DNA of 64,000 nt from positions 5,792,001 to 5,856,000 of the forward strand of contig NC_019738.1 of the NCBI RefSeq assembly GCF_000317515.1. Reading direction: 5' to 3'. The stretch's first letter is position 1. Each line of letters opens with the position of its first letter. The stretch is from Allocoleopsis franciscana PCC 7113 (GTDB taxonomy: Bacteria; Cyanobacteriota; Cyanobacteriia; Cyanobacteriales; Coleofasciculaceae). The notes under the pieces were generated by a model, which saw nothing but the letters and a program-made list of their open reading frames with translations, was not told where the DNA came from and did not search any database. Made by a program: the position numbers and the translations under genes. Below, piece after piece: positions 1 to 64,000 of this stretch.

Positions 1-2225
1 GGAGGACGCCGGAAGGTAAACGTGAACGTATCCCCACTCCGCATCACCCGCCACATCTCCTCATACATCGGATAAGAACCTATCCCACTCAACTTCACCC
101 AACCTTTTGCCCTGGTTAATGCCACAAATAACTGATTCCGCAATTGGAGATTACTTTCATCCTTCGCCACATTATCCAAACCCACCACATACACCATCTC
201 CGCCTCATTCCCCTTAGCGCGGTGGATGCGAGACACTGTAACCCCACCTTCACACCAGAACTTGTTGGGGTTGCGCTGTTCTTTGTCGGTTTGCAGGATA
301 TTGCAATCTGGGGTACTGGGAATGTAAATATCGATACCTTGGGATATCAAGAACTCTGCAACCGTTGTTTCCAGCTTCATCGCCTCGAAACCCGAACCTA
401 AAACGATGACTAGAATCTCCCGACTGGGTTTAAGTCCATCATGGCGGAGATTGTAGAGAATATTTTGTGCCAAGGCAGATAGTTCTTCTTGGCGCGATCG
501 ATATGCCACAAACTCCAACACCGACCCTTCCCAAAGTTCCGGCACGAGATTGGGAGAGTTTTCCGGTGGGCGACTCAAGGTAACTTGCTCACCCGGAATA
601 AAACGCCCCGTCACCTCATACCCGATCGCACGCCAATCCTCCGCACGAGTAATCCCCGTCAGCATCCCCCCATAACGCAGCAACCCCATGCCAATCCCAT
701 GTGCTGCGGTAAGAATCGGGCCAGGAGTACGGTAGCAACGATGCATGATTTCACTCTTTCTAATCCCACCGCTATACTGTCCCGTCACCAAATGCCCCAA
801 GTCTTCCCCAAATAACTCACTCGCATTGGGAATCTTCAAGCTTTCCAGGCTTTGCGCTTCGTCGTATCCCCAGATTAACCGTCGTTGTTCTGGCTGTGCC
901 GAGTCAACGGGTCGCAACGCTTGATACGCCATCCAATAAAACGGTTGCTTGCCCTGAAACTTCAGAGGGTCATCCACAATTAAGTCTTGACCTTCATCAA
1001 TTAAGATGGCATCATATAGCGTAGGGACGACCGTATTGTGCAATAACTGTGTGCATACCTCAGCTAACGCTTCATTCGGTCGATTACTTTGGGTATCTTC
1101 CACTGTTAGACGCTTCACTCCAGCCGCTCGGCAAAGCGTACTATAGAGACCAGGTTGATTTTTCGCTCCCCAAGCGTGAAGCACCTGTAATTTCCGATTT
1201 TTTGGCTCATATTCCACCTCACCCCCACTAAAGCGCAAGAGCCACTTATTGACCTGAGCAATGATGGGATGGTACAGGCTGCGGCTGAAAAAGACAAGGG
1301 CGATATCCCAATCGGGATGCTTCAGGTGCATGTGAGCGGCTTTTTGGCACAGCAGCACGGTTTTTCCGGAACCGGCAATCCCCCGAATCCGCTGGGGGCC
1401 TGGGGGAATTTCTTTGCCGATGTGTTCTTGTTGTAAGTCGAATTCTGATAGGCGTTGCCGTACTTCAGCCATGACACTACCACGGGTTTTTCCAGATTGT
1501 TGTAGGGATACGAATGCCTGACGCCCTACCCGTGTGCGGAAGACAGGAGTACCACTAATAACCGCTTGCAGCAATTGCCACTGTTTGTCACTGAGAGTAG
1601 AACCTTTGATAATCGGAGTTATTTGCCGGAGTTGCTGGGGTAGGGAACCGCAGACAGATGGCAAAGGACGCAGATGATTTTGGAAAATAATCGGTGGGCA
1701 ACTAGGGAGTTGGTAAAAGCCGCTATCGTACCATTGGTCTTCGGTAATCAGAGGCAGGCAAACAAGGGCGCGTCCACTTACTTTACGGCGGAGGAACGGT
1801 TCGCGATCGCAATATCCCAACAAGGTAAATAGTTGATTTTCTGCTTGCTCGTAAGGGTTGCTACTGATGGTGTAGTAGTTTTGGAACTCCCAGCGATGAC
1901 CTGCGATCGCCAAAATTTGGTCAATGGTGACAGATTTGATTTCAATGATAATTAGACCGAGTTCGGAGTCGGCAATTAAAATATCGGGTTCTTTGCGAAA
2001 CTTCCCAACTTTAGAAAAGATGGGATAGCGCCAGTAACCGAGACATTCCCTCTGGGCAAAGGCGTCACGGACAGCATCCCAAGCCTTGTGCTCACCGATT
2101 TCGCCGCTTTTTTCTAAGGGTTCAGTCGTAATAAATTGGCTGTGGGGCGAAGTTTTCGTTTCCCATCCTTTGGCTTGCCTCCCATCTTGTTCACTAGAGT
2201 TTTGAATTGAATCTTCACCTCTCAC
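1..2225 (-). CDS. NERD-domain UvrD/Rep-like superfamily I DNA helicase (partial, C terminus outside window)
   Basis: The minus strand is open from a GTG at 2225 to the left edge, giving about 741 codons with no stop. An in-frame TGA lies just upstream of the GTG, and no in-frame ATG occurs before the first domain, so GTG behind purine-rich GGAGTGAG repeats is the best start. A NERD nuclease-related domain comes first (GEIGEHKAWD near residue 50, then DILIADSELGLIIIEIK). Helicase motifs follow: Walker A GIAGSGKT near residue 280, Walker B LIDEGQD near 405, motif V HRAKGNEAD, and motif VI VALTRAKGW near 700. NERD domains are known from nucleases and DNA-processing helicases; a role in DNA repair or in defence against foreign DNA is inference. 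The end of the protein is missing. Confidence 0.88.
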   Translation of the reverse strand, partial: MRGEDSIQNSSEQDGRQAKGWETKTSPHSQFITTEPLEKSGEIGEHKAWDAVRDAFAQRECLGYWRYPIFSKVGKFRKEPDILIADSELGLIIIEIKSVTIDQILAIAGHRWEFQNYYTISSNPYEQAENQLFTLLGYCDREPFLRRKVSGRALVCLPLITEDQWYDSGFYQLPSCPPIIFQNHLRPLPSVCGSLPQQLRQITPIIKGSTLSDKQWQLLQAVISGTPVFRTRVGRQAFVSLQQSGKTRGSVMAEVRQRLSEFDLQQEHIGKEIPPGPQRIRGIAGSGKTVLLCQKAAHMHLKHPDWDIALVFFSRSLYHPIIAQVNKWLLRFSGGEVEYEPKNRKLQVLHAWGAKNQPGLYSTLCRAAGVKRLTVEDTQSNRPNEALAEVCTQLLHNTVVPTLYDAILIDEGQDLIVDDPLKFQGKQPFYWMAYQALRPVDSAQPEQRRLIWGYDEAQSLESLKIPNASELFGEDLGHLVTGQYSGGIRKSEIMHRCYRTPGPILTAAHGIGMGLLRYGGMLTGITRAEDWRAIGYEVTGRFIPGEQVTLSRPPENSPNLVPELWEGSVLEFVAYRSRQEELSALAQNILYNLRHDGLKPSREILVIVLGSGFEAMKLETTVAEFLISQGIDIYIPSTPDCNILQTDKEQRNPNKFWCEGGVTVSRIHRAKGNEAEMVYVVGLDNVAKDESNLQLRNQLFVALTRAKGWVKLSGIGSYPMYEEMWRVMRSGDTFTFTFRRP

Positions 2226-2255
2226 TCCTCACTCCTCACTCCTTACTCCTCATAC
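2221..2255. repeat. Heptanucleotide tandem repeat (CTCACTC, about five units)
   Basis: Units CTCACTC, CTCACTC, CTCACTC, CTTACTC and CTCATAC follow each other without gaps at the 5-prime end of the helicase gene. On the coding strand they read GAGTGAG and supply the purine-rich stretch in front of the GTG start. Short heptameric repeats are common in filamentous cyanobacteria. Confidence 0.7.
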
Positions 2256-2399
2256 GCAGTTGCGTTTAAACCTAGTAGTTGAAACAGACGCCCAGACGTT
2301 CCTGGCGAGAGATGAGGAGAAAATGAATGTATTACTACGTATGAATGTAACTTGGTATAACCTATCTATCGATAGAGGCTGAAACTATACCTATTGATT

Positions 2400-2414
2400 G
2401 ACGAATTATTCGTC
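2400..2414. promoter_or_regulatory. 15-bp palindrome in the upstream region of the YflT-type gene
   Basis: GACGAAT-T-ATTCGTC is a perfect dyad with 7-bp arms, about 80 bp before the start codon at 2496. It overlaps a possible -35 element (TTGACG, 2398-2403). A possible -10 (CATAAG, 2422-2427) lies 18 bp further on. The one-base centre fits a protein-binding operator better than an RNA hairpin. The promoter assignment is inference. Confidence 0.35.
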
Positions 2415-2495
2415 CGTTTTTCATAAGATTTACTTATAAGAAAGAAAGAATATTTCTGCAAGCTCATTCATCCGTAGCTGTAGAAGGAGAGAAAA

Positions 2496-3137
2496 ATGGT
2501 TTTACATCAACATAAACGCGCTGTCGGTATCTTTACCAGCCGTGAAGCGGTAAACGAAGCGCTCCAAGAACTCAAACAGTCTAATTTTCCCCTGCACAGA
2601 GTTTCTGTGATTGCTAGACAATTAGAGGAGAAACCCATTAGGGGAGTCAATAATAGAGCTGAGGTTGGCAATCGAGCAGGTGATGGTGCCGCCAGTGGTG
2701 CCGTTACTGGTACTGTGATTGGACTGATCACTGGAGTACTGGTTGGGATTGGTGCGTTAGCGATTCCTCTGATTGGGCCAATCATGTTAGCAGATGCCCT
2801 GAGTACTGCCGTCGCTACAACTTTGGCTGGCGGTGGGATTGGTTTATTGAGCGGTGGAATAGTGGGCGCACTGATTGGTTTAGGCATTCCTAAAAAACAA
2901 GCCAAAGTTTACAAACAAAGGCTGTTACGTGGCGATTATTTGGTAATCGTAGAAGGTACTGATGACCAAATCCGTTATGCAACCTCTGTGCTTAAACATT
3001 GGGGGATAGAGGAATGGGGGATTTATAAGGCTCCAGAACTCGCTCAAACAGATACTAATTTACCCATTGCTGCTGTGGAAGACCCGCATGTTCGGACTTT
3101 TAGACAGAGCATTTATCAAAACTATGATCGCAACTGA
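2496..3137 (+). CDS. YflT-type (general stress protein 17M-like) Gly-rich membrane-insertion protein, copy 1
   Basis: 213 residues. The N terminus (RAVGIFTSREAVNEALQEL, then FPLHRVSVIAR) matches the YflT / general stress protein 17M module. Two Gly/Ala-rich hydrophobic stretches follow at about 70-100 and 105-132 (GAVTGTVIGLITGVLVGIGA and GGGIGLLSGGIVGALIGLG), of glycine-zipper type. The C-terminal part (GDYLVIVEGTDDQI, EEWGIYKAP) is shared with two paralogues at 13610-14227 and 39379-39960. The start has a strong AAGGAG site six bases upstream. A membrane-associated stress role is inferred from the family name; no biochemical function is known to me. The next gene, a BON lipoprotein, follows after 84 bp on the same strand. 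Confidence 0.75.
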   Translation: MVLHQHKRAVGIFTSREAVNEALQELKQSNFPLHRVSVIARQLEEKPIRGVNNRAEVGNRAGDGAASGAVTGTVIGLITGVLVGIGALAIPLIGPIMLADALSTAVATTLAGGGIGLLSGGIVGALIGLGIPKKQAKVYKQRLLRGDYLVIVEGTDDQIRYATSVLKHWGIEEWGIYKAPELAQTDTNLPIAAVEDPHVRTFRQSIYQNYDRN

Positions 3138-3221
3138 AATTTGAGGGGGTTATATTCAAACGTTGAACATTGAGTTGTCATCAAAGCCTCTCATTGTTTA
3201 ACGTCAAGGAGGAAGAAAAAA

Positions 3222-3695
3222 ATGAAAAAATTAACAACATTACTACTGACGAGTATTCTCGGTTTGAGTGTTGCGGCTTGCGAGAATGTCGCTAGAACCA
3301 ATCCTACGGCTCCCCGTTCCGTTAATACGGTGGGTGAAGCTCCTGGCTTGGACAAGGTTTTAAGAAACACAAGTGACTCAACTAGCCCAATCCGAAGGGC
3401 GCAAGCGAATTCAGACATTCGGGCACGGGAGCAACGGTACAATACGTTCAGGCAAGGTGATGGGGAACGATCGGATCAAAACTTGCAAAGCGAAGTGCGT
3501 AGTAAGTTAGAAGTTAACATTCCCAGGTCTCAGTTAACGGTTCAGGCTAATGAAGGTGTAATCACCGTAGTCGGGTACGTTCAAACGCAACAGGAGTTAG
3601 AGAAAATTGAACCCTTAGCTAGGGAGATTAGGGGTGTAAGAGATGTCAATGTTCAGGCTAAGATAGGACCCAAATTGCCTCCTTATGAAAGTTGA
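3222..3695 (+). CDS. BON-domain lipoprotein
   Basis: 157 residues. A type II signal peptide is clear: MKKL, a hydrophobic core, then the lipobox VAAC with lipidation predicted at Cys20. A low-complexity polar linker precedes a BON domain at about 87-152 (LQSEVRSKLEVNIP, EGVITVVGYVQTQQELE, GVRDVNVQAKI). BON domains in OsmY-like proteins attach to membrane or phospholipid surfaces and are often osmotic-stress induced. A strong AAGGAGG site lies upstream of the ATG. The 84-bp spacing from the YflT-type gene suggests a shared transcript, so both may act in envelope stress; that part is inference. Confidence 0.85.
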   Translation: MKKLTTLLLTSILGLSVAACENVARTNPTAPRSVNTVGEAPGLDKVLRNTSDSTSPIRRAQANSDIRAREQRYNTFRQGDGERSDQNLQSEVRSKLEVNIPRSQLTVQANEGVITVVGYVQTQQELEKIEPLAREIRGVRDVNVQAKIGPKLPPYES

Positions 3696-3874
3696 TGTCT
3701 ATCAGGAATGAGGGCTGAAGAATAGAGGATAAAGCCTAAAAAACTGGCTCCATGAACCTTCATCCTTCAGTCTTTTTTGTTGGTTTGTGTTTTGTTTCAG
3801 TACTGGTATAGAAGCAGATGTTTTTAGTTTGAAGGCATCTTTAGTTAAGATTTAATCACTCAATCTTTTTTATT

Positions 3875-4492
3875 TTAGTGTCGCTTTCTATCTTGTTTCT
3901 TTCGCTTTTTGATCACAACCCAAGCGATAAATGCCACAATCAGAAAAACCAGCACGATTTTAGAAACTGGGGCAAGATACTCGTCTACAAGCTCATAGTT
4001 TTCACCCAGCTTGAAGCCCAAGAACGTTAGTAGCATCACCCATGCAGTAGTGCCAAGTGTTGAGTAGATGAGAAAGGGCGCTAAGGGCATCTCACTAAGA
4101 CCTGCTGGGAGCGAGATTAAGGTACGAATTCCTGGCACAAGACGACCCAATAACACAGCTTTGTTGCCGTACCGATTAAACCATCGCGTTGCCTTATCAA
4201 TATCCTGGCTGGATACTGTAATCCATTTACCGTACTTGTCAGCTAAATCCTTCAAGCGTTCCTCACCCACGATTTTACCTGCGTAGTACCAAGGCAACGC
4301 TCCTAGGATAGTGCCGACGACTCCCGCCAAAACTGCAAGCGTGAAGTTCATATTGCCCTTTGATGCGGTAAATCCTGCCAAGGGCATGATTAATTCCGAA
4401 GGGATAGGAGGAAATAGATTTTCCGCGAACATCAGTAGCCCAATTCCCAAGTAACCAAGGGAATCCATCGTTTTAAGTATCCATTCCTGCAT
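3875..4492 (-). CDS. DedA family membrane protein (VTT domain)
   Basis: 205 residues from the ATG at 4492; a longer TTG-initiated version begins at 4534 but adds only a polar 14-residue tail, and neither start has a clear Shine-Dalgarno site. The family signature ENLFPPIPSELIMPLAG lies near the N terminus. A central GRLVPGIRTLISLPAGLSEM segment and hydrophobic stretches at both ends and in the middle make a typical DedA layout, ending in a lysine/arginine-rich tail. DedA/VTT proteins are linked to lipid scrambling and undecaprenyl-phosphate or lipid homeostasis. The gene lies just downstream of an ExoD-type gene on the same strand (13-55 bp apart depending on the start), so co-transcription is likely. 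Confidence 0.88.
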   Translation of the reverse strand: MQEWILKTMDSLGYLGIGLLMFAENLFPPIPSELIMPLAGFTASKGNMNFTLAVLAGVVGTILGALPWYYAGKIVGEERLKDLADKYGKWITVSSQDIDKATRWFNRYGNKAVLLGRLVPGIRTLISLPAGLSEMPLAPFLIYSTLGTTAWVMLLTFLGFKLGENYELVDEYLAPVSKIVLVFLIVAFIAWVVIKKRKKQDRKRH

Positions 4493-4547
4493 AGGTGGGT
4501 GCTGGGTATTAGGTAATGTGTTATTTGGATTCAAAGCTTGAATACTT

Positions 4548-5168
4548 TTAGCGAAGCCAACCTTTGATCAGATCTAATAGACTTGTACCACCTATCAACA
4601 GCGCTATCAGGATTGAGGCGCTAAGAATACCTCCCATCAGGCAAAGCACTAACCCTCCCAAACTGATTGCGCCGTCATCTTCAATTAATCCAAAGCCTGT
4701 AACAAAAATGCCCATAGCCGGTAGGGTATTTGTACCAGGGATGGGAATCATCATCGAAATGCCCATCAGCGCGATCGCAATTCCCATTGTTACCCGCCCA
4801 GGCAAACTCGTGCAAATATAACTCAGACGGGGGCGGGTGATCATTTCAATCCGCCGCAACCACGGGAGTCCCGCCTTGATCACCCCCTGCACTTGATTGA
4901 GTTCCATTGGGTGATTGCTAATCTTTGCAGGTAGCCAGGGGAGTTTATGCCCACTAATCAACTGCAAGGCCAAGAGAAAAAGCACAAATCCAAACGGGGT
5001 GGAATAACCAGGTGCAGGCACTGGTAAAGCCGAAGGCAACGCAAGAATCACGAATAAGAAACCAAAAACCCGTTCCCCCGCTAGTTGCAGAATTTCTGTC
5101 AATGTGACTTTGGCGGGGCGTTCTTCCTCAAAAAAATAGCGCTGTAATTCTACGGAGAGTTTAGCCAT
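4548..5168 (-). CDS. ExoD family exopolysaccharide synthesis protein, copy 1
   Basis: 206 residues with an ATG start. It shows the ExoD-family pattern: N-terminal LTEILQLAGERVFGFLFVIL, then LPVPAPGYSTPFGFVLFLLA and GHKLPWLP, and at least three hydrophobic segments, including MGIAIALMGISMMIPIPGTN. ExoD proteins are membrane proteins associated with exopolysaccharide production; the biochemical role is unknown. It is paralogous to the next gene upstream (5300-5911), and both the coding region and the leader just before the start are recognisably duplicated. DedA follows immediately downstream. Confidence 0.85.
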   Translation of the reverse strand: MAKLSVELQRYFFEEERPAKVTLTEILQLAGERVFGFLFVILALPSALPVPAPGYSTPFGFVLFLLALQLISGHKLPWLPAKISNHPMELNQVQGVIKAGLPWLRRIEMITRPRLSYICTSLPGRVTMGIAIALMGISMMIPIPGTNTLPAMGIFVTGFGLIEDDGAISLGGLVLCLMGGILSASILIALLIGGTSLLDLIKGWLR

Positions 5169-5299
5169 TACACTTAGAGAACTGTGATACTTTAAATCCT
5201 AAAATTAGCACCCTTAGAAAACTCAAGCTAGTCAATCCGAGTATTCTTTAAATGAGTCAATCGTGTTTTAGTTAGCGTAACAATCCTGCCACGGCTCAA

Positions 5300-5911
5300 T
5301 CAGGTTGAGGGACAGCCGAGAACACTAGAACCTTCGATCAAAAGGGCGATCGCACTAGAGACACCGATCAGGTCAGCAAATATACAAACCGCCACACCTG
5401 TGAGAAAAATTGCACCATCGTCCACCAATAAACCCAACCCGGTCATCAACAGGCCAACACCGGCTAAAGTGTGCAGTCCAGGTAGCCCAATCATCAGGAA
5501 AATTGCCACAAGCGCGAGGGCAATTCCCGCCACTAAGCGACCCATGAAACTGCTGAAAATATAGAGAAGGCGGGGACGAGAAAACATCTCAATTCGCCTC
5601 AGCCAGAGAATTCCCGACTTCATAACGCCTTGAACGGTCTTCAGAGCGATCGGTTTGTTGATTAATGTTTTCGGCATCCAAGGGCTTTTGGCACCGACAG
5701 CGAGCTGAACCGACCCAACCAAGATGATAAATCCCACAAAGATACCCCGACCAGGCACGGCAAAGGGTAAAACTAAAATCAAGCCGAGTAAGGCAAATAT
5801 CAACCCAAATATCCGCTCTTTGCCAATTTTTAGCACATCCGCTAGAGTCACTTGGGTGGGTCGTTCTTCCCCGAAAAAATAGTAATGTAATTCTACAGAA
5901 AGTCGATCCAT
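5300..5911 (-). CDS. ExoD family exopolysaccharide synthesis protein, copy 2
   Basis: 203 residues with an ATG start. It aligns along its length with the neighbour at 4548-5168: LSVELHYYFFGEERP against LSVELQRYFFEEERP, WLRRIEMFSRPRLLYIFSS against WLRRIEMITRPRLSYICTS, and VDDGAIFLTG against EDDGAISLGG. The C terminus differs, ending in GSSVLGCPST where copy 1 continues with a basic tail, so the last residues may have decayed or been replaced. Membrane segments are as in copy 1. The two copies are separated by 131 bp and are probably transcribed together with DedA. Confidence 0.83.
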   Translation of the reverse strand: MDRLSVELHYYFFGEERPTQVTLADVLKIGKERIFGLIFALLGLILVLPFAVPGRGIFVGFIILVGSVQLAVGAKSPWMPKTLINKPIALKTVQGVMKSGILWLRRIEMFSRPRLLYIFSSFMGRLVAGIALALVAIFLMIGLPGLHTLAGVGLLMTGLGLLVDDGAIFLTGVAVCIFADLIGVSSAIALLIEGSSVLGCPST

Positions 5912-6020
5912 TACACTTAGAAAACTTTAAGAGTTGCAAATCCTAGAGTTAGAACACCCATAAAGCTGTAAGCGATCACCCAGTTATACAGCAGATTGCA
6001 GGTAAATAGAGTACATCTGT

Positions 6021-6122
6021 AGGGGCGTTAGCGTAACGGTAGCGAGGAACGAGCGTCAGCATTTGGGCGATAAGCTATAAATTAATAATTAAGAAGATTT
6101 CCTCACCAAATGCTTCGCCCCT
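6021..6122. repeat. Folded intergenic repeat with nested inverted arms
   Basis: The 575-bp gap 5912-6486 has no convincing gene. It contains an outer inverted pair AGGGGCG (6021-6027) / CGCCCCT (6116-6122) and an inner pair AGCATTTGG (6058-6066) / CCAAATGCT (6106-6114). The left half is GC-rich with alternating TAGCG motifs. This looks like one of the palindromic intergenic repeats found in many cyanobacterial genomes. Confidence 0.5.
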
Positions 6123-6349
6123 TCCCCTAACTATCTCAGCCTGAAATTGCTCTGTTTAGATTCTGCTCCAAATCGCAAAACTTGCTCAACTCTAGCAGGT
6201 TTTTTGAAAAATAGAGCCTAGACAGATTGAATTTTCATCACAACTTTGTAAAGAATTTCCATTAGTCGCTCAAAGCTTCATATCGAAGATAGAAAATGCT
6301 GAATAAGCAAGATTGAATACACCCAGAGTGACTCAGTTTCCAGGGAAAA

Positions 6350-6376
6350 TGAAAAATATTAGGGTGAGCTTCACCC
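6350..6376 (-). terminator. Rho-independent terminator downstream of ahcY
   Basis: Read on the minus strand, GGGTGA-AGC-TCACCC (6376-6362) forms a perfect 6-bp stem followed by the T-rich run TAATATTTTTC. It lies about 110 bp after the ahcY stop codon and points the right way. Confidence 0.65.
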
Positions 6377-6486
6377 ACCCTAACTTACTAGACTAGATCA
6401 GCGGGGCAGAAATCATCGATCCGTTAAAAGATCTGCCTCTCCCATTGATTGATACCGAGACGGATCAAAACTTCTCTTGACTTGCA

Positions 6487-7797
<1,311 letters not shown>

Positions 7798-7954
7798 CTA
7801 GATTAACCTTTATCACTCTAATTGACTGCGGCTCAGTTACCAAAACATTACTTTGCTGCACGTTCCCGATGCCCCAAACTCACCCCTCTAGACCCACACA
7901 AGGCGATCATAGCGAATGAGATGATACCGAAAACTGGGATTCTAAGAACACTCT

Positions 7955-8161
7955 TCAATTTTTTGGCAATTTAGCGTAAGCTTGCTTTTTCAGGTTTTTC
8001 ACCCGTAATATCAGTTGAAGTTGGGCTGTACCCGATATACCGTGGGTTTCAGCGAGGCGGATCAGATCTGCCACTTCCTCTCTCGTAAGGGCTGCTGGAT
8101 CTGGAACAGATTCGCCCAAGTTGTTTGTGTTATCGTCCTCTATATTTTTCGCTTCAAACAT
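7955..8161 (-). CDS. Small hypothetical protein (68 aa)
   Basis: Family not recognised. The ATG at 8161 has a good AGGAG site (AGGAGTCGAAAA before the start), which supports it as real. The protein is acidic at the N terminus and basic at the C terminus. The middle (LTREEVADLIRLAETH, then TAQLQLILRVKNLKKQAY) is predicted helical, with no signal peptide or membrane segment. It follows the 42-residue gene at 8182-8310 by only 20 bp, so the two probably form a small operon. Confidence 0.6.
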   Translation of the reverse strand: MFEAKNIEDDNTNNLGESVPDPAALTREEVADLIRLAETHGISGTAQLQLILRVKNLKKQAYAKLPKN

Positions 8162-8181
8162 TTTTCGACTCCTATTAATGA

Positions 8182-8310
8182 TTATTGATCTCTAGGGCTT
8201 TTGCGTTTTTTACCGATTAATCTAGTGGTTTCGGGTTGCCAATCTCCTTCAACAAGGGCGGCGGTAATTGCAAAAGCACCGAAAAGAATAGAACCGATAA
8301 TGATTGGCAT
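8182..8310 (-). CDS. 42-residue single-membrane-segment microprotein
   Basis: ATG at 8310, stop TAA at 8182-8184, with GGAG eight bases before the start. The product begins with a hydrophobic segment (MPIIIGSILFGAFAITAAL), followed by EGDWQPETTRLI and a strongly basic tail (GKKRKSPRDQ), consistent with a small inner-membrane protein with one helix. I do not recognise the family. The leader folds over the ribosome binding site (see 8311-8356). The 68-residue gene follows after 20 bp. Confidence 0.6.
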   Translation of the reverse strand: MPIIIGSILFGAFAITAALVEGDWQPETTRLIGKKRKSPRDQ

Positions 8311-8356
8311 TTGTTTAACTCCAATGATTTGATACTTTCACTGTAGAAATCATTGG
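8311..8356 (-). promoter_or_regulatory. Stem-loop overlapping the ribosome binding site of the 42-residue gene
   Basis: On the minus strand CCAATGATTT (8356-8347) and AAATCATTGG (8330-8321) form a perfect 10-bp stem with a 16-base loop. The last two stem bases are the first two G of the GGAG ribosome binding site (8322-8319), which is eight bases from the ATG. If transcribed, the hairpin would compete with ribosome binding, as in RNA thermometers or ligand-controlled leaders. The fold is visible; regulation is inference. Confidence 0.45.
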
Positions 8357-8376
8357 GTGGCTTTAAAGGCTACACT

Positions 8377-8550
8377 ATGCAACTTCTTTCAAATGACTAT
8401 CTGTTTTCCATAGCTTTAGGCCAATTCTTTGCAGTTACCAGCGTTTTGGGGTGGACAATCTGCCAACTGGTACAAGCCCCTCCCCTTAATCGGTGTTCAA
8501 TGTTGAAGGGCTGGCGTCGCTTCTGTTTAAAGCCGCTAGTTATGGCTTAA
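8377..8550 (+). CDS. Doubtful small hydrophobic ORF (57 aa)
   Basis: An ATG at 8377 opens a 57-codon frame with a hydrophobic stretch (YLFSIALGQFFAVTSVLGWTI) and a basic end. There is no clear ribosome binding site, and the frame diverges from the 42-residue gene directly beside its leader. It could be a small membrane protein or chance. I keep it only as a low-confidence entry. Confidence 0.22.
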   Translation: MQLLSNDYLFSIALGQFFAVTSVLGWTICQLVQAPPLNRCSMLKGWRRFCLKPLVMA

Positions 8551-8669
8551 AAACAAAAGCTGGCTCTCTACACAGCCCTGCCAATCGTGCCAATTCTCTC
8601 TTTAGACATAGGAATCCCAGAGCTTGTAAAGATAAGTTAAGCATGGATATCGACATGGCGGTATCTTGA

Positions 8670-8696
8670 GGCAATTCTTATAACCAAAGAATTGCC
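8670..8696. promoter_or_regulatory. Perfect 10-bp inverted repeat upstream of the MscS-type gene
   Basis: GGCAATTCTT and AAGAATTGCC flank a 7-base spacer, about 136 bp before the mscS-like start. No T-run follows on either strand, so a terminator is unlikely. An operator or structured leader element is possible. The rest of 8551-8831 shows nothing I can name. Confidence 0.4.
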
Positions 8697-8831
8697 AACG
8701 AGTTGAGATAGACAGCGTTTCGCCTGCCCATTTTATGGGTGTTACGCAGTTCGGTAGGTCTGATAAACCTAAGTAAATTACTTACGCTATCTCGGCTTAC
8801 TGGTGTTTAACGAATTGGTGTTCTATCAAAA

Positions 8832-10499
8832 ATGTTGAAAATACGATCAAAATTTCGGGTAATTCGCTGGGGATTCATTCTTTTTCTTACGACTGGAGTA
8901 ATCCTACTATCGAGTGGGTTCTTGTCTCCTGCCCAAGCTCAGTTTCCCCCCATACCCGACTTAAATAGTTTCACCCCTAACTTACTACAGGAAAGCAGTG
9001 ATAATCAGGTAGCTTCAGGTTGTATCCGTCTTGATGGACGCTGCTTATTTGAGGTAGCGGCACCCAAGTCTGAGTTACAAGACCGAATTAACGACATTGA
9101 GCAGCGATTGAACAATATCAGTGAAATTTACTTCAAAAACGATACGGCTCAATTAAAGGTTCGCCAACAACAACAAGGGAATCTCCCCAATATCTACATC
9201 TCTGTTGGCGACAGGCAAGTCCGCCTAATGAGCGTGACTGATCGCGATGCCATGCTAACAGGGGCAAATATTGAAGCGAGAGCTGAAGATTTGGTTACCG
9301 AGTTGCAACAAGACCTAGAAAAGGCAAAGCGGGAACGGCAACCAAAAGTTCTTGCTCGTCGAGGGGGAATCGCGGCGGGTACTGGCGTGATCATGCTCAT
9401 AGCTAGCTTCGCGATTTACCAATGGCAAGGTCGATCAAAGCGATTGAAGCAGGAGATAGCTCCCACAGATTCATCTCCCACTCAGCCGATTAAGACGCAG
9501 CTCAAGCGGCAGCAAAAGTGGCATCTGACAGAAGTTAAGCATCGCCTACTCCAGGTGGTTCAAGTCGGCATTTGGGCAGGAGGCATTCTATTTATTTTGG
9601 GGCTGTTTCCTTATACGCGAATGTTCCAGGTTTGGATTCTTCGCAGTCTCAAGATTCCCTTGCGCCTCGGACTAATTGCGATAGGTACCTATGCCCTGAT
9701 TCGCCTGAGCTATGCTCTCATTGATAAATTCGCCGCTGCCTTGGCTCGGAATCATTTACTGACCCCAGAAGCCAATCGGCGTCTGCAATTAAGAATTTCC
9801 ACGATTTCCGGCGTCAGTAAAGGTATTATTACTCTAACTTTGTTCGGAGTTGCCATCTTGGTTGCGCTTTCAACACTTGGCTTGGATATTGGCCCAGTTC
9901 TTGCAGGTGCGGGGATTATTGGTGTGGGCTTGTCCTTGGCTTCTCAAAGCTTAATCAAAGATGCACTCAATGGCTTTTTCATCATTCTGGAAGACCAGTA
10001 TGCCGTTGGCGATGTGATCAACGTGGGGGATGTGGGTGGACTTGTAGAAAATATCAATCTGCGGATTACTCAGCTACGCGACGCAGAGGGGCGATTGATT
10101 ACCATCCCCAATAGTGAAATTAAAATAGTGGCTAATCTATCCAGTAATTGGTCACGCGCTGATTTGGCGATTCCGGTCGCTTATTATGCGGATGTGGATA
10201 AGGCGCTGGAATTAATTGGTCAAGTCGCCGACACAATGAGCCAAGACCAACTCTGGACTGAGAAGATTGTTGATAAACCCGAAGTTTTAGGGGTCGATGA
10301 CTTTGGCAGTCGGGGCGTGATTATTCGGGTATGGATTAAGACTCAGCCGTTAAAGCAATGGGAAGTCGCCCGACAGTTCCGCCGACGCCTCAAGGTTGCT
10401 TTAGACGAAGCCGGAATTTCGATTCCTATGCCTCAACAGGAGGTTTGGTTCAATAACTCTAATAACTCTGTTCCCGTGAAATCGTCGGAAAACAACTAG
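8832..10499 (+). CDS. MscS family mechanosensitive ion channel, extended cyanobacterial type
   Basis: 555 residues. A signal peptide is visible (hydrophobic core at 14-30, predicted cleavage after AQA near 36). A periplasmic region at about 37-175 follows, then membrane segments at about 178-196, 239-260, 275-297 and 330-350. The MscS pore helix and beta domain start near 350: VLAGAGIIGVGLSLASQSLI, DALNGFFIILEDQYAVGDVI, and RDAEGRLITIPNSEI. MscS channels open under membrane tension to release solutes on osmotic downshock. The extra N-terminal periplasmic domain is longer than in E. coli MscS (286 residues) and may sense something else. It is transcribed alone as far as spacing shows. Confidence 0.9.
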   Translation: MLKIRSKFRVIRWGFILFLTTGVILLSSGFLSPAQAQFPPIPDLNSFTPNLLQESSDNQVASGCIRLDGRCLFEVAAPKSELQDRINDIEQRLNNISEIYFKNDTAQLKVRQQQQGNLPNIYISVGDRQVRLMSVTDRDAMLTGANIEARAEDLVTELQQDLEKAKRERQPKVLARRGGIAAGTGVIMLIASFAIYQWQGRSKRLKQEIAPTDSSPTQPIKTQLKRQQKWHLTEVKHRLLQVVQVGIWAGGILFILGLFPYTRMFQVWILRSLKIPLRLGLIAIGTYALIRLSYALIDKFAAALARNHLLTPEANRRLQLRISTISGVSKGIITLTLFGVAILVALSTLGLDIGPVLAGAGIIGVGLSLASQSLIKDALNGFFIILEDQYAVGDVINVGDVGGLVENINLRITQLRDAEGRLITIPNSEIKIVANLSSNWSRADLAIPVAYYADVDKALELIGQVADTMSQDQLWTEKIVDKPEVLGVDDFGSRGVIIRVWIKTQPLKQWEVARQFRRRLKVALDEAGISIPMPQQEVWFNNSNNSVPVKSSENN

Positions 10500-10517
10500 G
10501 GTGTTTACCCATAAGAC

Positions 10518-10536
10518 AGTACAAATGTACTATAAT
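10518..10536 (+). promoter_or_regulatory. LexA-like (SOS) box overlapping a TATAAT -10 element
   Basis: AGTACAAATGTACT (10518-10531) is a palindrome that fits the published cyanobacterial LexA consensus RGTACNNNDGTWCB at every position. The next bases form TATAAT (10531-10536), sharing one base with the box, so a bound repressor would cover the promoter. It lies about 60 bp before the 88-residue gene at 10598. The match is seen directly; LexA binding is inference. Confidence 0.55.
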
Positions 10537-10597
10537 AGAGGTGGGATTTGACCGTCAGTTAACGTCTGAACCCCTGTAAGTAGAAGGTTTTTTCTCC

Positions 10598-10864
10598 ATG
10601 ACGAAGCATTATATCCTCAGCCTCAATCCCAATGCTCAGTACGACTGGGATCAGTACATCTTACGCGACCCCCTGACCGCCGAACGCCCAGATTTTGCCA
10701 CGTTGATTGCTGAAGCGGTGGGAGACGAGACGGGTTCTTATTTAGTGGCTGTCAATATTGAAGTCACGGTCTTAGAAAAAGCGCAAAATCTACAACCCCA
10801 GAGGGTTCCTATAGATGTGGCAACGGTTGCCACCAAGCCGCACCCCTCGGAATTGGTCGCTTGA
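10598..10864 (+). CDS. Hypothetical protein (88 aa) behind a LexA-like box
   Basis: Family not recognised. ATG start with a weak AAGG site 10-15 bases upstream. The sequence is acidic in the first half (SLNPNAQYDWDQYILRDPL, DFATLIAEAVGDETGSYL), with a short beta-like stretch (VAVNIEVTVLEKAQ) and a Pro/Thr-rich end. No membrane segment, signal peptide or metal motif. The upstream TATAAT with its overlapping LexA-like palindrome is the main clue and suggests a DNA-damage or redox-linked gene; this is inference. Confidence 0.6.
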   Translation: MTKHYILSLNPNAQYDWDQYILRDPLTAERPDFATLIAEAVGDETGSYLVAVNIEVTVLEKAQNLQPQRVPIDVATVATKPHPSELVA

Positions 10865-10910
10865 TTAACAGTGAACAATCCTCTGAGAAAGCAGGTTTCA
10901 AGAGCAGAGA

Positions 10911-10938
10911 TTGCAGGATGCCCAGCCGCATCCTGCAA
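10911..10938. repeat. Perfect 10-bp stem hairpin
   Basis: TTGCAGGATG and CATCCTGCAA surround the 8-base loop CCCAGCCG, 47 bp after the 88-residue gene. No T-run follows on either strand, so it is not a standard intrinsic terminator. It may be a repeat-type palindrome or a transcript-stabilising hairpin. Confidence 0.45.
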
Positions 10939-11100
10939 CCTGGATTCCACCCTCGGTAAGTTAAGCAGCTACACATCTAGCTGACGGAGTTTAGATAGAC
11001 TTTCCGGCTCATCCTACAAGAATCTGCGACCTATACTAACAAGTTATAGGTGTGGCAGCCGCTCAAGGCGGTTCTTAAAGGTTGAGAGGAGACTCTAGGC

Positions 11101-12483
11101 ATGAAACTTGGAGTATTATGGCGAAATCTAGGAAATTCAACGGTTTATTACCCCAAGTTGGCTAAAGTCACGGGTGGGGCAACCGCTTCTATCCTTTTTT
11201 GTCAGCTATTTCACTGGCAGTCTCAATTGAGCCATCCTGATCAGTGGGTGAGAATGACGCTTGATGAAATTGAGAAGGAAACGGGTTTAAGTCGTCTTGA
11301 ACAAGAATGGGCACGGAGTCAACTGATAGAGCGATCGCTCTTAAAAGAACGGTTGGTTAAGGGTCACTCTGATACGCTGGAGTTTTGGCCTGATATTGAC
11401 AATCTTGAGCAGCGATTGAATGATTTTTATCAGGAAAGTTATAATAATCAGGCTTTTCTTGCCCAAGAGGAGATACCTTTACAAAAACCTAATTTATCCG
11501 AACTTCCTTTAGAAAATAATTTAAATTCTATATCATCACAGATTACAACAGAAGCTTTTGTAGAGGTAGTGGTACCCAAAGAAGAAACGATAGAAAATCC
11601 TAGTTACAGCCCTAAAAACTATACTTCTTCATCCCATACTTATGAAAAAAGCATTGAAGAATCACCTAGTCCATCCCGGATAGTTAAAACGGATAAATTT
11701 TTTCCTGTGCGTCGTCAACCTGTTGCTGTTAAAGTCACCCCTCATTATCAATTTAGCGGCCCTTGGGAATCTGGTGAACAATTTGAGGAATTTCAACGCG
11801 CTTTATTGGAACATTTCAAACAGCAGGGAGTTAATAATCCTGGAGGATGGGTTTTTCGTATTGTAGATGGTATGACAAAAGGGCTAGTCTCTCCCTTTTG
11901 GGATGAATTTGTGGCAGGAATGCCGCTAGGACAAAGCCAAAAAGTTCAGCGGGATTGGGAAATTGAACCTGGAATACCCTATCCAGCGTTTGAAGAGGAG
12001 CGTACTCAGTATTACTTACAAAAGGGAGAACCGTTAGAGGTTGCTGTATCTAAAGCACGTTCTGATTTGAGAAATCCAGTACTTGGTCAAGATTTGTGGG
12101 AAGGATTTTTGAGAAAATGCGATCGCATAGCTGATGAAGCGATCAAAGCGAAGCAGTTAGGAGTATCAATACCCTATCTTCCACCTTCGTTTACCCCTAA
12201 ACCTCCAGTTACGAAACAAGGTGTAATGAATAAATTGTCTGAAATTACTCCTCAATTGTCCCTATCCTCATCTTCTAACTCATCAATTGACCAGAGTTTA
12301 GAGCATAAAACTATTGAGGATGAATCTTCAAAATTACCTTCAAATGCTCCTCCAATTACGGCTTTACAGGAGGCTTATAAAACCCCTATGGGTCGAACTC
12401 TGGTAAAAAGGCAAATTGCTGAACATCCAGAATGGGGATATGGAATTGTTGATGGTCAAGTGGTCGATGTACTTCCTTTTTAG
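11101..12483 (+). CDS. Hypothetical protein with phage-replication-like winged-helix N terminus (460 aa)
   Basis: The first 100 residues read like the helix-turn-helix found at the N terminus of phage and mobile-element replication proteins: ATASILFCQLFHWQSQL, then W-V-R-MTLDEIEKETGLSR, then EWARSQLIERSLLKERLV. The middle is low-complexity Ser/Glu/Pro-rich (about 130-220). A second ordered region at about 215-345 has ESGEQFEEFQRALLEHF and GVNNPGGWVFRIVDGMTKGL. The C terminus ends PEWGYGIVDGQVVDVLPF, a motif repeated in the next gene. Start ATG has GAGGAG nine bases upstream. A 12-bp gap to the next gene implies an operon. DNA binding is inferred. No integrase or other mobile gene is nearby. 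Confidence 0.65.
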   Translation: MKLGVLWRNLGNSTVYYPKLAKVTGGATASILFCQLFHWQSQLSHPDQWVRMTLDEIEKETGLSRLEQEWARSQLIERSLLKERLVKGHSDTLEFWPDIDNLEQRLNDFYQESYNNQAFLAQEEIPLQKPNLSELPLENNLNSISSQITTEAFVEVVVPKEETIENPSYSPKNYTSSSHTYEKSIEESPSPSRIVKTDKFFPVRRQPVAVKVTPHYQFSGPWESGEQFEEFQRALLEHFKQQGVNNPGGWVFRIVDGMTKGLVSPFWDEFVAGMPLGQSQKVQRDWEIEPGIPYPAFEEERTQYYLQKGEPLEVAVSKARSDLRNPVLGQDLWEGFLRKCDRIADEAIKAKQLGVSIPYLPPSFTPKPPVTKQGVMNKLSEITPQLSLSSSSNSSIDQSLEHKTIEDESSKLPSNAPPITALQEAYKTPMGRTLVKRQIAEHPEWGYGIVDGQVVDVLPF

Positions 12484-12494
12484 GGGGGTTATTT

Positions 12495-12728
12495 ATGGAA
12501 AAAGTTGGCAAAATTGATGCAATGGCTTTAGGACGACCTAATATTTCACAGAAGGAAATAGAAAAACGACAAGGGGCTAAATTACAACAACAAAAGGAGG
12601 AAGGATATCAACAATTAGCTGAACTCTGTCGTCTCGGTGAATATGATGCTGCCCAGCAACTAGCAATCCGAAATTCTCGCTGGGGTTATGAAGTCGTTGA
12701 TGGGGTTGTAATGGAGAGGATTGATTAG
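12495..12728 (+). CDS. Small coiled-coil protein sharing the C-terminal WGYxxVDG motif with its neighbour
   Basis: 77 residues, ATG start with GGGGG about 7-11 bases upstream. The centre is a charged helix (QKEIEKRQGAKLQQQKEEGY), followed by LCRLGEYDAAQQLAIRNSRW and the ending WGYEVVDGVVMERID. The WGY..VDG.VV ending is nearly the same as that of the upstream 460-residue protein, so the pair may share a partner or derive from a partial duplication. The stop codon overlaps the end of the convergent DUF72 gene by four bases. Function unknown. Confidence 0.6.
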   Translation: MEKVGKIDAMALGRPNISQKEIEKRQGAKLQQQKEEGYQQLAELCRLGEYDAAQQLAIRNSRWGYEVVDGVVMERID

Positions 12729-13582
12729 AAAAGACTCAGTTGAATGGGTGCTTGGTCAATCGTATTCCAGGGTAAAGGTGGAACTGGAACACCCCCCTTT
12801 TCAAGTAACTGATGAAAGTGACGCGCATTTCCAGGAGAATACTGTTCCAGTGGGCAATGCATAAAGAAATAAATACGTTTACCCAAGCGCAACCACTGGT
12901 CAACCAAACTCACCCATTCTTCCATAAAAGGCTGATTCACCGGTTGGTCAGGATGGCTAATAAAGCGCACTAGGCTAAACGGGGCTGTTGTCACAGCTTG
13001 CAGAGGTACCTGAGGCTTTCGCGAGTCTACCGATTGTTGTTTGTAACTCGCTGAACCACTATAGACGGGTCGGGTGTCTAATACGACTCGTCCAACTCCC
13101 AGTTCTTCCAGGAGGGCGTTGAGATGACTGGCGTGGGGTTCTTTGTACCAGTCAGCATGGCGGACTTCAACGGCTAAGTGGGCTTCATTCCGAGGCCAAG
13201 CCTGGAGAAAGGCGGCGAGGTCTTCCAAGGCAGCCGGTTCGTAACTAGGAGGAAGCTGGGCGAAGATGGGGCCAAGGTGCTGACCCAAAACTCGCATCTG
13301 TTCTAAAAACTTTAAAGCACCCGGAATTGCAGGTTGCAACAAGCCGTTGTGAGTTAACTGGCGCGGCAACTTTGGGCAAAATTCAAACCCCGGAGGCATT
13401 TGTGAGACCCAACTTACCAGCGTTTCCTGATTAGGTACGGCATAGAAGGTGGTATTCCCTTCAACTGTGGTGAAACGTTGAGTATAAAGAGGTAAAAATT
13501 CTGCGGCTTTACTTCCTTTGGGATAAAGTTCGCCCACCCAACCTTTATAAGCCCAAACTGCACACCCGATGAGAAAGTTCAT
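12725..13582 (-). CDS. DUF72 (YecE-like) protein
   Basis: About 285 residues from the ATG at 13582; a TTG two codons upstream is the only alternative. The family pattern is clear: FLIGCAVWAYKGWVGELYP at the N terminus, FTTVEGNTTFYAVPNQETL, FEFCPKLPRQLTH, QLPPSYEPAALEDLAAFL, VEVRHADWY, and the C-terminal RIYFFMHCPLEQYSPGNAR. DUF72 proteins have a TIM-barrel-like fold; their substrate is not established. It converges with the 12495-12728 gene with a 4-bp overlap and follows the YflT-type gene upstream by 27 bp, so it may share that transcript. Confidence 0.9.
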   Translation of the reverse strand: MNFLIGCAVWAYKGWVGELYPKGSKAAEFLPLYTQRFTTVEGNTTFYAVPNQETLVSWVSQMPPGFEFCPKLPRQLTHNGLLQPAIPGALKFLEQMRVLGQHLGPIFAQLPPSYEPAALEDLAAFLQAWPRNEAHLAVEVRHADWYKEPHASHLNALLEELGVGRVVLDTRPVYSGSASYKQQSVDSRKPQVPLQAVTTAPFSLVRFISHPDQPVNQPFMEEWVSLVDQWLRLGKRIYFFMHCPLEQYSPGNARHFHQLLEKGGVPVPPLPWNTIDQAPIQLSLF

Positions 13583-13609
13583 GGTCAAAAATTAAGACTA
13601 TTCTTTAGC

Positions 13610-14227
13610 CTACCAAGACTTCCAGAATTCAGGAATTTTAAATAACTCTACCAGAGGATATCCTGAAAACGACGGCAAATTGATCTTTAAGTATTTTTGA
13701 TTTAACCGATCCAGAATAGACTCAGCTTGATTGACTTCCTCATCCGTCCCCTCTACCATCACTAAATACTCAGCTTTGGAATCGTGTTCAAAATCAACTT
13801 CAATTCGATTTTTGCCAGTATCCATACCCGCAACAGCGTTAATTAATCCGCCACTTGCGGCACCAATTCCAGCACCCGCTACCGTTGTGAGCAAAGGTGT
13901 TCCCCAGGTTCCAACGACTACGAGAAAGCCAACTTCTGGTACTAATAAAAGACCCAAACCCGCCAAACAGCCGCCAATCGCACCCAGCAGACTACCAACA
14001 ATCGTCGCTGCCATTGCCCCCATTTCTTCTTGAGGGTCATCCTCAACAGAATCGCTGGTATCAGCTTCACCAAGCTCTTCCTTATAAGCTATATCTTTAG
14101 AGTCTATAGGAACGATAGAAATATGAGGAATTGGAACTCCAGCACGCTTGAGTTCGTTGAACACTTGTTTTGCATTAAGTCCGTTAGCCAATGTACCAAC
14201 CGCGCATCTGTGTTGACCTGAAACCAT
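13610..14227 (-). CDS. YflT-type (general stress protein 17M-like) protein, copy 2
   Basis: 205 residues from the ATG at 14227, chosen over a TTG at 14245 because a perfect AAGGAGG lies six bases before the ATG. It has the same plan as the copies at 2496 and 39379: HRCAVGTLANGLNAKQVFNE, then IPHISIVPIDSKD, a Gly/Ala-rich hydrophobic middle (TIVGSLLGAIGGCLAGLG and TTVAGAGIGAASGGLINA), then AEYLVMVEGTDEEVNQAES. An acidic insert (EADTSDSVEDDPQEEMG) near residue 60 sets it apart. The C terminus is longer and more polar than in the other copies. The family role is probably stress-related; the details are unknown. Confidence 0.7.
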   Translation of the reverse strand: MVSGQHRCAVGTLANGLNAKQVFNELKRAGVPIPHISIVPIDSKDIAYKEELGEADTSDSVEDDPQEEMGAMAATIVGSLLGAIGGCLAGLGLLLVPEVGFLVVVGTWGTPLLTTVAGAGIGAASGGLINAVAGMDTGKNRIEVDFEHDSKAEYLVMVEGTDEEVNQAESILDRLNQKYLKINLPSFSGYPLVELFKIPEFWKSW

Positions 14228-14311
14228 TTTTTCCTCCTTCTGCAATATGCATAGGCATGATGCAGAGACAAAACCACTGTTGGCTCTACGTGATAGCTAG
14301 ATGAGTTATAT

Positions 14312-14374
14312 TTTTGAGTGAGAAGTTCTACTAATTACTTTCTAATTACTTTCTAGTAAAAATTTCACTCAAAA
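14312..14374. repeat. Long inverted repeat upstream of the copy 2 stress gene
   Basis: TTTTGAGTGA (14312-14321) and TCACTCAAAA (14365-14374) are perfect 10-bp arms. They enclose a directly repeated CTAATTACTTT and a smaller TACTA/TAGTA pair. It lies about 85 bp before the copy 2 start and is AT-rich. It could act as a terminator for anything transcribed through 14369-14563 or as a regulatory site. Confidence 0.4.
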
Positions 14375-14563
14375 CATCAAAATTGATAAAATTCTCAAGG
14401 TATCTATAAAATTTTTGACAAATCCACATTTTGTCTGGAAAAACTGTTGAGATTTTTTGCTTCCTACTCTATCCCTAATTTCTGAACGGTGGGCAATGGC
14501 CTGAGGTACTGCCTCTTTGGGGCGATTATTCTCCTCTTCTAAAGTAAGCAGTAACCAACGCAT
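14369..14563 (-). CDS. Doubtful ORF (64 aa)
   Basis: The ATG at 14563 opens MRWLLLTLEEENNRPKEAV followed by a polar, basic stretch. No ribosome binding site is visible, and its end overlaps the right arm of the inverted repeat at 14312-14374. It may be a decayed or chance frame. The region between the copy 2 stress gene and the GAF gene holds nothing else I can support. Confidence 0.2.
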   Translation of the reverse strand: MRWLLLTLEEENNRPKEAVPQAIAHRSEIRDRVGSKKSQQFFQTKCGFVKNFIDTLRILSILMF

Positions 14564-14605
14564 ATTTAGGTGCAAAAGTCAATAAAAGAAACTTAGAGAA
14601 TTGAC

Positions 14606-15658
14606 CTAACGTTCCTGCTCTCTATGCATTTTCAAGTGGGTTTGAGAGGAATAGACGACTCCTGCTCTGGGAGAATCGGGTTTTTGGGGAATCTGAATTT
14701 TATTCAGGTTTTTACGTAACTGTTGCTCTTGGCGCTTGAGTTCCGCAATCAAGGCAGCATTTTGGATGAGAGAACCCCCCTGCTTGATCCCTGATGCTTT
14801 TTTAAGTTTTTGAGCTAGTTCATAACACAACTGGCATTTTTCCAGGATTTTTAGAATTGAAGGGGCAAATTTAGCAAATTTTTCTTCATCTTCTGGGGTA
14901 AAACCTTTTTTATCGATTCTTTTAGATAAATCATCTTCAGGGTTATCGCTGGACTTTAATTTATTGATTAATTGCACAACAGCAACTAAATCTTTTTGTT
15001 TATTTAATAAAGGCCAAGCTAGCATCGTGTAAGTCCGGTATCCTGTTCTCTGATCGGTTCTCTTCGCCTCTTCAGAACGTGGATCATCATAGACATCGAA
15101 AGGAATGTTGATCACTTGCAAAGAGTTAGCCGCTAAACTAGCGATGCCTCTATTGGCAGGAATATCAATGAGGAGACATCCCCCATTGCCATCGTCAGCA
15201 ATAATGGTGCCCAGTACTTTGGTTTGATGATCGAGTAAAAAAATACTGGTGCGATCGGCTCTAATTAAATCTCCGGCTTTGCGGGTGATCCGACGCAGCA
15301 TTTCACACAGAGTACCAACAAGCTCATTAATAGCCTGATCAACATCATCAACTCCTCCTGTTGGTCTACGGAGTAGGATCGCCTCCTCCGCGTTGGGTTC
15401 TGCTGGCGAAGGGCGAATCTGAATTTCTAGCTCCTCTAAGCCTGCGATTTCTTGCCAGTTCATCCCCAAGAACTGACAAATTTCAATAAAATTTACGCGA
15501 TTAACAGGTTCGCCTTTAAGGAAAAGATTATCGATAACGAGCCGCAGAGACAATCCTAATTTCTCAGATACCTCTTGCTCGCGTCCATCATTCTTACGCT
15601 TCCAAGCTAGGTTAACTTCTTGGAGGTACTTTGACTGTACACTATACCACATAGCCAT
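14606..15658 (-). CDS. GAF-domain protein with N-terminal helical module
   Basis: 350 residues, ATG start. The first 80 residues (REQEVSEKLGLSLRLVIDNL, then VNFIEICQFLGMNWQEIAGL) resemble the short helical module that precedes effector domains in many cyanobacterial signalling proteins. A GAF domain spans about 115-270: TLCEMLRRITRKAGDLIRAD, RTSIFLLDHQTKVLGTIIAD, GIASLAANSLQVINIPFDVY, and LVAVVQLINKL. A helical tail follows with a coiled-coil run (ALIAELKRQEQQLRKNLNKI). No kinase or cyclase output domain is present, so it is probably a regulatory or ligand-sensing adaptor. The ligand is not evident, and no Cys suggests a bilin chromophore site. Confidence 0.8.
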   Translation of the reverse strand: MAMWYSVQSKYLQEVNLAWKRKNDGREQEVSEKLGLSLRLVIDNLFLKGEPVNRVNFIEICQFLGMNWQEIAGLEELEIQIRPSPAEPNAEEAILLRRPTGGVDDVDQAINELVGTLCEMLRRITRKAGDLIRADRTSIFLLDHQTKVLGTIIADDGNGGCLLIDIPANRGIASLAANSLQVINIPFDVYDDPRSEEAKRTDQRTGYRTYTMLAWPLLNKQKDLVAVVQLINKLKSSDNPEDDLSKRIDKKGFTPEDEEKFAKFAPSILKILEKCQLCYELAQKLKKASGIKQGGSLIQNAALIAELKRQEQQLRKNLNKIQIPQKPDSPRAGVVYSSQTHLKMHREQER

Positions 15659-15940
15659 GTCTGAGCATCGGAAAGTCTCTCCTCATTTATCATAAGTTAG
15701 ATTAGTGCTGCAACAAAACTATAATTTTCTCCAAAAGTGTTGATTAACCTGTAGAGGCTATGTAGGGGTATTCCCTTACATTCCTTAATGTTACCGAGAC
15801 AGCATAAAAATGCTTAAGTATTTATGTTCTCAGTGCTTTAATCAATCGTATTTTTGTTGCAACAATTTTATTGGCAGTACAGAGAAGGGAGCAGGGAAGA
15901 GAGTCCTGCATTGAGGGTAAACAGGGCGATCGCATTTTCT

Positions 15941-17254
15941 TTACGGCAACTCTTTCAACACGCCTGCCAGCATCTCAAACATCTGATCAATATGCTCTTT
16001 CTGGATCATCAAAGGCGGAGATAAGGCAATAATATCTCCGGTGGTGCGGATGAGTAACCCTGTATCAAAACACCGCTGGAGACAGTCCATCCCGCGTACT
16101 CCAGGCTTTCCGGGGATTGACTCTAACTCAATTGCCGCCACCAATCCCAAGTTCCGCAAATCAATGACATGAGGTAAACCTTTGAGGGAATGAAGGCACT
16201 CTTCCCAGTAACTTGCCAGATGATTGGCATTGGCAAACAATCCTTCTTCTTCATACACATCAAGGGTTGCCATTGCCGCCGCACAAGCGAGAGGATGCCC
16301 GGAATAGGTGTAACCGTGGAACAATTCGATCGCATTTTCTGCCGCTGCGTCCATAAAGGTGTCGTAAATTCCTTTGCGGGTAAATACCGCACCCATGGGC
16401 ACTGTGCCATTGGTAATACCCTTAGCTACGGTCACCATATCAGGTACAACACCAAAGTACTCGGTTGCAAAACTGGCACCCAGCCGCCCGAACCCTGTAA
16501 TCACTTCATCAAAAATCAGGAGAATGCCGTACTTGTCACAAATAGTACGAAGACGTTCCAAATAGCCCATCGGTGGAATCAACACTCCCGTTGAACCGGC
16601 AACGGGTTCGACAATCACGGCTGCAATGGTTGAAGCGTCGTGGAGGGTAACAATGCGTTCCAGTTCATCGGCTAGGTGTGTCCCCCACTGCGGTTGACCG
16701 CGAGTAAAGGCATTGTGTTCGAGGTTATGGGTATGGGGCAGATGATCGACTCCCGGCATTAAGCTGCCGAAGAATTTGCGATTGGGGGCAATGCCACCGA
16801 CGGAAATACCTCCGAAGCCCACGCCATGATAGCCTCGTTCCCGCCCAATTAAACGCTGACGCGCCCCTTCTCCTCGAACTCGATGATAGGCGATCGCAAT
16901 TTTTAGGGCTGACTCGACCGCTTCTGAACCGGAATTGCCGTAAAATACGTGGTCGAAATGGCCTCCTGGCATCATCTTGACTAAGCGTTCCGCCAGTTCA
17001 AAGGCACCGGGATGTCCCATTTGGAAGGGAGGGGCATAATCGAGGTGAGCGACTTGTTTTTGAATGGCTTCGACTATTTTGGGGCGACAATGACCGGCAT
17101 TCACACACCATAACCCGGCTGTGCCATCGAGGATGGGACGATCATCGGGAGTAAAGTAGTGTACGTCTTTGGCGGCAGCAAGTAAGCGTGGGTTGGCTTT
17201 GAATTGGCGGTTAGCCGTGAAGGGCATCCAATAAGCTTCGAGATTGGTAGGCAC
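15941..17254 (-). CDS. Class III aminotransferase, omega-amino acid:pyruvate type
   Basis: 437 residues, GTG start with GGAG eight bases upstream. PLP-dependent fold type I: NAGHCRPKIVEAIQKQVAHL, GNSGSEAVESALKIAIAYH, the ILLIFDEVITGFGRLGASF segment with the PLP-contacting Asp, and the PLP lysine K278 in VTVAKGITNGTVPMGAV. The N terminus (EAYWMPFTANRQFKANPRLL) and ending are those of beta-alanine/omega-amino acid:pyruvate transaminases. It likely moves an amino group from an omega-amino acid, such as beta-alanine, to pyruvate; the exact donor cannot be read from sequence. It is transcribed alone. The 282-bp spacer downstream has no gene I can identify. Confidence 0.9.
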   Translation of the reverse strand: MPTNLEAYWMPFTANRQFKANPRLLAAAKDVHYFTPDDRPILDGTAGLWCVNAGHCRPKIVEAIQKQVAHLDYAPPFQMGHPGAFELAERLVKMMPGGHFDHVFYGNSGSEAVESALKIAIAYHRVRGEGARQRLIGRERGYHGVGFGGISVGGIAPNRKFFGSLMPGVDHLPHTHNLEHNAFTRGQPQWGTHLADELERIVTLHDASTIAAVIVEPVAGSTGVLIPPMGYLERLRTICDKYGILLIFDEVITGFGRLGASFATEYFGVVPDMVTVAKGITNGTVPMGAVFTRKGIYDTFMDAAAENAIELFHGYTYSGHPLACAAAMATLDVYEEEGLFANANHLASYWEECLHSLKGLPHVIDLRNLGLVAAIELESIPGKPGVRGMDCLQRCFDTGLLIRTTGDIIALSPPLMIQKEHIDQMFEMLAGVLKELP

Positions 17255-17406
17255 CGATTTTGCTCCATGAGCGCAAGAGTGAGACTTTACATTTTATATG
17301 GGGAGTGCGATCGCCCCAAAGGGCAGGGCGAGGCGATCGCAATTGCTAAATATACCCCTTCTCGATTGGATGCGGTACACTCTGACATTTCTCCACCTCT
17401 CCCTAA

Positions 17407-17427
17407 CCCTCTCCTAAAAGGAGAGGG
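17407..17427. repeat. Perfect 8-bp stem hairpin CCCTCTCC-TAAAA-GGAGAGGG
   Basis: It lies in the 452-bp gap 17255-17706, preceded by a second CTCTCCCTAAC copy. This CTCTCCCTAACCCTCTCC type of palindrome is widespread in bacterial intergenic DNA. A weak T-rich stretch follows about 10 bases later on the plus strand. The rest of the gap, probably including the promoter of the TPR gene, shows nothing else. Confidence 0.5.
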
Positions 17428-17706
17428 AAGCGGATAATCTTTTTGTGCTGAGAGAGGCTTTGATTCTTACTCCCCTTACCTTGTAGGGAACCTCCATCAA
17501 AACAATATATGAATGAGCAACCGATCGCGGCGATAGAGCTATACTTCTGTACGCCTATTGTGTTTGATTTTGAGTTTTGCTGGGAACTTTAAGGATGAGG
17601 GTATTGCTCGAAGTCCCAATACACGAGTTCGCTATACCGAGACTTAAATTAACTATGTATTCAGCTTCGTTCCCTTCTGCTCAATTAGCAAACACATAGG
17701 TTACAG

Positions 17707-19293
17707 ATGAATCTTCAGGAATTTCTCTTATCTATCAATGGATGCGCTACTCTGGTATCTACTAGCGACGGTAAGTTCCTAGGAGTGGTTTCCAGCCATC
17801 AAAATGATCCTAACTCGATTTGCAATCCGCATGGTCAATATGGTAGTCCCCATGGATTGTACAGTGTGCGAAACGAACATGGTCTGTACGGTGGTTCACA
17901 CGGATTTTATAGTCCCTACGATCCCTATTGCCTGCATCCCCCCGTCATTTTCTACAACGACAGAGTAGTTTTAGTCGTAACTAGAAATACAAACCTTATA
18001 TCATTTGTCTACGGTACGCAGCTTCTATCTGGTATACCGATAGTCGATCCTGATTTCCTATTCGCTATTTACGGTTGCCTTGGCGCTACTACCGCTAAAA
18101 CTCAATTTCAAGGTGGATTTCAACCTGTTAATCTTCAGCCCTACCCTAGTACTGGGATATCTTCTTATAGTCAAGCTCAAGTCCAGAGCGAAAATCCTGA
18201 AGTTTGGTTTCTTCAAGGTAATGAACTATTAAACTCACAACGGTATGAAGAAGCAATTTCTGCCTATAACCAAGCCGTTCAAATTCAGCCCAACTTTCCA
18301 GAGGCTTGGAACAATGGAGGTCTAGCACTAGCAAATTTGCAACGGTATGAAGAAGCTATTGCTGCTTACGATCAAGCTATTCAAATTCAACCTAACTACC
18401 ATTTAGCTTGGAGTAACCGAGGTGATGCTTTAGTTAACTTACAAAGATATGAAGAGGCGCTGGCTTCTTATGAACGAGCGATTCAACTCAAACCTGACAT
18501 CCCTAATGTTTGGTTTCTGCATGGCGCAATGTTATTTGATTTACAAAGGTATCAAGAATCAATAGCTTCCTTTAAGCGTGCTATTCAAATCCAACCAGAA
18601 TTTAATGAAGCTTGGTACTTTCAAGGCAATGCGATGCTCAATTTGCAGCACTATGAAGAAGCCATTAATTCTTACAATCGGGCAATTAAAAGTAAACCTG
18701 ACCTGCTTGAAGCCTGGTATAACCGAGGCGTCGCGCTGATGAATTTACAACGGAACGAAGACGCCTTCGTTTCTTTTGATCGAGCAATTCAACTCAAGTC
18801 TGACTTTTCTGATGCTTGGTTTAATCGGGGCTTAGTTTTATTTAATTTAAAACGCTACGAAGAATCAGTCGCCTCTTTTGACCGAGTGATTCAGCTTAAG
18901 CCCGATATTGCTGAAGTATGGTTATTTCGGGGTTCTGCATTAGGAGAATTACAACGGTATGCAGAAGCACTTGTTTGTTGTGATCGAGCCATTCAACTCA
19001 AGCCTGAGTTGCTTGAAGCTTGGTCTGTTCGAGGTGTTGTATTCGCTAAATTGCAGCAACATGAAGAAGCGATCGCTGCCTGCGATCAAGTGATTCAAAA
19101 AAAGCCCGATAACCCTATTGGTTGGTATGGCAAAGCTTGCTGTTACGCCTTACAAGGCAATGTTGAGCTATTAATTAAAAACCTGCAATGGACATTTGAA
19201 CTTGATTCTAGATATCGAGAAATAGCGAAAACTGATTCAAACTTTGATGCCATTCGGGAAGAGGAGAGGTTTCAAAAATTAATGGATGGATAG
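17707..19293 (+). CDS. TPR protein with N-terminal HG-Y repeat domain
   Basis: 528 residues. The N-terminal 135 residues form an unusual module: FLGVVSSHQNDPNSICNPHG, then repeated HG.Y(G/S) units (NPHGQYGSPHGLYS, NEHGLYGGSHGFYS), then YDPYCLHPPVIFYNDR. I have the impression that similar HGxYG modules occur in other cyanobacterial proteins of unknown function. From about 165 to 500 come roughly ten 34-residue TPR units with the pattern AW.N.G.AL..LQRYEEAIA.YD.AIQ.QP. TPRs mediate protein-protein interaction, so this is probably a scaffold or adaptor. It has no signal peptide or membrane helix. It converges with the bestrophin gene, 10 bp apart. Confidence 0.82.
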   Translation: MNLQEFLLSINGCATLVSTSDGKFLGVVSSHQNDPNSICNPHGQYGSPHGLYSVRNEHGLYGGSHGFYSPYDPYCLHPPVIFYNDRVVLVVTRNTNLISFVYGTQLLSGIPIVDPDFLFAIYGCLGATTAKTQFQGGFQPVNLQPYPSTGISSYSQAQVQSENPEVWFLQGNELLNSQRYEEAISAYNQAVQIQPNFPEAWNNGGLALANLQRYEEAIAAYDQAIQIQPNYHLAWSNRGDALVNLQRYEEALASYERAIQLKPDIPNVWFLHGAMLFDLQRYQESIASFKRAIQIQPEFNEAWYFQGNAMLNLQHYEEAINSYNRAIKSKPDLLEAWYNRGVALMNLQRNEDAFVSFDRAIQLKSDFSDAWFNRGLVLFNLKRYEESVASFDRVIQLKPDIAEVWLFRGSALGELQRYAEALVCCDRAIQLKPELLEAWSVRGVVFAKLQQHEEAIAACDQVIQKKPDNPIGWYGKACCYALQGNVELLIKNLQWTFELDSRYREIAKTDSNFDAIREEERFQKLMDG

Positions 19294-19303
19294 GGTTATG
19301 AGC

Positions 19304-20206
19304 TTATAACTTCTCCTGACTGTTAACTCGAATTAAATCCTCAATATCCTGCGATATATTTGCACAAATCTCTTCTAAAGGTAAATCATTGGCATCCTCT
19401 CCAAATGGGTTTTCAATTTCCGTCCCTATTTCTTCAACACCCAGTAGTACAAAGCTCAAGATAATCACAATTGGGAAAGTCCACCAATGCAGCGTATCAA
19501 CTAATTGGAAGGGAAGGGAAATACAATAAATTAGCAGCAATCGCTTCAAATAAATTGCATAGGCTAAGGGAATGGGGGTTGATAAAATGCGTTCACAAGT
19601 CGTGAACCCTCCCAGCATATCGTTCACTAACCCATTCATGGCAGTCAATTGATTAACGCTGAGTAATTTCCGTTCATATTGCTTTTGTAAGTAATTTCCA
19701 ATCCAAATAGAAAGTTGCAGCGAAGTTGATTGAACGGATTGAAGTTGGAGAATTTGTTCTTGGGTAATCAACGATTCTAACTCACTGTTGATTGGCTGTC
19801 GTCGCAGTTTTAACTTAGTCGCGATCGCAAAAGCTACTAAGAGGCGTAAAATAGAGGCTTTGTCTTCTCTATCTTGGGGTTCCGATTCAGCAATTGCTAC
19901 CCAAATGAAATGCCCTAAACTCCGGATAGAAGCGGTTATCGTTCCCCACGCTTTACGCCCTTCCCAAAAGCGATCATACGCACTATTGGTACGAAAAACT
20001 AATAATAAGCCTAAAACTAAGTTATAGGAAACATTAGTAATAATCGTATCAAATCCCTGCCAAGATAAAGAAATTCCAAAATAATCTAATAGGGAGACGG
20101 TAAATCCCAATCCTCCACACAAAAGGATACGAAAAAAAACTTTTGATGCGACTGATCCTCGCCATTGTAAAGCTAATTGCATCCAATTTTCTCGCTCAAC
20201 AGTCAT
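19304..20206 (-). CDS. Bestrophin family (UPF0187) membrane protein
   Basis: 300 residues, ATG start. The N-terminal part has GSVASKVFFRILLCGGLGFT and the family hallmark LGLLLVFRTNSAYDRFWEGR with KAWG. The C-terminal membrane segment (LHWWTFPIVIILSFVLLGVE) is followed by EEIGTEIENPFGEDANDLPL, also family-typical. Bacterial bestrophins are pentameric ion channels. In algae and plants bestrophins conduct chloride or bicarbonate in thylakoids; whether that applies here is inference. It converges on the TPR gene and diverges from phoD with 77 bp between the starts. Confidence 0.92.
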   Translation of the reverse strand: MTVERENWMQLALQWRGSVASKVFFRILLCGGLGFTVSLLDYFGISLSWQGFDTIITNVSYNLVLGLLLVFRTNSAYDRFWEGRKAWGTITASIRSLGHFIWVAIAESEPQDREDKASILRLLVAFAIATKLKLRRQPINSELESLITQEQILQLQSVQSTSLQLSIWIGNYLQKQYERKLLSVNQLTAMNGLVNDMLGGFTTCERILSTPIPLAYAIYLKRLLLIYCISLPFQLVDTLHWWTFPIVIILSFVLLGVEEIGTEIENPFGEDANDLPLEEICANISQDIEDLIRVNSQEKL

Positions 20207-20283
20207 GCAATCCCCTATAATTTTGACTTAATTCATTAATCAGTACGGCTAAGGTTTACGCATCTCGAAATCAAAAGGGACTC

Positions 20284-21882
20284 ATGGAACGCAAAGATCA
20301 GGGGTACATAACGCGTCGTCGCTTCCTACTTCGCTCAGTTATAACTGGCGGTAGTCTCATTGTGGCAGACGCTTTCTCAAAATCGGGACTGGCACAGGTC
20401 AAGGCACCAGGAATTATCACTTCGGATAAGATGCGTCCTACTATACCTTATGGTGTTGCGAGTGGCGACATTACGACTGGCAGTGCGATGATTTGGAGTC
20501 GATGCGATCGCGCCGCTAAGATGATAGTCGAGTATGACACCCGCGAGTCGTTCCGTAACCCGAAGCGTATTCTTGGGCCAGCCGCTTTGGAAACCAGCGA
20601 CTATACAGCACGCATTAACCTTGCCAACCTGCCACCCAGTCAACAGATATACTACCGAGTCACGTTTCAAGATTTAGCCGATACGAATATCTATAGCGCC
20701 CCCGTTATTGGGACGTTCCGCACACCCTCTGCAAGAAAGCGTGATATCTTCTTTGCTTGGTCGGGAGACACGGCTGGACAAGGTTGGGGAATTAACCCGG
20801 AGTGGGGTGGGATGAAAATCTATGAAGCGATCAGGCGGTTAAATCCCGACTTCTTCATCCACTCCGGCGATACTATCTATGCGGATAACCCTATTCCCGC
20901 AGAAGTGAAGCTGGATGACGGCAGTATCTGGAAAAACCTCACCACCCCAGAGAAGTCAAAAGTGGCGGAAACACTGGCTGAGTTTCGCGGTAATTTCATC
21001 TATAACCTGCTGGATGAACATGTTCGCCGCTTTAACGCCCAAGTGCCTCAACTTGTGCAGTGGGACGACCACGAAACCCGCAATAACTGGTCTCCCGGTC
21101 AGATGTTAATGGACGATGACCGTTACAAGGTAAAAAGTGTATCGCTGCTTGCGGCGCGAGCCAAGCAAGCGTTCCTGGAATATACTCCCATGCGCTTAGA
21201 TTGCAACGATTCCGAGCGCATTTACCGTTCGTTCAATTATGGCCCTTCCCTGGATATTTTTATGCTCGATATGCGTAGTTACCGGGGGCCTAATACACCC
21301 AACCGTCAGACAGTGGCGAGTGCAGAAACAGAGTTCTTGGGAAATGCTCAAGTTCGCTGGTTAAAAAATAAGTTGCAAAACTCAAAAGCAACTTGGAAGG
21401 TGATTGCCAGTGATATGCCCATCGGACTAGTGGTTCGAGATGGCGAGAGCAAGTTTGAGAACCTTTCTAATGGGGATGGTCCACCTTTGGGACGCGAACT
21501 CGAATTTGCCGATTTATTGCGCTTTATCCAACAAAACAATATTCGCAATGTCGTCTGGGTTACCGCTGATGTTCATTACGCCGCCGCGCACTATTACGAC
21601 CCAGGAAAAGCACAGTTTACTGATTTTAAACCCTTTTGGGAGTTCGTCGCTGGCCCACTCCATGCGGGAACGTTTGGGCCAAGTGCGATGGATAATACCT
21701 TCGGCCCTCAAGTCAAGTTTCAAAGCATACCGCCAAACCTAAAGCAAAATCGCCCTCCCACTGAAGGGTTTCAGTTCTTCGGTACGGTGAAAATTGATGG
21801 TGATACTGAAGTGATGACGGTTAAGCTACACAATTTGGAAGGTAAAACTCTTTACAGTGTGGACTTGCCGCCAGAAGTTTAG
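20284..21882 (+). CDS. phoD: PhoD-type alkaline phosphatase/phosphodiesterase with Tat signal
   Basis: 532 residues. The N terminus carries a twin-arginine motif (ITRRRFLLRS, residues 9-18) followed by a hydrophobic stretch and LAQVKAP, so export through Tat is expected. PhoD features: IPYGVASGDITTGSAMIWSR (Fn3-like N-terminal domain), the metallo-phosphoesterase motifs WSGDTAG and FFIHSGDTIYADN, QWDDHETRNNW, and VWVTADVHYAAAHYYDP near the C terminus. PhoD enzymes use Ca/Fe, act in the periplasm and release phosphate from organic esters under phosphate starvation. No Pho box is obvious to me in the short divergent spacer. It converges with mnmE, 47 bp apart. Confidence 0.93.
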   Translation: MERKDQGYITRRRFLLRSVITGGSLIVADAFSKSGLAQVKAPGIITSDKMRPTIPYGVASGDITTGSAMIWSRCDRAAKMIVEYDTRESFRNPKRILGPAALETSDYTARINLANLPPSQQIYYRVTFQDLADTNIYSAPVIGTFRTPSARKRDIFFAWSGDTAGQGWGINPEWGGMKIYEAIRRLNPDFFIHSGDTIYADNPIPAEVKLDDGSIWKNLTTPEKSKVAETLAEFRGNFIYNLLDEHVRRFNAQVPQLVQWDDHETRNNWSPGQMLMDDDRYKVKSVSLLAARAKQAFLEYTPMRLDCNDSERIYRSFNYGPSLDIFMLDMRSYRGPNTPNRQTVASAETEFLGNAQVRWLKNKLQNSKATWKVIASDMPIGLVVRDGESKFENLSNGDGPPLGRELEFADLLRFIQQNNIRNVVWVTADVHYAAAHYYDPGKAQFTDFKPFWEFVAGPLHAGTFGPSAMDNTFGPQVKFQSIPPNLKQNRPPTEGFQFFGTVKIDGDTEVMTVKLHNLEGKTLYSVDLPPEV

Positions 21883-21929
21883 AGTGTGCTTGAACACAGA
21901 ATTATCAGGTTGAGGATAAACTTTCACTG

Positions 21930-23363
21930 CTATTTCCCAATACAGAAGCGGCTAAAAATTCGATCAAGTACGGATTCAGTAACGTCCTCACCTGTAATTT
22001 CTCCTAATGCTTGAATCGCTCCCCGCAAATCAATTGTCCAAAAATCAAGGGGTAATTGCTGGGCAATGGTTTCTTGTACTTGTTGCAGTGAGGTTTTCGC
22101 GTGAGTTAATGCCGCCGCTTGACGTTGGTTAATCGCTATATCCAGGTTTGCCGCTTTCAGGTTGCCTGTATGAATTGCTTCAAGAATTGCTGTCTCCAAT
22201 TCTTCAATTCCTTGGTTAAGAGAAGCAGCCGTAAATATTTTAGATTTTGGATTAAATGTTGGCTGTGCTTCCATCCCAACTGGAATTTGGGATTGCATAA
22301 TTTTCCTTTCTTCTACTTCTACTAAGTCAATTTTATTAATGACCAAAATGACGGGACGATGTTTAACTTGTTCGTAAATTTCTTGATCGGCTTCTGTCCA
22401 GCCGGTTGAGGCATCAATTGTGAGTAAGACTAAATCAGCCGCTTGAGCTGCACGGTGCGATCGCTCTACGCCTATTTTCTCGACTTGATCGGCGGTTTCC
22501 CGAATTCCCGCCGTATCCAAGACTTGCACCGGGATTCCCCCAACCACCAACTGCGACTCCACCACATCGCGGGTAGTACCGGGTAAATCGGTGACAATGG
22601 CGCGATCGCTTCGACTCCAGGCATTCAATAAACTCGATTTTCCTACATTCGGACGCCCGACAATGGCAACTTTTAACCCAGCACGCAGAAGTTCTCCCCG
22701 ATCGGCGGTTTCTAGGATATGGGTGACTTCTGTCAAGACTTGCTCGATTTGAGCCACAACGGCAGCTTCATCCAGGGGCGGTAAATCGTCTTCAAAATCA
22801 ATACGGGCTTCAATTTCTGCCAAAATATCCAAGCAAGTGGATCGCAATTGGCGAATGGGTGCCGCTAGCTTTCCCTGCAAACCCGCGAGGGCTGCTTGCG
22901 CCGCCGCCGGTGAACGAGAACCCACCAAATCGGCAATACTTTCTGCCTGTGTTAAATCCAAACGTCCATTTAAAAATGCCCGTAGGGTAAACTCCCCAGG
23001 CTGTGCCAACCTTGCGCCTTGCTCCAAGCACAACTGCAACACCTGCTGTACGGGCATAATCCCGCCGTGACAATGAAACTCCACCACATCTTCGCGAGTG
23101 TAAGAGCGGGGGGCTTGCATAATTAGTAATAAGGCTTCATCCACCACCTGTTCGGTTTGGGGATGGCGCAGGTAGCCGTAGAGAATTCGGTGCGTTTCCC
23201 AAGGCTGACGCCCTGATGCGTGGAATAGGATACGAGCAATGGCGATCGCCTGTTTCCCCGACATTCGCACAATCCCCACACTCCCCTGTTGCGGGACAAC
23301 AGCAGTTGCGATCGCGGCAATGGTTTCGCCTTGTACGAACATTTGGGACATCTTGCTTTTCAT
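21930..23363 (-). CDS. mnmE: tRNA uridine-5-carboxymethylaminomethyl modification GTPase MnmE
   Basis: 477 residues including four extra N-terminal codons; the ATG at 23363 or the one four codons later could be used. Order of domains: N-terminal tetrahydrofolate-binding domain ([30 protein letters not shown]), helical domain, and a G domain near 220-385 with [14 protein letters not shown] (G1), DLPGTTRD (G2), DTAGIRE (G3) and NKID (G4). The family-defining C terminus FCIGK contains the catalytic Cys. MnmE with MnmG modifies U34 of tRNAs reading two-fold degenerate codons. A small Cys-rich gene lies 109 bp upstream on the same strand. Confidence 0.97.
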
Positions 23364-23472
23364 ACCCTCACTTATCTCAGCCTATCAAGGAGATGAGGGG
23401 ATGCGAAAGGCTTTACCGATGCGCGACGTATGATCCGGAGTTCAACGGTATCCAGTTCTTGCGGCTAACACT

Positions 23473-23697
23473 TTAACTTTCATGCCTGGGTTGATTTCCA
23501 CAAGTCAGGCAAGCGTCCATCAATAAAATTAAGGGTTGACCGCAATAGACACATCCCCCTTCTGGAGAATCGCAATCGCTCACTTGCTTTTGGGGTAGTT
23601 CCCGACACTTCAGACATCCAAAAAACTCATCCAGGCTTTTGACAGCAAAGCAGGTACATTTCGGGCAGTGTTCTACTTTCCACGTAACATTGAGCAT
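23473..23697 (-). CDS. Small Cys-rich zinc-ribbon-like protein (74 aa)
   Basis: The ATG at 23697 is preferred over a TTG three codons upstream. Four CxxC pairs are visible: HCPKC, GCLKC, GCVYCG and ACLTCG, ending NQPRHES. Their spacing fits two zinc ribbons or knuckles. No membrane segment or signal peptide. Small double-ribbon proteins of this kind often bind nucleic acid or assist complex assembly, but I cannot assign a family. It precedes mnmE on the same strand. Confidence 0.6.
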   Translation of the reverse strand: MLNVTWKVEHCPKCTCFAVKSLDEFFGCLKCRELPQKQVSDCDSPEGGCVYCGQPLILLMDACLTCGNQPRHES

Positions 23698-23706
23698 TGA
23701 ATTCAA

Positions 23707-24087
23707 AAACAGAGGGTGAATGGGTAGCCCATTCCAACTCCATCCTTAACTTAGTTGCCCTTTCAAATATTCATGAAATGGCTGGAGTTAAGTCTCTCAA
23801 GGCGGAGCGTGAACTAAGCCATCACCCAGTCTGGCATAAGTTATTGTCATCTGTCTCTAGTTAGATTTTCATCTTTGAGTGGAAAATTTTGTTCCAACTC
23901 AGTGGCGGACGGGTATGGCGCTATTTACCGGAATTCTTGAGCAAAGTCAGTAGGATTTACTAAAAATCAGGTCAATGATTCAGGGCGTAACCATTACTAA
24001 ATGTAAATAACTTATACATAAATTGAACATAAGTTATACCCTAACCCAAACGTCGAGGCTCTATATTGACTAAAGCCCATCAGGAAT
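23707..24087. other. 381-bp spacer with a small hairpin
   Basis: No gene seen. GAATGGG-TAG-CCCATTC (23718-23734) is a perfect 7-bp hairpin just upstream of the zinc-ribbon gene. The remainder is AT-rich and presumably holds the divergent promoters. Confidence 0.4.
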
Positions 24088-24360
24088 ATGACTCAATTGT
24101 TGTCTATAAAAGAAATTTTTTTTAAAAATAACAGCGCTGAACCGAAACCGGAAATGGATGCATTCATTCCTTTTGAGGATAAAAATACATTACATCCGGA
24201 ACAATGGGTAAAGCTTTATGGGATTCACTCTGATCAATACTATTACATCATTACCTGTCAAGCCTTTCAATTAGATGCGGTATTAGGTGGGAACCAAGAA
24301 ATTTGGTGGACAGGCTGGTGGGAGGGATTTCTTTTAGAATGTGTTGATGAATTGGAGTAG
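24088..24360 (+). CDS. Hypothetical protein (90 aa)
   Basis: ATG start preceded by CAGGAAT, a weak ribosome binding site. The sequence has LLSIKEIFFKNNSAEPKPEM at the start, then DQYYYIITCQAFQLDAVLGG and a Trp-rich, acidic ending (EIWWTGWWEGFLLECVDELE). There is no signal peptide or membrane helix. I do not recognise the family. It stands alone between the zinc-ribbon gene and a convergent histidine kinase gene. Confidence 0.55.
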   Translation: MTQLLSIKEIFFKNNSAEPKPEMDAFIPFEDKNTLHPEQWVKLYGIHSDQYYYIITCQAFQLDAVLGGNQEIWWTGWWEGFLLECVDELE

Positions 24361-24544
24361 TATTACTCAGCTTGGGATAGAAAAGAAAATCTTTGAATAT
24401 ATAGCGGTTATCAAATAAGTGGAGTACACTCAATTTCTACCCTTTGCCCTCTGCTTTCTGCCTTCAAGCCAACTACGTTATACCTCACCAAATAGAGAAA
24501 TGCTATAGTTTCATTTTCATAAAAAAACTGATAAATTAACCAAA

Positions 24545-27337
24545 TTAAGACGGCTCAAGTACGGCTACGGAAGCAGATTTATTATTCTCGCGATCGCTAC
24601 TTTGATGTATCGGAATTTCAATCAAAAACGCGGTTCCTTGTCCGGGCGCTGATTCACATATCAGTATCCCTTTATGCTTTTCTACCACAATTTGATAACT
24701 GATGGATAGCCCTAATCCTGTGCCTTTTCCCATGGGTTTGGTGGTAAAGAAAGGGTCAAAAAGTTGGCTCTTAGCCTCTTCTGTGATTCCCGAACCATTA
24801 TCTGCAATTCTTATGGTAACTTGATTGAGGGATGAAACTTTGGTGCAAATCCAGATAGTGGGAGAAAAATCGGATCGAGAATTTTTAAACTCATCCTGTA
24901 CTTCTTCCACAGCATCAATGGCATTCCCTAGGAGATTCATAAACACTTGATTGAGCTGAGAGGGATAACACTCTACCAAGGGGAGTTCTCCATACTCCTT
25001 AATTAAATTGATAGCGGGGCGATCGCTATTAGCTTTCAGGCGGTTATTTAAGATTAAAAGAGTACTCTCAATCCCGTCATGAATATTGACGGGTTGCATC
25101 TGGGTTTGGTCACGGCGAGAGAAGTTGCGTAAACTCAAGACCAGATGGCGAATCCGTTCTGCTCCAGTTGCCATTGAGGAGAGAACTTTGGGTAAATCCT
25201 CGATTAAAAAATCCAATTCCACCGCTTCAGCATGAGCCTGAATTTCCCGTGCGGGCTTGGGGTAATACTTTTGATAGAGGCGGACTAAGTCCAATAAATC
25301 TTTAATATATTCGTTAGCATAGTGCAGGTTGCCGTAAATAAAACTGGTGGGGTTGTTAATTTCGTGAGCCACACCCGCCACCAGGGTGCCTAAGGTAGAC
25401 ATTTTTTCTGTTTGCACTAATTGCGCTTGGTAAGAATGTAAGTCATGCAGGGCTTTCTTGAGTTGTTCAGCTTGAGCCGTCGCTAAAGTTGCCGCTGTGC
25501 GACTTTGAGCATAAAGTGCAGATTGATCGATGGCGATCGCCACTTGATCCACCACCGCACCAATTAATTCCACTTCATGATGGTTCCAAGGGCGGTTCCC
25601 GCGAAAGTGTTCACAAACAATCACTCCTTTTTGGTGGGAACGAGTTTGCACCGGTGCAACCAATAGTGCTCTTAATCCTAAAGCTTGTAGGCGATCGCGA
25701 CTATTGATTTCCAACTGCTCATCACTGGCAATCTCATCAATTCGCAGGACTTCCCGTTCATGCACGGGTTTGTTGATCGTCTTCACCTGCTCAATGGTAC
25801 TCGGCCAGTATAATTCAACCGGAAGTTGAGGGTCATAAGCCGCGTGCATCAGTTCATATCGAGAGGAGTCTGTCGATTTGTGGTACCACAAGAACTGACA
25901 GCGATCGATCTGAAGTAAACTGCGGACTTCTTGAACGGCTGTTTTTAAGATTTCATCTAACTCCAGGGAACTGCGGATTTGGCTAGAGAGACGACGTTTG
26001 AGCAATTCTTCTCGCGCTTGCACTTCTCGATATCGCGCTTCTGCTTGTACGAGTTCGTCCTGCGTTTTTTGCAGCCGTTGGTTGGTTGCCAGCAATTGAG
26101 CCATCGCCGCTTCCACTTCACGGGACTTTTGTTCCAGCAGGCAACTATATTGAATCGACTGTGAGACTTCTGCCAGCATATCAAAGACGACCGGCGAGAC
26201 ACTCTCACTTAATTCTTCAAGTCCTAACCAAGGATGGGGTTTGATCGCACCCGCGCTGGTAAAAACGATCTGAAATTGACCATTGGGTAAAATTTTGCCA
26301 ATGCGGCAATGCTTGCGGACATGATTATTCTTTTCAATGCTAACCATACCCCCCGGTGCTTCAAAGGTTTGCCCATAAGCGGCTTCACGCACTAAATCGA
26401 CCTGAAAGGAGCCAGCTTTTTCCACTGATTGTTTCCACAAGTAGACTTGAGTATAAGCAGCCTCAATGGGGTCACAGGTGACGCGATCACACCCATACCG
26501 CTTCTGGAAATTCTCGACAAAGGCGCGATTTTTGGCGGTGTCGATACTTTGAAAGTAGCTCCAACTAGCATAGTGACCGGCGGCGGTGCTTCCCCCAATC
26601 CGTCGTAGTTCTTCTTCTGCGATACTGGTCGCCATGATCGGGATTTCTTCGGCACTAATCCCAGCCTCTTTGTATTGTTGGTAAAATGCCAGATTGCTAT
26701 CACCATTCAGGGCATTGAATACGACATGGGGCTTAATTTGCTGGATTCGCCGAATCACATTGCCAAATTCTGTGGTTCCCAAGGGAACATATTCTTCCCC
26801 GACTACTGTACCGCCTTTGCGAATGAGCTGAGCTTTCATGATTTTATTGGCGGTTCGGGGAAAAACGTAGTCAGAGCCAATTAGATAAAAGCGGGTTCCT
26901 TCGTGTTGCAGTAACCAATCAACGGCTGGGCCAACTTGTTGGTTGGGACAAATGCCGGTGTAGAAAATGTGTGGTGAGCATTCTAGTCCTTCATACTCAA
27001 CGGGATACCACAGTAGCGCGTTGTGTTCTTCCAAAACGGGTAAGACTGATTTGCGGCAAGATGAAGTCCAGCCGCCAAAAATGGTAGCAACATTGTCTCG
27101 TTCGATCAGGGTTCTGGCTTTGAGTGCGAAGGTTAGGGGGTCAGATTCTCCATCTTCGATCACGGGTTCAATGGTTCTGCCGAGGACACCACCAGCCGCG
27201 TTAATTTCTGCGATCGCCATCAACTCTGCATCTTTTAAGGATGCCTCACTAATCGCCATCGTTCCACTTAACGAGTGGAGAATTCCGACGCGCACACTGG
27301 CACCGGGACTAACACAGGGCTGGTTTATTTCATTCAT
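24545..27337 (-). CDS. Histidine kinase with UrtA/amide-binding-protein-like sensor domain, GAF and HisKA/HATPase modules
   Basis: 930 residues, ATG start. Residues 15-375 form a type 1 periplasmic-binding-protein fold of the urea/short-chain amide branch: VRVGILHSLSGTMAISEASL, AEINAAGGVLGRTIEPVIED, TIFGGWTSSCRKSVLPVLEE, WYPVEYEGLECSPHIFYTG, TTEFGNVIRRIQQIKPHVVF, and THE C-terminal HVRKHCRIGKI. There is no signal peptide or membrane helix, so the sensor domain should be in the cytoplasm. Then come a coiled coil (400-450), a GAF domain (about 455-605), HisKA with His658 in GVAHEINNP, and HATPase (about 760-910; DNGSGI, GKGTGLGLSISYQ). The catalytic half is closely similar to the kinases at 28857-30374 and 30662-35206. 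No response regulator is adjacent. Urea, amides or branched amino acids are candidate ligands by homology only. Confidence 0.88.
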   Translation of the reverse strand: MNEINQPCVSPGASVRVGILHSLSGTMAISEASLKDAELMAIAEINAAGGVLGRTIEPVIEDGESDPLTFALKARTLIERDNVATIFGGWTSSCRKSVLPVLEEHNALLWYPVEYEGLECSPHIFYTGICPNQQVGPAVDWLLQHEGTRFYLIGSDYVFPRTANKIMKAQLIRKGGTVVGEEYVPLGTTEFGNVIRRIQQIKPHVVFNALNGDSNLAFYQQYKEAGISAEEIPIMATSIAEEELRRIGGSTAAGHYASWSYFQSIDTAKNRAFVENFQKRYGCDRVTCDPIEAAYTQVYLWKQSVEKAGSFQVDLVREAAYGQTFEAPGGMVSIEKNNHVRKHCRIGKILPNGQFQIVFTSAGAIKPHPWLGLEELSESVSPVVFDMLAEVSQSIQYSCLLEQKSREVEAAMAQLLATNQRLQKTQDELVQAEARYREVQAREELLKRRLSSQIRSSLELDEILKTAVQEVRSLLQIDRCQFLWYHKSTDSSRYELMHAAYDPQLPVELYWPSTIEQVKTINKPVHEREVLRIDEIASDEQLEINSRDRLQALGLRALLVAPVQTRSHQKGVIVCEHFRGNRPWNHHEVELIGAVVDQVAIAIDQSALYAQSRTAATLATAQAEQLKKALHDLHSYQAQLVQTEKMSTLGTLVAGVAHEINNPTSFIYGNLHYANEYIKDLLDLVRLYQKYYPKPAREIQAHAEAVELDFLIEDLPKVLSSMATGAERIRHLVLSLRNFSRRDQTQMQPVNIHDGIESTLLILNNRLKANSDRPAINLIKEYGELPLVECYPSQLNQVFMNLLGNAIDAVEEVQDEFKNSRSDFSPTIWICTKVSSLNQVTIRIADNGSGITEEAKSQLFDPFFTTKPMGKGTGLGLSISYQIVVEKHKGILICESAPGQGTAFLIEIPIHQSSDRENNKSASVAVLEPS

Positions 27338-28103
27338 CTCTAGACTGTTCCCGAAATGTTCTTACTCTGGAGATCACGTAAAAGCGCCCCTCACCCTTCT
27401 GGCGCTTCAAGTGGCTAGCTTGATAGAAGTTTGATGGCTATCCGTTAAACCTCTTACCATCACCTGAAGGAACTGGGGATAGAAGGACACAGGGACATCT
27501 CCAGAAAAAATTTCCCAGTCTTCCTTCAATTCCTAACCAACACGAATCCCTCATTCCTCGTCAATAAACCGTTAAGCTTTATAAAAGTTCCATCCTTCAA
27601 CTTGATAGTTGCTAACAGTCTTTTAGATAAACTGTAGAAATAGTAACCGAATTCTAAAAGTAAGAATTGTAGTATTTTTTACTCTTAATCCAATCTTTTT
27701 GATTGAGACCGCAAAGCCACAGAAAAAACACAGACAAACGAACACTCCCACGCCGTCCTTTAGCGCTAAACAGGCTTTTCTTTTTATGTACTAAAAAGTG
27801 AGATAATTATTATTCTCTAATCTAAGTCGAGCAAAATTACGTTATCACATTCCGTTGGTTCCTACCTTAGCTTTTGTTTTCTGACGCATCACTCCAAGTC
27901 GCTGATGTTGAGGCTTCCAGGTAAGCTCCGTTACGGTCGGGGCTTAGCTAGAGTATTCAGGTTTATACACCGACCCATCCGATCATTACACGGCGTTACC
28001 ACTATATCCAGAAAAATTTTTCAACCCTTTTCCTCCCATTTGGAACCTAAACTCGCTATATGTATAGAAATGTATCTTTTTCATCTTGGAGCAATTTGAA
28101 CTA
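27338..28103. other. 766-bp spacer before the carbonic anhydrase gene, with one hairpin
   Basis: No supported gene; a 64-codon frame at 27905-28099 lacks a ribosome binding site and looks accidental. A 9-bp stem TAAGCTCCG (27922-27930) / CGGGGCTTA (27938-27946), with one G-T pair and a 7-base loop, lies about 160 bp before the carbonic anhydrase start and could be in its leader. Confidence 0.35.
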
Positions 28104-28793
28104 ATGAAGCGGATCATTCAAGGGCTACATGAATTCCAGACCAATTACTTTAACACTCACCGTGACCTATTCGAGCTGCTCTCTCAAGGGCAGCATCCGA
28201 GAGTTCTATTCATCACCTGCTCCGACTCGCGGATTGACCCAAATCTGATTACCCAAACAGAACCGGGTGAAATGTTCATCATCCGCAATGCTGGCAACAT
28301 CATTCCGCCTTATGGGGCGACGAATGGGGGCGAAGGCGCTGCCGTTGAGTATGCGGTTCATGCTTTAGCCGTTCAGGACATTATCGTCTGCGGTCATTCT
28401 CACTGTGGAGCCATGAAAGGGCTGTTGAAAATCGACAAGCTCGCGGATGAAATGCCTACGGTTTATCAATGGCTCAAGCACGCTGAAGCCACCCGCCGGA
28501 TTATGAAAGAACACTATCAAGACTATGAGGGTGAACAACTGCTGAATGCCGCGATTGAAGAGAACGTTCTCACCCAATTAGAAAATTTGCGAACCTATCC
28601 AGTCATCCAATCTCGACTCAAAAGCGGACAAATCCAACTTCATGCCTGGGTTTATGAGATTGAAACGGGACAGGTTTTAGAATACAACCCGACCACGGGT
28701 AAGTACATGGCACCTCAAGCGATGTTTTCTAGGGCTGCATGGATTACGCCTGAACAGCAAGAGCGCATCTATAAAGGGTCTCATAAATCTTAA
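28104..28793 (+). CDS. Beta-class carbonic anhydrase
   Basis: 229 residues from the ATG at 28104; a TTG at 28086 would add six residues. GGAG lies 12 bases before the ATG. Family signatures are ITCSDSRIDPNLI (zinc Cys and the Asp-Arg dyad), ITQTEPGEMFIIRNAGNIIP, and VCGHSHCGAMKGLL (zinc His and Cys). The length matches cyanobacterial cytoplasmic beta-CA proteins. The reaction is the interconversion of CO2 and bicarbonate. There is no carboxysome gene nearby and no long carboxysome-targeting C-terminal extension, so it may be cytosolic or of another class than CcaA. It is flanked on both sides by histidine kinase genes on the opposite strand. Confidence 0.93.
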   Translation: MKRIIQGLHEFQTNYFNTHRDLFELLSQGQHPRVLFITCSDSRIDPNLITQTEPGEMFIIRNAGNIIPPYGATNGGEGAAVEYAVHALAVQDIIVCGHSHCGAMKGLLKIDKLADEMPTVYQWLKHAEATRRIMKEHYQDYEGEQLLNAAIEENVLTQLENLRTYPVIQSRLKSGQIQLHAWVYEIETGQVLEYNPTTGKYMAPQAMFSRAAWITPEQQERIYKGSHKS

Positions 28794-28800
28794 CTAAATA

Positions 28801-28865
28801 AGTATGAAAGATAAAGTATGAAGTGTGAAGCATGAAACTTTTTTATCCTTCATCCTTCATCCTTG
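28801..28865. repeat. Heptanucleotide repeat arrays between convergent genes
   Basis: Degenerate AGTATGA units (28801-28835) are followed by three ATCCTTC/G units (28845-28865) on the same strand. The two arrays are roughly complementary and can form an imperfect hairpin with a TTTTTT run between them. It may therefore terminate the carbonic anhydrase transcript. The kinase stop codon (28857-28859) lies inside the second array. A similar CCTTCATCCTTCAG...TTTTTT string occurs near 3759-3778 after the BON lipoprotein gene. Confidence 0.5.
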
Positions 28866-30374
28866 TAAAGCCATGGCGGTTGCTTTGAGGGTGGACAAAC
28901 TCCTACTCACTTGCAGTGGAAGTTCGATGCAAAACTCTGTTCCTTTACCCGGTGCCGACTCACACTTGAGGATACCCCCGTGCTTCTCCACCACAATTTG
29001 ATAGCTAATGGATAGCCCTAGCCCCGTACCTTTGCCAATTGGCTTAGTGGTGAAAAACGGGTCAAACAGTTGTGCTTGAACGTCTGGAGTGATGCCTGGG
29101 CCATTGTCACAAATTCGGATAATGACGCGAGAATGGTCAGGATTAACACGAGTCTGAATGGTAATACGACCGAGGTGATTAGGGACTTCCTCTAGAGCAT
29201 CAATGGCATTACTTAAGAGGTTCATAAAGACCTGATTGATTTGTCCGGCATAACACTCCACGGAGGGCAAGTCACCGTAGTCTTTAACCACTTCAATGGT
29301 GGGGCGATGATAGCGAGCTTTTAAGCGATTTTGCAAGATGAGCAAAGTACCATCAATACCTTCGTGAAGATTGACGGCTTCCATTAACAAGCGATCGCTA
29401 CGAGAAAAGTTACGCAACGACAGGACAATCTGGCGAACGCGATCCGCCCCAACTTGCATGGATTCTAGAACTTTTGGTAAATCTTTGAGCAGAAAATCCA
29501 AATCGATCGCTTTAATTTTGGCCTGTACTGGTGGATGGTGTTTGCCGTAGTACTCCTGATAAAGGTTCAGCAATGCTAATAAATCTTGGACATAGTCACT
29601 GGCGTAGCACAAATTGCCATAAATAAAGCTGACGGGATTATTAATTTCATGAGCGACACCAGCAACCATCTGACCAATGCTCGAAAGTTTCTCCGTTTCA
29701 ATGAGCTGGGCTTGAGTTCGTCGCAAGTCCAGTAAGGCTTTCTCTAACTGTTGAGCATGAGCTTGGGCTGCGGCTGTGGCAGCACAACTTTCTTGATAGA
29801 GTTGAGCCTGATAGAGTTCAACTTCGAGTTGAGCCTCATCACTTTCTTTTTGATATTGACTGACTAACGCCTCCAAAGCTTCAAGCAGGTCTTTCTCTGA
29901 AGCTTTCACAATAGTGGTTACATGGGGATGATTTAAGGTCAGTTCTAAGCTAGGGATTTGAGCCAAAGCCCTCACTTGAGAGATGTAGTGGCGGATTTGT
30001 TGATCCAGATAGAATGGGGCTTCAAAATAAATCGATTGGATTTCCTCAGAGGGTTGACCGGGTAATCTCAATTCAGGATCTCCATGAATCAACCCATTGT
30101 GGGATTTCTCCATCAAGTCGATAGCGGCTAACATTTTTTGACGCAGCTTTTCCTGTTCCCCTTCGTCTGGAGTAGAGACGAGTCTCAAAGCCAACAACGC
30201 CGCTCGTTGGGACAGCATTCGCTGGCGTCCACTAATATTGATAACGGCAGCATTAATTTCCCGTACCGAGATAATTTTATCGAGGTCAAAACAGAGTGCC
30301 AAGGTAATAATTGGCAGCAATTTTAAGTAGCATAGATTTCCGAAAATACTAGCACATCTTAATATTTTCTGCAT
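28857..30374 (-). CDS. Histidine kinase with PilJ-type (type IV pili chemoreceptor) N-terminal domain
   Basis: 505 residues, ATG start. A hydrophobic stretch at about 14-28 is followed by the PilJ/NIT-like motif AAVINISGRQRMLSQRAALL and the paired helices expected of that domain (to about 170). Then come a coiled coil (180-235), HisKA with His242 in GVAHEINNP, and HATPase (about 345-490; CDNGPGI, GKGTGLGLSISYQ). The family normally has a membrane helix on each side of the PilJ domain; here no second helix is visible before the coil, so topology is odd. The catalytic module is closely similar to the kinases at 24545 and 30662. No response regulator is adjacent. Confidence 0.85.
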   Translation of the reverse strand: MQKILRCASIFGNLCYLKLLPIITLALCFDLDKIISVREINAAVINISGRQRMLSQRAALLALRLVSTPDEGEQEKLRQKMLAAIDLMEKSHNGLIHGDPELRLPGQPSEEIQSIYFEAPFYLDQQIRHYISQVRALAQIPSLELTLNHPHVTTIVKASEKDLLEALEALVSQYQKESDEAQLEVELYQAQLYQESCAATAAAQAHAQQLEKALLDLRRTQAQLIETEKLSSIGQMVAGVAHEINNPVSFIYGNLCYASDYVQDLLALLNLYQEYYGKHHPPVQAKIKAIDLDFLLKDLPKVLESMQVGADRVRQIVLSLRNFSRSDRLLMEAVNLHEGIDGTLLILQNRLKARYHRPTIEVVKDYGDLPSVECYAGQINQVFMNLLSNAIDALEEVPNHLGRITIQTRVNPDHSRVIIRICDNGPGITPDVQAQLFDPFFTTKPIGKGTGLGLSISYQIVVEKHGGILKCESAPGKGTEFCIELPLQVSRSLSTLKATAMALQG

Positions 30375-30661
30375 AGTTCCTCGAAAAAAAATAAGGGAAG
30401 AACTTGATTCAATCAGGTAATAGGAATTGCCACCACAAAGCTTCGTTCTTTACGGTGATCAGGTCAGTGATGAGCGTGGGGGAAAGCTCTCTAACTAATG
30501 AATAAATTGTGCGTGACTCAATCGCAAACTTTTGTCCTTCTCTATACAAAGTCATACAAGTCAATGCTATAAAATATCCGGACTTATTAAAAATTTGTTT
30601 ATTATTCCTTTAAATTTAGACGGCACGAGCTTGACATTTTGAGTTGATGCCCATAGTTCCA

Positions 30662-33600
30662 TCAAAGCAATTGCTGAATTGGGATTTCGATCCAAAACTC
30701 AGTTCCTTGTCCAGGTATGGAAGTACAGGTCAAAATTCCGTGATGGTGTTCTACGATAATTTGGTAGCTAATCGATAATCCTAATCCGCTCCCTTGTCCC
30801 ACGGGTTTAGTGGTAAAGAAGGGATCGAATAACTTGGCCTTGACGGACTCGGTCATACCAGGGCCATTATCAGAAATTTGGATCACAACTCTTTGGGAGC
30901 TTTGCCGGGATAAGGTATCTGTTGGGAAACTACTAGAGGTAGGATGCTCTACGATTTCCTCTGGCAAAGCCTTTTGGGCGATTTCACCCAACGAACTTTC
31001 TGTAAGAGTACGAGAGTCACAATACTCTAAGATGCGGGTGCGGATCGTGATGGTGGGCGCAGGATGAGGGGCGAATAGGGAGGAGTGTGGCTCAATACCC
31101 AGATCTAACGGCTTAAGCGCTTCAATGGCATTAATCAGAATGTTCATAAACACTTGATTGAGTTCTCCGGGATAGCACTCGATAGCAGGCAGGCTACCGT
31201 ATTCTTTGAAGATTTTAATTTCCGGATGTTTCCCTTTTCCCTTTAACCGATGTTGCAAAATTAATAACGTGCTTTCAATCCCTTCATGCACGTCAACTTT
31301 TTTCATATCGGCTTCGTCCGCCCTGGAGAATTTCCTCAAGCTCTGGACGATGGTGCGGATACGGTCAGTTCCCCGTTGCATGGAACCCAGCAATTTAGGC
31401 AAGTCGGTGGCGATAAAGTCGATGTTAATCACCTCAGCTTGCTCGGCAATAGGGGCAGGCGGTACAGGGTAGTGTTCCTGATAAAGGTGCAACAGGTTGA
31501 GCAGATCGTAAATATAAGCGCCAGCGTAAGCTAGATTGCCGTGAATGAAGTTAATTGGGTTGTTAATTTCGTGAGCCACACCCGCTACAAGCTGTCCTAA
31601 GCTAGACATTTTTTCGCTCTGCACGAGCTGAGCTTGGGTCATGCGTAGTTGATTGAGCGCACGTTCTACCTCTTGGGCTTTGGCTTGAGCGTCAGCTGCG
31701 GCTTGACGAGCTTTGGCGTAGAGTTCTGCCTGCTCGAGGGCGATCGCCAGTTGGGCGACAACAGCTAGGAGCAGTTCGACCTCGCTCTCATCCCAAGGTC
31801 GTGCGCTCGTACAGTGACCGCAACTAATCACCCCAATCGCCCCGTCATGAGTCTTAATCGGTATGGATAAGACTGAGGTATAGCCCATGTTGAGTAAGAA
31901 CTTCCGCAAGCGAGGATTTTTGAACGTCTCGACTCGATCAATTTGAATGATTTGCCGATTGAGCAGTCGATCCGCAGACAGCCTCACCTGAGTCATGGTG
32001 TATCGACCAATATGGCTTTCGAGATTGGGATTGCGGGCTTCATGGACGACCTCCCAATACGGCTCATCACCCTGGTTCCCGTACCACAAAAAGTGGCATC
32101 TGTCAATTTGGAACAAGCTGCGAATGGACTGAACAGCGGTTTCCAGAATAATATCCAGTTCTAGGGAGTTGCGGATTTGATTGGCTAACCCAAATAGAAG
32201 GGATTCTCGACGGGTAAGGAGTTCTGAGCGTGCCCAATATCGATCAATGGCAATTGCGATCGCATTAGCCACCCAACTGAGCGTATCACGGGCTTCTTCT
32301 GACAGGGGGTGATGGCTTAACACCGCCATAACGCCCATCAGTCGGTCTTCCACCACCAGGGGATATCCTGAAAAATGATGGGAGAGTGATGGGGAAGAAG
32401 AGGTAGAGATATTGGTTCCATCCTCGTCAGAAGTCCAGTAAGGTTGACGAGTTTGTGCAACTAAATTGATCAGGTCGGGTTGTAGAGGGAAACGCTGACC
32501 TGTGGCAACTTGCTGTTCTAGCCGTTGTGAGGCCGGGTTTAATGTCCATATTGTCGCACTGCTTGCGTGAAGTTGTTGCACCATGGCCTCGGTGCAAAGT
32601 TGGAGAATTCTCAGTAAGCTTCCACCATTGGCAAGGGCAATCCCCACTTCGGCGGCGAGGCTGGAGAGACGCGATCGCTTTAATAGCCCTGCTTCTGCTT
32701 GTTTCCGTTCTGTGATATCACTAAAATAAACGGATAAACCCCCTTCGTAAGGATAGGCTCGGACTTGTAGCCACAGCTGTAATGGGGGATAAAATTCCTC
32801 AAATTTGACGCTGGCTTGCTCGGCAACCGCTCGACGATACTGCTGTTCAAACTGGGAATCGACGGCATAGGGAAACACCTCCCACAAACTCTGACCCAAT
32901 AATTCATCAGCACAGCGGGATAAAAATTGCTCGGTTTTGGAGTTGATGTAGGTGAATCGCCATTCCCTGTCAACGGCAAAGAAGGCTTCAGTAATGCTTT
33001 CTAAGAGATTGATCCGATCGCGGTTCGCTTGGTTTAAAAGAGCTTCAGCTTGTTTCCGCTCTGTGATATCTTCGATCACGCTAATGCAATATTGAGGAAC
33101 TCCCGACGGTTCTCGCACAAGTGACACCGTCACCTTAGCCCAAACCACAGAACCTGTTTTGTGGACGTAGCGTTGCTCAAAGTTGAGGGTTTCCCTCTGG
33201 TCGTTAAAAAATTCGCTCAGGTCAGCCTGAGTGGCGACGCGATCTTCTGGGTGGGTAATTTCTACGAGGGTTTTGGTGAGTAACTCTCTGCGCTTATAGC
33301 CAGTGATCTCGCACAGTTTTGGGTTGACTCGGAGAAATTGACCGTTGGCTGCGACTTGAGCAATCGCCACACCCGCTTGCTCGAAGGTGGCTCTAAACCG
33401 ATCTTCGCTCTCATGTAAGATGGCTTCAGCTTGCTTGCGATCCGAAATATCAATCACAATCCCATTCCAGAGCATATCGCCATTGGCTTGTAATTCAGGT
33501 CGAGAAGCGGCTTGAATCCATTTGACTTGCCTGGACGCTAGAATAATCCGCCCTTCCCATCTCCAAGGTTGTAACCGCTTAGCGGAGCGAGCCACAGAGC

Positions 33601-35206
33601 AATTGAACCGGAGACGGTCATCGGCATGAATTAAATTAATCAGTACTTGAGGATTTTGCTGAATTTCTCTAGGCTCTAACTGGCAGATTTCGCGAACGCC
33701 ACGACTCACAAACAGGAAGGACAGAGAGCCATCCGCTCGCAGCAAACATTCAAAAATGATTCCTGGAACGTTATCCGTTAGTTTCTGAAGCTGGCGTTCA
33801 CTGGCTCGTAAGGCTTCCTTGATCTGTTTGCGCTGGGTAATATCACGCGAAAGGGCTACAATCTCTGCCACAACTTTTGTATCAGGATGAAGAATGGCGT
33901 GGCTTAGGGTTTCCAGCCAGACATACTTACCGTTTTGACGACGAATGCGGTAGTTGATGGGTTCGCTTGGTTGCGGGTTCAGGAGGTTGGCGTAGAATTG
34001 TTGGAGCGCCGCTACATCTTGAGCATGACAAAAGTCGTACACCGATTGTCCAATTAGCTCATCAAGCGCGTATCCTAAAAGCGTGCAGTAAGCGGGTGAA
34101 GCATATAAAAAAATGCCAGCAGGTGTATAGTGGCACAGGAGTTCGGTGGAGTTTGGGGCAACAAATCGGTCACTCGCGTTACTTTCAGGGGGATCTGCCG
34201 CTTGTGGGTGATTGTCTAATTCTTGAGACTTTGGCGCGTCCCGCTCTGGTAAGGAAGTTGTTAATGCGCTAGACGCCGTGGCTCGGCTACCGCTAGACAC
34301 TTCTGGTGATACGATGGCGGCACTATCACGAATCCCTAATTCGCTAACGTTCACGCTCAGGAGATAGCGACTCTGGTAATTTTCTTTGGGAGTCAGCTTT
34401 ACATTCACGTCTAGCGCGATAGCGACTAAATTGGCGATCGCACTGGCAAAGTTTTCATCTTGTGGCGTCCACGACGTGCTTGTTGGGGTGAGGTGTTCGT
34501 AGCAGACAACTCCAACTATCTTCTCATTTAGCCAAATCGGGGCATCTAATCGATTGGCAATTGCTACTGGCCTAAGATGGTGAGGTGAGGGGGTGAGAGG
34601 GCGAGTGGGTGAAGCACTTCCTGGTGCATGGCAGTCGGTATTGGGGTCATACACCTCAACACACTCCATCTGGGAGCGGTCTTTGTTATATAACCACACG
34701 CTGACACGCTCTACCTCAAGAGCATCAGCCGCCGAAGCTGTAATTTGCTCAATGATAGCTTGGAAATTTCCACGGTTGAGCGTCTGTGCTTGGGTCAGAG
34801 TCATGAGTACCTGACTCTGTTTTTGCAGGCGCTGAATGCTCTCGATTGGCAGATCAAAGGCAAGTTCATCTGAACTCGTCCCTGACTTTGCCTGTGCCTC
34901 AGCAACGCCTTTGCGACGCAGGAATACAGGTGCTAGCAGTACGACTAACACGGCAGTCGAGACGCCAGCTAACTGAATACTCCATCCTTCTAGGGGGATC
35001 AATTGCATTAACCAGATAAAACTCCCAATGATCACACTCCCAACAAGCAGCCAGAGGAAACGAGAATCACGTTTTTCTTGGATGCTGCTGAATTGCTCTA
35101 CCCGTTGAACAGAGGAGTTATATGCTCTGTTCACAATGCTTACTGTAATGCCATACGCCAGTTTTAGCTCGGCTTGGGGCAGCTTGTTGGTACTAGTCGT
35201 TCGCAT
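30662..35206 (-). CDS. Large multi-sensor histidine kinase (2 TM, GAF, four PAS, two GAF, HisKA, HATPase)
   Basis: 1514 residues, ATG start. Two membrane helices lie at about 48-68 and 76-95 (FLWLLVGSVIIGSFIWLMQL; VSTAVLVVLLAPVFL). Order after that: GAF at about 130-270, a low-complexity linker, PAS domains at about 350-465, 470-590, 595-720 and 725-840 (each ending ITQRKQ, ISDRKQ, ITERKQ or ITERKQ), GAF at about 850-990, GAF at about 1010-1165, a coil, HisKA with His1212 in GVAHEINNP, and HATPase (SDNGPGM; GQGSGLGLSISYQ). An insert near 1340-1420 (IEPHSSLFAPHPAPTITIRT and following) interrupts the ATPase domain compared with the two neighbours. It is a membrane-bound kinase with several small-molecule or redox sensors; ligands are unknown. 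Confidence 0.9.
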   Translation of the reverse strand: MRTTSTNKLPQAELKLAYGITVSIVNRAYNSSVQRVEQFSSIQEKRDSRFLWLLVGSVIIGSFIWLMQLIPLEGWSIQLAGVSTAVLVVLLAPVFLRRKGVAEAQAKSGTSSDELAFDLPIESIQRLQKQSQVLMTLTQAQTLNRGNFQAIIEQITASAADALEVERVSVWLYNKDRSQMECVEVYDPNTDCHAPGSASPTRPLTPSPHHLRPVAIANRLDAPIWLNEKIVGVVCYEHLTPTSTSWTPQDENFASAIANLVAIALDVNVKLTPKENYQSRYLLSVNVSELGIRDSAAIVSPEVSSGSRATASSALTTSLPERDAPKSQELDNHPQAADPPESNASDRFVAPNSTELLCHYTPAGIFLYASPAYCTLLGYALDELIGQSVYDFCHAQDVAALQQFYANLLNPQPSEPINYRIRRQNGKYVWLETLSHAILHPDTKVVAEIVALSRDITQRKQIKEALRASERQLQKLTDNVPGIIFECLLRADGSLSFLFVSRGVREICQLEPREIQQNPQVLINLIHADDRLRFNCSVARSAKRLQPWRWEGRIILASRQVKWIQAASRPELQANGDMLWNGIVIDISDRKQAEAILHESEDRFRATFEQAGVAIAQVAANGQFLRVNPKLCEITGYKRRELLTKTLVEITHPEDRVATQADLSEFFNDQRETLNFEQRYVHKTGSVVWAKVTVSLVREPSGVPQYCISVIEDITERKQAEALLNQANRDRINLLESITEAFFAVDREWRFTYINSKTEQFLSRCADELLGQSLWEVFPYAVDSQFEQQYRRAVAEQASVKFEEFYPPLQLWLQVRAYPYEGGLSVYFSDITERKQAEAGLLKRSRLSSLAAEVGIALANGGSLLRILQLCTEAMVQQLHASSATIWTLNPASQRLEQQVATGQRFPLQPDLINLVAQTRQPYWTSDEDGTNISTSSSPSLSHHFSGYPLVVEDRLMGVMAVLSHHPLSEEARDTLSWVANAIAIAIDRYWARSELLTRRESLLFGLANQIRNSLELDIILETAVQSIRSLFQIDRCHFLWYGNQGDEPYWEVVHEARNPNLESHIGRYTMTQVRLSADRLLNRQIIQIDRVETFKNPRLRKFLLNMGYTSVLSIPIKTHDGAIGVISCGHCTSARPWDESEVELLLAVVAQLAIALEQAELYAKARQAAADAQAKAQEVERALNQLRMTQAQLVQSEKMSSLGQLVAGVAHEINNPINFIHGNLAYAGAYIYDLLNLLHLYQEHYPVPPAPIAEQAEVINIDFIATDLPKLLGSMQRGTDRIRTIVQSLRKFSRADEADMKKVDVHEGIESTLLILQHRLKGKGKHPEIKIFKEYGSLPAIECYPGELNQVFMNILINAIEALKPLDLGIEPHSSLFAPHPAPTITIRTRILEYCDSRTLTESSLGEIAQKALPEEIVEHPTSSSFPTDTLSRQSSQRVVIQISDNGPGMTESVKAKLFDPFFTTKPVGQGSGLGLSISYQIIVEHHHGILTCTSIPGQGTEFWIEIPIQQLL

Positions 35207-35850
35207 AGTTGATCCCCATTCCAGATCTCTAGGAGTTTGAGACTCCGAGTATTAGTACTCACCTCGCCGTTTCATGTTCTGCACTTGCCTCTGTATTCAG
35301 GACTTAACCTCACTGAAGAGTTACTGTCCAATAGGCTGGAAACCCCCATGAGCAAGTTTTTCTTTTCTTGCTTTTCACTGCTTTTTATTTCTGCATTCCT
35401 GATGGATAACGCAACACCTAAAGGGCTACTGGGGAAATAGATTTTTCTCTCAGCAAAGAATTCATTTTTGTGTTGGAAACAACAGTAATGGGCAAGAAAA
35501 CATTGAAACGTCTAAGTCGTAGGTACCCTGATCTGTTAGCCCAACTCTGGCAAGTTATTACTCAACCCAGCTCTTACTGTAGCGAAAATAAGGCAATATC
35601 TTAGCTACTCTTTATTTTATTGAACAGCTTTGAAGCTGCTGCACCCCTTGTTGGGCTATATAAATACCATAAAGGTTGTTTAACTAGCAAATACACCGTA
35701 AAGATACGGAACGTATATGTATTACAAAGAAAGACAAAATTACCGTAATTTTACGGACTCCTGTACTACATTAAATCACAGCAAGCGTCAAAAAGCTTGC
35801 TCCCTGGCTCCCCGGCTCCCCCACTCCCGCCCGAAGAGTAGGGAAGTCTG
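35207..35850. other. 644-bp spacer with a possible 38-residue ORF
   Basis: No clear gene. A small frame from ATG 35488 to TAG 35604 would encode a basic peptide starting MGKKTLKRLSRRYPDLLAQL, but it has no strong ribosome binding site. A palindrome AAAATTA-CCG-TAATTTT lies at 35736-35752. The stretch 35797-35826 is a run of CTCCCTGGCTCCCC-like units common in cyanobacterial spacers. Confidence 0.3.
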
Positions 35851-38800
35851 TCATATCGACAGACTTAATTGAGAACCTTGCTCACTTTTACGCACTTCAA
35901 TTCTGGTCTGGAACGCCTCTTTAAACTGAGGCATGTGCGTGACCGTCAAAATACAAGAAAAATCAGACGAGATCGCATTGATCGCCGCAATCAAGCGATC
36001 GCATCCTTCTGCATCCTGTGTCCCAAACCCCTCATCCACAATTAACATTTGTAACGAGGTTCCCGCCCGTTGCGCCAACAGTCGCGCTAAGGCAAGGCGA
36101 ATGGAAAAATTAATCCGAAACGCCTCGCCACCAGAGTAAGTTTCATAAGGTCGGGTACCATTCGCATCAGCAATCAGAATATCGAGAGTATCAATTAGTT
36201 TCGTGGTTTTCTTCGATGCCCTACGTCCTGCTCGTTGCGTGACAAATTGGATATGTAATTGATTGCCCGTCAGTCGTGCCAAAATATGATTGGCTTGTGC
36301 CTCCAGTTGAGGCAAAATATTCTCGATCATCAGGGCTTGGATACCATTTTTCCCAAAGGCGATCGCTAATTCCTGATGAACGCGATATTGCCGTTGCAGC
36401 TCTTGACATTGTTTGTGTTCTTCCTCATATTGCGTTTGCAGTGATTCCAATTGAGTTAATTGCTGTTGTAAACGCCCCTGCCCAGAAAGGTGTTCATCGA
36501 GTTGTCGTCGCCGTTGTTGCATCCCTAACTCTAAAGCTTGAAGTTCTGGAGTGGCGTCGGGATACTGTTCAATTTGCTTGACAATACTTTCAATTTGTGC
36601 AGTTATCCCCTCTTGCTCAGTACGCCGTGCTTGCCGTGTCTGCATCAGCGCTTGCAAACGTTGGCAGACTTGGGGATATTGTTGTTGAGCGGACACGACT
36701 TCCTGATAACGCAGTTGCCAGGATTGAGCTTGACGCACAGAAGCTCGAAGGGCGTTGTGTTCAGCTAAGTTATAGCCGATTTGTGCCATGTGTTCTTCGA
36801 GGGCATCGAGTTGCTGTTTGAGTTCAGAAGTCGTTTGCAACTCGTGCAGTGAACCTTGGAGGGCATCAAGTTGAGCTTGGAGTTGTGGCTTCTTGTCCTC
36901 AATTTGACGCCGACGTTTGAGTGCGTCTTCCAGCTTGGCTTGCTTAATTTCTGCCCAGCGCCAACGATCCACTTCGCTACGTGCTAAGGCGTGGGTTTGT
37001 TCACTGTAGTTGAGTTGCTGTAACTGAACTTCGATTTGTTGTAATTGTGCCTGTAAATCTACCGCATAAGCACCCGCATGAAGCGATCGCTCCAGTTGTT
37101 CCTTTTCCTCGGAAAGTTCATACAGCCGATCGTAAACTTCGTCTGTCGCTTCCAATCGGGCTTCCAATTGTCCTCGTTGTTCCAGTAACTTCTCGTAAGG
37201 AGACAGTTCTTGGGAGAGTTGGGCGTACTCATGTCTGAGAACCTGTAATTCTCGTTCACAGACGGTTAGCTGTTCTCGCACCAGCCAGAATTGCTCTTGA
37301 ACGCCCTGATGTTCGGTAGCGGTTTTCTGAATCACATGATGAGAGTGGGCTTCATCCAGAGGGCGATCACACAAAGGGCAAACCGCATTCTGCACTTGCA
37401 GCATCTCCATTTTTTGCGTAAGTTCTGCCAACTGCTTCTCATAACGCCGTTGGTTTTCCTGTAAGCGTTCTTGAAAGTGGCGACGTTCGAGTCCTTTTTC
37501 CTGCACTCGCTGTTGATAAACACGCTTTTTTTCTAGCTGTCCAATTTCTGCACCCACTTGTAGCACGGTTTGTCGCAACTCTGGGGTGACAGCAATTTGA
37601 GCATTGAGCTGTTTTTCAGAAGAATACAGTTCTTCTAATCTGGCGCTGAGTCGGGCTTGGGCACGATCCAGTTCAGTTTGTAGTGAGGTATGGCGTTGCA
37701 GTAGGGGAGAGACTTCCAGTTGCAAATGATCCAACTCAACCAAGCGCTTACGAGCGAGGTGCAGTTGCTCTAAAGCAGCGGATACTTCCCCGGAACGCGA
37801 GAGTGCGTCCTGAATTTCTTGTTCTTGAGGACGTAGGGCTGCGAGTTGCGCTTGTGTGTCGCGGATTTTTAAATTCAGTTCATTAATTTGTTGCGTTAAC
37901 TGTTGTTGTAGTTGCTGTTTTTGCTGTTGGGCTTCTTGGTAAGCTTGAAATTTGGCTGTGAAAATTTCTTCTTGTTGTTGCAGGTTGATGTATTGGGAAT
38001 AACCGGATTTGATTGCCTCTTCTTGACTTAGAAGGGTGGCAAGTTGGCGTTGTTGCGCTTCGGTGGCGGCGATGTCTTGAGTGAGGCGATCGCAATCCTG
38101 ACTCAAATTCTGCTCTTGTTGCCGGACAAAGGTCAACTGTTGTTGCCAGGTACTGCGTTGGTGTACAACGGCTTGCAGTTGTTGTAGTTGTTTTTGGTCT
38201 ATTTCTTGGGCTTGTTGCAGTTGTTGGAGAGTTGTTTTGAGCCGAGTTTGTTGTTCGAGTATCTCGTCTCGTTGCTCCAACTGCTGCTTGATTGTCTGCA
38301 AACTTTGCTCTAGCTGTTCCGCTTGACCTTTAAACTGTCGGGATAAATCTTTAGCCTGCTCCGCCAATGTTTCATACTGATCGAGTTTCAGTAAGTCAGC
38401 TAGAATTTGTTTGCGCTCACTCGGACGCCTGAGCATGAATTCATCGGCTCGACCTTGACGCAAATAAGCCGAATTAATAAATGTGTCGTAATCCAGCTTT
38501 AGATGATACAGAATTAGCTGCTGAGTGGCTCGGACGCCTTTTTCGGTTAATGAACGAAAGCCCCCTGCTGTTTCAATTTGAAATTCGAGAGAACTACTTT
38601 GTCCCCGGTGGCGAGTCCGAATAATACGATGGGTTTGCTGGTTGTTTTGAAAAATGAAATCGACCCGGACATCTTTCGCGCCGGCGTGGATGATATCATC
38701 TTCGGATTCAGCGCGGCTTTGCCCCCAAATCACCCAAGTAATTGCTTCGAGGAGGGAAGATTTACCCGCGCCATTCGGCCCGCAGATACAAGCTGTATGC

Positions 38801-38871
38801 AGACCGCGAAAGTCTAGGATGGCATCGCGGTAACTGAGAAAGTTTTTTAGGGTTAGTTGTAGCGGAATCAT
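35851..38871 (-). CDS. sbcC: Exonuclease SbcC (SMC-like ATPase of the Mre11-Rad50-type complex)
   Basis: 1006 residues, ATG start. Walker A is GPNGAGKSSLLEAI (33-46) after the typical LQLTLKNFLSYRDAILDF. Long Gln/Leu-rich coiled coils follow, with a zinc hook CPLC near residue 497 (NAVCPLCDRPLDEAHSHH). The C-terminal lobe has SGGEAFRINFSIRLALARLL, Walker B MLIVDEGFGTQDAEG, and a final ILTVTHMPQFKEAF. SbcC works with the SbcD nuclease on hairpin and blocked DNA ends. sbcD is not next to it in this window. The coiled coil is unusually rich in Gln. Transcribed alone. Confidence 0.93.
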   Translation of the reverse strand: MIPLQLTLKNFLSYRDAILDFRGLHTACICGPNGAGKSSLLEAITWVIWGQSRAESEDDIIHAGAKDVRVDFIFQNNQQTHRIIRTRHRGQSSSLEFQIETAGGFRSLTEKGVRATQQLILYHLKLDYDTFINSAYLRQGRADEFMLRRPSERKQILADLLKLDQYETLAEQAKDLSRQFKGQAEQLEQSLQTIKQQLEQRDEILEQQTRLKTTLQQLQQAQEIDQKQLQQLQAVVHQRSTWQQQLTFVRQQEQNLSQDCDRLTQDIAATEAQQRQLATLLSQEEAIKSGYSQYINLQQQEEIFTAKFQAYQEAQQQKQQLQQQLTQQINELNLKIRDTQAQLAALRPQEQEIQDALSRSGEVSAALEQLHLARKRLVELDHLQLEVSPLLQRHTSLQTELDRAQARLSARLEELYSSEKQLNAQIAVTPELRQTVLQVGAEIGQLEKKRVYQQRVQEKGLERRHFQERLQENQRRYEKQLAELTQKMEMLQVQNAVCPLCDRPLDEAHSHHVIQKTATEHQGVQEQFWLVREQLTVCERELQVLRHEYAQLSQELSPYEKLLEQRGQLEARLEATDEVYDRLYELSEEKEQLERSLHAGAYAVDLQAQLQQIEVQLQQLNYSEQTHALARSEVDRWRWAEIKQAKLEDALKRRRQIEDKKPQLQAQLDALQGSLHELQTTSELKQQLDALEEHMAQIGYNLAEHNALRASVRQAQSWQLRYQEVVSAQQQYPQVCQRLQALMQTRQARRTEQEGITAQIESIVKQIEQYPDATPELQALELGMQQRRRQLDEHLSGQGRLQQQLTQLESLQTQYEEEHKQCQELQRQYRVHQELAIAFGKNGIQALMIENILPQLEAQANHILARLTGNQLHIQFVTQRAGRRASKKTTKLIDTLDILIADANGTRPYETYSGGEAFRINFSIRLALARLLAQRAGTSLQMLIVDEGFGTQDAEGCDRLIAAINAISSDFSCILTVTHMPQFKEAFQTRIEVRKSEQGSQLSLSI

Positions 38872-39326
38872 TCAGGCTTTAATGCCTCACACTTTGTCAT
38901 GAGAAATGATGAGTACATCTGCACTTTGCCTAGTTTATCTACGTCAGAATCAGGTTTCTAGCCCTTGTGTCTTTAAGTTTACAATTATTAATAATTAAAT
39001 GAGGGTATTACTGACTAGGGGATAGAATTCGCCCATAGAAAAACAAACTCCTCCGCCGGAGTTTATCCGAGGACGGACTTGAAGAAAGCAGCTTAATTAA
39101 TATCGATCATGGGTAGCGGCTCTTAATGCCAGTGTCCTTCCCTTCATTGATAAACTGATAAACCGGATACTGTCTCAACCGCGAACCCCATGAGCGGATT
39201 GAGTAAGCTAAGCGTCGCAAAGGCGAAATTCACCCCTCTAATGGCACAAACTCGGTTACCGCTACAGAGTGATGAATTTTTAGAACTCAATGAACAAAAT
39301 AAAGCGGTAGCTAAGAGCACAAAAAA
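38872..39326. other. 455-bp spacer with a hairpin and a doubtful small frame
   Basis: AAACTCC-TCCGCC-GGAGTTT (39045-39064) is a perfect 7-bp hairpin without a T-run. A 46-codon frame at 39190-39330 (beginning MSGLSKLSVAKAKFTPLMAQ) has no ribosome binding site and runs into the likely promoter of the next gene, so I do not call it. Nothing else is seen. Confidence 0.35.
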
Positions 39327-39357
39327 TTGACTCTGCTTGATTGCAGGCTCATATATG
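39327..39357 (+). promoter_or_regulatory. Candidate promoter of the copy 3 stress gene
   Basis: TTGACT (39327-39332) and TATATG (39352-39357) are separated by 19 bases; CATATA two bases earlier gives 17. The ATG is 22 bases after the -10. The spacing makes it plausible but not proven. Confidence 0.35.
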
Positions 39358-39378
39358 CTTAACCAGAAGGAGGAAAGC

Positions 39379-39960
39379 ATGGCTGTAGGACGAATCCAAC
39401 GCGCTGTCGGCATTTTTTCTAACCGCCGCGATGCAGAACACGCGCTCACTGAACTGAGAGACGCCGGCTTTGACATGAATAAAGTATCTGTCATTGTCAA
39501 AAACGCAGACCCCAATGACCAGATTGGTGGTGCGGGTGTGAGCGATGGCAAAGAAGATCAAGTTGAAGGTGGAACTAAAGCCGGTGCAACGGCTGGTGCC
39601 GTAACGGGAGGTTTAATTGGTTTAGTCGGCGGCTTGAGTTTGTTGGCTATTCCTGGAGTCGGTCCTGTTGCAGAAGCGGGTATGCTTCTGGCTAACACCC
39701 TGTTAGGGGGTGCCATTGGTGCTGCGGGTGGTGCACTGGTTGGAGCACTCATTGGTTGGGGAGTTCCGGAAGATAAAGCTAAATATTATGACCAGCGAGT
39801 CTCTCAAGGGGATTATCTGATTATTGTCGAGAGTACCGCCGAGGACATCCTGAGAGCTGAAGCGATTCTAGAGAATCGAGGGGTTATGGATTGGGGTATC
39901 TATGATGCTGATTCACCCACAACAATGGGTCCGGGTGCGGGTCGAACGGGTGTGCTTTAG
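39379..39960 (+). CDS. YflT-type (general stress protein 17M-like) protein, copy 3
   Basis: 193 residues from the ATG at 39379, which has AAGGAGG eight bases upstream; the frame extends to 39337 but without a ribosome site. It has the same plan as the 2496 copy: IQRAVGIFSNRRDAEHALTE, FDMNKVSVIVKNADPND, Gly-rich hydrophobic stretches (GAVTGGLIGLVGGLSLLAI; LLGGAIGAAGGALVGALIG), GVPEDKAKYYDQRVSQGDYL and MDWGIYDAD. It resembles copy 1 (VYKQRLLRGDYLVIVEGTD) more than copy 2. It is monocistronic with its own terminator at 39995-40030. Confidence 0.75.
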   Translation: MAVGRIQRAVGIFSNRRDAEHALTELRDAGFDMNKVSVIVKNADPNDQIGGAGVSDGKEDQVEGGTKAGATAGAVTGGLIGLVGGLSLLAIPGVGPVAEAGMLLANTLLGGAIGAAGGALVGALIGWGVPEDKAKYYDQRVSQGDYLIIVESTAEDILRAEAILENRGVMDWGIYDADSPTTMGPGAGRTGVL

Positions 39961-39994
39961 TATCGGTTAAGAATTGATGCCAATCCTACTGGGT

Positions 39995-40030
39995 AGCCTG
40001 TTGCTTAGAGAGAAAGTGGCAGGCTTTTTG
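39995..40030 (+). terminator. Rho-independent terminator of the copy 3 stress gene
   Basis: AGCCTG (39995-40000) pairs with CAGGCT (40020-40025), extended by two T-G pairs, and is followed by TTTTG. It lies 35 bp after the stop codon. Confidence 0.75.
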
Positions 40031-40053
40031 TTGGTAAAGATTAAATCAAAAAT

Positions 40054-40067
40054 AATACAACTGTACT
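40054..40067 (+). promoter_or_regulatory. Degenerate LexA-like box
   Basis: AATACAACTGTACT differs from the cyanobacterial LexA consensus RGTACNNNDGTWCB at one position (A for the first G of the left half). It lies about 66 bp before the ATG at 40134. Weaker evidence than the perfect box at 10518. Confidence 0.3.
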
Positions 40068-40133
40068 GTCGAAAGTTCCCGTTGTAAAATCACGACACGG
40101 GCATACAAAATCATCGAAAAAATACCGACAGTC

Positions 40134-40757
40134 ATGGCAAAAGCTACAGTACAGTATACGACGAAGGATTTAAGAGAACTGGGCTTGTTTGTTGAAGTTC
40201 AAGGGCGAACCGACAATGATAAAACTCGACAAAAAGCCCTCGAAGAAATTCAACGCCGTATGGATGACCCAGAGGATGATACCTTGAATCGAGAAAGCTT
40301 TGCCGATGGGTTGAGTACTGAGGATTTAATTATGGTGGAGCCACCCCCCACTGACCCCTCACAGGAGAATGAACCAGAGGTGATTCAGGCTGTTAAAGCG
40401 ATCGCCACTTTAGCCGGTTTAAGGGGTTCCTTGGAAGAGGCTCATAAAGGCGCAGCCGAATTACGGCCTGTGATTGAGGCATTATTTTCTCCAGAACCGC
40501 TGACACCAGAACAGATGCAGCAGGCAATGGATAAAAACTTTTCCAAAACTTTAATTAAGTTTGCCGAAGCCAGAGCCGCTCATGATAAATTTCTGCCTAC
40601 CGCCGAGCAAGCGTGGGAACTCTTAGAACCGATGCTGCCGAAAGGCTCTAAAAACAGTGAGTCTGAGATGAATGAGTCGGAGACTGAAGCCACGTCCCCA
40701 GAATCCAAGGTACCGCCCAAGGATGCTAAAAATGGCAAAAAGACAGCAACGTCGTAA
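40134..40757 (+). CDS. Hypothetical acidic helical protein (207 aa)
   Basis: Family not recognised. ATG start. The N terminus (MAKATVQYTTKDLRELGLFV) leads into charged helices (DKTRQKALEEIQRRMDDPED), an acidic Pro-rich patch, then helical repeats (VIQAVKAIATLAGLRGSLEE; AHDKFLPTAEQAWELLEPML). It ends in a Ser/Glu-rich then Lys-rich tail (KVPPKDAKNGKKTATS). No membrane segment or known motif. The possible LexA-like box upstream is the only regulatory clue. Confidence 0.6.
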   Translation: MAKATVQYTTKDLRELGLFVEVQGRTDNDKTRQKALEEIQRRMDDPEDDTLNRESFADGLSTEDLIMVEPPPTDPSQENEPEVIQAVKAIATLAGLRGSLEEAHKGAAELRPVIEALFSPEPLTPEQMQQAMDKNFSKTLIKFAEARAAHDKFLPTAEQAWELLEPMLPKGSKNSESEMNESETEATSPESKVPPKDAKNGKKTATS

Positions 40758-40783
40758 CTTTTGTTAAGAGTAGATTATGCAAA

Positions 40784-40811
40784 ACTCCGTCCTGCTACAG
40801 GAGGACGGAGT
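40784..40811. terminator. 10-bp perfect hairpin after the 207-residue gene, possible terminator
   Basis: ACTCCGTCCT and AGGACGGAGT enclose GCTACAGG, 26 bp after the stop. The following CTTCATGC is only weakly T-rich, so it is either a weak terminator or an intergenic palindrome. The rest of the spacer to 41090 carries a 78-codon frame (40761-40997) that looks accidental. Confidence 0.45.
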
Positions 40812-41090
40812 CTTCATGCATTTGTCTATAACTTCATAAATCTCATCTTCCATACCCAGTTATCACGCATCGTGATTCCCCGATGGAAAGCTATGGGTGG
40901 ATGCTTACCTTTTCAACAGGATATAACAGAGAGACAAGGGAAATACCTGAATAGTGCAATCAGCGTAATACACTCTCGCTCACTTTCCAGGGGCTAAGAC
41001 AGTCGGTGCATCCTAACATTCAGTTGACAAGGGTCTTGAATGATCCAGACTTGGACGCACAGGAATTCATAGCAACGTAGGAAATTAACA

Positions 41091-43220
41091 ATGGCAAAGG
41101 TAGCACTCCTGATTGGGGTCAGCGAGTATGGGTCTGGATTGCACCCACTCCCTGACGCGGTGAAAGATGTCGAGGCAGTGCAGCAAGTTTTGCAGTCTTT
41201 CAAGATGGGCAGTTTTGACGAGGTGAAATACTTGTCAAATCCTAACCCCCCCGTGATGCGAGAGGCGATTGAAACATTGTTTTCAGACCGTACTCCCGAT
41301 GACTTAGTGCTGCTATTTTTTTCCGGTCATATTGTTTGGGATGAGAGCGGTAAAGTTTACTTTGCAACAGCCATCACTCCCAAAAGTCCTAGAGCGGAAC
41401 TGATTAGAGTCAGTGCTATTCCCATCAATTTTGTGCATGACTTAATCAGCCACAGCCCTTGTCAACACCATATTGTCATCTTAGATTGTTGTTTGAATTT
41501 GGTATCTGCCCCAGAAATAGCAACCCATGAGGAGCAGACGCTAGAGATCAAATCTTTATTGGATGCTAAAAGACAATCCACTCTTGCCTGTTTCACTCCG
41601 ATTCAGGAGTCCTTGGAAGCGAGAGACTATCCCCACTCTATCTATACCCGTTACTTAGTAGAGGGAATCAAAACAGGAGCCGCAGATCTCAATCAGGAAG
41701 GCTGGATTTCACTGAGTGAGTTACATGAGTACGCTACTCAAAGAACTCAAATCGCAGCTCCTGCCCTGAAACCAGAGTTTTATTCGGCTGAGGGTGGAGA
41801 TAAGATTGTACTGTTCAAAGCACCCCTTGATGACCCGAACCTCAAATACCGCAAAGCCGTGCATAGTTGGGTGAATGAGGGAAAAATTTCTCCTGCCGGT
41901 CGCTCTAGCTTGGATAAACTGGCTGGGAGTTTAGGTATTCACTCTCAAGAGTTTAGCGCGATCGAAGCGGAAGTCCTCAAACCTTATGACGAGTACCAGG
42001 AAAAGTTGCAGCTATATAAGCGGGAGTTGGCGAAAGTGATTAGCTATGACTACCCGTTGGCAACTCCAGAGCGCAAACAGTTAAGGATTATTCAACAGTG
42101 TTTAGGGCTTAGAGAGCAAGATGTCGCGCCGATTGAAGAGCAAATGACTTTGAGGCTAGCCCGTCTCCACGAATCTGAAGATGAGGCGGAGAAGTTCACT
42201 CCCACTCATAGTGATAGTCAGCCAGTGATTGTATCTTCGGGACAGAAGACAGTGCTGCAACACTCCACTCGCCTCCTAGCAGAAGAACCCTCTCCCTCAA
42301 CGCCGGAACCTGAGGATGAGGCGGAGAAGTTTACTCCAACTCATAGCGATAGTCAGCCAGTGGTTGCATCTTCAGGACAGAAAACGGTGCTGCAACAGTT
42401 CACTCGCCTGCTGCCGGAAGAACCCACTCCCTCAACGCCGGAATCTGAAGATGAGGCGGAGAAGTTCGCTCCAGCTCATAGTGACAACCAGCCAACCGTT
42501 GCATCTTCGGGACAGAAAACGGTGCTGCAACACTCCACTCGCCTCCTAGCAGAAGAACCCACTCCCCCAACACCGGAATCTGAGGATGAGGCGGAGAAGT
42601 TCACTCCAACTCCTAGTGATAGTCAGCCAGGGGTTGCATCTGCAACACAGAAGACAGTGCTGCAACAATCCACTCGTCTGCTGCCGGAAGAACCCACTCC
42701 CCAAACTCCTGCCGGAAACTTATCATCAAATTCCGCCGAGTCAAGCACTAACTCTGCTTCCGCTTCTGCTTTTCCTTATAAAGTCCTGATCCCCCTTGGA
42801 ATTGGAGGAGTTTTAGTCGCTGTCGCTTTAGCCGTTGGGATCTCTAGCCGCAATCCAGTAACACCTCCTGCTAATTTGGCAGATCAAGCCTCCTCATCAG
42901 CTAGCTCTTCCTCTCCGTCATCTGCGGCGGTCAAACATTCTAACCAGGAGACGAGTTCGACGGCTTCCCCATCGCCAAAAAGCCAAAATTGCATGATATT
43001 TGTAAATGGCAATCTCCGCTCTGAGCCGATTGCACTTGAGAGTGAAGTGATTGAATCCTTCAAGGGTGCGCTCCCAGTGACGGGCAAGCGGACTGATAAG
43101 GGCTGGATACAAGTGAAACTGTCCAGTGGTAAATTAGCTTGGGCGCACCCAGGCATTATATCCAGTGCCAGCGAGAGAGAAATGGAAACTTGCCTAACTC
43201 TAAAGAGGAATAGTAATTAA
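41091..43220 (+). CDS. Caspase-like (metacaspase/orthocaspase) protease with 45-residue repeats, membrane helix and SH3-like C terminus
   Basis: 709 residues, ATG start with GTAGG upstream. The peptidase C14 domain is at 1-245: MAKVALLIGVSEYGSGLHPL, His80 in LLFFSGHIVW, and Cys133-Cys134 in VILDCCLNL. A helical module follows at about 250-360 (KYRKAVHSWVNEGKISPAGR; LGLREQDVAPIEEQMTLRLA). Four 45-residue repeats (361-540) read DEAEKF.P..SD.QP...S..QKTVLQ.(S/F)TRLL.EEP.P.TP. A single membrane helix (about 564-586; LIPLGIGGVLVAVALAVGI) and a C-terminal SH3-like domain (about 643-705; GNLRSEPIALESEVIESFKG, DKGWIQVKLSSGKLAWAHPG) complete it. Orthocaspases cut after Arg/Lys; the role here is unknown. 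The usual HSG after the catalytic Cys is LNL, so activity needs proof. Confidence 0.88.
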   Translation: MAKVALLIGVSEYGSGLHPLPDAVKDVEAVQQVLQSFKMGSFDEVKYLSNPNPPVMREAIETLFSDRTPDDLVLLFFSGHIVWDESGKVYFATAITPKSPRAELIRVSAIPINFVHDLISHSPCQHHIVILDCCLNLVSAPEIATHEEQTLEIKSLLDAKRQSTLACFTPIQESLEARDYPHSIYTRYLVEGIKTGAADLNQEGWISLSELHEYATQRTQIAAPALKPEFYSAEGGDKIVLFKAPLDDPNLKYRKAVHSWVNEGKISPAGRSSLDKLAGSLGIHSQEFSAIEAEVLKPYDEYQEKLQLYKRELAKVISYDYPLATPERKQLRIIQQCLGLREQDVAPIEEQMTLRLARLHESEDEAEKFTPTHSDSQPVIVSSGQKTVLQHSTRLLAEEPSPSTPEPEDEAEKFTPTHSDSQPVVASSGQKTVLQQFTRLLPEEPTPSTPESEDEAEKFAPAHSDNQPTVASSGQKTVLQHSTRLLAEEPTPPTPESEDEAEKFTPTPSDSQPGVASATQKTVLQQSTRLLPEEPTPQTPAGNLSSNSAESSTNSASASAFPYKVLIPLGIGGVLVAVALAVGISSRNPVTPPANLADQASSSASSSSPSSAAVKHSNQETSSTASPSPKSQNCMIFVNGNLRSEPIALESEVIESFKGALPVTGKRTDKGWIQVKLSSGKLAWAHPGIISSASEREMETCLTLKRNSN
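42171..42710 (+). repeat. Four tandem 135-bp repeats inside the caspase gene
   Basis: Units start at 42171, 42306, 42441 and 42576, each beginning GAA.CTGA.GATGAGGCGGAG. They are in frame and each encodes 45 residues. Identity between units is high at DNA level, including synonymous positions, which points to recent expansion or gene conversion. Confidence 0.85.
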
Positions 43221-43387
43221 TCTTCCTTTTGGCTATTCGAGTAACCCGCTTCAACTGGAGACTCAAACTGGCGTCGCACCCTTTCCAGACGCTCAGTAAT
43301 CGTATCGATTCTTTGCTTGACGGTCGTAGGGTCAATGCTCAACCAAATCGTTGGGTTACCTTTATTTGCTTTGCGTCTACTATTCAC
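43217..43387 (-). CDS. Possible 56-residue protein converging on the caspase gene
   Basis: GTG start at 43387 and TAA at 43219-43217, overlapping the caspase stop codon by three bases. The product has NSRRKANKGNPTIWLSIDP, then a charged helix TTVKQRIDTITERLERVRRQ and FESPVEAGYSNSQKED. Composition is like real coding DNA and better than the plus-strand frame at 43229-43453. No strong ribosome binding site is seen. It could be a gene or the end of a decayed one. Confidence 0.4.
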   Translation of the reverse strand: MNSRRKANKGNPTIWLSIDPTTVKQRIDTITERLERVRRQFESPVEAGYSNSQKED

Positions 43388-43734
43388 ATCAATGTTATGT
43401 CAACTTCTTGTTTCAATTCTTACTGGCACCAAGCTCTACAACTTCTTTCTTAGGATAGATGAGGAAATATCCTTTATAATCTCTTAAGATTCAGGGGATT
43501 GACTAATCTTACTAAAGAGATATATCTCTAGGTAGGGTTTGCCCAAGTTGGGCGATCGCTCATTACCTCTTGGAGTTGATTAATCGGATCAGCTTGCTGT
43601 ACCCAAAGGGGTGAAATGTATCTGCTATTACAAAGGATGGATACATTCATCTAACACTTTAGGGAGTTTGGTGCAGGCATACAAACTTGTCAAAATTTTG
43701 GGGATAAGTTAAGTATGAAAATTGCCTCACTGCC
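43388..43734. other. 347-bp spacer, no feature identified
   Basis: AT-rich, stop codons in all frames at short intervals. No repeat or hairpin of note. Confidence 0.3.
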
Positions 43735-43905
43735 ATGCCAGAATATCCGACAGATAAAATGCAGGTTGCGAACAAGCAACATTACGGAGACACTGCACAG
43801 CTTATTGCTGACATGAATGAGCTAATTGCTAGAATCAAGCAACTGAGAATTTGTATAGCTTTGTATTTAGTCTCAAATGATGTAGAAAACCGGAAGTTTC
43901 CCTAA
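43735..43905 (+). CDS. Possible 56-residue helical microprotein ending inside a hairpin
   Basis: ATG 43735, TAA 43903-43905. The product reads MPEYPTDKMQVANKQHYGDT, then an amphipathic heptad-like helix AQLIADMNELIARIKQLRIC, and a hydrophobic IALYLV. No strong Shine-Dalgarno site is visible. The stop codon lies exactly in the loop of a 12-bp palindrome (43891-43918), so the last codons form the left arm. Function unknown. Confidence 0.4.
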   Translation: MPEYPTDKMQVANKQHYGDTAQLIADMNELIARIKQLRICIALYLVSNDVENRKFP

Positions 43906-43918
43906 AGGGAAACTTCCG
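43891..43918. terminator. Perfect 12-bp hairpin, bidirectional terminator
   Basis: CGGAAGTTTCCC-TAAA-GGGAAACTTCCG. On the minus strand it is followed by GTTTTCT and lies 27 bp after the stop of the 43945-44757 gene. On the plus strand a weak TTAAATCT follows. It probably ends transcription from both sides. Confidence 0.7.
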
Positions 43919-43944
43919 TTAAATCTATGTTTTGACGGCGATCT

Positions 43945-44757
43945 TTAGCTGCCAGGAGTACAACCCGGAAGCGACTCCGGAGGAATTTTCGACCCAGAAT
44001 TGGCAAGACCTTGTAATTGAGTTCGGTAAGCCACTAAGTCACTACGAACCTCGGCACTCGGTGCGATCGCAACCATTTGGTCAATGACTTTCAGCGCTTG
44101 AGGCCAGTTTTGACCACAAACAGCTTTTTTCAACTCCCCATTGAGTTTATCCATAGTGGGTTTCTGGGGTGTAGGTTTTGTGGCACCGGTTGAACGATTA
44201 ATGGGTTGAAACGACTTGAAAAATCCTTGAATACTTTTGGTTAAACTGCTTTCCTTATCTGTTATTACTAGGGCGATATACAAACGTTTATTGTCTAAGA
44301 AAAGTCGGCCTCTACCAATAACCCCTTGCTCAAATTGCAGTCGAATTTCCTTACCCGGTAAATTTCCGACACGAATATTTTGTTGTTTTACTAGCCGTCC
44401 TCCAGAACCCTGGGCAAAACCTGTTGCGACCGCCGTTAAGTACTGGTTTTGATTGCGAGAATTCAACGGGATATTTTGGGGAAAATCTAAATAACCGACC
44501 ACATAACCAGCCTCATTTTCTCGAATCACAGTAAATGTGTTGGTCGGAAAAGTACCGAGTTTCGTTTGAGTCGTTCTTTGCTCTTGAATGGGTGTCCCAG
44601 GCATCAAGACTCGAAATCCGCCTTCTTGGGAAGAGAATGGCTTCCAGATGGATTGAGCGATGAGCAGAGTTTGCTTAGCTTGAACACGTTGAATAGATGG
44701 ATGACCAGTTAATAAAAAAGTTAATAAAGAACATGAAATAAGAAACGTTTTATTCAC
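43945..44757 (-). CDS. Secreted hypothetical protein (270 aa)
   Basis: A GTG at 44757 or the TTG just before it, behind GGGAG. A signal peptide is present (LISCSLLTFLLTGHPSIQRV with cleavage near QAK). The mature part begins with WKPFSSQEGGFRVLMPGTPI followed by TKLGTFPTNTFTVIRENEAG and YVVGYLDFPQNI, a PsbP-like-looking beta pattern that I cannot confirm. After a Thr/Pro/Lys-rich linker there is a small helical C-terminal part (AVCGQNWPQALKVIDQMVAI). The family is unknown to me; it is exported or periplasmic. Confidence 0.65.
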   Translation of the reverse strand: MNKTFLISCSLLTFLLTGHPSIQRVQAKQTLLIAQSIWKPFSSQEGGFRVLMPGTPIQEQRTTQTKLGTFPTNTFTVIRENEAGYVVGYLDFPQNIPLNSRNQNQYLTAVATGFAQGSGGRLVKQQNIRVGNLPGKEIRLQFEQGVIGRGRLFLDNKRLYIALVITDKESSLTKSIQGFFKSFQPINRSTGATKPTPQKPTMDKLNGELKKAVCGQNWPQALKVIDQMVAIAPSAEVRSDLVAYRTQLQGLANSGSKIPPESLPGCTPGS

Positions 44758-45075
44758 CAATCTTCACTCCCTGAATAGAATAATAACCAAGCCCAGGAAA
44801 AACCTCCCTGGACTCTAACATCGGTGTATACACAAGCCTTAGCGCCGACTCCACAGATTTTGATTTTGTGTCATTCCTTAAAAATTGTTCAGAATCAGCC
44901 TGCTAATTTCTCCTAGAACGGTAAAATAGACATTTGGTATTTCTCCTAGCCAGCCGCCCACTCCTGGAGAGAACGATAAGGAGTGGCTCTTGCAGTGGCT
45001 ATATTGCCTTTTGCGTTCGCTTGTAGAAAGGGGATTTCTCGCCTTTTCAGCATCCACCTCAGCTTAAAACCCATT
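44758..45075. other. 318-bp divergent spacer upstream of argZ
   Basis: Divergent promoter region. The argZ frame is open from 44983, but the added 31 residues are not conserved in type and I do not count them as coding. No riboswitch or operator was recognised. Confidence 0.35.
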
Positions 45076-47184
45076 ATGACTGATTCGATTCGCTTCCTCA
45101 TGTGCTCCCCTCAACACTACGACGTGGATTATGTGATTAATCCATGGATGGAGGGCAATATTCACAAGTCTTCGCGCGATCGCGCCGTGGAACAGTGGCA
45201 AAAGCTGCACTACGCGCTCAAAGACCGGGCACTCGTCGATCTGGTTGAACCTCAACCCGGTTGGCCGGATATGGTATTTACAGCCAATGCCGGTTTAGTT
45301 TTGGGTAAGACTGTCGTCCTCAGCCGCTTCCTCCACAAAGAGCGTCAGGGTGAGGAACCTTACTTCAAACAGTGGTTTGAAAGCCAAGGTTACACCGTCC
45401 ATGAACTCCCAAAAGACCTCCCCTTTGAAGGGGCGGGGGATGCGTTACTCGACCGAGAAGGACGCTGGTTATGGGCGGGTTATGGTTTCCGTTCGGAACT
45501 CGACTCTCACCCCTACCTAGCTAAATGGCTTGACATCGAAGTGGTATCGCTGCGGTTAGCCGATGAGCGGTTCTATCACCTCGATACCTGCTTCTGTCCC
45601 CTCACGGGTGGCTATTTACTCTACTACCCACCCGCCTTCGATGCCTACTCCAACCGCTTGATTGAAATGCGGGTGGCACCGGAAAAACGGATTGCACTGG
45701 ATGAGCCAGATGCGGTGAACTTCGCCTGTAATGCGGTGAATATCGACCAAGTGGTGGTGATGAATAAAGCCAGTGAGGACTTGAAAAAGCGTCTTACTGC
45801 TGTTGGGTTTGAAGTGGTTGAAACACCCCTCACCGAATTCTTGAAAGCCGGTGGTGCGGCGAAGTGCCTGACGCTGCGAGTCACTGAACCCGTTCGCGCC
45901 GAAATCCATGCCAATACCGCGGTGGAAAGCCGCGTCGTGCGGATGGAGGGACACTTACTCGATTCTGGCCTGATCAGCAGGGCGCTCGATTTGGTGGTGG
46001 AAAATGGGGGCAGTTTCCAAGTTCTCAATTTCAACCTGGGAGAACAGCGGCAAAGTACCTCCAGTGCGGAGGTAAAGGTATCGGCTCCTTCCCATGATTT
46101 GATGGAAGAGATGATGACCCTGCTGATCGATTTGGGTGCGGTGGCTCCGCCCCAAGAGGTATGTGATAGCAATCTGGAACCTGTGATTCAAGATGGTGTG
46201 GCTCCGGATGACTTTTATGTCACGACGATCTATCCAACTGAAGTGCGGGTTAATTGTGAGTGGATTAAGGTACACAATCAGCGCATGGATGGTGCGATCG
46301 CCATTACCCATACCCCCGATGGCCCAGTGGCTCACTGCAAACTGTTGCGGGACTTAAAAGTGGGTGAACATGTGATTGTCGGGGTGGAAGGGATTCGCAC
46401 GGTACGCAAGACGGAATCTCGCGAACAGCGCAACACCCAGGAATTTAGCTTTATGGCATCCGGTGTTTCCAGCGAACGTCGGGTGGAATTGGTTGTGGAG
46501 CAAATTGCTTGGGAATTGCGTCAACTGCGCGATCGCGGCGGTAAAGTTGTGGTAACAGCCGGGCCGGTGGTGATTCATACCGGTGGCAGTCAGCACCTAG
46601 CGCGTCTGATTCGGGAAGGTTATGTGCAGGCGCTTCTGGGAGGAAATGCGATCGCGGTTCACGACATTGAGCAATCCTTGATGGGAACCTCTCTCGGCGT
46701 GGATATGAAACGCGGCGTTCCAGTTCGGGGCGGACATCGGCACCATCTGAAAGTGATTAACCTAATCCGTCGCTATGGCAATATTGCCGCCGCCGTAGAA
46801 CATGGGGTATTGACAAAAGGCGTGATGTATGAATGTGTGCGTAACAATGTGCCCTTTGTTCTTGCCGGTTCGATCCGCGATGATGGCCCCCTGCCGGATA
46901 CCGAGATGGATTTAATTAAAGCTCAAACCGAGTATGCCAAGCAGTTGGAAGGGGCGGACATGATTTTGATGCTCTCCAGTATGCTCCACTCGATTGGGGT
47001 GGGGAATATGACACCTGCGGGGGTGAAGATGGTGTGCGTGGATATTAACCCATCTGTAGTGACGAAATTAAGCGATCGCGGTTCTGTGGAATCCGTCGGC
47101 GTTGTCACAGATGTTGGTTTATTCCTCAGCTTGTTGGTACAGCAACTGGATAAATTGACGAGTCCTTATCAAGCGATGGTGTAG
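45076..47184 (+). CDS. argZ: Arginine dihydrolase / bifunctional ArgZ-AgrE type (TIGR00300 C-terminal domain)
   Basis: 702 residues from the ATG at 45076. This start is preferred over upstream frame because the residues known to matter in Synechocystis ArgZ fall at the same numbers: Asn71 (FTANAGLVL), Glu118 (FEGAGD), His168 (RFYHLD) and Cys264 (AAKCLTLRV). The N-terminal half (1-270) is a guanidine-modifying fold that hydrolyses arginine to ornithine, CO2 and two ammonia. The C-terminal half (GVSSERRVELVVEQIAWELR; VVVTAGPVVIHTGGSQHLAR; GNAIAVHDIEQSLMGTSLGV) is the LOR/SDH or TIGR00300 part, reported to act as ornithine cyclodeaminase in Anabaena AgrE. Together they turn arginine to proline and drive nitrogen remobilisation, including from cyanophycin. 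It is followed by its own terminator. Confidence 0.96.
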   Translation: MTDSIRFLMCSPQHYDVDYVINPWMEGNIHKSSRDRAVEQWQKLHYALKDRALVDLVEPQPGWPDMVFTANAGLVLGKTVVLSRFLHKERQGEEPYFKQWFESQGYTVHELPKDLPFEGAGDALLDREGRWLWAGYGFRSELDSHPYLAKWLDIEVVSLRLADERFYHLDTCFCPLTGGYLLYYPPAFDAYSNRLIEMRVAPEKRIALDEPDAVNFACNAVNIDQVVVMNKASEDLKKRLTAVGFEVVETPLTEFLKAGGAAKCLTLRVTEPVRAEIHANTAVESRVVRMEGHLLDSGLISRALDLVVENGGSFQVLNFNLGEQRQSTSSAEVKVSAPSHDLMEEMMTLLIDLGAVAPPQEVCDSNLEPVIQDGVAPDDFYVTTIYPTEVRVNCEWIKVHNQRMDGAIAITHTPDGPVAHCKLLRDLKVGEHVIVGVEGIRTVRKTESREQRNTQEFSFMASGVSSERRVELVVEQIAWELRQLRDRGGKVVVTAGPVVIHTGGSQHLARLIREGYVQALLGGNAIAVHDIEQSLMGTSLGVDMKRGVPVRGGHRHHLKVINLIRRYGNIAAAVEHGVLTKGVMYECVRNNVPFVLAGSIRDDGPLPDTEMDLIKAQTEYAKQLEGADMILMLSSMLHSIGVGNMTPAGVKMVCVDINPSVVTKLSDRGSVESVGVVTDVGLFLSLLVQQLDKLTSPYQAMV

Positions 47185-47200
47185 AGGTTAATGGACATTA

Positions 47201-47228
47201 AGCCCGCTACGAAGCGGGCTTTGTTCTT
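47201..47228 (+). terminator. Rho-independent terminator after argZ
   Basis: AGCCCGCT-ACGA-AGCGGGCT is a perfect 8-bp stem followed by TTGTTCTT, 16 bp after the argZ stop. The T-run overlaps the end of the convergent gene at 47227. Confidence 0.85.
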
Positions 47229-48129
47229 ATTTGTCTAACTCATTGCCTGGAATAATGGTCGTCAGAAAAAGATATTCCTTATTCATTTGGTAACGCTTAT
47301 CCTGCTTAATTAGCTTCATGAATTCCCGATGACCATCGCGAGTTCGTCCCACCAGACAGCCAGCGCTAGCAAAACTAATATTGTTACGGGGTAAGTCAAA
47401 CCCCCAGTGCTGGTTAACATCAAATAAGCCAGTTTCGGTCTTATCTCCTGTGCGTTTTAGGTCTTTATTAAAATCTCTATGTACCGTAATTGGAGCGACT
47501 TGAGCAAGAGCTTCATGGGGATCTGAGCCACCGCCGTAATGAATACCCACTTTCCAAGATTTATATTGCCCAAATGCAATCCGGGCGGCACCTTTGCCTT
47601 TGTTAATCGGATTGTAAGTATAGTGAAAACCGGGTTCAGTTGTGGCTTCCCAGTTGCCGACTATTTTCGGTTTTCCATTGACAATTTCAATTACGAATCG
47701 ACGGTCGTTAAAGTAGTTAGGCTGATCGGAATTCGGGGTACCATCGGCGTCCATTCCCTCCACATAAACGATGTTGTACTCTCCAGCTCCTAGAGAAAAT
47801 TGGTAGCCCTTTTGCTGCATGTACTTAATGATGCGGCTAGGTAAGTCATTGTCGAGTTTAAGAGCAGGCTTCGGCAAGTCGTCGGGTTTGGTCGAAACCA
47901 AGGCTTTAGCCGTCTTTGGCCCTACGAATTGGTCTTCTTCGCACTTCATGATTTTTTGAAATTCTTTGAGTGCGGCAGCAGAAATGGGACCGAACTTGCC
48001 GTCCGATGGAGGATTGAGGAGTTTCAGCCAAATTAAAACATCTTGAATGTGTTTCGCTAATTCTTGATCGGCTGCGATCGCGTCAATACTGTATTCAAGC
48101 TTTTTGTTAGAGAATTCATAAAGGTTCAT
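47227..48129 (-). CDS. Peptidoglycan-binding protein with L,D-transpeptidase-like C-terminal motif
   Basis: 300 residues, ATG start, no signal peptide. A PG_binding_1-type domain covers about 20-85 (HIQDVLIWLKLLNPPSDGKF; GPISAAALKEFQKI). The C-terminal domain (about 100-290) has VYVEGMDADGTPNSDQPNYF, ITVHRDFNKDLKRTGDKTET, DVNQHWGFDLPRNNISFASA and the motif SAGCLVGRTRDGHREFM. A His followed by SxGC recalls the active site of L,D-transpeptidases, but the rest differs and I do not claim that reaction. A role in cell wall or phage-like lysis is possible. It converges on argZ. Confidence 0.75.
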   Translation of the reverse strand: MNLYEFSNKKLEYSIDAIAADQELAKHIQDVLIWLKLLNPPSDGKFGPISAAALKEFQKIMKCEEDQFVGPKTAKALVSTKPDDLPKPALKLDNDLPSRIIKYMQQKGYQFSLGAGEYNIVYVEGMDADGTPNSDQPNYFNDRRFVIEIVNGKPKIVGNWEATTEPGFHYTYNPINKGKGAARIAFGQYKSWKVGIHYGGGSDPHEALAQVAPITVHRDFNKDLKRTGDKTETGLFDVNQHWGFDLPRNNISFASAGCLVGRTRDGHREFMKLIKQDKRYQMNKEYLFLTTIIPGNELDK

Positions 48130-48420
48130 GACTTGTGAACTCAGGGAGAATTAGGTTAGTAGAAGTAATTTTTTCTCTTCAAAATTCCTGATGACATTTC
48201 AGGGCTTTTTGCAAAAATGATGAAAGACTGTAAATATACTCTTGACAAAAGAGATAACAGTCTCTCAAGATTTTGGCTCCCATCAGGAATCTTTAGAAAA
48301 TTTCTTCCCTAAGATAGAGGACGGAACTCAGACAATAATCGATTTGTACACAAAAGTTCTTTATCGGTTTTGTTCAACCGATGGAAATCCCTGTACCCAA
48401 ACTGACATCTGTTTTGAAAG

Positions 48421-48448
48421 GCAGAAGGCAGAAGGCAGAAGGCAGAAG
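48421..48448. repeat. Heptanucleotide tandem repeat (GCAGAAG, four units)
   Basis: Four perfect GCAGAAG units in the 618-bp gap 48130-48747. The gap contains an 81-codon plus-strand frame from a TTG at 48242 that runs through the repeat. The frame lacks a ribosome binding site and I do not call it. Confidence 0.7.
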
Positions 48449-48632
48449 GTAAAAGTGAAGAAGAATGACTTTCATTGTTTGCTGTGAGCAACAGTTCATG
48501 GAGAGTCTTGCACTTTTGTCAGTAAGCTATATAACCCGCCAAGAAATTAATTTTTTGACTTATAGCTCAAGTCCATTGAAATGGACTGAAATTTAAATCC
48601 TGTCCTATGAAGACGAATGCGAGCTATGAGAC

Positions 48633-48671
48633 AGTGGTTTTAACCACTGGTGGTTGTTGCAATGTTGCAAC
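48633..48671. promoter_or_regulatory. Two adjacent palindromes downstream of the PAS-CRP gene
   Basis: AGTGGTT-TT-AACCACT (48633-48648) and GTTGCAA-TG-TTGCAAC (48656-48671), each with 7-bp arms, lie 7 bp apart and 77-115 bp from the end of the PAS-CRP gene. The second resembles a dimeric regulator site. Neither is followed by a T-run. Confidence 0.35.
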
Positions 48672-48747
48672 TCATGCAAGGTCTCAGCAAACCGAAATCA
48701 CTGAGCCGCAAAAATATCCCCTCCCGACTCTCCTGCTGCTCTTCCGG

Positions 48748-49938
48748 TCAAGCCGCTTGCTTGGATAAAGTCGAGCTGAAGATAATGTGATGCTTAGAGT
48801 CCAACATAATCTTTCCTTGTTGCTGTAACTTGCTGAGTTCTCGCGTAATCGTCACTCTAGTCGTGCAACAAGCATCCGCCAGGTCTTGATGCGTAAGGCG
48901 AACACTCAAACGAGTGCCTTGTCCCACTGTTTGACCAAATTCCTGCTTCAACCACAGCAAGAAATAGTACAGTCGGTCTTTGACATGTCGCTTTCCAGCA
49001 ATGGCTAAAAGGTATTCTGCCTGCCGGATGCGTTTACTAATTTGAGGTAAAAGAGCCTGCGTTAGAGCCGGGGAAGCGGCAATTTCTTCGAGGGAAACGG
49101 AAACTAACTGAACATTCTCTGAGAGGGCGGTTGCTTGGTAGGTCGGTAACGCCGTCATACCAGAACCAAAAGGTATGGAGGGTCCTGCCAACCCCACAAC
49201 AACCTCATCGCCAGTTTCGCTCATTGTGCTGAGCTTCACCAAACCGTGGCGAACCAGGCAAATCATCTGAGGTTCTAGGGGAATTACTTCTCCTTTGGCA
49301 TAAACATGTTTTGCACGATGATCCTGGTGGAGTTCGTCGTCATGATTTAAAAGTGTCAATTGAGTCTGATGGCGCTTGGTAATGTTGCGTACTATCCAGC
49401 GCAAGGAGATGAGCTTACCTTCAACGTCGCGGACAGGAGTGACAATCACAGCCGCGTCAAAAGCCTGTTGATTACGGGGCTGCATCCGTACTGTGCATTC
49501 GTGTACCCGATGGCACTCTAGCAGTTGGGTGAGTTGGCAACGAAACGCTGGACGTTCTGGCAGGGGGATGAAACTGACCAGCAGTTTGTTGGGCAAGAAT
49601 TCTTGTTCCACGTTGAACAGGTTCGCGGCGGCACGGTTGGCTTCTTGTATTTTCCCTTGTGGGTCACTCACAATATAAGCATCCAGCATGAACTCAAACA
49701 AGTCTTGATATCGCTGGCGTTCTGCTTCCGCTTGTACTCGTGCTATTGCCAATTCCTCAGTCTGCTCTAATAGTTTCGCTGTGGCTACCTCTAGTGTTTC
49801 TGAAGCCATGCCGAGTTCCTTGAAGGCAACGGGCAGCAATGCATCAGCTTGGGGATCTATCGCGATCGCGTCCTGGTATAACTCAGTTAAACGTTGTTGG
49901 AGTGAGCGTACCTGCCGCGCAAAAATTTCTACGTTCAT
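48748..49938 (-). CDS. PAS-domain fused CRP/FNR-type transcription regulator
   Basis: 396 residues, ATG start. A helical N terminus (QQRLTELYQDAIAIDPQADA; ASETLEVATAKLLEQTEEL) leads to a PAS domain at about 80-190 (FEFMLDAYIVSDPQGKIQEA; RDVEGKLISLRWIVRNITKR). A cyclic-nucleotide-binding-like fold follows at about 210-300 (KHVYAKGEVIPLEPQMICLV; GLVKLSTMSETGDEVVVGLA). The C-terminal winged helix at about 335-390 contains SVRLTHQDLADACCTTRVTI and TRELSKLQQQGKI, the CRP recognition helix. The cAMP-binding Arg/Ser pair is not obvious, so the ligand is probably different. The PAS domain would give redox or small-molecule control. Transcribed alone. Confidence 0.88.
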   Translation of the reverse strand: MNVEIFARQVRSLQQRLTELYQDAIAIDPQADALLPVAFKELGMASETLEVATAKLLEQTEELAIARVQAEAERQRYQDLFEFMLDAYIVSDPQGKIQEANRAAANLFNVEQEFLPNKLLVSFIPLPERPAFRCQLTQLLECHRVHECTVRMQPRNQQAFDAAVIVTPVRDVEGKLISLRWIVRNITKRHQTQLTLLNHDDELHQDHRAKHVYAKGEVIPLEPQMICLVRHGLVKLSTMSETGDEVVVGLAGPSIPFGSGMTALPTYQATALSENVQLVSVSLEEIAASPALTQALLPQISKRIRQAEYLLAIAGKRHVKDRLYYFLLWLKQEFGQTVGQGTRLSVRLTHQDLADACCTTRVTITRELSKLQQQGKIMLDSKHHIIFSSTLSKQAA

Positions 49939-50151
49939 GTTAGAGTGGCAATACTCCTAGAGATAGATTTAAATTTGATATAAAAAATAGACTCAAAGCT
50001 AATCAGCACAAAAGCTATGAGAATGAAGAAAGAAGCGCCATTCTCATAGAAATAAATCGCGAGGGAAGATGATCCAACTCGCCGATGAGTCTAGCTTAAA
50101 TAGTAAAAAACTTCATCGATAAGGTCAGTACGTTTTCGTACAAAAACAACT

Positions 50152-50178
50152 CAAGAAAAATCATCCGCCTTGCGGATG
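50152..50178 (-). terminator. Rho-independent terminator for the SLH gene
   Basis: Minus-strand CATCCGC-AAG-GCGGATG (50178-50162) is followed by ATTTTTCTTG. It lies about 110 bp after the SLH stop codon. A second dyad TTAGCGT-C-ACGCTAA (50213-50227) sits between them. The rest of the 348-bp gap 49939-50286 has no gene. Confidence 0.65.
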
Positions 50179-50286
50179 GATAGGGGGTTAACGTCCTCAC
50201 TCAAGCTCCAGGGTTAGCGTCACGCTAAGGCTAACATCCACATCCCTATGGGGGGGATAGTTGAATTAGAATCTAACCATTTGCGC

Positions 50287-51252
50287 CTACCGATTTGCTA
50301 ACTTTTCTCCATTTTTTGACATCGCTAAGGCTTGATAAACCATCGTAGCCATTTCAGCACGAGTCGCCGGTTTATTCGGTACAAGTATTTTATCCTTAGG
50401 GTAGCCAGCAACTAGACCCGCTTCTTTAGCTGCTGCTACTTTAGCCCGCGCATAATTCAGAACTTGGTCGCTATCTTGAAAAGCTTGTAACGTCTTGACA
50501 GGTACTGATGGGGTTTTAAGCTTCAATGCGGTAGCAAGAGCTACCAAAACTTCCGCACGAGTAACCGGTTGATCGGGGCGAAAATCTTGAGCCGGATATC
50601 CTTTTAAAAGACCTGTTTGGGCAACTTCTTTAATTGCATCCTCAGCCCAGTAATCAGCCGGTAAGTCCTTAAAATTTATGGCACTTTGTCCATTTTCTTG
50701 GTTAAATATTTTTTGTAGCAGGGTCGCAAATTCTCCCCGTGTCGCAAATTTATTGGGTCGAAAACTGCCATCCGGTAAGCCTGCAATGATCTGACGCTGA
50801 TTAAGGAATTTAATAGAACGACTTGCCCAAGAGTTATCGGGGACATCGGAAAATTCCACAACAGATGTTGGGGTAGGAGCAGCAGGTTTTGGTTTTGACA
50901 GAGCAATATCTAAAGCAGACGCTTTTGATGTTTCTTCCTCAGTCGATTCAGGTTTAGGTAGCTGTTGGCTTAAACGGCTACGGCTTAGATCCGCTGATGG
51001 TGACGGACTTAATGACAGGGGAGACGATTCAGGAGCAGTAGTCGTTGGTTTGGATATCGCTAACCCTTCTGGCGCAGACTTGGGTTGTGGTGAAGGTGGT
51101 GAAGCTCCTAATTTTTTCAGGCTGAATGGGTCATTTTGTTTATGCGCTGCCCAAGCATATAACAAACCATTGATCGCCGTAAAAGCCACAAAAACTGTAA
51201 TGCAATTATCTAACTTTAGAGGAGGTGGATCAGGAGGAGAAAACTTAGACAT
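50287..51252 (-). CDS. SLH-domain (S-layer homology) membrane-anchored protein
   Basis: 321 residues, ATG start. One N-terminal membrane helix at about 17-34 (CITVFVAFTAINGLLYAWAA) precedes a Pro/Ser-rich linker (35-125). Three SLH repeats follow: about 127-185 (FSDVPDNSWASRSIKFLNQR; RPNKFATRGEFATLLQKIF), 193-245 (FKDLPADYWAEDAIKEVAQT; RPDQPVTRAEVLVALATAL) and 258-315 (FQDSDQVLNYARAKVAAAKE; VPNKPATRAEMATMVYQAL). SLH domains bind cell-wall polymers, so the protein probably ties the membrane to peptidoglycan or an outer layer. The neighbouring amidase gene, 61 bp upstream on the same strand, also acts on the wall. Confidence 0.93.
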   Translation of the reverse strand: MSKFSPPDPPPLKLDNCITVFVAFTAINGLLYAWAAHKQNDPFSLKKLGASPPSPQPKSAPEGLAISKPTTTAPESSPLSLSPSPSADLSRSRLSQQLPKPESTEEETSKASALDIALSKPKPAAPTPTSVVEFSDVPDNSWASRSIKFLNQRQIIAGLPDGSFRPNKFATRGEFATLLQKIFNQENGQSAINFKDLPADYWAEDAIKEVAQTGLLKGYPAQDFRPDQPVTRAEVLVALATALKLKTPSVPVKTLQAFQDSDQVLNYARAKVAAAKEAGLVAGYPKDKILVPNKPATRAEMATMVYQALAMSKNGEKLANR

Positions 51253-51313
51253 AGAGTGTTAACATACTATATTCTCTCCAGATTAACCGCTCCACTCTCC
51301 CAACGTCTGTAAC

Positions 51314-53065
51314 TCATTTTTGAGAGAAAAACCATTCAGTTATACCATCCGCGATCGCACTGGCTAATTTGGGTTGTTCTTTGGGATTTGTGACCCATTC
51401 AAATTCCACTGGATTACTCATAAATCCCAATTCCAAAAGTACAGAGGGAGTTGTTGCCGGACGAGTAAGTGCCAGGTTATTCCAAAACACTCCATAAGAA
51501 GGACGCTCCAGTTTCTTGACTAGGTAGTTGTGCAAAAATACGGCAAGGCTGTGAGCTTGGGTGTTGTACCAAAAGGTGCCGATTCCCTGAGTATTCTCAG
51601 CGTCACCGTTGTCGGGTAGGGAATTGTAATGCACGGAAATTGCGATCGCAGGTTGGAGTTTGTCAATCATCGCCACCCGATCTTGTAGAGAAACATCCTT
51701 ATCCTCTTCCCTCGTCATGTATACCGTCGCTCCCCGTGCCACAAGCTCTTGTTGTAATAGTTTAGAAACGGCGAGGTTAACTGCTTTTTCCGGATAGCGG
51801 GTTGGCCCAAGAGCACCGCTTTCAGCACCACCATGTCCGGGATCAAGGAGAATTTTGACTCCAGTTAATGGTTTTTGACCGGAAGAAACTTTAGGCGGGT
51901 GACGTAGTGTTAATACTAGGGTTGTTCCTTCGTATCTCAGGCTGTAACCCCATTGTTGGGCGGATTTGAGGTTAAAGGTATATTCCACCTGTCCGGGTGC
52001 CGTTTGTTGCCAGTCGAGGCGAGAAATGAGGGGGTCATCATCAAGGCGAATGATGTCGGTTTGGGCTGTCGTGTTGTATAAATTGAGGGTCAAGGTGCTA
52101 CTGCCTTGCTGTACACTCACAGGGACTGGCGCTTGTAAGGGGAAGTAAACGTCTGTTGCACCATCACCTTGACGAGCACGGATACTGCGAATGATTGAGC
52201 GCACAGGGACAGCACCCGGAATAATCCGCACTTCTGAGGCTTTGATCCAAGCGCCATAATCCAGTCTTACCCATTCTCCTTCTCGTCCGGTAACGGTTGC
52301 CCTCGTCCCTTTAGGCAGAGGTGTGAGGCGAGAATGATCGGTACTTGGGCCAGTTCGGGCAACACCTGCATCAGCAATGACTTCTGCAACTTCTAGTTTG
52401 GCTGGAGATAGGATGGAAATTTTTCCTGAACCGGTTTGGGATATGGTTTGACCGTTGAGGGTTAACTGGAATTGGGGTGTACCCAACTCAGCCGGTGCCT
52501 CCGCTGTGGCACAACCCTGATATTTTCCTACCCCCCCACTTGTGGGAGTGGGTTGATTCGCTTGAGTTAATGCGGCTGAATTGGGGGGAAGTTCAACAGC
52601 TTGGGATTGAGGCAGTAAAGGGATGGTTTGATTGGCTAGCTTAACGGACACAGTGGCATTAGGGGGTGCGGCTGCGCCAAAACAAATCAACTCTCCCGGA
52701 ACTGTAGAAATATCCACGGCTGGCGTGAGGGAATCTTTGGCAAATCCTAAGCCGGTGGGTAGAGTGGGTTGTGTCGATGTCCGGGTGACGTTGATTTGGA
52801 CTTGCTGGTTTTGATGGCGTAATGTAAATTGGTTCTCCCCCAGTTGTAAGGGGAAACTGGGAGCAAAATGCCCTGCCGAACTCCGTGCGATCGCTTTACC
52901 ATTGACTAACACCTCTCCTGATGGGGGTGCTGTGCCAATGAAGAAAATGCGATCGGCTGTTGTTTTATGGTTAGGTGGGGGATAGACCACCGACAGGGGT
53001 TGTTCTGCCCAAACGGGAGATGCAATTACAGTTCCTAGCAGAGCCAATCCCAAAACGTATCTCAT
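51314..53065 (-). CDS. N-acetylmuramoyl-L-alanine amidase (Amidase_3) with SH3-like and AMIN-type domains
   Basis: 583 residues from the ATG at 53065; a TTG two codons upstream exists. A signal peptide ends near SPVWA (about residue 20). Then come an IPT/Ig-like N-terminal part (VYPPPNHKTTADRIFFIG; GEVLVNGKAIARSSAGHFA), an SH3-like domain (about 225-285; GVARTGPSTDHSRLTPLPKG), and an AMIN-like beta domain (about 300-390; TLNLYNTTAQTDIIRLDDDP). The catalytic domain lies at 400-580 with the zinc His/Glu set in ILLDPGHGGAESGALG and EKAVNLAVSKLLQQEL, and IAISVHYNSLPDNGD. Zinc amidases split the stem peptide from muramic acid during daughter-cell separation. Confidence 0.93.
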   Translation of the reverse strand: MRYVLGLALLGTVIASPVWAEQPLSVVYPPPNHKTTADRIFFIGTAPPSGEVLVNGKAIARSSAGHFAPSFPLQLGENQFTLRHQNQQVQINVTRTSTQPTLPTGLGFAKDSLTPAVDISTVPGELICFGAAAPPNATVSVKLANQTIPLLPQSQAVELPPNSAALTQANQPTPTSGGVGKYQGCATAEAPAELGTPQFQLTLNGQTISQTGSGKISILSPAKLEVAEVIADAGVARTGPSTDHSRLTPLPKGTRATVTGREGEWVRLDYGAWIKASEVRIIPGAVPVRSIIRSIRARQGDGATDVYFPLQAPVPVSVQQGSSTLTLNLYNTTAQTDIIRLDDDPLISRLDWQQTAPGQVEYTFNLKSAQQWGYSLRYEGTTLVLTLRHPPKVSSGQKPLTGVKILLDPGHGGAESGALGPTRYPEKAVNLAVSKLLQQELVARGATVYMTREEDKDVSLQDRVAMIDKLQPAIAISVHYNSLPDNGDAENTQGIGTFWYNTQAHSLAVFLHNYLVKKLERPSYGVFWNNLALTRPATTPSVLLELGFMSNPVEFEWVTNPKEQPKLASAIADGITEWFFSQK

Positions 53066-53153
53066 GCTCAAGTCCAGTTATTTTTCTATTCCTCAGCTTT
53101 CTTAGCGTATTGGGAAGCTAGGATTTGGTAAAGCCCCCTCATCTTGCTTTTTC

Positions 53154-53699
53154 TCAATCGTCCAACAGTTGAGTGGGTAAACCATCAATACTTTTCAGAT
53201 TTTTAGCTTGCCAATAGTCTTTAATCCCTTGTTCGCCTTTTTTCGTTGCCCAATCGATAATCATTTTACGTTCTTCTTTCAATTCATAAATGGGCACGCC
53301 ATAACCACAAGATGTTTGTACCGATTCCACAGCAATCATAATAATTTGGCGCTTTCCTGGTAAAGACTCAAATAAGGGGGAGACGGTTTGCCATTCCTGA
53401 TCTCTCGGATGAATGACCCTCCCTTGACCATAAAGGCGTAAAATCATAGGCTGCTCAGAAAAGCTACAAAACATAATCGTGATTCGACCATTTTCAATTA
53501 AGTGAGCAGCGGTTTCATTCCCACTACCGGTTAAGTCGAGATAAGCAACTGTTTGACTATCAATGCAGCGGAATGTATCGATTCCTTTGGGAGATAAGTT
53601 AATCCGACCTTGTTCAGGTGCGGTTGCGGTAAAAAAGATTTTTTGGTCTTTGATAAACTCTTGTAATGACGGATGAATCTCTGTGTAAAATTTAGCCAT
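53154..53699 (-). CDS. Pyridoxamine 5-prime-phosphate oxidase family flavin-binding protein
   Basis: 181 residues, ATG start. FMN-binding split-barrel features: FYTEIHPSLQEFIKDQKIFF, SPKGIDTFRCIDSQTVAYLD, LTGSGNETAAHLIENGRITI, MFCSFSEQPMILRLYGQGRV. It ends with YGVPIYELKEERKMIIDWA and KKGEQGIKDYWQAKN. The family binds FMN or F420, and the subfamily with this C terminus is annotated only as PPOX-like. No substrate can be assigned. Single gene. The MITE-like element at 53731-53893 lies 31 bp upstream of the start and could affect its promoter. Confidence 0.88.
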   Translation of the reverse strand: MAKFYTEIHPSLQEFIKDQKIFFTATAPEQGRINLSPKGIDTFRCIDSQTVAYLDLTGSGNETAAHLIENGRITIMFCSFSEQPMILRLYGQGRVIHPRDQEWQTVSPLFESLPGKRQIIMIAVESVQTSCGYGVPIYELKEERKMIIDWATKKGEQGIKDYWQAKNLKSIDGLPTQLLDD

Positions 53700-53730
53700 T
53701 AATAAACCTCAAATAAAAACCAACTTACTG

Positions 53731-53893
53731 GGGAGCATCCCAAATGTGTAAACTGCCACTCAGACTAGAAGTCTGGGGCTATACAAACGAAGTTCGCCAG
53801 CGCGGACTAATCTTTAGCCTGCGGAGGCAGGCTTGGTTTGTGTAGCTGCGATTTCTAATCGCCTGGTATTTTTGCTTGCATTGGGATGCTCCC
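53731..53893. mobile_element. MITE-like element, 163 bp, with terminal inverted repeats and 8-bp target duplication
   Basis: The ends are GGGAGCATCCCAAATG on the left and CATTGGGATGCTCCC on the right, inverted repeats with one extra A on the left. ACTTACTG occurs on both sides (53723-53730 and 53894-53901), an exact target-site duplication. The inside has further inverted pairs, for example GGCTATACAAAC against GTTTGTGTAGC, so the whole folds into a long hairpin. No coding frame. It would need a transposase supplied elsewhere. The flanking spacers (53700-53722 and 53902-54111) hold no gene. Confidence 0.8.
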
Positions 53894-54111
53894 ACTTACT
53901 GTCAAATCTAGAGGGGATTTGTTATCGTTCAGATAGAGATTAATTAGAGTTGAGTTAAGAAGGTGAACATGAACTAAAACGGGGTGGATTCCAAAGATGA
54001 GTACAGAAAAGTATAATCTCTAAGCTGTACATTTTGTGATGGGCAACGGGAACGCGATCGCAACAGAAGCTAGGGTTATGTTTAGGCTTTTTAGTCTTTA
54101 ATTTAAGTAAC

Positions 54112-55077
54112 CTAAGATGGCGAGCGAGAGCTAGAGCGCTTTTTGAACACCTCTAATAAAGCTTGGGCTTGTTGGGATGGGAGTAGAATAGCTGCTGCAA
54201 TTTTAACCAGTACGATTAATATAATTTTTACGCGCCGCAGCATCAAAGAGTCATATCGAATTGCTTGCCAAAGGAAGCGAACCGCAGCTAAGCCTTTTTT
54301 TCGTTCTAAATTCCCTTCAATCGCTTTAAACATTAGGTATTTGTAACGGCTACCCAGAGCTTCTCGCTTCAGAGGCTGTAGAGACTCAGGAGCTTGGGCG
54401 AAATGCCGTTCAATGACTTTCAAGCTCCCTGCCTCCATCTTCCATACATTAAATGAGGCTGAGTCAGGAGATATTCGGTATAAAATCTGCGGTGAAGGAA
54501 CGGCTACATATTCATAACGAGCTGCCAATCTTAACCATAAATCCCAATCTTCAGCAAAGGCTAACGATTCATCGAATGTCCCGACTTCTTCTAAAGCTTG
54601 TCTGCGAATTAATGGATTAGAACCACTTTCCACAAAATCCCTCAACAATAGCTTTTCGTAAGCATTTCCATTAACTGTAATATGACCCCCAGCGCGTAAA
54701 AATTGACCCGACTCATCAATCCAATCGCTCCAACTATAAGCCACAGCCGCTTGGGGATTTTGCTGCAAAGCTTTTAACTGTGCTTCTAGTTTATCCGGCG
54801 TCCACAAATCATCAGCATCCAAAAAGGAGATAAATTCTCCCTTCGCTTCCGCTAATCCACGATTACGACTTGCAGAAACACCAGAGTTGGGAAATGAGAA
54901 TACTCTAATACGAGCATCTTGTATCTCGTTAACCACGGCTAAAGTTGAGTCTTGAGAACCATCATTAATTACAATTAGTTCAAAGTCAGTGAAGGTTTGG
55001 TTTAAAACAGAATCCATCGTACTTTTAATTGTTTTTTCTCCATTGTAAACAGGAACAATAACTGATATTAATACCAT
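54112..55077 (-). CDS. Family 2 glycosyltransferase, copy A
   Basis: 321 residues, ATG start. GT-A fold pattern: LISVIVPVYNGEKTIKSTMD, FELIVINDGSQDSTLAVV, and the nucleotide-sugar/metal motif SFLDADDLWTPDKLEAQLKA. Also LIRRQALEEVGTFDESLAFA and AEDWDLWLRLAARYEYVAVP with the catalytic-site-like ED-W. The C-terminal 60 residues include hydrophobic helices (RVKIILIVLVKIAAAILLP), so it may be membrane-attached. It is the last gene of the five-gene run, 14 bp after copy B. Donor and acceptor sugars unknown. Confidence 0.9.
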   Translation of the reverse strand: MVLISVIVPVYNGEKTIKSTMDSVLNQTFTDFELIVINDGSQDSTLAVVNEIQDARIRVFSFPNSGVSASRNRGLAEAKGEFISFLDADDLWTPDKLEAQLKALQQNPQAAVAYSWSDWIDESGQFLRAGGHITVNGNAYEKLLLRDFVESGSNPLIRRQALEEVGTFDESLAFAEDWDLWLRLAARYEYVAVPSPQILYRISPDSASFNVWKMEAGSLKVIERHFAQAPESLQPLKREALGSRYKYLMFKAIEGNLERKKGLAAVRFLWQAIRYDSLMLRRVKIILIVLVKIAAAILLPSQQAQALLEVFKKRSSSRSPS

Positions 55078-55091
55078 TGTCTTGATATAAA

Positions 55092-56084
55092 CTATCCTTG
55101 AGCAGTATTTAATTTCATATATCCTAAGAGAGTTTTGGTATTTGATAGAGTTTTAAATTTATTGATAACAGCCTGAGCTAATTTAGGTGTTAGGAGAGTG
55201 ATTGCCGCAATCCTAAACAGTACCTTCCAGATGACTTTTGCTCTCAGTAAAGAGGGGTCGTTTTTGATTGCATTGCAAAGAAACCGAATAGCTGCTATTC
55301 CTTTGCTACGCTCTGGGTAACCTTCAATTGCCTTAAATGTTAGGTACTTGTAACGATTACCGAGGCATTGCGGCTTCAAATACTGTAAAGATTGAGGCGC
55401 AACAGCAAATGCTTTATTAATAACTTGTAAGCTGGATGCCTCCATTTTCCACACATTAAATGAGGCAGAATTAGGAGAAATTCGGTATAAAATTTGTGGC
55501 GATTGCACGGCAACAAACTCATAACGAATAGCTAACCGCAGCCATAAATCCCAATCTTCAGCAGGCGTTACCGAGGGATCGAAACCGCCAACCTCAGTTA
55601 ATGCATCTCGCCGAATTAAAACATTAGAACCATTAGCTACAAAATCATTCAATAAAAGTTTGGCAAAAACCTCTCCCTGTTCGGTATTGTAGCTACCTTT
55701 ACCTAATAACTGGCTCGATTCATCAATCCAATCCGTCCAACTATAAGCCACACCTGCTTTAGGATTGGCTTGCAAAGCGTTCAACTGTGCTTCTAGCTTA
55801 TCGGGTGTCCATAAGTCATCGGCATCAATAAAGGAGATATAGTCACCTTTTGCTAACTCGATTCCCCTGTTGCGACTCGTAGATTGACCAGCATTGGGGT
55901 AGGAAAATATCTGAATGCGGGAGTCTGAGATGCACTCAACAATCTCTAATGTTCTATCTTGTGAACCATCATTAATAACCAGTAATTCAAAATCGGTAAT
56001 CGTTTGATTCAAAACAGATTCAATGGTTTCTTGAATGGTTTTTTCACCATTAAAAACAGGAATAACAACAGAAACTAAAGGCAT
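55092..56084 (-). CDS. Family 2 glycosyltransferase, copy B
   Basis: 330 residues, ATG start. Nearly the same architecture as copy A: LVSVVIPVFNGEKTIQETIE, FELLVINDGSQDRTLEIVEC, ISFIDADDLWTPDKLEAQLN, LIRRDALTEVGGFDPSVTPA and AEDWDLWLRLAIRYEFVAVQ, then hydrophobic C-terminal helices (VLFRIAAITLLTPKLAQAVI). It lies 2 bp downstream of copy C and 14 bp upstream of copy A. Copies A and B share RISP(D/N)SASFNVWKMEA, which C and D lack, so A and B are the closest pair. Confidence 0.9.
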   Translation of the reverse strand: MPLVSVVIPVFNGEKTIQETIESVLNQTITDFELLVINDGSQDRTLEIVECISDSRIQIFSYPNAGQSTSRNRGIELAKGDYISFIDADDLWTPDKLEAQLNALQANPKAGVAYSWTDWIDESSQLLGKGSYNTEQGEVFAKLLLNDFVANGSNVLIRRDALTEVGGFDPSVTPAEDWDLWLRLAIRYEFVAVQSPQILYRISPNSASFNVWKMEASSLQVINKAFAVAPQSLQYLKPQCLGNRYKYLTFKAIEGYPERSKGIAAIRFLCNAIKNDPSLLRAKVIWKVLFRIAAITLLTPKLAQAVINKFKTLSNTKTLLGYMKLNTAQG

Positions 56085-56086
56085 AT

Positions 56087-57073
56087 TTAAAAAGGTTCTA
56101 GTTGCATGAGAGACAGTATCGTATGGAAATTATGGAGTTGCTTTGTTCTGTGTGCTACTCTATAGGCGTATCGATGGGTCAGTAGCAGTACAAGCACACT
56201 CGTTAACAGCATTTTCCAGGTTATTTTCCTCCGCAGCAGTGAGGAGTCATTTATAACAGCATTCCAGAGAAACCTGAGCGCAATTAAGGCACGCGATCGC
56301 GTTGGGAAGCGTTCAAAACACCTGTAAGCAAGAAATCGGTATAAATTGGCAAGGCTGTGGCTTTTTAGGTGCTGTAGCGAGTCAGGAGCACGCTCAAAGG
56401 AAAGATCAATGACTCGCTTACAAGCGGATGCCATCCTTAGCAGATTCGCCGAGGCAGAAGTAGGGGATTGTCGATATAAAATATGTGGGTAGGGTACGGC
56501 GACAAAATGATAGCGTGCTGCCAATCGTATCCATAGTTCCCAATCTTCGGCGGGGGGAAGCGACTCATCAAAAGTACCCACTTCTTCTAAAGCTTGCCGA
56601 CGAACTAAAGGGTTAGAACCATTGTCTAAAAAATCGCATAACAAGAGCTTGGCATAAACATCCCCACTAGTAGTACTTTGACTCGCTTCCCTTAAAAAAT
56701 ATCCATTCTCATCAATACATTGACTCCAACTGTAAGCGACTACTGCTTCAGGATTGTCTTGGAGTGCTTTGAGTTGAGCCTCTAACTTGTCAGGCTTCCA
56801 TAAATCGTCAGCATCTAAGAAAGCGAGAAATTCACCAGTACTGTGAGAAATTCCTCGATTGCGGCTAGCGGCTTGCTTGGCATTGGGGTAGGAAAATACC
56901 TGCAAACGAGGGTCTTTGATACTATTGACAATCTCTAATGTTTTATCTTGCGACCCATCATTAATGACAATAATTTCAAAATCCTGAAATGTTTGGTTTA
57001 AGACAGAGTCGATCGTTTCTTGAATGGTCTTTTCAGCATTGTAAGCCGGAATAATCACTGAGATCAGTGGCAT
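56087..57073 (-). CDS. Family 2 glycosyltransferase, copy C
   Basis: 328 residues, ATG start. Signature segments: LISVIIPAYNAEKTIQETID, FEIIVINDGSQDKTLEIVNS, LAFLDADDLWKPDKLEAQLK, LVRRQALEEVGTFDESLPPA and AEDWELWIRLAARYHFVAVP. The C-terminal third diverges from the other copies (CFERFPTRSRALIALRFLWN) and has hydrophobic segments. Gaps of 2 bp to copy B and 36 bp to copy D place it in the same transcript. Each copy may add a different sugar to one repeat unit; that is inference. Confidence 0.9.
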   Translation of the reverse strand: MPLISVIIPAYNAEKTIQETIDSVLNQTFQDFEIIVINDGSQDKTLEIVNSIKDPRLQVFSYPNAKQAASRNRGISHSTGEFLAFLDADDLWKPDKLEAQLKALQDNPEAVVAYSWSQCIDENGYFLREASQSTTSGDVYAKLLLCDFLDNGSNPLVRRQALEEVGTFDESLPPAEDWELWIRLAARYHFVAVPYPHILYRQSPTSASANLLRMASACKRVIDLSFERAPDSLQHLKSHSLANLYRFLAYRCFERFPTRSRALIALRFLWNAVINDSSLLRRKITWKMLLTSVLVLLLTHRYAYRVAHRTKQLHNFHTILSLMQLEPF

Positions 57074-57109
57074 ATTAGCTCCAGTTAGCAGATTAGGTGT
57101 TGGTTTTGG

Positions 57110-58099
57110 TTAAGGAATATCAGTTTTGAAGTACCTCAGCAAATCCTTGTGGATATGGGGAAGAGGAGGAGATTGCCAAATAATTTCTTCAGCTTTTTTA
57201 GGGGGATACAAAATCCACAAAGCTACTTTATGCATCACTTTTCGCATGGCAGGTAGTTTCAAAAATTCCTCATCATTCATAATTAGTTTTCCGATAAATT
57301 TAGCCGCTAGTAAGCCTCGTTTTCGAGTTGTTGGGCCATCTAAAACTTTAAAACTTAGATATCTGTAAAGGTTAGCCCAGGTATATTTTTTCAAGTACTG
57401 TAAGGATGGAGGAGCATCTTTGTAAGCTCGCTTTAAAACTTTCACACAAGCGGCTTCTTGTCTCGCCACATCACCAGACATTGACTTGGCAGATAATCGA
57501 TATAAGATTTGAGGAGAAGGCACAGCCACAAAGGGATAGCGAGCCGCCAGCCGCAAAAAGATGTCCCAATCTTCAGCCGCAGGTAGTGATTCATCAAAGC
57601 CACCGACTTCGATTAAAGCCTGCCGACGAATCAGTGCGTTAGAGCCATTTTCCAAAAAATCAATCACTAAAAGCTTCCGTAAAACATCGCCGCTAGCCGT
57701 TAAATAGCCACCTCGGCGTAAAAAATTACTGGATTCATCAATATAATCAGTCCAGCTATAAGCAACAGCCGCTTGGGGATTTTCTTGAAGTGCTTTTAAC
57801 TGAGCTTCTAGTTTATCAGGCGTCCACAGGTCATCACCATCTATAAAAGAAATATATTCACCGATAGCATGAGACGTTCCTCGATTGCGACTTGCCGCTA
57901 AACCAGCATTGGGGTAGGAAAAGACTTGCAATCGGTGGTCTTTGATGCTAGAAACAACCTCCAATGTTTTATCTGTAGAACCATCATTAATGATAATTAG
58001 CTCAAACTCTTGAAAGGTTTGATTTAAAACAGAATTAATGGTTTCTTGAATTGTCTTTTCGCCATTATAAACGGGGATAACTACAGAGACAGTTACCAT
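57110..58099 (-). CDS. Family 2 glycosyltransferase, copy D
   Basis: 329 residues, ATG start. VTVSVVIPVYNGEKTIQETI, FELIIINDGSTDKTLEVVSS, ISFIDGDDLWTPDKLEAQLK (GDD instead of ADD at the metal motif), LIRRQALIEVGGFDESLPAA and AEDWDIFLRLAARYPFVAVP. The C terminus is less hydrophobic than in A and B. First of the four transferase genes in transcription order, 17 bp after the pyruvyltransferase gene. Confidence 0.9.
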   Translation of the reverse strand: MVTVSVVIPVYNGEKTIQETINSVLNQTFQEFELIIINDGSTDKTLEVVSSIKDHRLQVFSYPNAGLAASRNRGTSHAIGEYISFIDGDDLWTPDKLEAQLKALQENPQAAVAYSWTDYIDESSNFLRRGGYLTASGDVLRKLLVIDFLENGSNALIRRQALIEVGGFDESLPAAEDWDIFLRLAARYPFVAVPSPQILYRLSAKSMSGDVARQEAACVKVLKRAYKDAPPSLQYLKKYTWANLYRYLSFKVLDGPTTRKRGLLAAKFIGKLIMNDEEFLKLPAMRKVMHKVALWILYPPKKAEEIIWQSPPLPHIHKDLLRYFKTDIP

Positions 58100-58116
58100 A
58101 GTAGATATTCTCTCAG

Positions 58117-59250
58117 TTATGAGTTGGATGGCTCTGCGAATCGAGAGAGCAGTTCTTCGACGGATTCTTTGACTTGTGAAGGTTCTTTGATAAATTTACA
58201 ATAAGGAATTTGATACGTCCAAGTCTCATAAAATGATTCATTTTTATAGTAAGAATTGGGCAGTAATATATTAGGAATCCCCAGTAAAGTAGAGAGAATA
58301 TGACCGTGTAATCGGTTGCTAATGACTAAACGACTCTGAAGCAATTGATAGACCCCAGTGTGCATCAAACTCCAAGAGAAGCGGAGAAGGAATTGATCGG
58401 GAAGGGAATCGAGTTTACGAGCATAGGGATGAAATCGTTCCCATTTTTGCCGGGGAAGCCATTGTTTAGGGTGAGCTAACCCTCGTTGCCAACCTTCCCG
58501 AACGAGTAAAACCATGCCGGGAAGACGCCAATACCATTCCTTCAGCTCTCCAAACTGTCCTCTTCCTCGGTAAATCCATTGTTTTGGTGATTCATCCCAC
58601 TCTTGAACGACTAAATTCGGCATTCCCAAAGCACTCGGTGAGAAAGTTTTCTCTAATTCGGTATCATCTCTACAGAGATAAAGAATCGGACGTTTAGAGT
58701 TAAATTTATAAGCAGGCATCGGTATATTAACCATACCAAATACCATATCTGGTGCTTTAATAACCTGACAGTTAGAAAAATGTTTCAACGCTAGTTCATA
58801 ACTATAATCATCCCGCGTAAACAAAGTTAAATTGGGATGAGCATTAAAGATAGCCGCCGCTCGATTTAAATTTTCATCATTCGTAAAATAGATACATTGC
58901 GGCATAATAATAATCGGGCGATCGCGATATTGGGAAATGATGCGTTCGCGAAAGAGTTGATGGTGAGGCCAAAGGTCGCCCAAGTTCCCGCCACCTTGTA
59001 AAATGAGCGGCGCTTCTTTACTCAGCCGTTGTTCTAACCGTTGCTCCGAGAAATCATAAATGCTGGCAATATAGTTTATTTTGGCTTTGATGACATCCGT
59101 GATGTAAAAAATTGTAGCCAAACCAATCAGATGATCTCCAATATTGAAATAGTCTGGATAATCCAGTAAGGCACACTCCTCTAAGCTTCCAATTTTTTCT
59201 AAAGCGGTATGGAGACTATCCCTGATTTTTTCTAGCGTTGAAAGATCCAT
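58117..59250 (-). CDS. Polysaccharide pyruvyl transferase family protein
   Basis: 377 residues, ATG start. N-terminal IGSLEECALLDYPDYFNIGD and HLIGLATIFYITDVIKAKIN, the GT-B-like LILQGGGNLGDLWPHHQLFR, RPIIIMPQCIYFTNDENLNR, LFTRDDYSYELALKHFSNCQ, and the C-terminal LQSRLVISNRLHGHILSTLL with GIPNILLPNSYY. The family (ExoV, WcaK, CsaB) transfers pyruvate from phosphoenolpyruvate to sugars of exopolysaccharides, giving acidic ketals. It is the first gene of the run with the four glycosyltransferases, so the operon probably builds or decorates an extracellular polysaccharide. No polymerase, flippase or export gene is in the run. Confidence 0.9.
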   Translation of the reverse strand: MDLSTLEKIRDSLHTALEKIGSLEECALLDYPDYFNIGDHLIGLATIFYITDVIKAKINYIASIYDFSEQRLEQRLSKEAPLILQGGGNLGDLWPHHQLFRERIISQYRDRPIIIMPQCIYFTNDENLNRAAAIFNAHPNLTLFTRDDYSYELALKHFSNCQVIKAPDMVFGMVNIPMPAYKFNSKRPILYLCRDDTELEKTFSPSALGMPNLVVQEWDESPKQWIYRGRGQFGELKEWYWRLPGMVLLVREGWQRGLAHPKQWLPRQKWERFHPYARKLDSLPDQFLLRFSWSLMHTGVYQLLQSRLVISNRLHGHILSTLLGIPNILLPNSYYKNESFYETWTYQIPYCKFIKEPSQVKESVEELLSRFAEPSNS

Positions 59251-59382
59251 AAGAGCATCTTGCCTAAAATGATTCTGGCCACAATAGTATGCAGTGGATG
59301 CATCTGTGATTGATGCATCTAATACTATCTAACTTGCTCAACAGATATCTGAATCACTCTTGAAAATCTAGCTCAAGCCTTA

Positions 59383-62043
59383 TCAGCCAGGAGTTTGGAC
59401 TGCTGATAAGCTTAGTAGTACCTTTTTATTAAAGGTGAGGCTGTTATCGACACAATCAATGATAATCGTGTCTCCCTCAACAAAGGTATTCTCAAGGATT
59501 TTTGTCGCGATCGCATTTTCCAATTCCCGCTGAATCGCCCGTTTAAGTGGACGCGCCCCGTATACCGGATCGTAACCGACTTCAACGATGTAATCTTGAG
59601 CTGTTGACGAAAGTTCAAGCTTAATTTTTTGGTCAGCTAATAGACGCTCAATCCGTTTGAGCTGAATCCTGACAATCTGGCTGAGTTCGCTGCGATTCAA
59701 GGTGTGGAAGATGATGATGTCGTCAACACGGTTGACAAATTCGGGACGGAAGTGTTTGCGTAAGGCAACAGTCACCCGCTTGCGCATCTCTTCATACTGC
59801 GAATCATCCCCAGCCACATTTAAAATATGGTCACTGCCAATATTGCTGGTCATCACGATGATCGTATTGGAAAAATCCACCGTTCTCCCTTGAGAGTCGG
59901 TAATGCGTCCATCATCGAGGACTTGTAGCAAAATGTTGAACACATCTGGGTGTGCCTTTTCCACCTCATCCAACAGCACCACCGAGTAAGGACGGCGGCG
60001 AATCGCTTCCGAGAGTTGACCGCCTTCTTCATAGCCCACATATCCCGGAGGCGCACCCACTAGCCGCGAGACGGCGTGTTTTTCCATATACTCGGACATG
60101 TCGATTCTGACTAAGGCATCCTGGCTGTCAAACAGGAATTGGGCGATCGCTCTTGCCAATTCCGTCTTACCCACACCGGTTGGCCCCAGGAACAAGAAGG
60201 AACCGATGGGGCGTCCGGGGTCTTTCATACCCGCCCTCGCCCGACGAATCGCTGCCGCCACGGAAGTCACCGCTTCAGTTTGCCCAATGACCCGTTGATG
60301 TAAATGCCCTTCTAGCTGTAATAGCTTTTGGCGTTCCGTCTCTAGCAAGCGGTTAACTGGAATCCCCGTCCAATTCGCCACAATTTCGGCAATATCCGCC
60401 TCGGTGACTTGTTCACGGGATAAGGCACGCCCCTCCGCTTGGAGCTCTAAGAGCATCCCTTCTTTGCTATCGCGATCGCGCTGTAATGTTTCTAACTTGC
60501 CATATTTAAGTTGAGCTGCCTTATTCAAGTCGTAAGCACGTTCAGCCTGCTCAATTTGTACCCGAATTTGGTCTTCTTCTTTCTTCAGGTTATTGATTTC
60601 TTCGCGAAGTTTCTTCTCCTCTTCCCACCGTCCTTCCAGCGTGGCGTGTTTTTCCTCCAGAGTGAGAATTTCTTGTTCAATGCGTTCGAGGCGCTCTCGC
60701 GAAGCACGGTAGGCGTTACTGGTGGTGGGCAGATTCTGTTGATTTTCTGTATCTAGAGACAGTTTTTCCATCTTGAGCTGCATCAGCCGTCGCTCAATGG
60801 TCTCTAATTCCACCGGTTTGGAGGTCATCTCCATTTTCAGCTTGGCGGCGGCTTCATCGACTAAGTCAATGGCTTTATCGGGCAGGAATCGATCGGTAAT
60901 ATAGCGATCAGAAAGAGTAGCCGCTGCCACTAGCGCCGAGTCCGTAATAATCACATTGTGGTGGACTTCGTAGCGTTCCTTCAGCCCCCGCAAAATCGAA
61001 ATCGTATTCTCTACGGTGGGTTGACTGACATAGACTTGTTGAAAGCGACGTTCCAGTGCCGCGTCTTTTTCAATGTGCTTGCGGTACTCATCCAGAGTAG
61101 TGGCTCCAATACAGCGCAGTTCCCCCCGCGCCAGCATGGGTTTGAGCAAGTTTCCTGCATCCATTGCCCCTTGGGTTGCTCCCGCACCGACGACGGTGTG
61201 CAATTCATCGATAAAGAGGACAATTTGACCATCGGAGTGGGTCACTTCCCGAAGGACAGCTTTGAGTCGGTCTTCAAATTCTCCTCGATATTTGGCACCG
61301 GCAATCAGACTGCCCATATCTAAGGAAATGAGTTGGCGGTTTTTCAGGGATTCCGGAACATCCCCATTAACAATACGCTGGGCCAGGGCTTCTGCGATCG
61401 CGGTTTTCCCAACTCCAGGCTCTCCAATCAGAACTGGGTTATTCTTAGAGCGACGAGAAAGCACCTGAATCACGCGACGAATTTCTTCATCCCGTCCAAT
61501 CACTGGGTCAAGTTTCCCGCTACGAGCTTGCTCTGTTAAATCCCGCCCGTACTTCTCTAGGGCGTTGTAGCGATTTTCAGGATTTTGGTCAGTAACCTTT
61601 TGACTCCCCCGTGTGGCTTTGGCTGCGGCTTCTAGCTTTGGGGTATCCACATTATGGGTTTTGAGCAACCGCCGTCCGACGCGGTCATCTTCTGCTAAGG
61701 CTAAAAGCAAATGTTCTACAGCAATGTATTCATCTTGAAAATTGGTGCGGAACCCCTCAGCCTTATCCAGCATGATATCCAAGCCGCGACCGAGGTAGAG
61801 TTGGTCAACAGTACCCACTTTCGGTTGGCGGTTGGCGAAGGCTTCCAGTTGTTGCTTAAACCGAGCCACATCAACTGTAACCTTGGTAAGAATTAGATTC
61901 GCCAGCCCCTCTTGTTCCAGCAGGGCAATCGCCACATGCTCCACCTCTAGCGTTTGGTTCTTGAAGAGTTTGGCAACGTCTTGAGATTGTGCGATCGCTT
62001 TCCAGGCTGTCTCCGTAAACTTGTTCGGGTCTGTGGGCTGCAT
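59383..62043 (-). CDS. clpB: ATP-dependent chaperone ClpB
   Basis: 886 residues, ATG start, full length. N domain at 1-150 ([40 protein letters not shown]). NBD1 has Walker [11 protein letters not shown] near 206 and Walker [11 protein letters not shown]. The middle coiled-coil domain is at about 400-530 ([20 protein letters not shown]). NBD2 has Walker [11 protein letters not shown] near 617, [15 protein letters not shown], and a C-terminal [19 protein letters not shown]. The hexamer pulls proteins out of aggregates together with DnaK. No CIRCE element is seen in the 200 bp upstream. It is separated from the polysaccharide operon by 132 bp. Confidence 0.97.
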
Positions 62044-62204
62044 TTCCTAATAATGAATTCCAATTAAAAACTATCTCCCCAGTCGCAGTATAACAATCTC
62101 CTCTACTCAACTCGGTATCCATTAAGCGGGAAATATGGATGGGGAAGGATGAGCGAGGATTAGGTCAAGACTTACCTATTCTCTGGCTTAATACATCATG
62201 TTCA

Positions 62205-62230
62205 TAGGAGCAAGGCATACCTTGCCCCTA
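62205..62230. repeat. Intergenic palindrome TAGGAGCAAGG...CCTTGCCCCTA
   Basis: Arms of 11 bases with one mismatch and a CATA loop, 14 bp beyond the ispH stop codon. The TAGGGGCAAGGCATGCCTTGC type is a frequent palindromic repeat in cyanobacterial spacers. No T-run. Confidence 0.5.
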
Positions 62231-62243
62231 CATGTAGAAAACC

Positions 62244-63449
62244 CTAAACCACCGCCACCGCCTTCAGCGCAAAAATCTTCTCGATCGCATCCTCCACCAC
62301 TTTATCCGGTGTGGATGCTCCAGAAGTAACCCCGACAACAATTTTTCCAGCAGGAAGCCAGTTTTGGGTCATTTCCAAATCACGCCCTAATGGCTTATGT
62401 TCCACCTGATTTTCTGACCCTATTCGGGCCGCACTATCGATGTGATAGGAAGGAATCCCCCGCTCAATTGCAATTTGTTGCAGTTGGGTGGTGTTGGAGG
62501 AGTTGAAGCCGCCAATCACCACCATCAAGTCTAACTTTTGTTCAACTAGCCCCAACATGGCATCTTGCCGCTCTTGGGTGGCATCACAGATGGTGTTAAA
62601 GCTGTGGAAGTGATTGTTTAAGTCCGTCGGGCCATACTTCTTCATCATCGTGCGCTCAAATAGCTTACCAATCTGCTCGGTTTCGCTTTTGAGCATGGTG
62701 GTTTGGTTGGCAATGCCAATTTGCTCTAAATCCCGATCCGGGTCAAACCCTGAAGAACAAGCGCGACTAAACTTGGTCATAAACTCGTCACGATTTCCGC
62801 CGTGGAGAATATAATCCGCGACATACTCTGCCTCTTTTAGATTGAGTACCACTAAGTATTTCCCGGCAAAGGAACTGGTGGCGACGGTTTCTTCGTGTTT
62901 GTACTTACCGTGAATAATCGAGGTGTAGTCTTTTTTCTTGTGCTTCTCAACGGTATTCCAAACTTTGGACACCCAGGGACAGGTGGTATCGACAATTTTG
63001 CAGTTTTTGTCGTTTAACAACTGCATTTCCTGGACACTAGCACCAAAAGCTGGTAGTATTACCACGTCACCGCTATCGACAACGGAAAAGTCTTTTTTCC
63101 CGCCCTGAACTGGAATAAACCCGACTTCCATTTCCTGCAAGCGCTGATTCACGGATGGGTTATGAATGATTTCATTAGTCATCCAAATGCGCTCAGTGGG
63201 GAAGTGTTGACGAGCTTCATAAGCCATCGCCACGGCTCGCTCTACCCCCCAACAAAAGCCAAAGGCTTCCGCCAGTAAGATGGTAACTTCTCCCCGCTGA
63301 AGTCGATAGTTGTTGCTACGAATTTCTTGAATCAGGTTACTTTGATATTCTGACTGTAGCTGAGTGGCAACTTCGGCTTCGTGACCAAATCCCTTGCGAT
63401 GGTAATTTTCTGAACTATGGAGCGATCGCTTAAAGGCTTTTGTATCCAT
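62244..63449 (-). CDS. ispH: 4-hydroxy-3-methylbut-2-enyl diphosphate reductase (IspH/LytB)
   Basis: 401 residues, ATG start. The length fits the longer plant/cyanobacterial form, with about 60 extra N-terminal residues over the 316-residue E. coli enzyme. The iron-sulfur Cys are visible in [40 protein letters not shown] and [20 protein letters not shown]. The enzyme makes IPP and DMAPP in the last step of the MEP isoprenoid pathway. Transcribed alone, between clpB and a hydrolase gene on the same strand. Confidence 0.97.
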
Positions 63450-63539
63450 GCAGCGTGTCCTACCTTTCGGATTGTAAATAACTCTTAATTCCCCTTGATC
63501 ATAGAATGTCAGAGTCTTGTTACTGGGAGAGTTACCTGT

Positions 63540-64000
63540 TCACTTCACCGCGACGGGTTCAAGAACGAGTTGGTTGAGGACTAAGAGAGCATTGCGCCAG
63601 ACGAAGTAGCCTTGAGGATTGAGGTGCAAGCCATCAGTACTGAGTTCAGTCTTCAGGTTACCATCGGTGTCGGCAAATAGAGGGTAAAGGTCGAGGAAAA
63701 TCACATTTTCCTCTTTGGCGATCGCCCTCAGCCGTTCGTTTAGTTCTCGGATACGAGGATTGGGAATAGCCAGAAGGCGATCGCGTCCTTCCCAGGTGAC
63801 GCTTTCAGCACTGTGGGGCAAAATCGATTGCACCACTATCTTGCTGCGAGGATGACTTCGCCGTAAATAGCGAATAATTAGCTCTTGGTTAGCCAAAATG
63901 GTTTCGTCTGTGATTCCCCGAATTAGATCATTAATCCCGATCATCACAAAAATCATCTCCGGTTCAGTTTTGTCGAATAGAGCCAATCGATTCAACAAAC
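63540..64000 (-). CDS. SGNH/GDSL hydrolase (partial, N terminus outside window)
   Basis: 152 residues visible. The first catalytic block (GDS) is beyond the right edge. Present are MIFVMIGINDLIRG (block III, Asn) and TELSTDGLHLNPQGYFVWRN (block V, Asp and His). Between them is RYLRRSHPRSKIVVQSILPH. Esterase or acyl-hydrolase type; substrate unknown. The frame remains open at the window end, so the true start is to the right. Confidence 0.85.
   Translation of the reverse strand, partial: LLNRLALFDKTEPEMIFVMIGINDLIRGITDETILANQELIIRYLRRSHPRSKIVVQSILPHSAESVTWEGRDRLLAIPNPRIRELNERLRAIAKEENVIFLDLYPLFADTDGNLKTELSTDGLHLNPQGYFVWRNALLVLNQLVLEPVAVK

Follow-up and report, generated by a model that had tools for sequence, protein, structure and literature searches.

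What can a binding domain of the urea-transporter type report when it is joined to a histidine kinase and kept inside the cell? The question is raised by a gene encoding a protein of 930 aa, here referred to as UrtA-kinase, which lies on the minus strand (24545..27337) of the 64,000-nt stretch of DNA that was analyzed (the window). We address in turn its architecture and location, the family to which it belongs, and the compound that it may sense.

Architecture and cellular location of UrtA-kinase

The open reading frame is real, and the plus strand of the same interval is crowded with stops. Residues 15-372 (26222..27295; this and all features below are on the minus strand) form a UrtA-type ligand-binding domain (Peripla_BP_5), which matched PF13433 with 522 bits (cut-off 27) and the UrtA model TIGR03407 with 526.4 bits against a curated cut-off of 492.75, covering model positions 1-360 of 361; the structures 8TG1, 7S6E and 8HIC were also matched. 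Because the UrtA cut-off is passed, annotation pipelines may mistake such kinases for components of a transporter. The domain is 58% identical to the UrtA of the same genome, 53% to Prochlorococcus UrtA (8HIC) and 35% to AmiC. The initial annotation had assigned the N-terminal part to the type 1 binding-protein fold and, within it, to the UrtA/AmiC/FmdD branch, with LivJ as a further comparison. The profile search bears out the fold, and by these matches the domain is specifically UrtA-like and not LivJ-like.

The binding domain is followed by a linker at residues 373-458 (25964..26221; PWLGLEE...VVFDMLAEVSQSIQ...LEQKSREVEA), with a predicted long helix at 382-454, by a GAF domain (residues 459-603; 25529..25963), by a HisKA/DHp region of approximate boundaries (25103..25420) with the phospho-acceptor His658 in VAGVAHEINNP, and by an HATPase_c catalytic domain (domain match at residues 792-910; 24608..24964). 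The HisKA match (residues 649-674) scored 23.4 bits, short of its cut-off (26.9); the kinase boxes are nevertheless present (H658, NLLGNAIDA at 801, DNGSGI at 846 and GKGTGLGLS at 870), and the phospho-acceptor His and the N, G1 and G2 boxes are largely invariant in eight orthologs. Orthologs with the same architecture, also leaderless, occur in at least 15 other genomes, and the fusion is not a chance product. A structure prediction from eight orthologs (mean pLDDT 54.8, pTM 0.30) was too weak for a fold search or for pocket geometry.

Regarding location, an in-frame TAA (27362..27364) lies 8 codons upstream of the ATG (TAA GAA CAT TTC GGG AAC AGT CTA GAG ATG) with no start codon in between, so that there is no earlier start, the open frame extends to 938 codons at most, and a signal peptide gained from an upstream start is ruled out. 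Neither a signal peptide nor a transmembrane helix was found in UrtA-kinase, the maximum 19-residue hydropathy being 1.28, within the GAF part. The absence of both places the binding domain in the cytoplasm, and by its architecture the protein is a cytoplasmic sensor histidine kinase, in line with the leaderless GAF-HisKA-HATPase layout free of membrane helices that had initially been described.

A family of UrtA-domain fusions and its genomic setting

We surveyed 389 genomes of the same order with a profile built from the domain and the linker. It recovered 71 fusions in 52 genomes with scores of at least 637 bits, a count made by hand from the profile matches and missing some fusions that score lower; the next matches, from 582 bits, were stand-alone frames of UrtA size. 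In the family of this genome, a fusion is present in 17 of 20 genomes. A genome scan for homologues, which reaches close relatives only, placed this genome close to Coleofasciculus and Symplocastrum, and among the best 40 plasmid records a single one, cyanobacterial, matched beyond the binding domain. By Pfam scans the soluble fusions have four outputs, namely a histidine kinase preceded by GAF, a PAS-containing class III cyclase, GGDEF and SpoIIE phosphatase (the last in L161, 3362-5470, minus); HAMP kinases, some of them with a receiver, are the output of a branch of its own that has two membrane helices. A maximum-likelihood tree of 74 domains, built quickly, gathered the soluble fusions into a single group (46 rows, SH-aLRT 98) distinct from UrtA, with several long-branched members and an uncertain inner order. 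The linker motif PWLGxEE...IDMLAEVSQxIQ...LEQKSRELEA is common to the soluble fusions inspected, including cyclase and GGDEF proteins, and true UrtA lacks it. By domain content and tree position, the soluble fusions make up a widespread cyanobacterial family in which one binding domain would drive at least four signalling outputs inside the cell.

A search of open-licence papers found none on a UrtA-kinase fusion, and the cytoplasmic family is apparently undescribed so far. The use of a binding-protein fold as an intracellular sensor, initially noted as unusual, is so in textbook terms but is no oddity, since it recurs across cyanobacteria with four soluble outputs and has precedents in AmiC and NasS. 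A review of c-di-GMP sensing describes the binding-protein clan as one of periplasmic domains (PMC8846402); in contrast, a domain of this clan appears here as an input of general use in the cytoplasm, with four classes of output within a bacterial order.

Three strong UrtA-type domains are present in the genome: the exported UrtA, UrtA-kinase and a UrtA-cyclase fusion. The true urtA is at C1:3169643, with urtBCDE downstream and urease about 17 kb away; UrtA-kinase is not adjacent to urt genes. Directly after urtABCDE lies a histidine kinase of the HAMP type that shares its DHp group with UrtA-kinase (L008, 10460-12367, plus). The cyclase fusion (L007, 3092-5827, minus; C1:5722657) lies 95 kb from UrtA-kinase, has a PAS-PAS-class III cyclase layout, keeps Gln144 (UrtA numbering) and has Tyr190 replaced by Ser. 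One family has a UrtA paralog that stands alone, is anchored in the membrane and keeps 9/9 pocket residues, directly beside a dCache/HAMP membrane histidine kinase (L056 6142-7410, L057 6872-8272, L058 6762-8102); here a UrtA-type domain and a kinase have been paired independently, in a split, probably extracytoplasmic version.

The annotated neighbours of UrtA-kinase are a carbonic anhydrase, kinases, MnmE and an SbcC-like ATPase; there is no ANTAR antiterminator among them, and the window gave no Rfam match. A functional tie to the carbonic anhydrase, hinted at in the initial annotation, was abandoned, as only close relatives (L009/L092, L014, L101) retain this divergent gene beside UrtA-kinase and most orthologs have lost it there. 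A PilJ-domain histidine kinase (28857..30374) contains a possible nitrate-type P-box, SGRQRM, that fits the G-x-x-R form described for this box (PMC8199190). It lies near UrtA-kinase in the window, L014 and L101, and in L152 and L166, which belong to another family, the gene directly downstream of UrtA-kinase encodes a kinase that shares this PilJ domain and is 49% identical to it; the neighbourhood is kept across two families. We infer that the two kinases may form a pair of nitrogen-source sensors. Immediately upstream, on the same strand, of three UrtA-kinases lies a receiver protein with a coiled-coil-like tail (L049 9142-9744, L157 6699-7286, L158 7572-8219), the single ortholog of which in the present genome (C1:1691065-1691619) is unlinked to UrtA-kinase; since in several genomes it stands beside a lipA-like gene (named by eye) with no kinase there, it is only a candidate partner. 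The window also holds, 18 kb from UrtA-kinase, a gene for an ArgZ-like arginine dihydrolase (44983-47184), an enzyme that releases nitrogen from arginine.

The binding pocket and its candidate ligand

In the urea-bound structure of Prochlorococcus UrtA nine residues line the pocket, with hydrogen bonds from Ser122, Gln144, Tyr190 and Asn246, and for four residues, Gln144 among them, mutation leads to a marked drop in urea binding or to its loss (PMC10392092). Mapped onto it by alignment, the pocket of UrtA-kinase consists of W90, S92, Y111, E114, E116, Y157, F159, N211 and S238, and the comparison with UrtA initially suggested gives eight of nine residues as identical. Within the UrtA contact set (W120, S122, Y141, Q144, E146, Y190, N246, S274) all are retained except Q144, and the sole pocket change is Gln144 to Glu (Glu114, codon GAG at 26996..26998), diagnostic of the UrtA-kinase group. 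This position is Gln in every true UrtA row of the comparison set and Glu in all 16 inspected proteins of the group and in none of the other proteins sampled; among tree-set members it is Glu in 10/10 of the group and Gln in 30 of the 35 other soluble fusions. The ten tree members with Glu cluster together (support 84), consistent with one Gln to Glu change. Among the UrtA-invariant columns, 144 is the clear case fixed otherwise in this group but not in most sister fusions. Outside the pocket, residue 130 (UrtA position 160) has changed from Ala to Cys in 45/45 soluble fusions, Cys being absent there from true UrtA.

Taken together, (i) the fold family, (ii) the domain order, (iii) the lack of export and membrane signals, (iv) the near-intact pocket, (v) the kinase boxes, (vi) the single clade and (vii) the presence of urt, urease and guanidine-hydrolase-like genes support the reading that UrtA-kinase is, rather probably, a receptor that binds urea or a close analogue in the cytoplasm and gates its kinase in cis. 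The distribution of the fusions speaks for it as well, a further UrtA-type match being present in 50 of 52 fusion genomes against 275 of 337 genomes without a fusion (Fisher p 0.008, kinship ignored). An ancestral UrtA-type urea-binding domain would have lost its export signal and been joined, via a conserved helical linker, to signalling outputs. Its two lobes would close around a small cytosolic ligand, presumably urea or a very close analogue, and closure would turn the coiled-coil linker and be relayed by GAF to the DHp helices of a putatively dimeric kinase, altering its autophosphorylation or phosphatase activity and, in whichever direction the signal may run, acting on a presumed partner response regulator. 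In other binding-protein-driven kinases ligand-induced lobe closure resets the kinase dimer. UrtA-kinase would in this way report urea-type nitrogen, either entered by UrtABCDE or made inside, for example from guanidine. An internal source of urea is conceivable because a GdmH-like gene of the arginase family (the enzyme being named by resemblance) is preceded in this genome by a guanidine-I riboswitch. At locus L118 such a riboswitch (5068-5201, minus) precedes a GdmH-like gene together with genes for a HypB-like GTPase and an ABC uptake system.

Counting against this reading is the replacement of Gln144, one of the residues on which urea binding by UrtA depends. As Gln144 is Glu, among the proteins sampled, only in the UrtA-kinase group, specificity or affinity for the ligand may have shifted, and a switch to a cation such as guanidinium is possible. 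An alternative with the same architecture and mechanism thus has the Glu-retuned pocket binding a charged or different relative of urea (guanidinium, methylguanidine, another amide or amidine); we consider it fairly unlikely: the invariant column 144 fixed otherwise throughout the group, with Gln kept in most other fusions, and the riboswitch before the GdmH-like gene speak for it, but Glu keeps the hydrogen-bond acceptor role of the Gln side chain toward urea in the crystal structure and the other eight contacts are unchanged. Moreover, under stricter filters only part of the genomes of the Glu-type group gave a guanidine-I riboswitch; no association was visible, and the riboswitch was dropped as a predictor of the group. 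Urea is still the simplest guess, since Glu can accept hydrogen bonds from the urea nitrogen. A urea-like ligand, as first proposed, is probable, and urea itself is not certain given the Glu. Urease does not discriminate: 334 of the 389 genomes carry it, so its near universality makes fusion-urease co-occurrence uninformative, and this test was discarded. The fusion carrier G213, listed as 100% complete, gave no urease match.

That the UrtA domain is a relic kept for structure or for dimerization, binds no ligand and leaves GAF as the true sensor is improbable. A few related cyclase fusions (L053, L054, L055) have indeed been stripped of most pocket residues, and with such degraded pockets in the family not every member need bind a ligand; against this, in the UrtA-kinase group every ortholog, even at 66% overall identity, keeps the pocket, and retention across 45 soluble fusions is 0.90 for pocket columns and 0.72 for other UrtA-invariant columns, with all nine pocket residues kept in 24 of the 45. 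Still less credible is a domain that responds to a protein, be it the UrtBCDE transporter or some other partner, instead of a free ligand: AmiC and NasS do work by protein-protein contact (PMC3795266), and a further UrtA-type match exists in 50/52 fusion genomes, but no linkage of fusions to urt genes was seen in the loci inspected, and a cis fusion makes a trans partner unnecessary. Export of the domain to sense the periplasm, suggested by the export of all standard UrtA proteins and by paralogs with membrane helices after the domain (L046, L047, L050), is already refuted by the sequence, with its upstream stop and its lack of a leader or of any membrane helix, and has a negligible chance of being right.

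If the favoured reading, a receptor for urea, is true, UrtA-kinase would sense urea directly within the cell and would reveal how the breakdown of internal urea or guanidine is linked in cyanobacteria to signals carried by phosphorylation, cAMP or c-di-GMP. It is also tempting to speculate, with no great confidence, about a wider division of labour: a cytoplasmic family of UrtA-derived receptors with kinase, class III cyclase, GGDEF or SpoIIE outputs, in which the Glu-retuned kinases would read another small nitrogen compound, such as guanidinium, than their urea-reading sisters and would in some genomes be paired with the PilJ-type (nitrate-like) sensor kinase.

Comparison with known systems

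UrtA-kinase resembles UrtA, the binding protein of the ABC urea transporter (TIGR03407; 8HIC, 7S6E), in fold, in identity (about 53-58%), in a profile score above the cut-off and in 8/9 urea-site residues. UrtA is exported or lipidated, stand-alone and encoded with urtBCDE, whereas UrtA-kinase is leaderless, encoded outside the urt operon, fused to a kinase and carries Glu for Gln144; it has also lost two glycines near 238-239 and shows further changes common to the soluble fusions. The Venus flytrap sensor kinases of the BvgS/EvgS type likewise use a binding-protein fold as histidine kinase input, with domains that belong to another Venus flytrap family and that are periplasmic and accompanied by membrane helices, in contrast to the wholly cytoplasmic UrtA-kinase.

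Precedents for cytoplasmic binding proteins of the transport type are AmiC and NasS, both separate proteins that act on antiterminators (PMC3795266). NasS, of the NasS-NasT nitrate regulator, is likewise a leaderless transport-type binding protein turned cytoplasmic nitrogen sensor (PMC3795266); unlike UrtA-kinase, it is an NrtA-type relative that binds nitrate and, as a separate protein, acts on an ANTAR regulator. AmiC, of the Pseudomonas aeruginosa amidase regulator AmiC-AmiR (1PEA, 1QO0), shares with UrtA-kinase the fold family, presumably an amide-type ligand, a role in regulation and not in transport, and the condition of a cytoplasmic binding protein without leader. At 35% identity, however, AmiC is a separate protein holding the antiterminator AmiR, whereas the UrtA-kinase domain would drive its kinase in cis, and the pocket of the latter is UrtA-like (W90, N211, S238) where AmiC has Y, V and T. 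Cytoplasmic use itself thus has precedents, and the new element is the cis fusion of a UrtA-type domain with several outputs.
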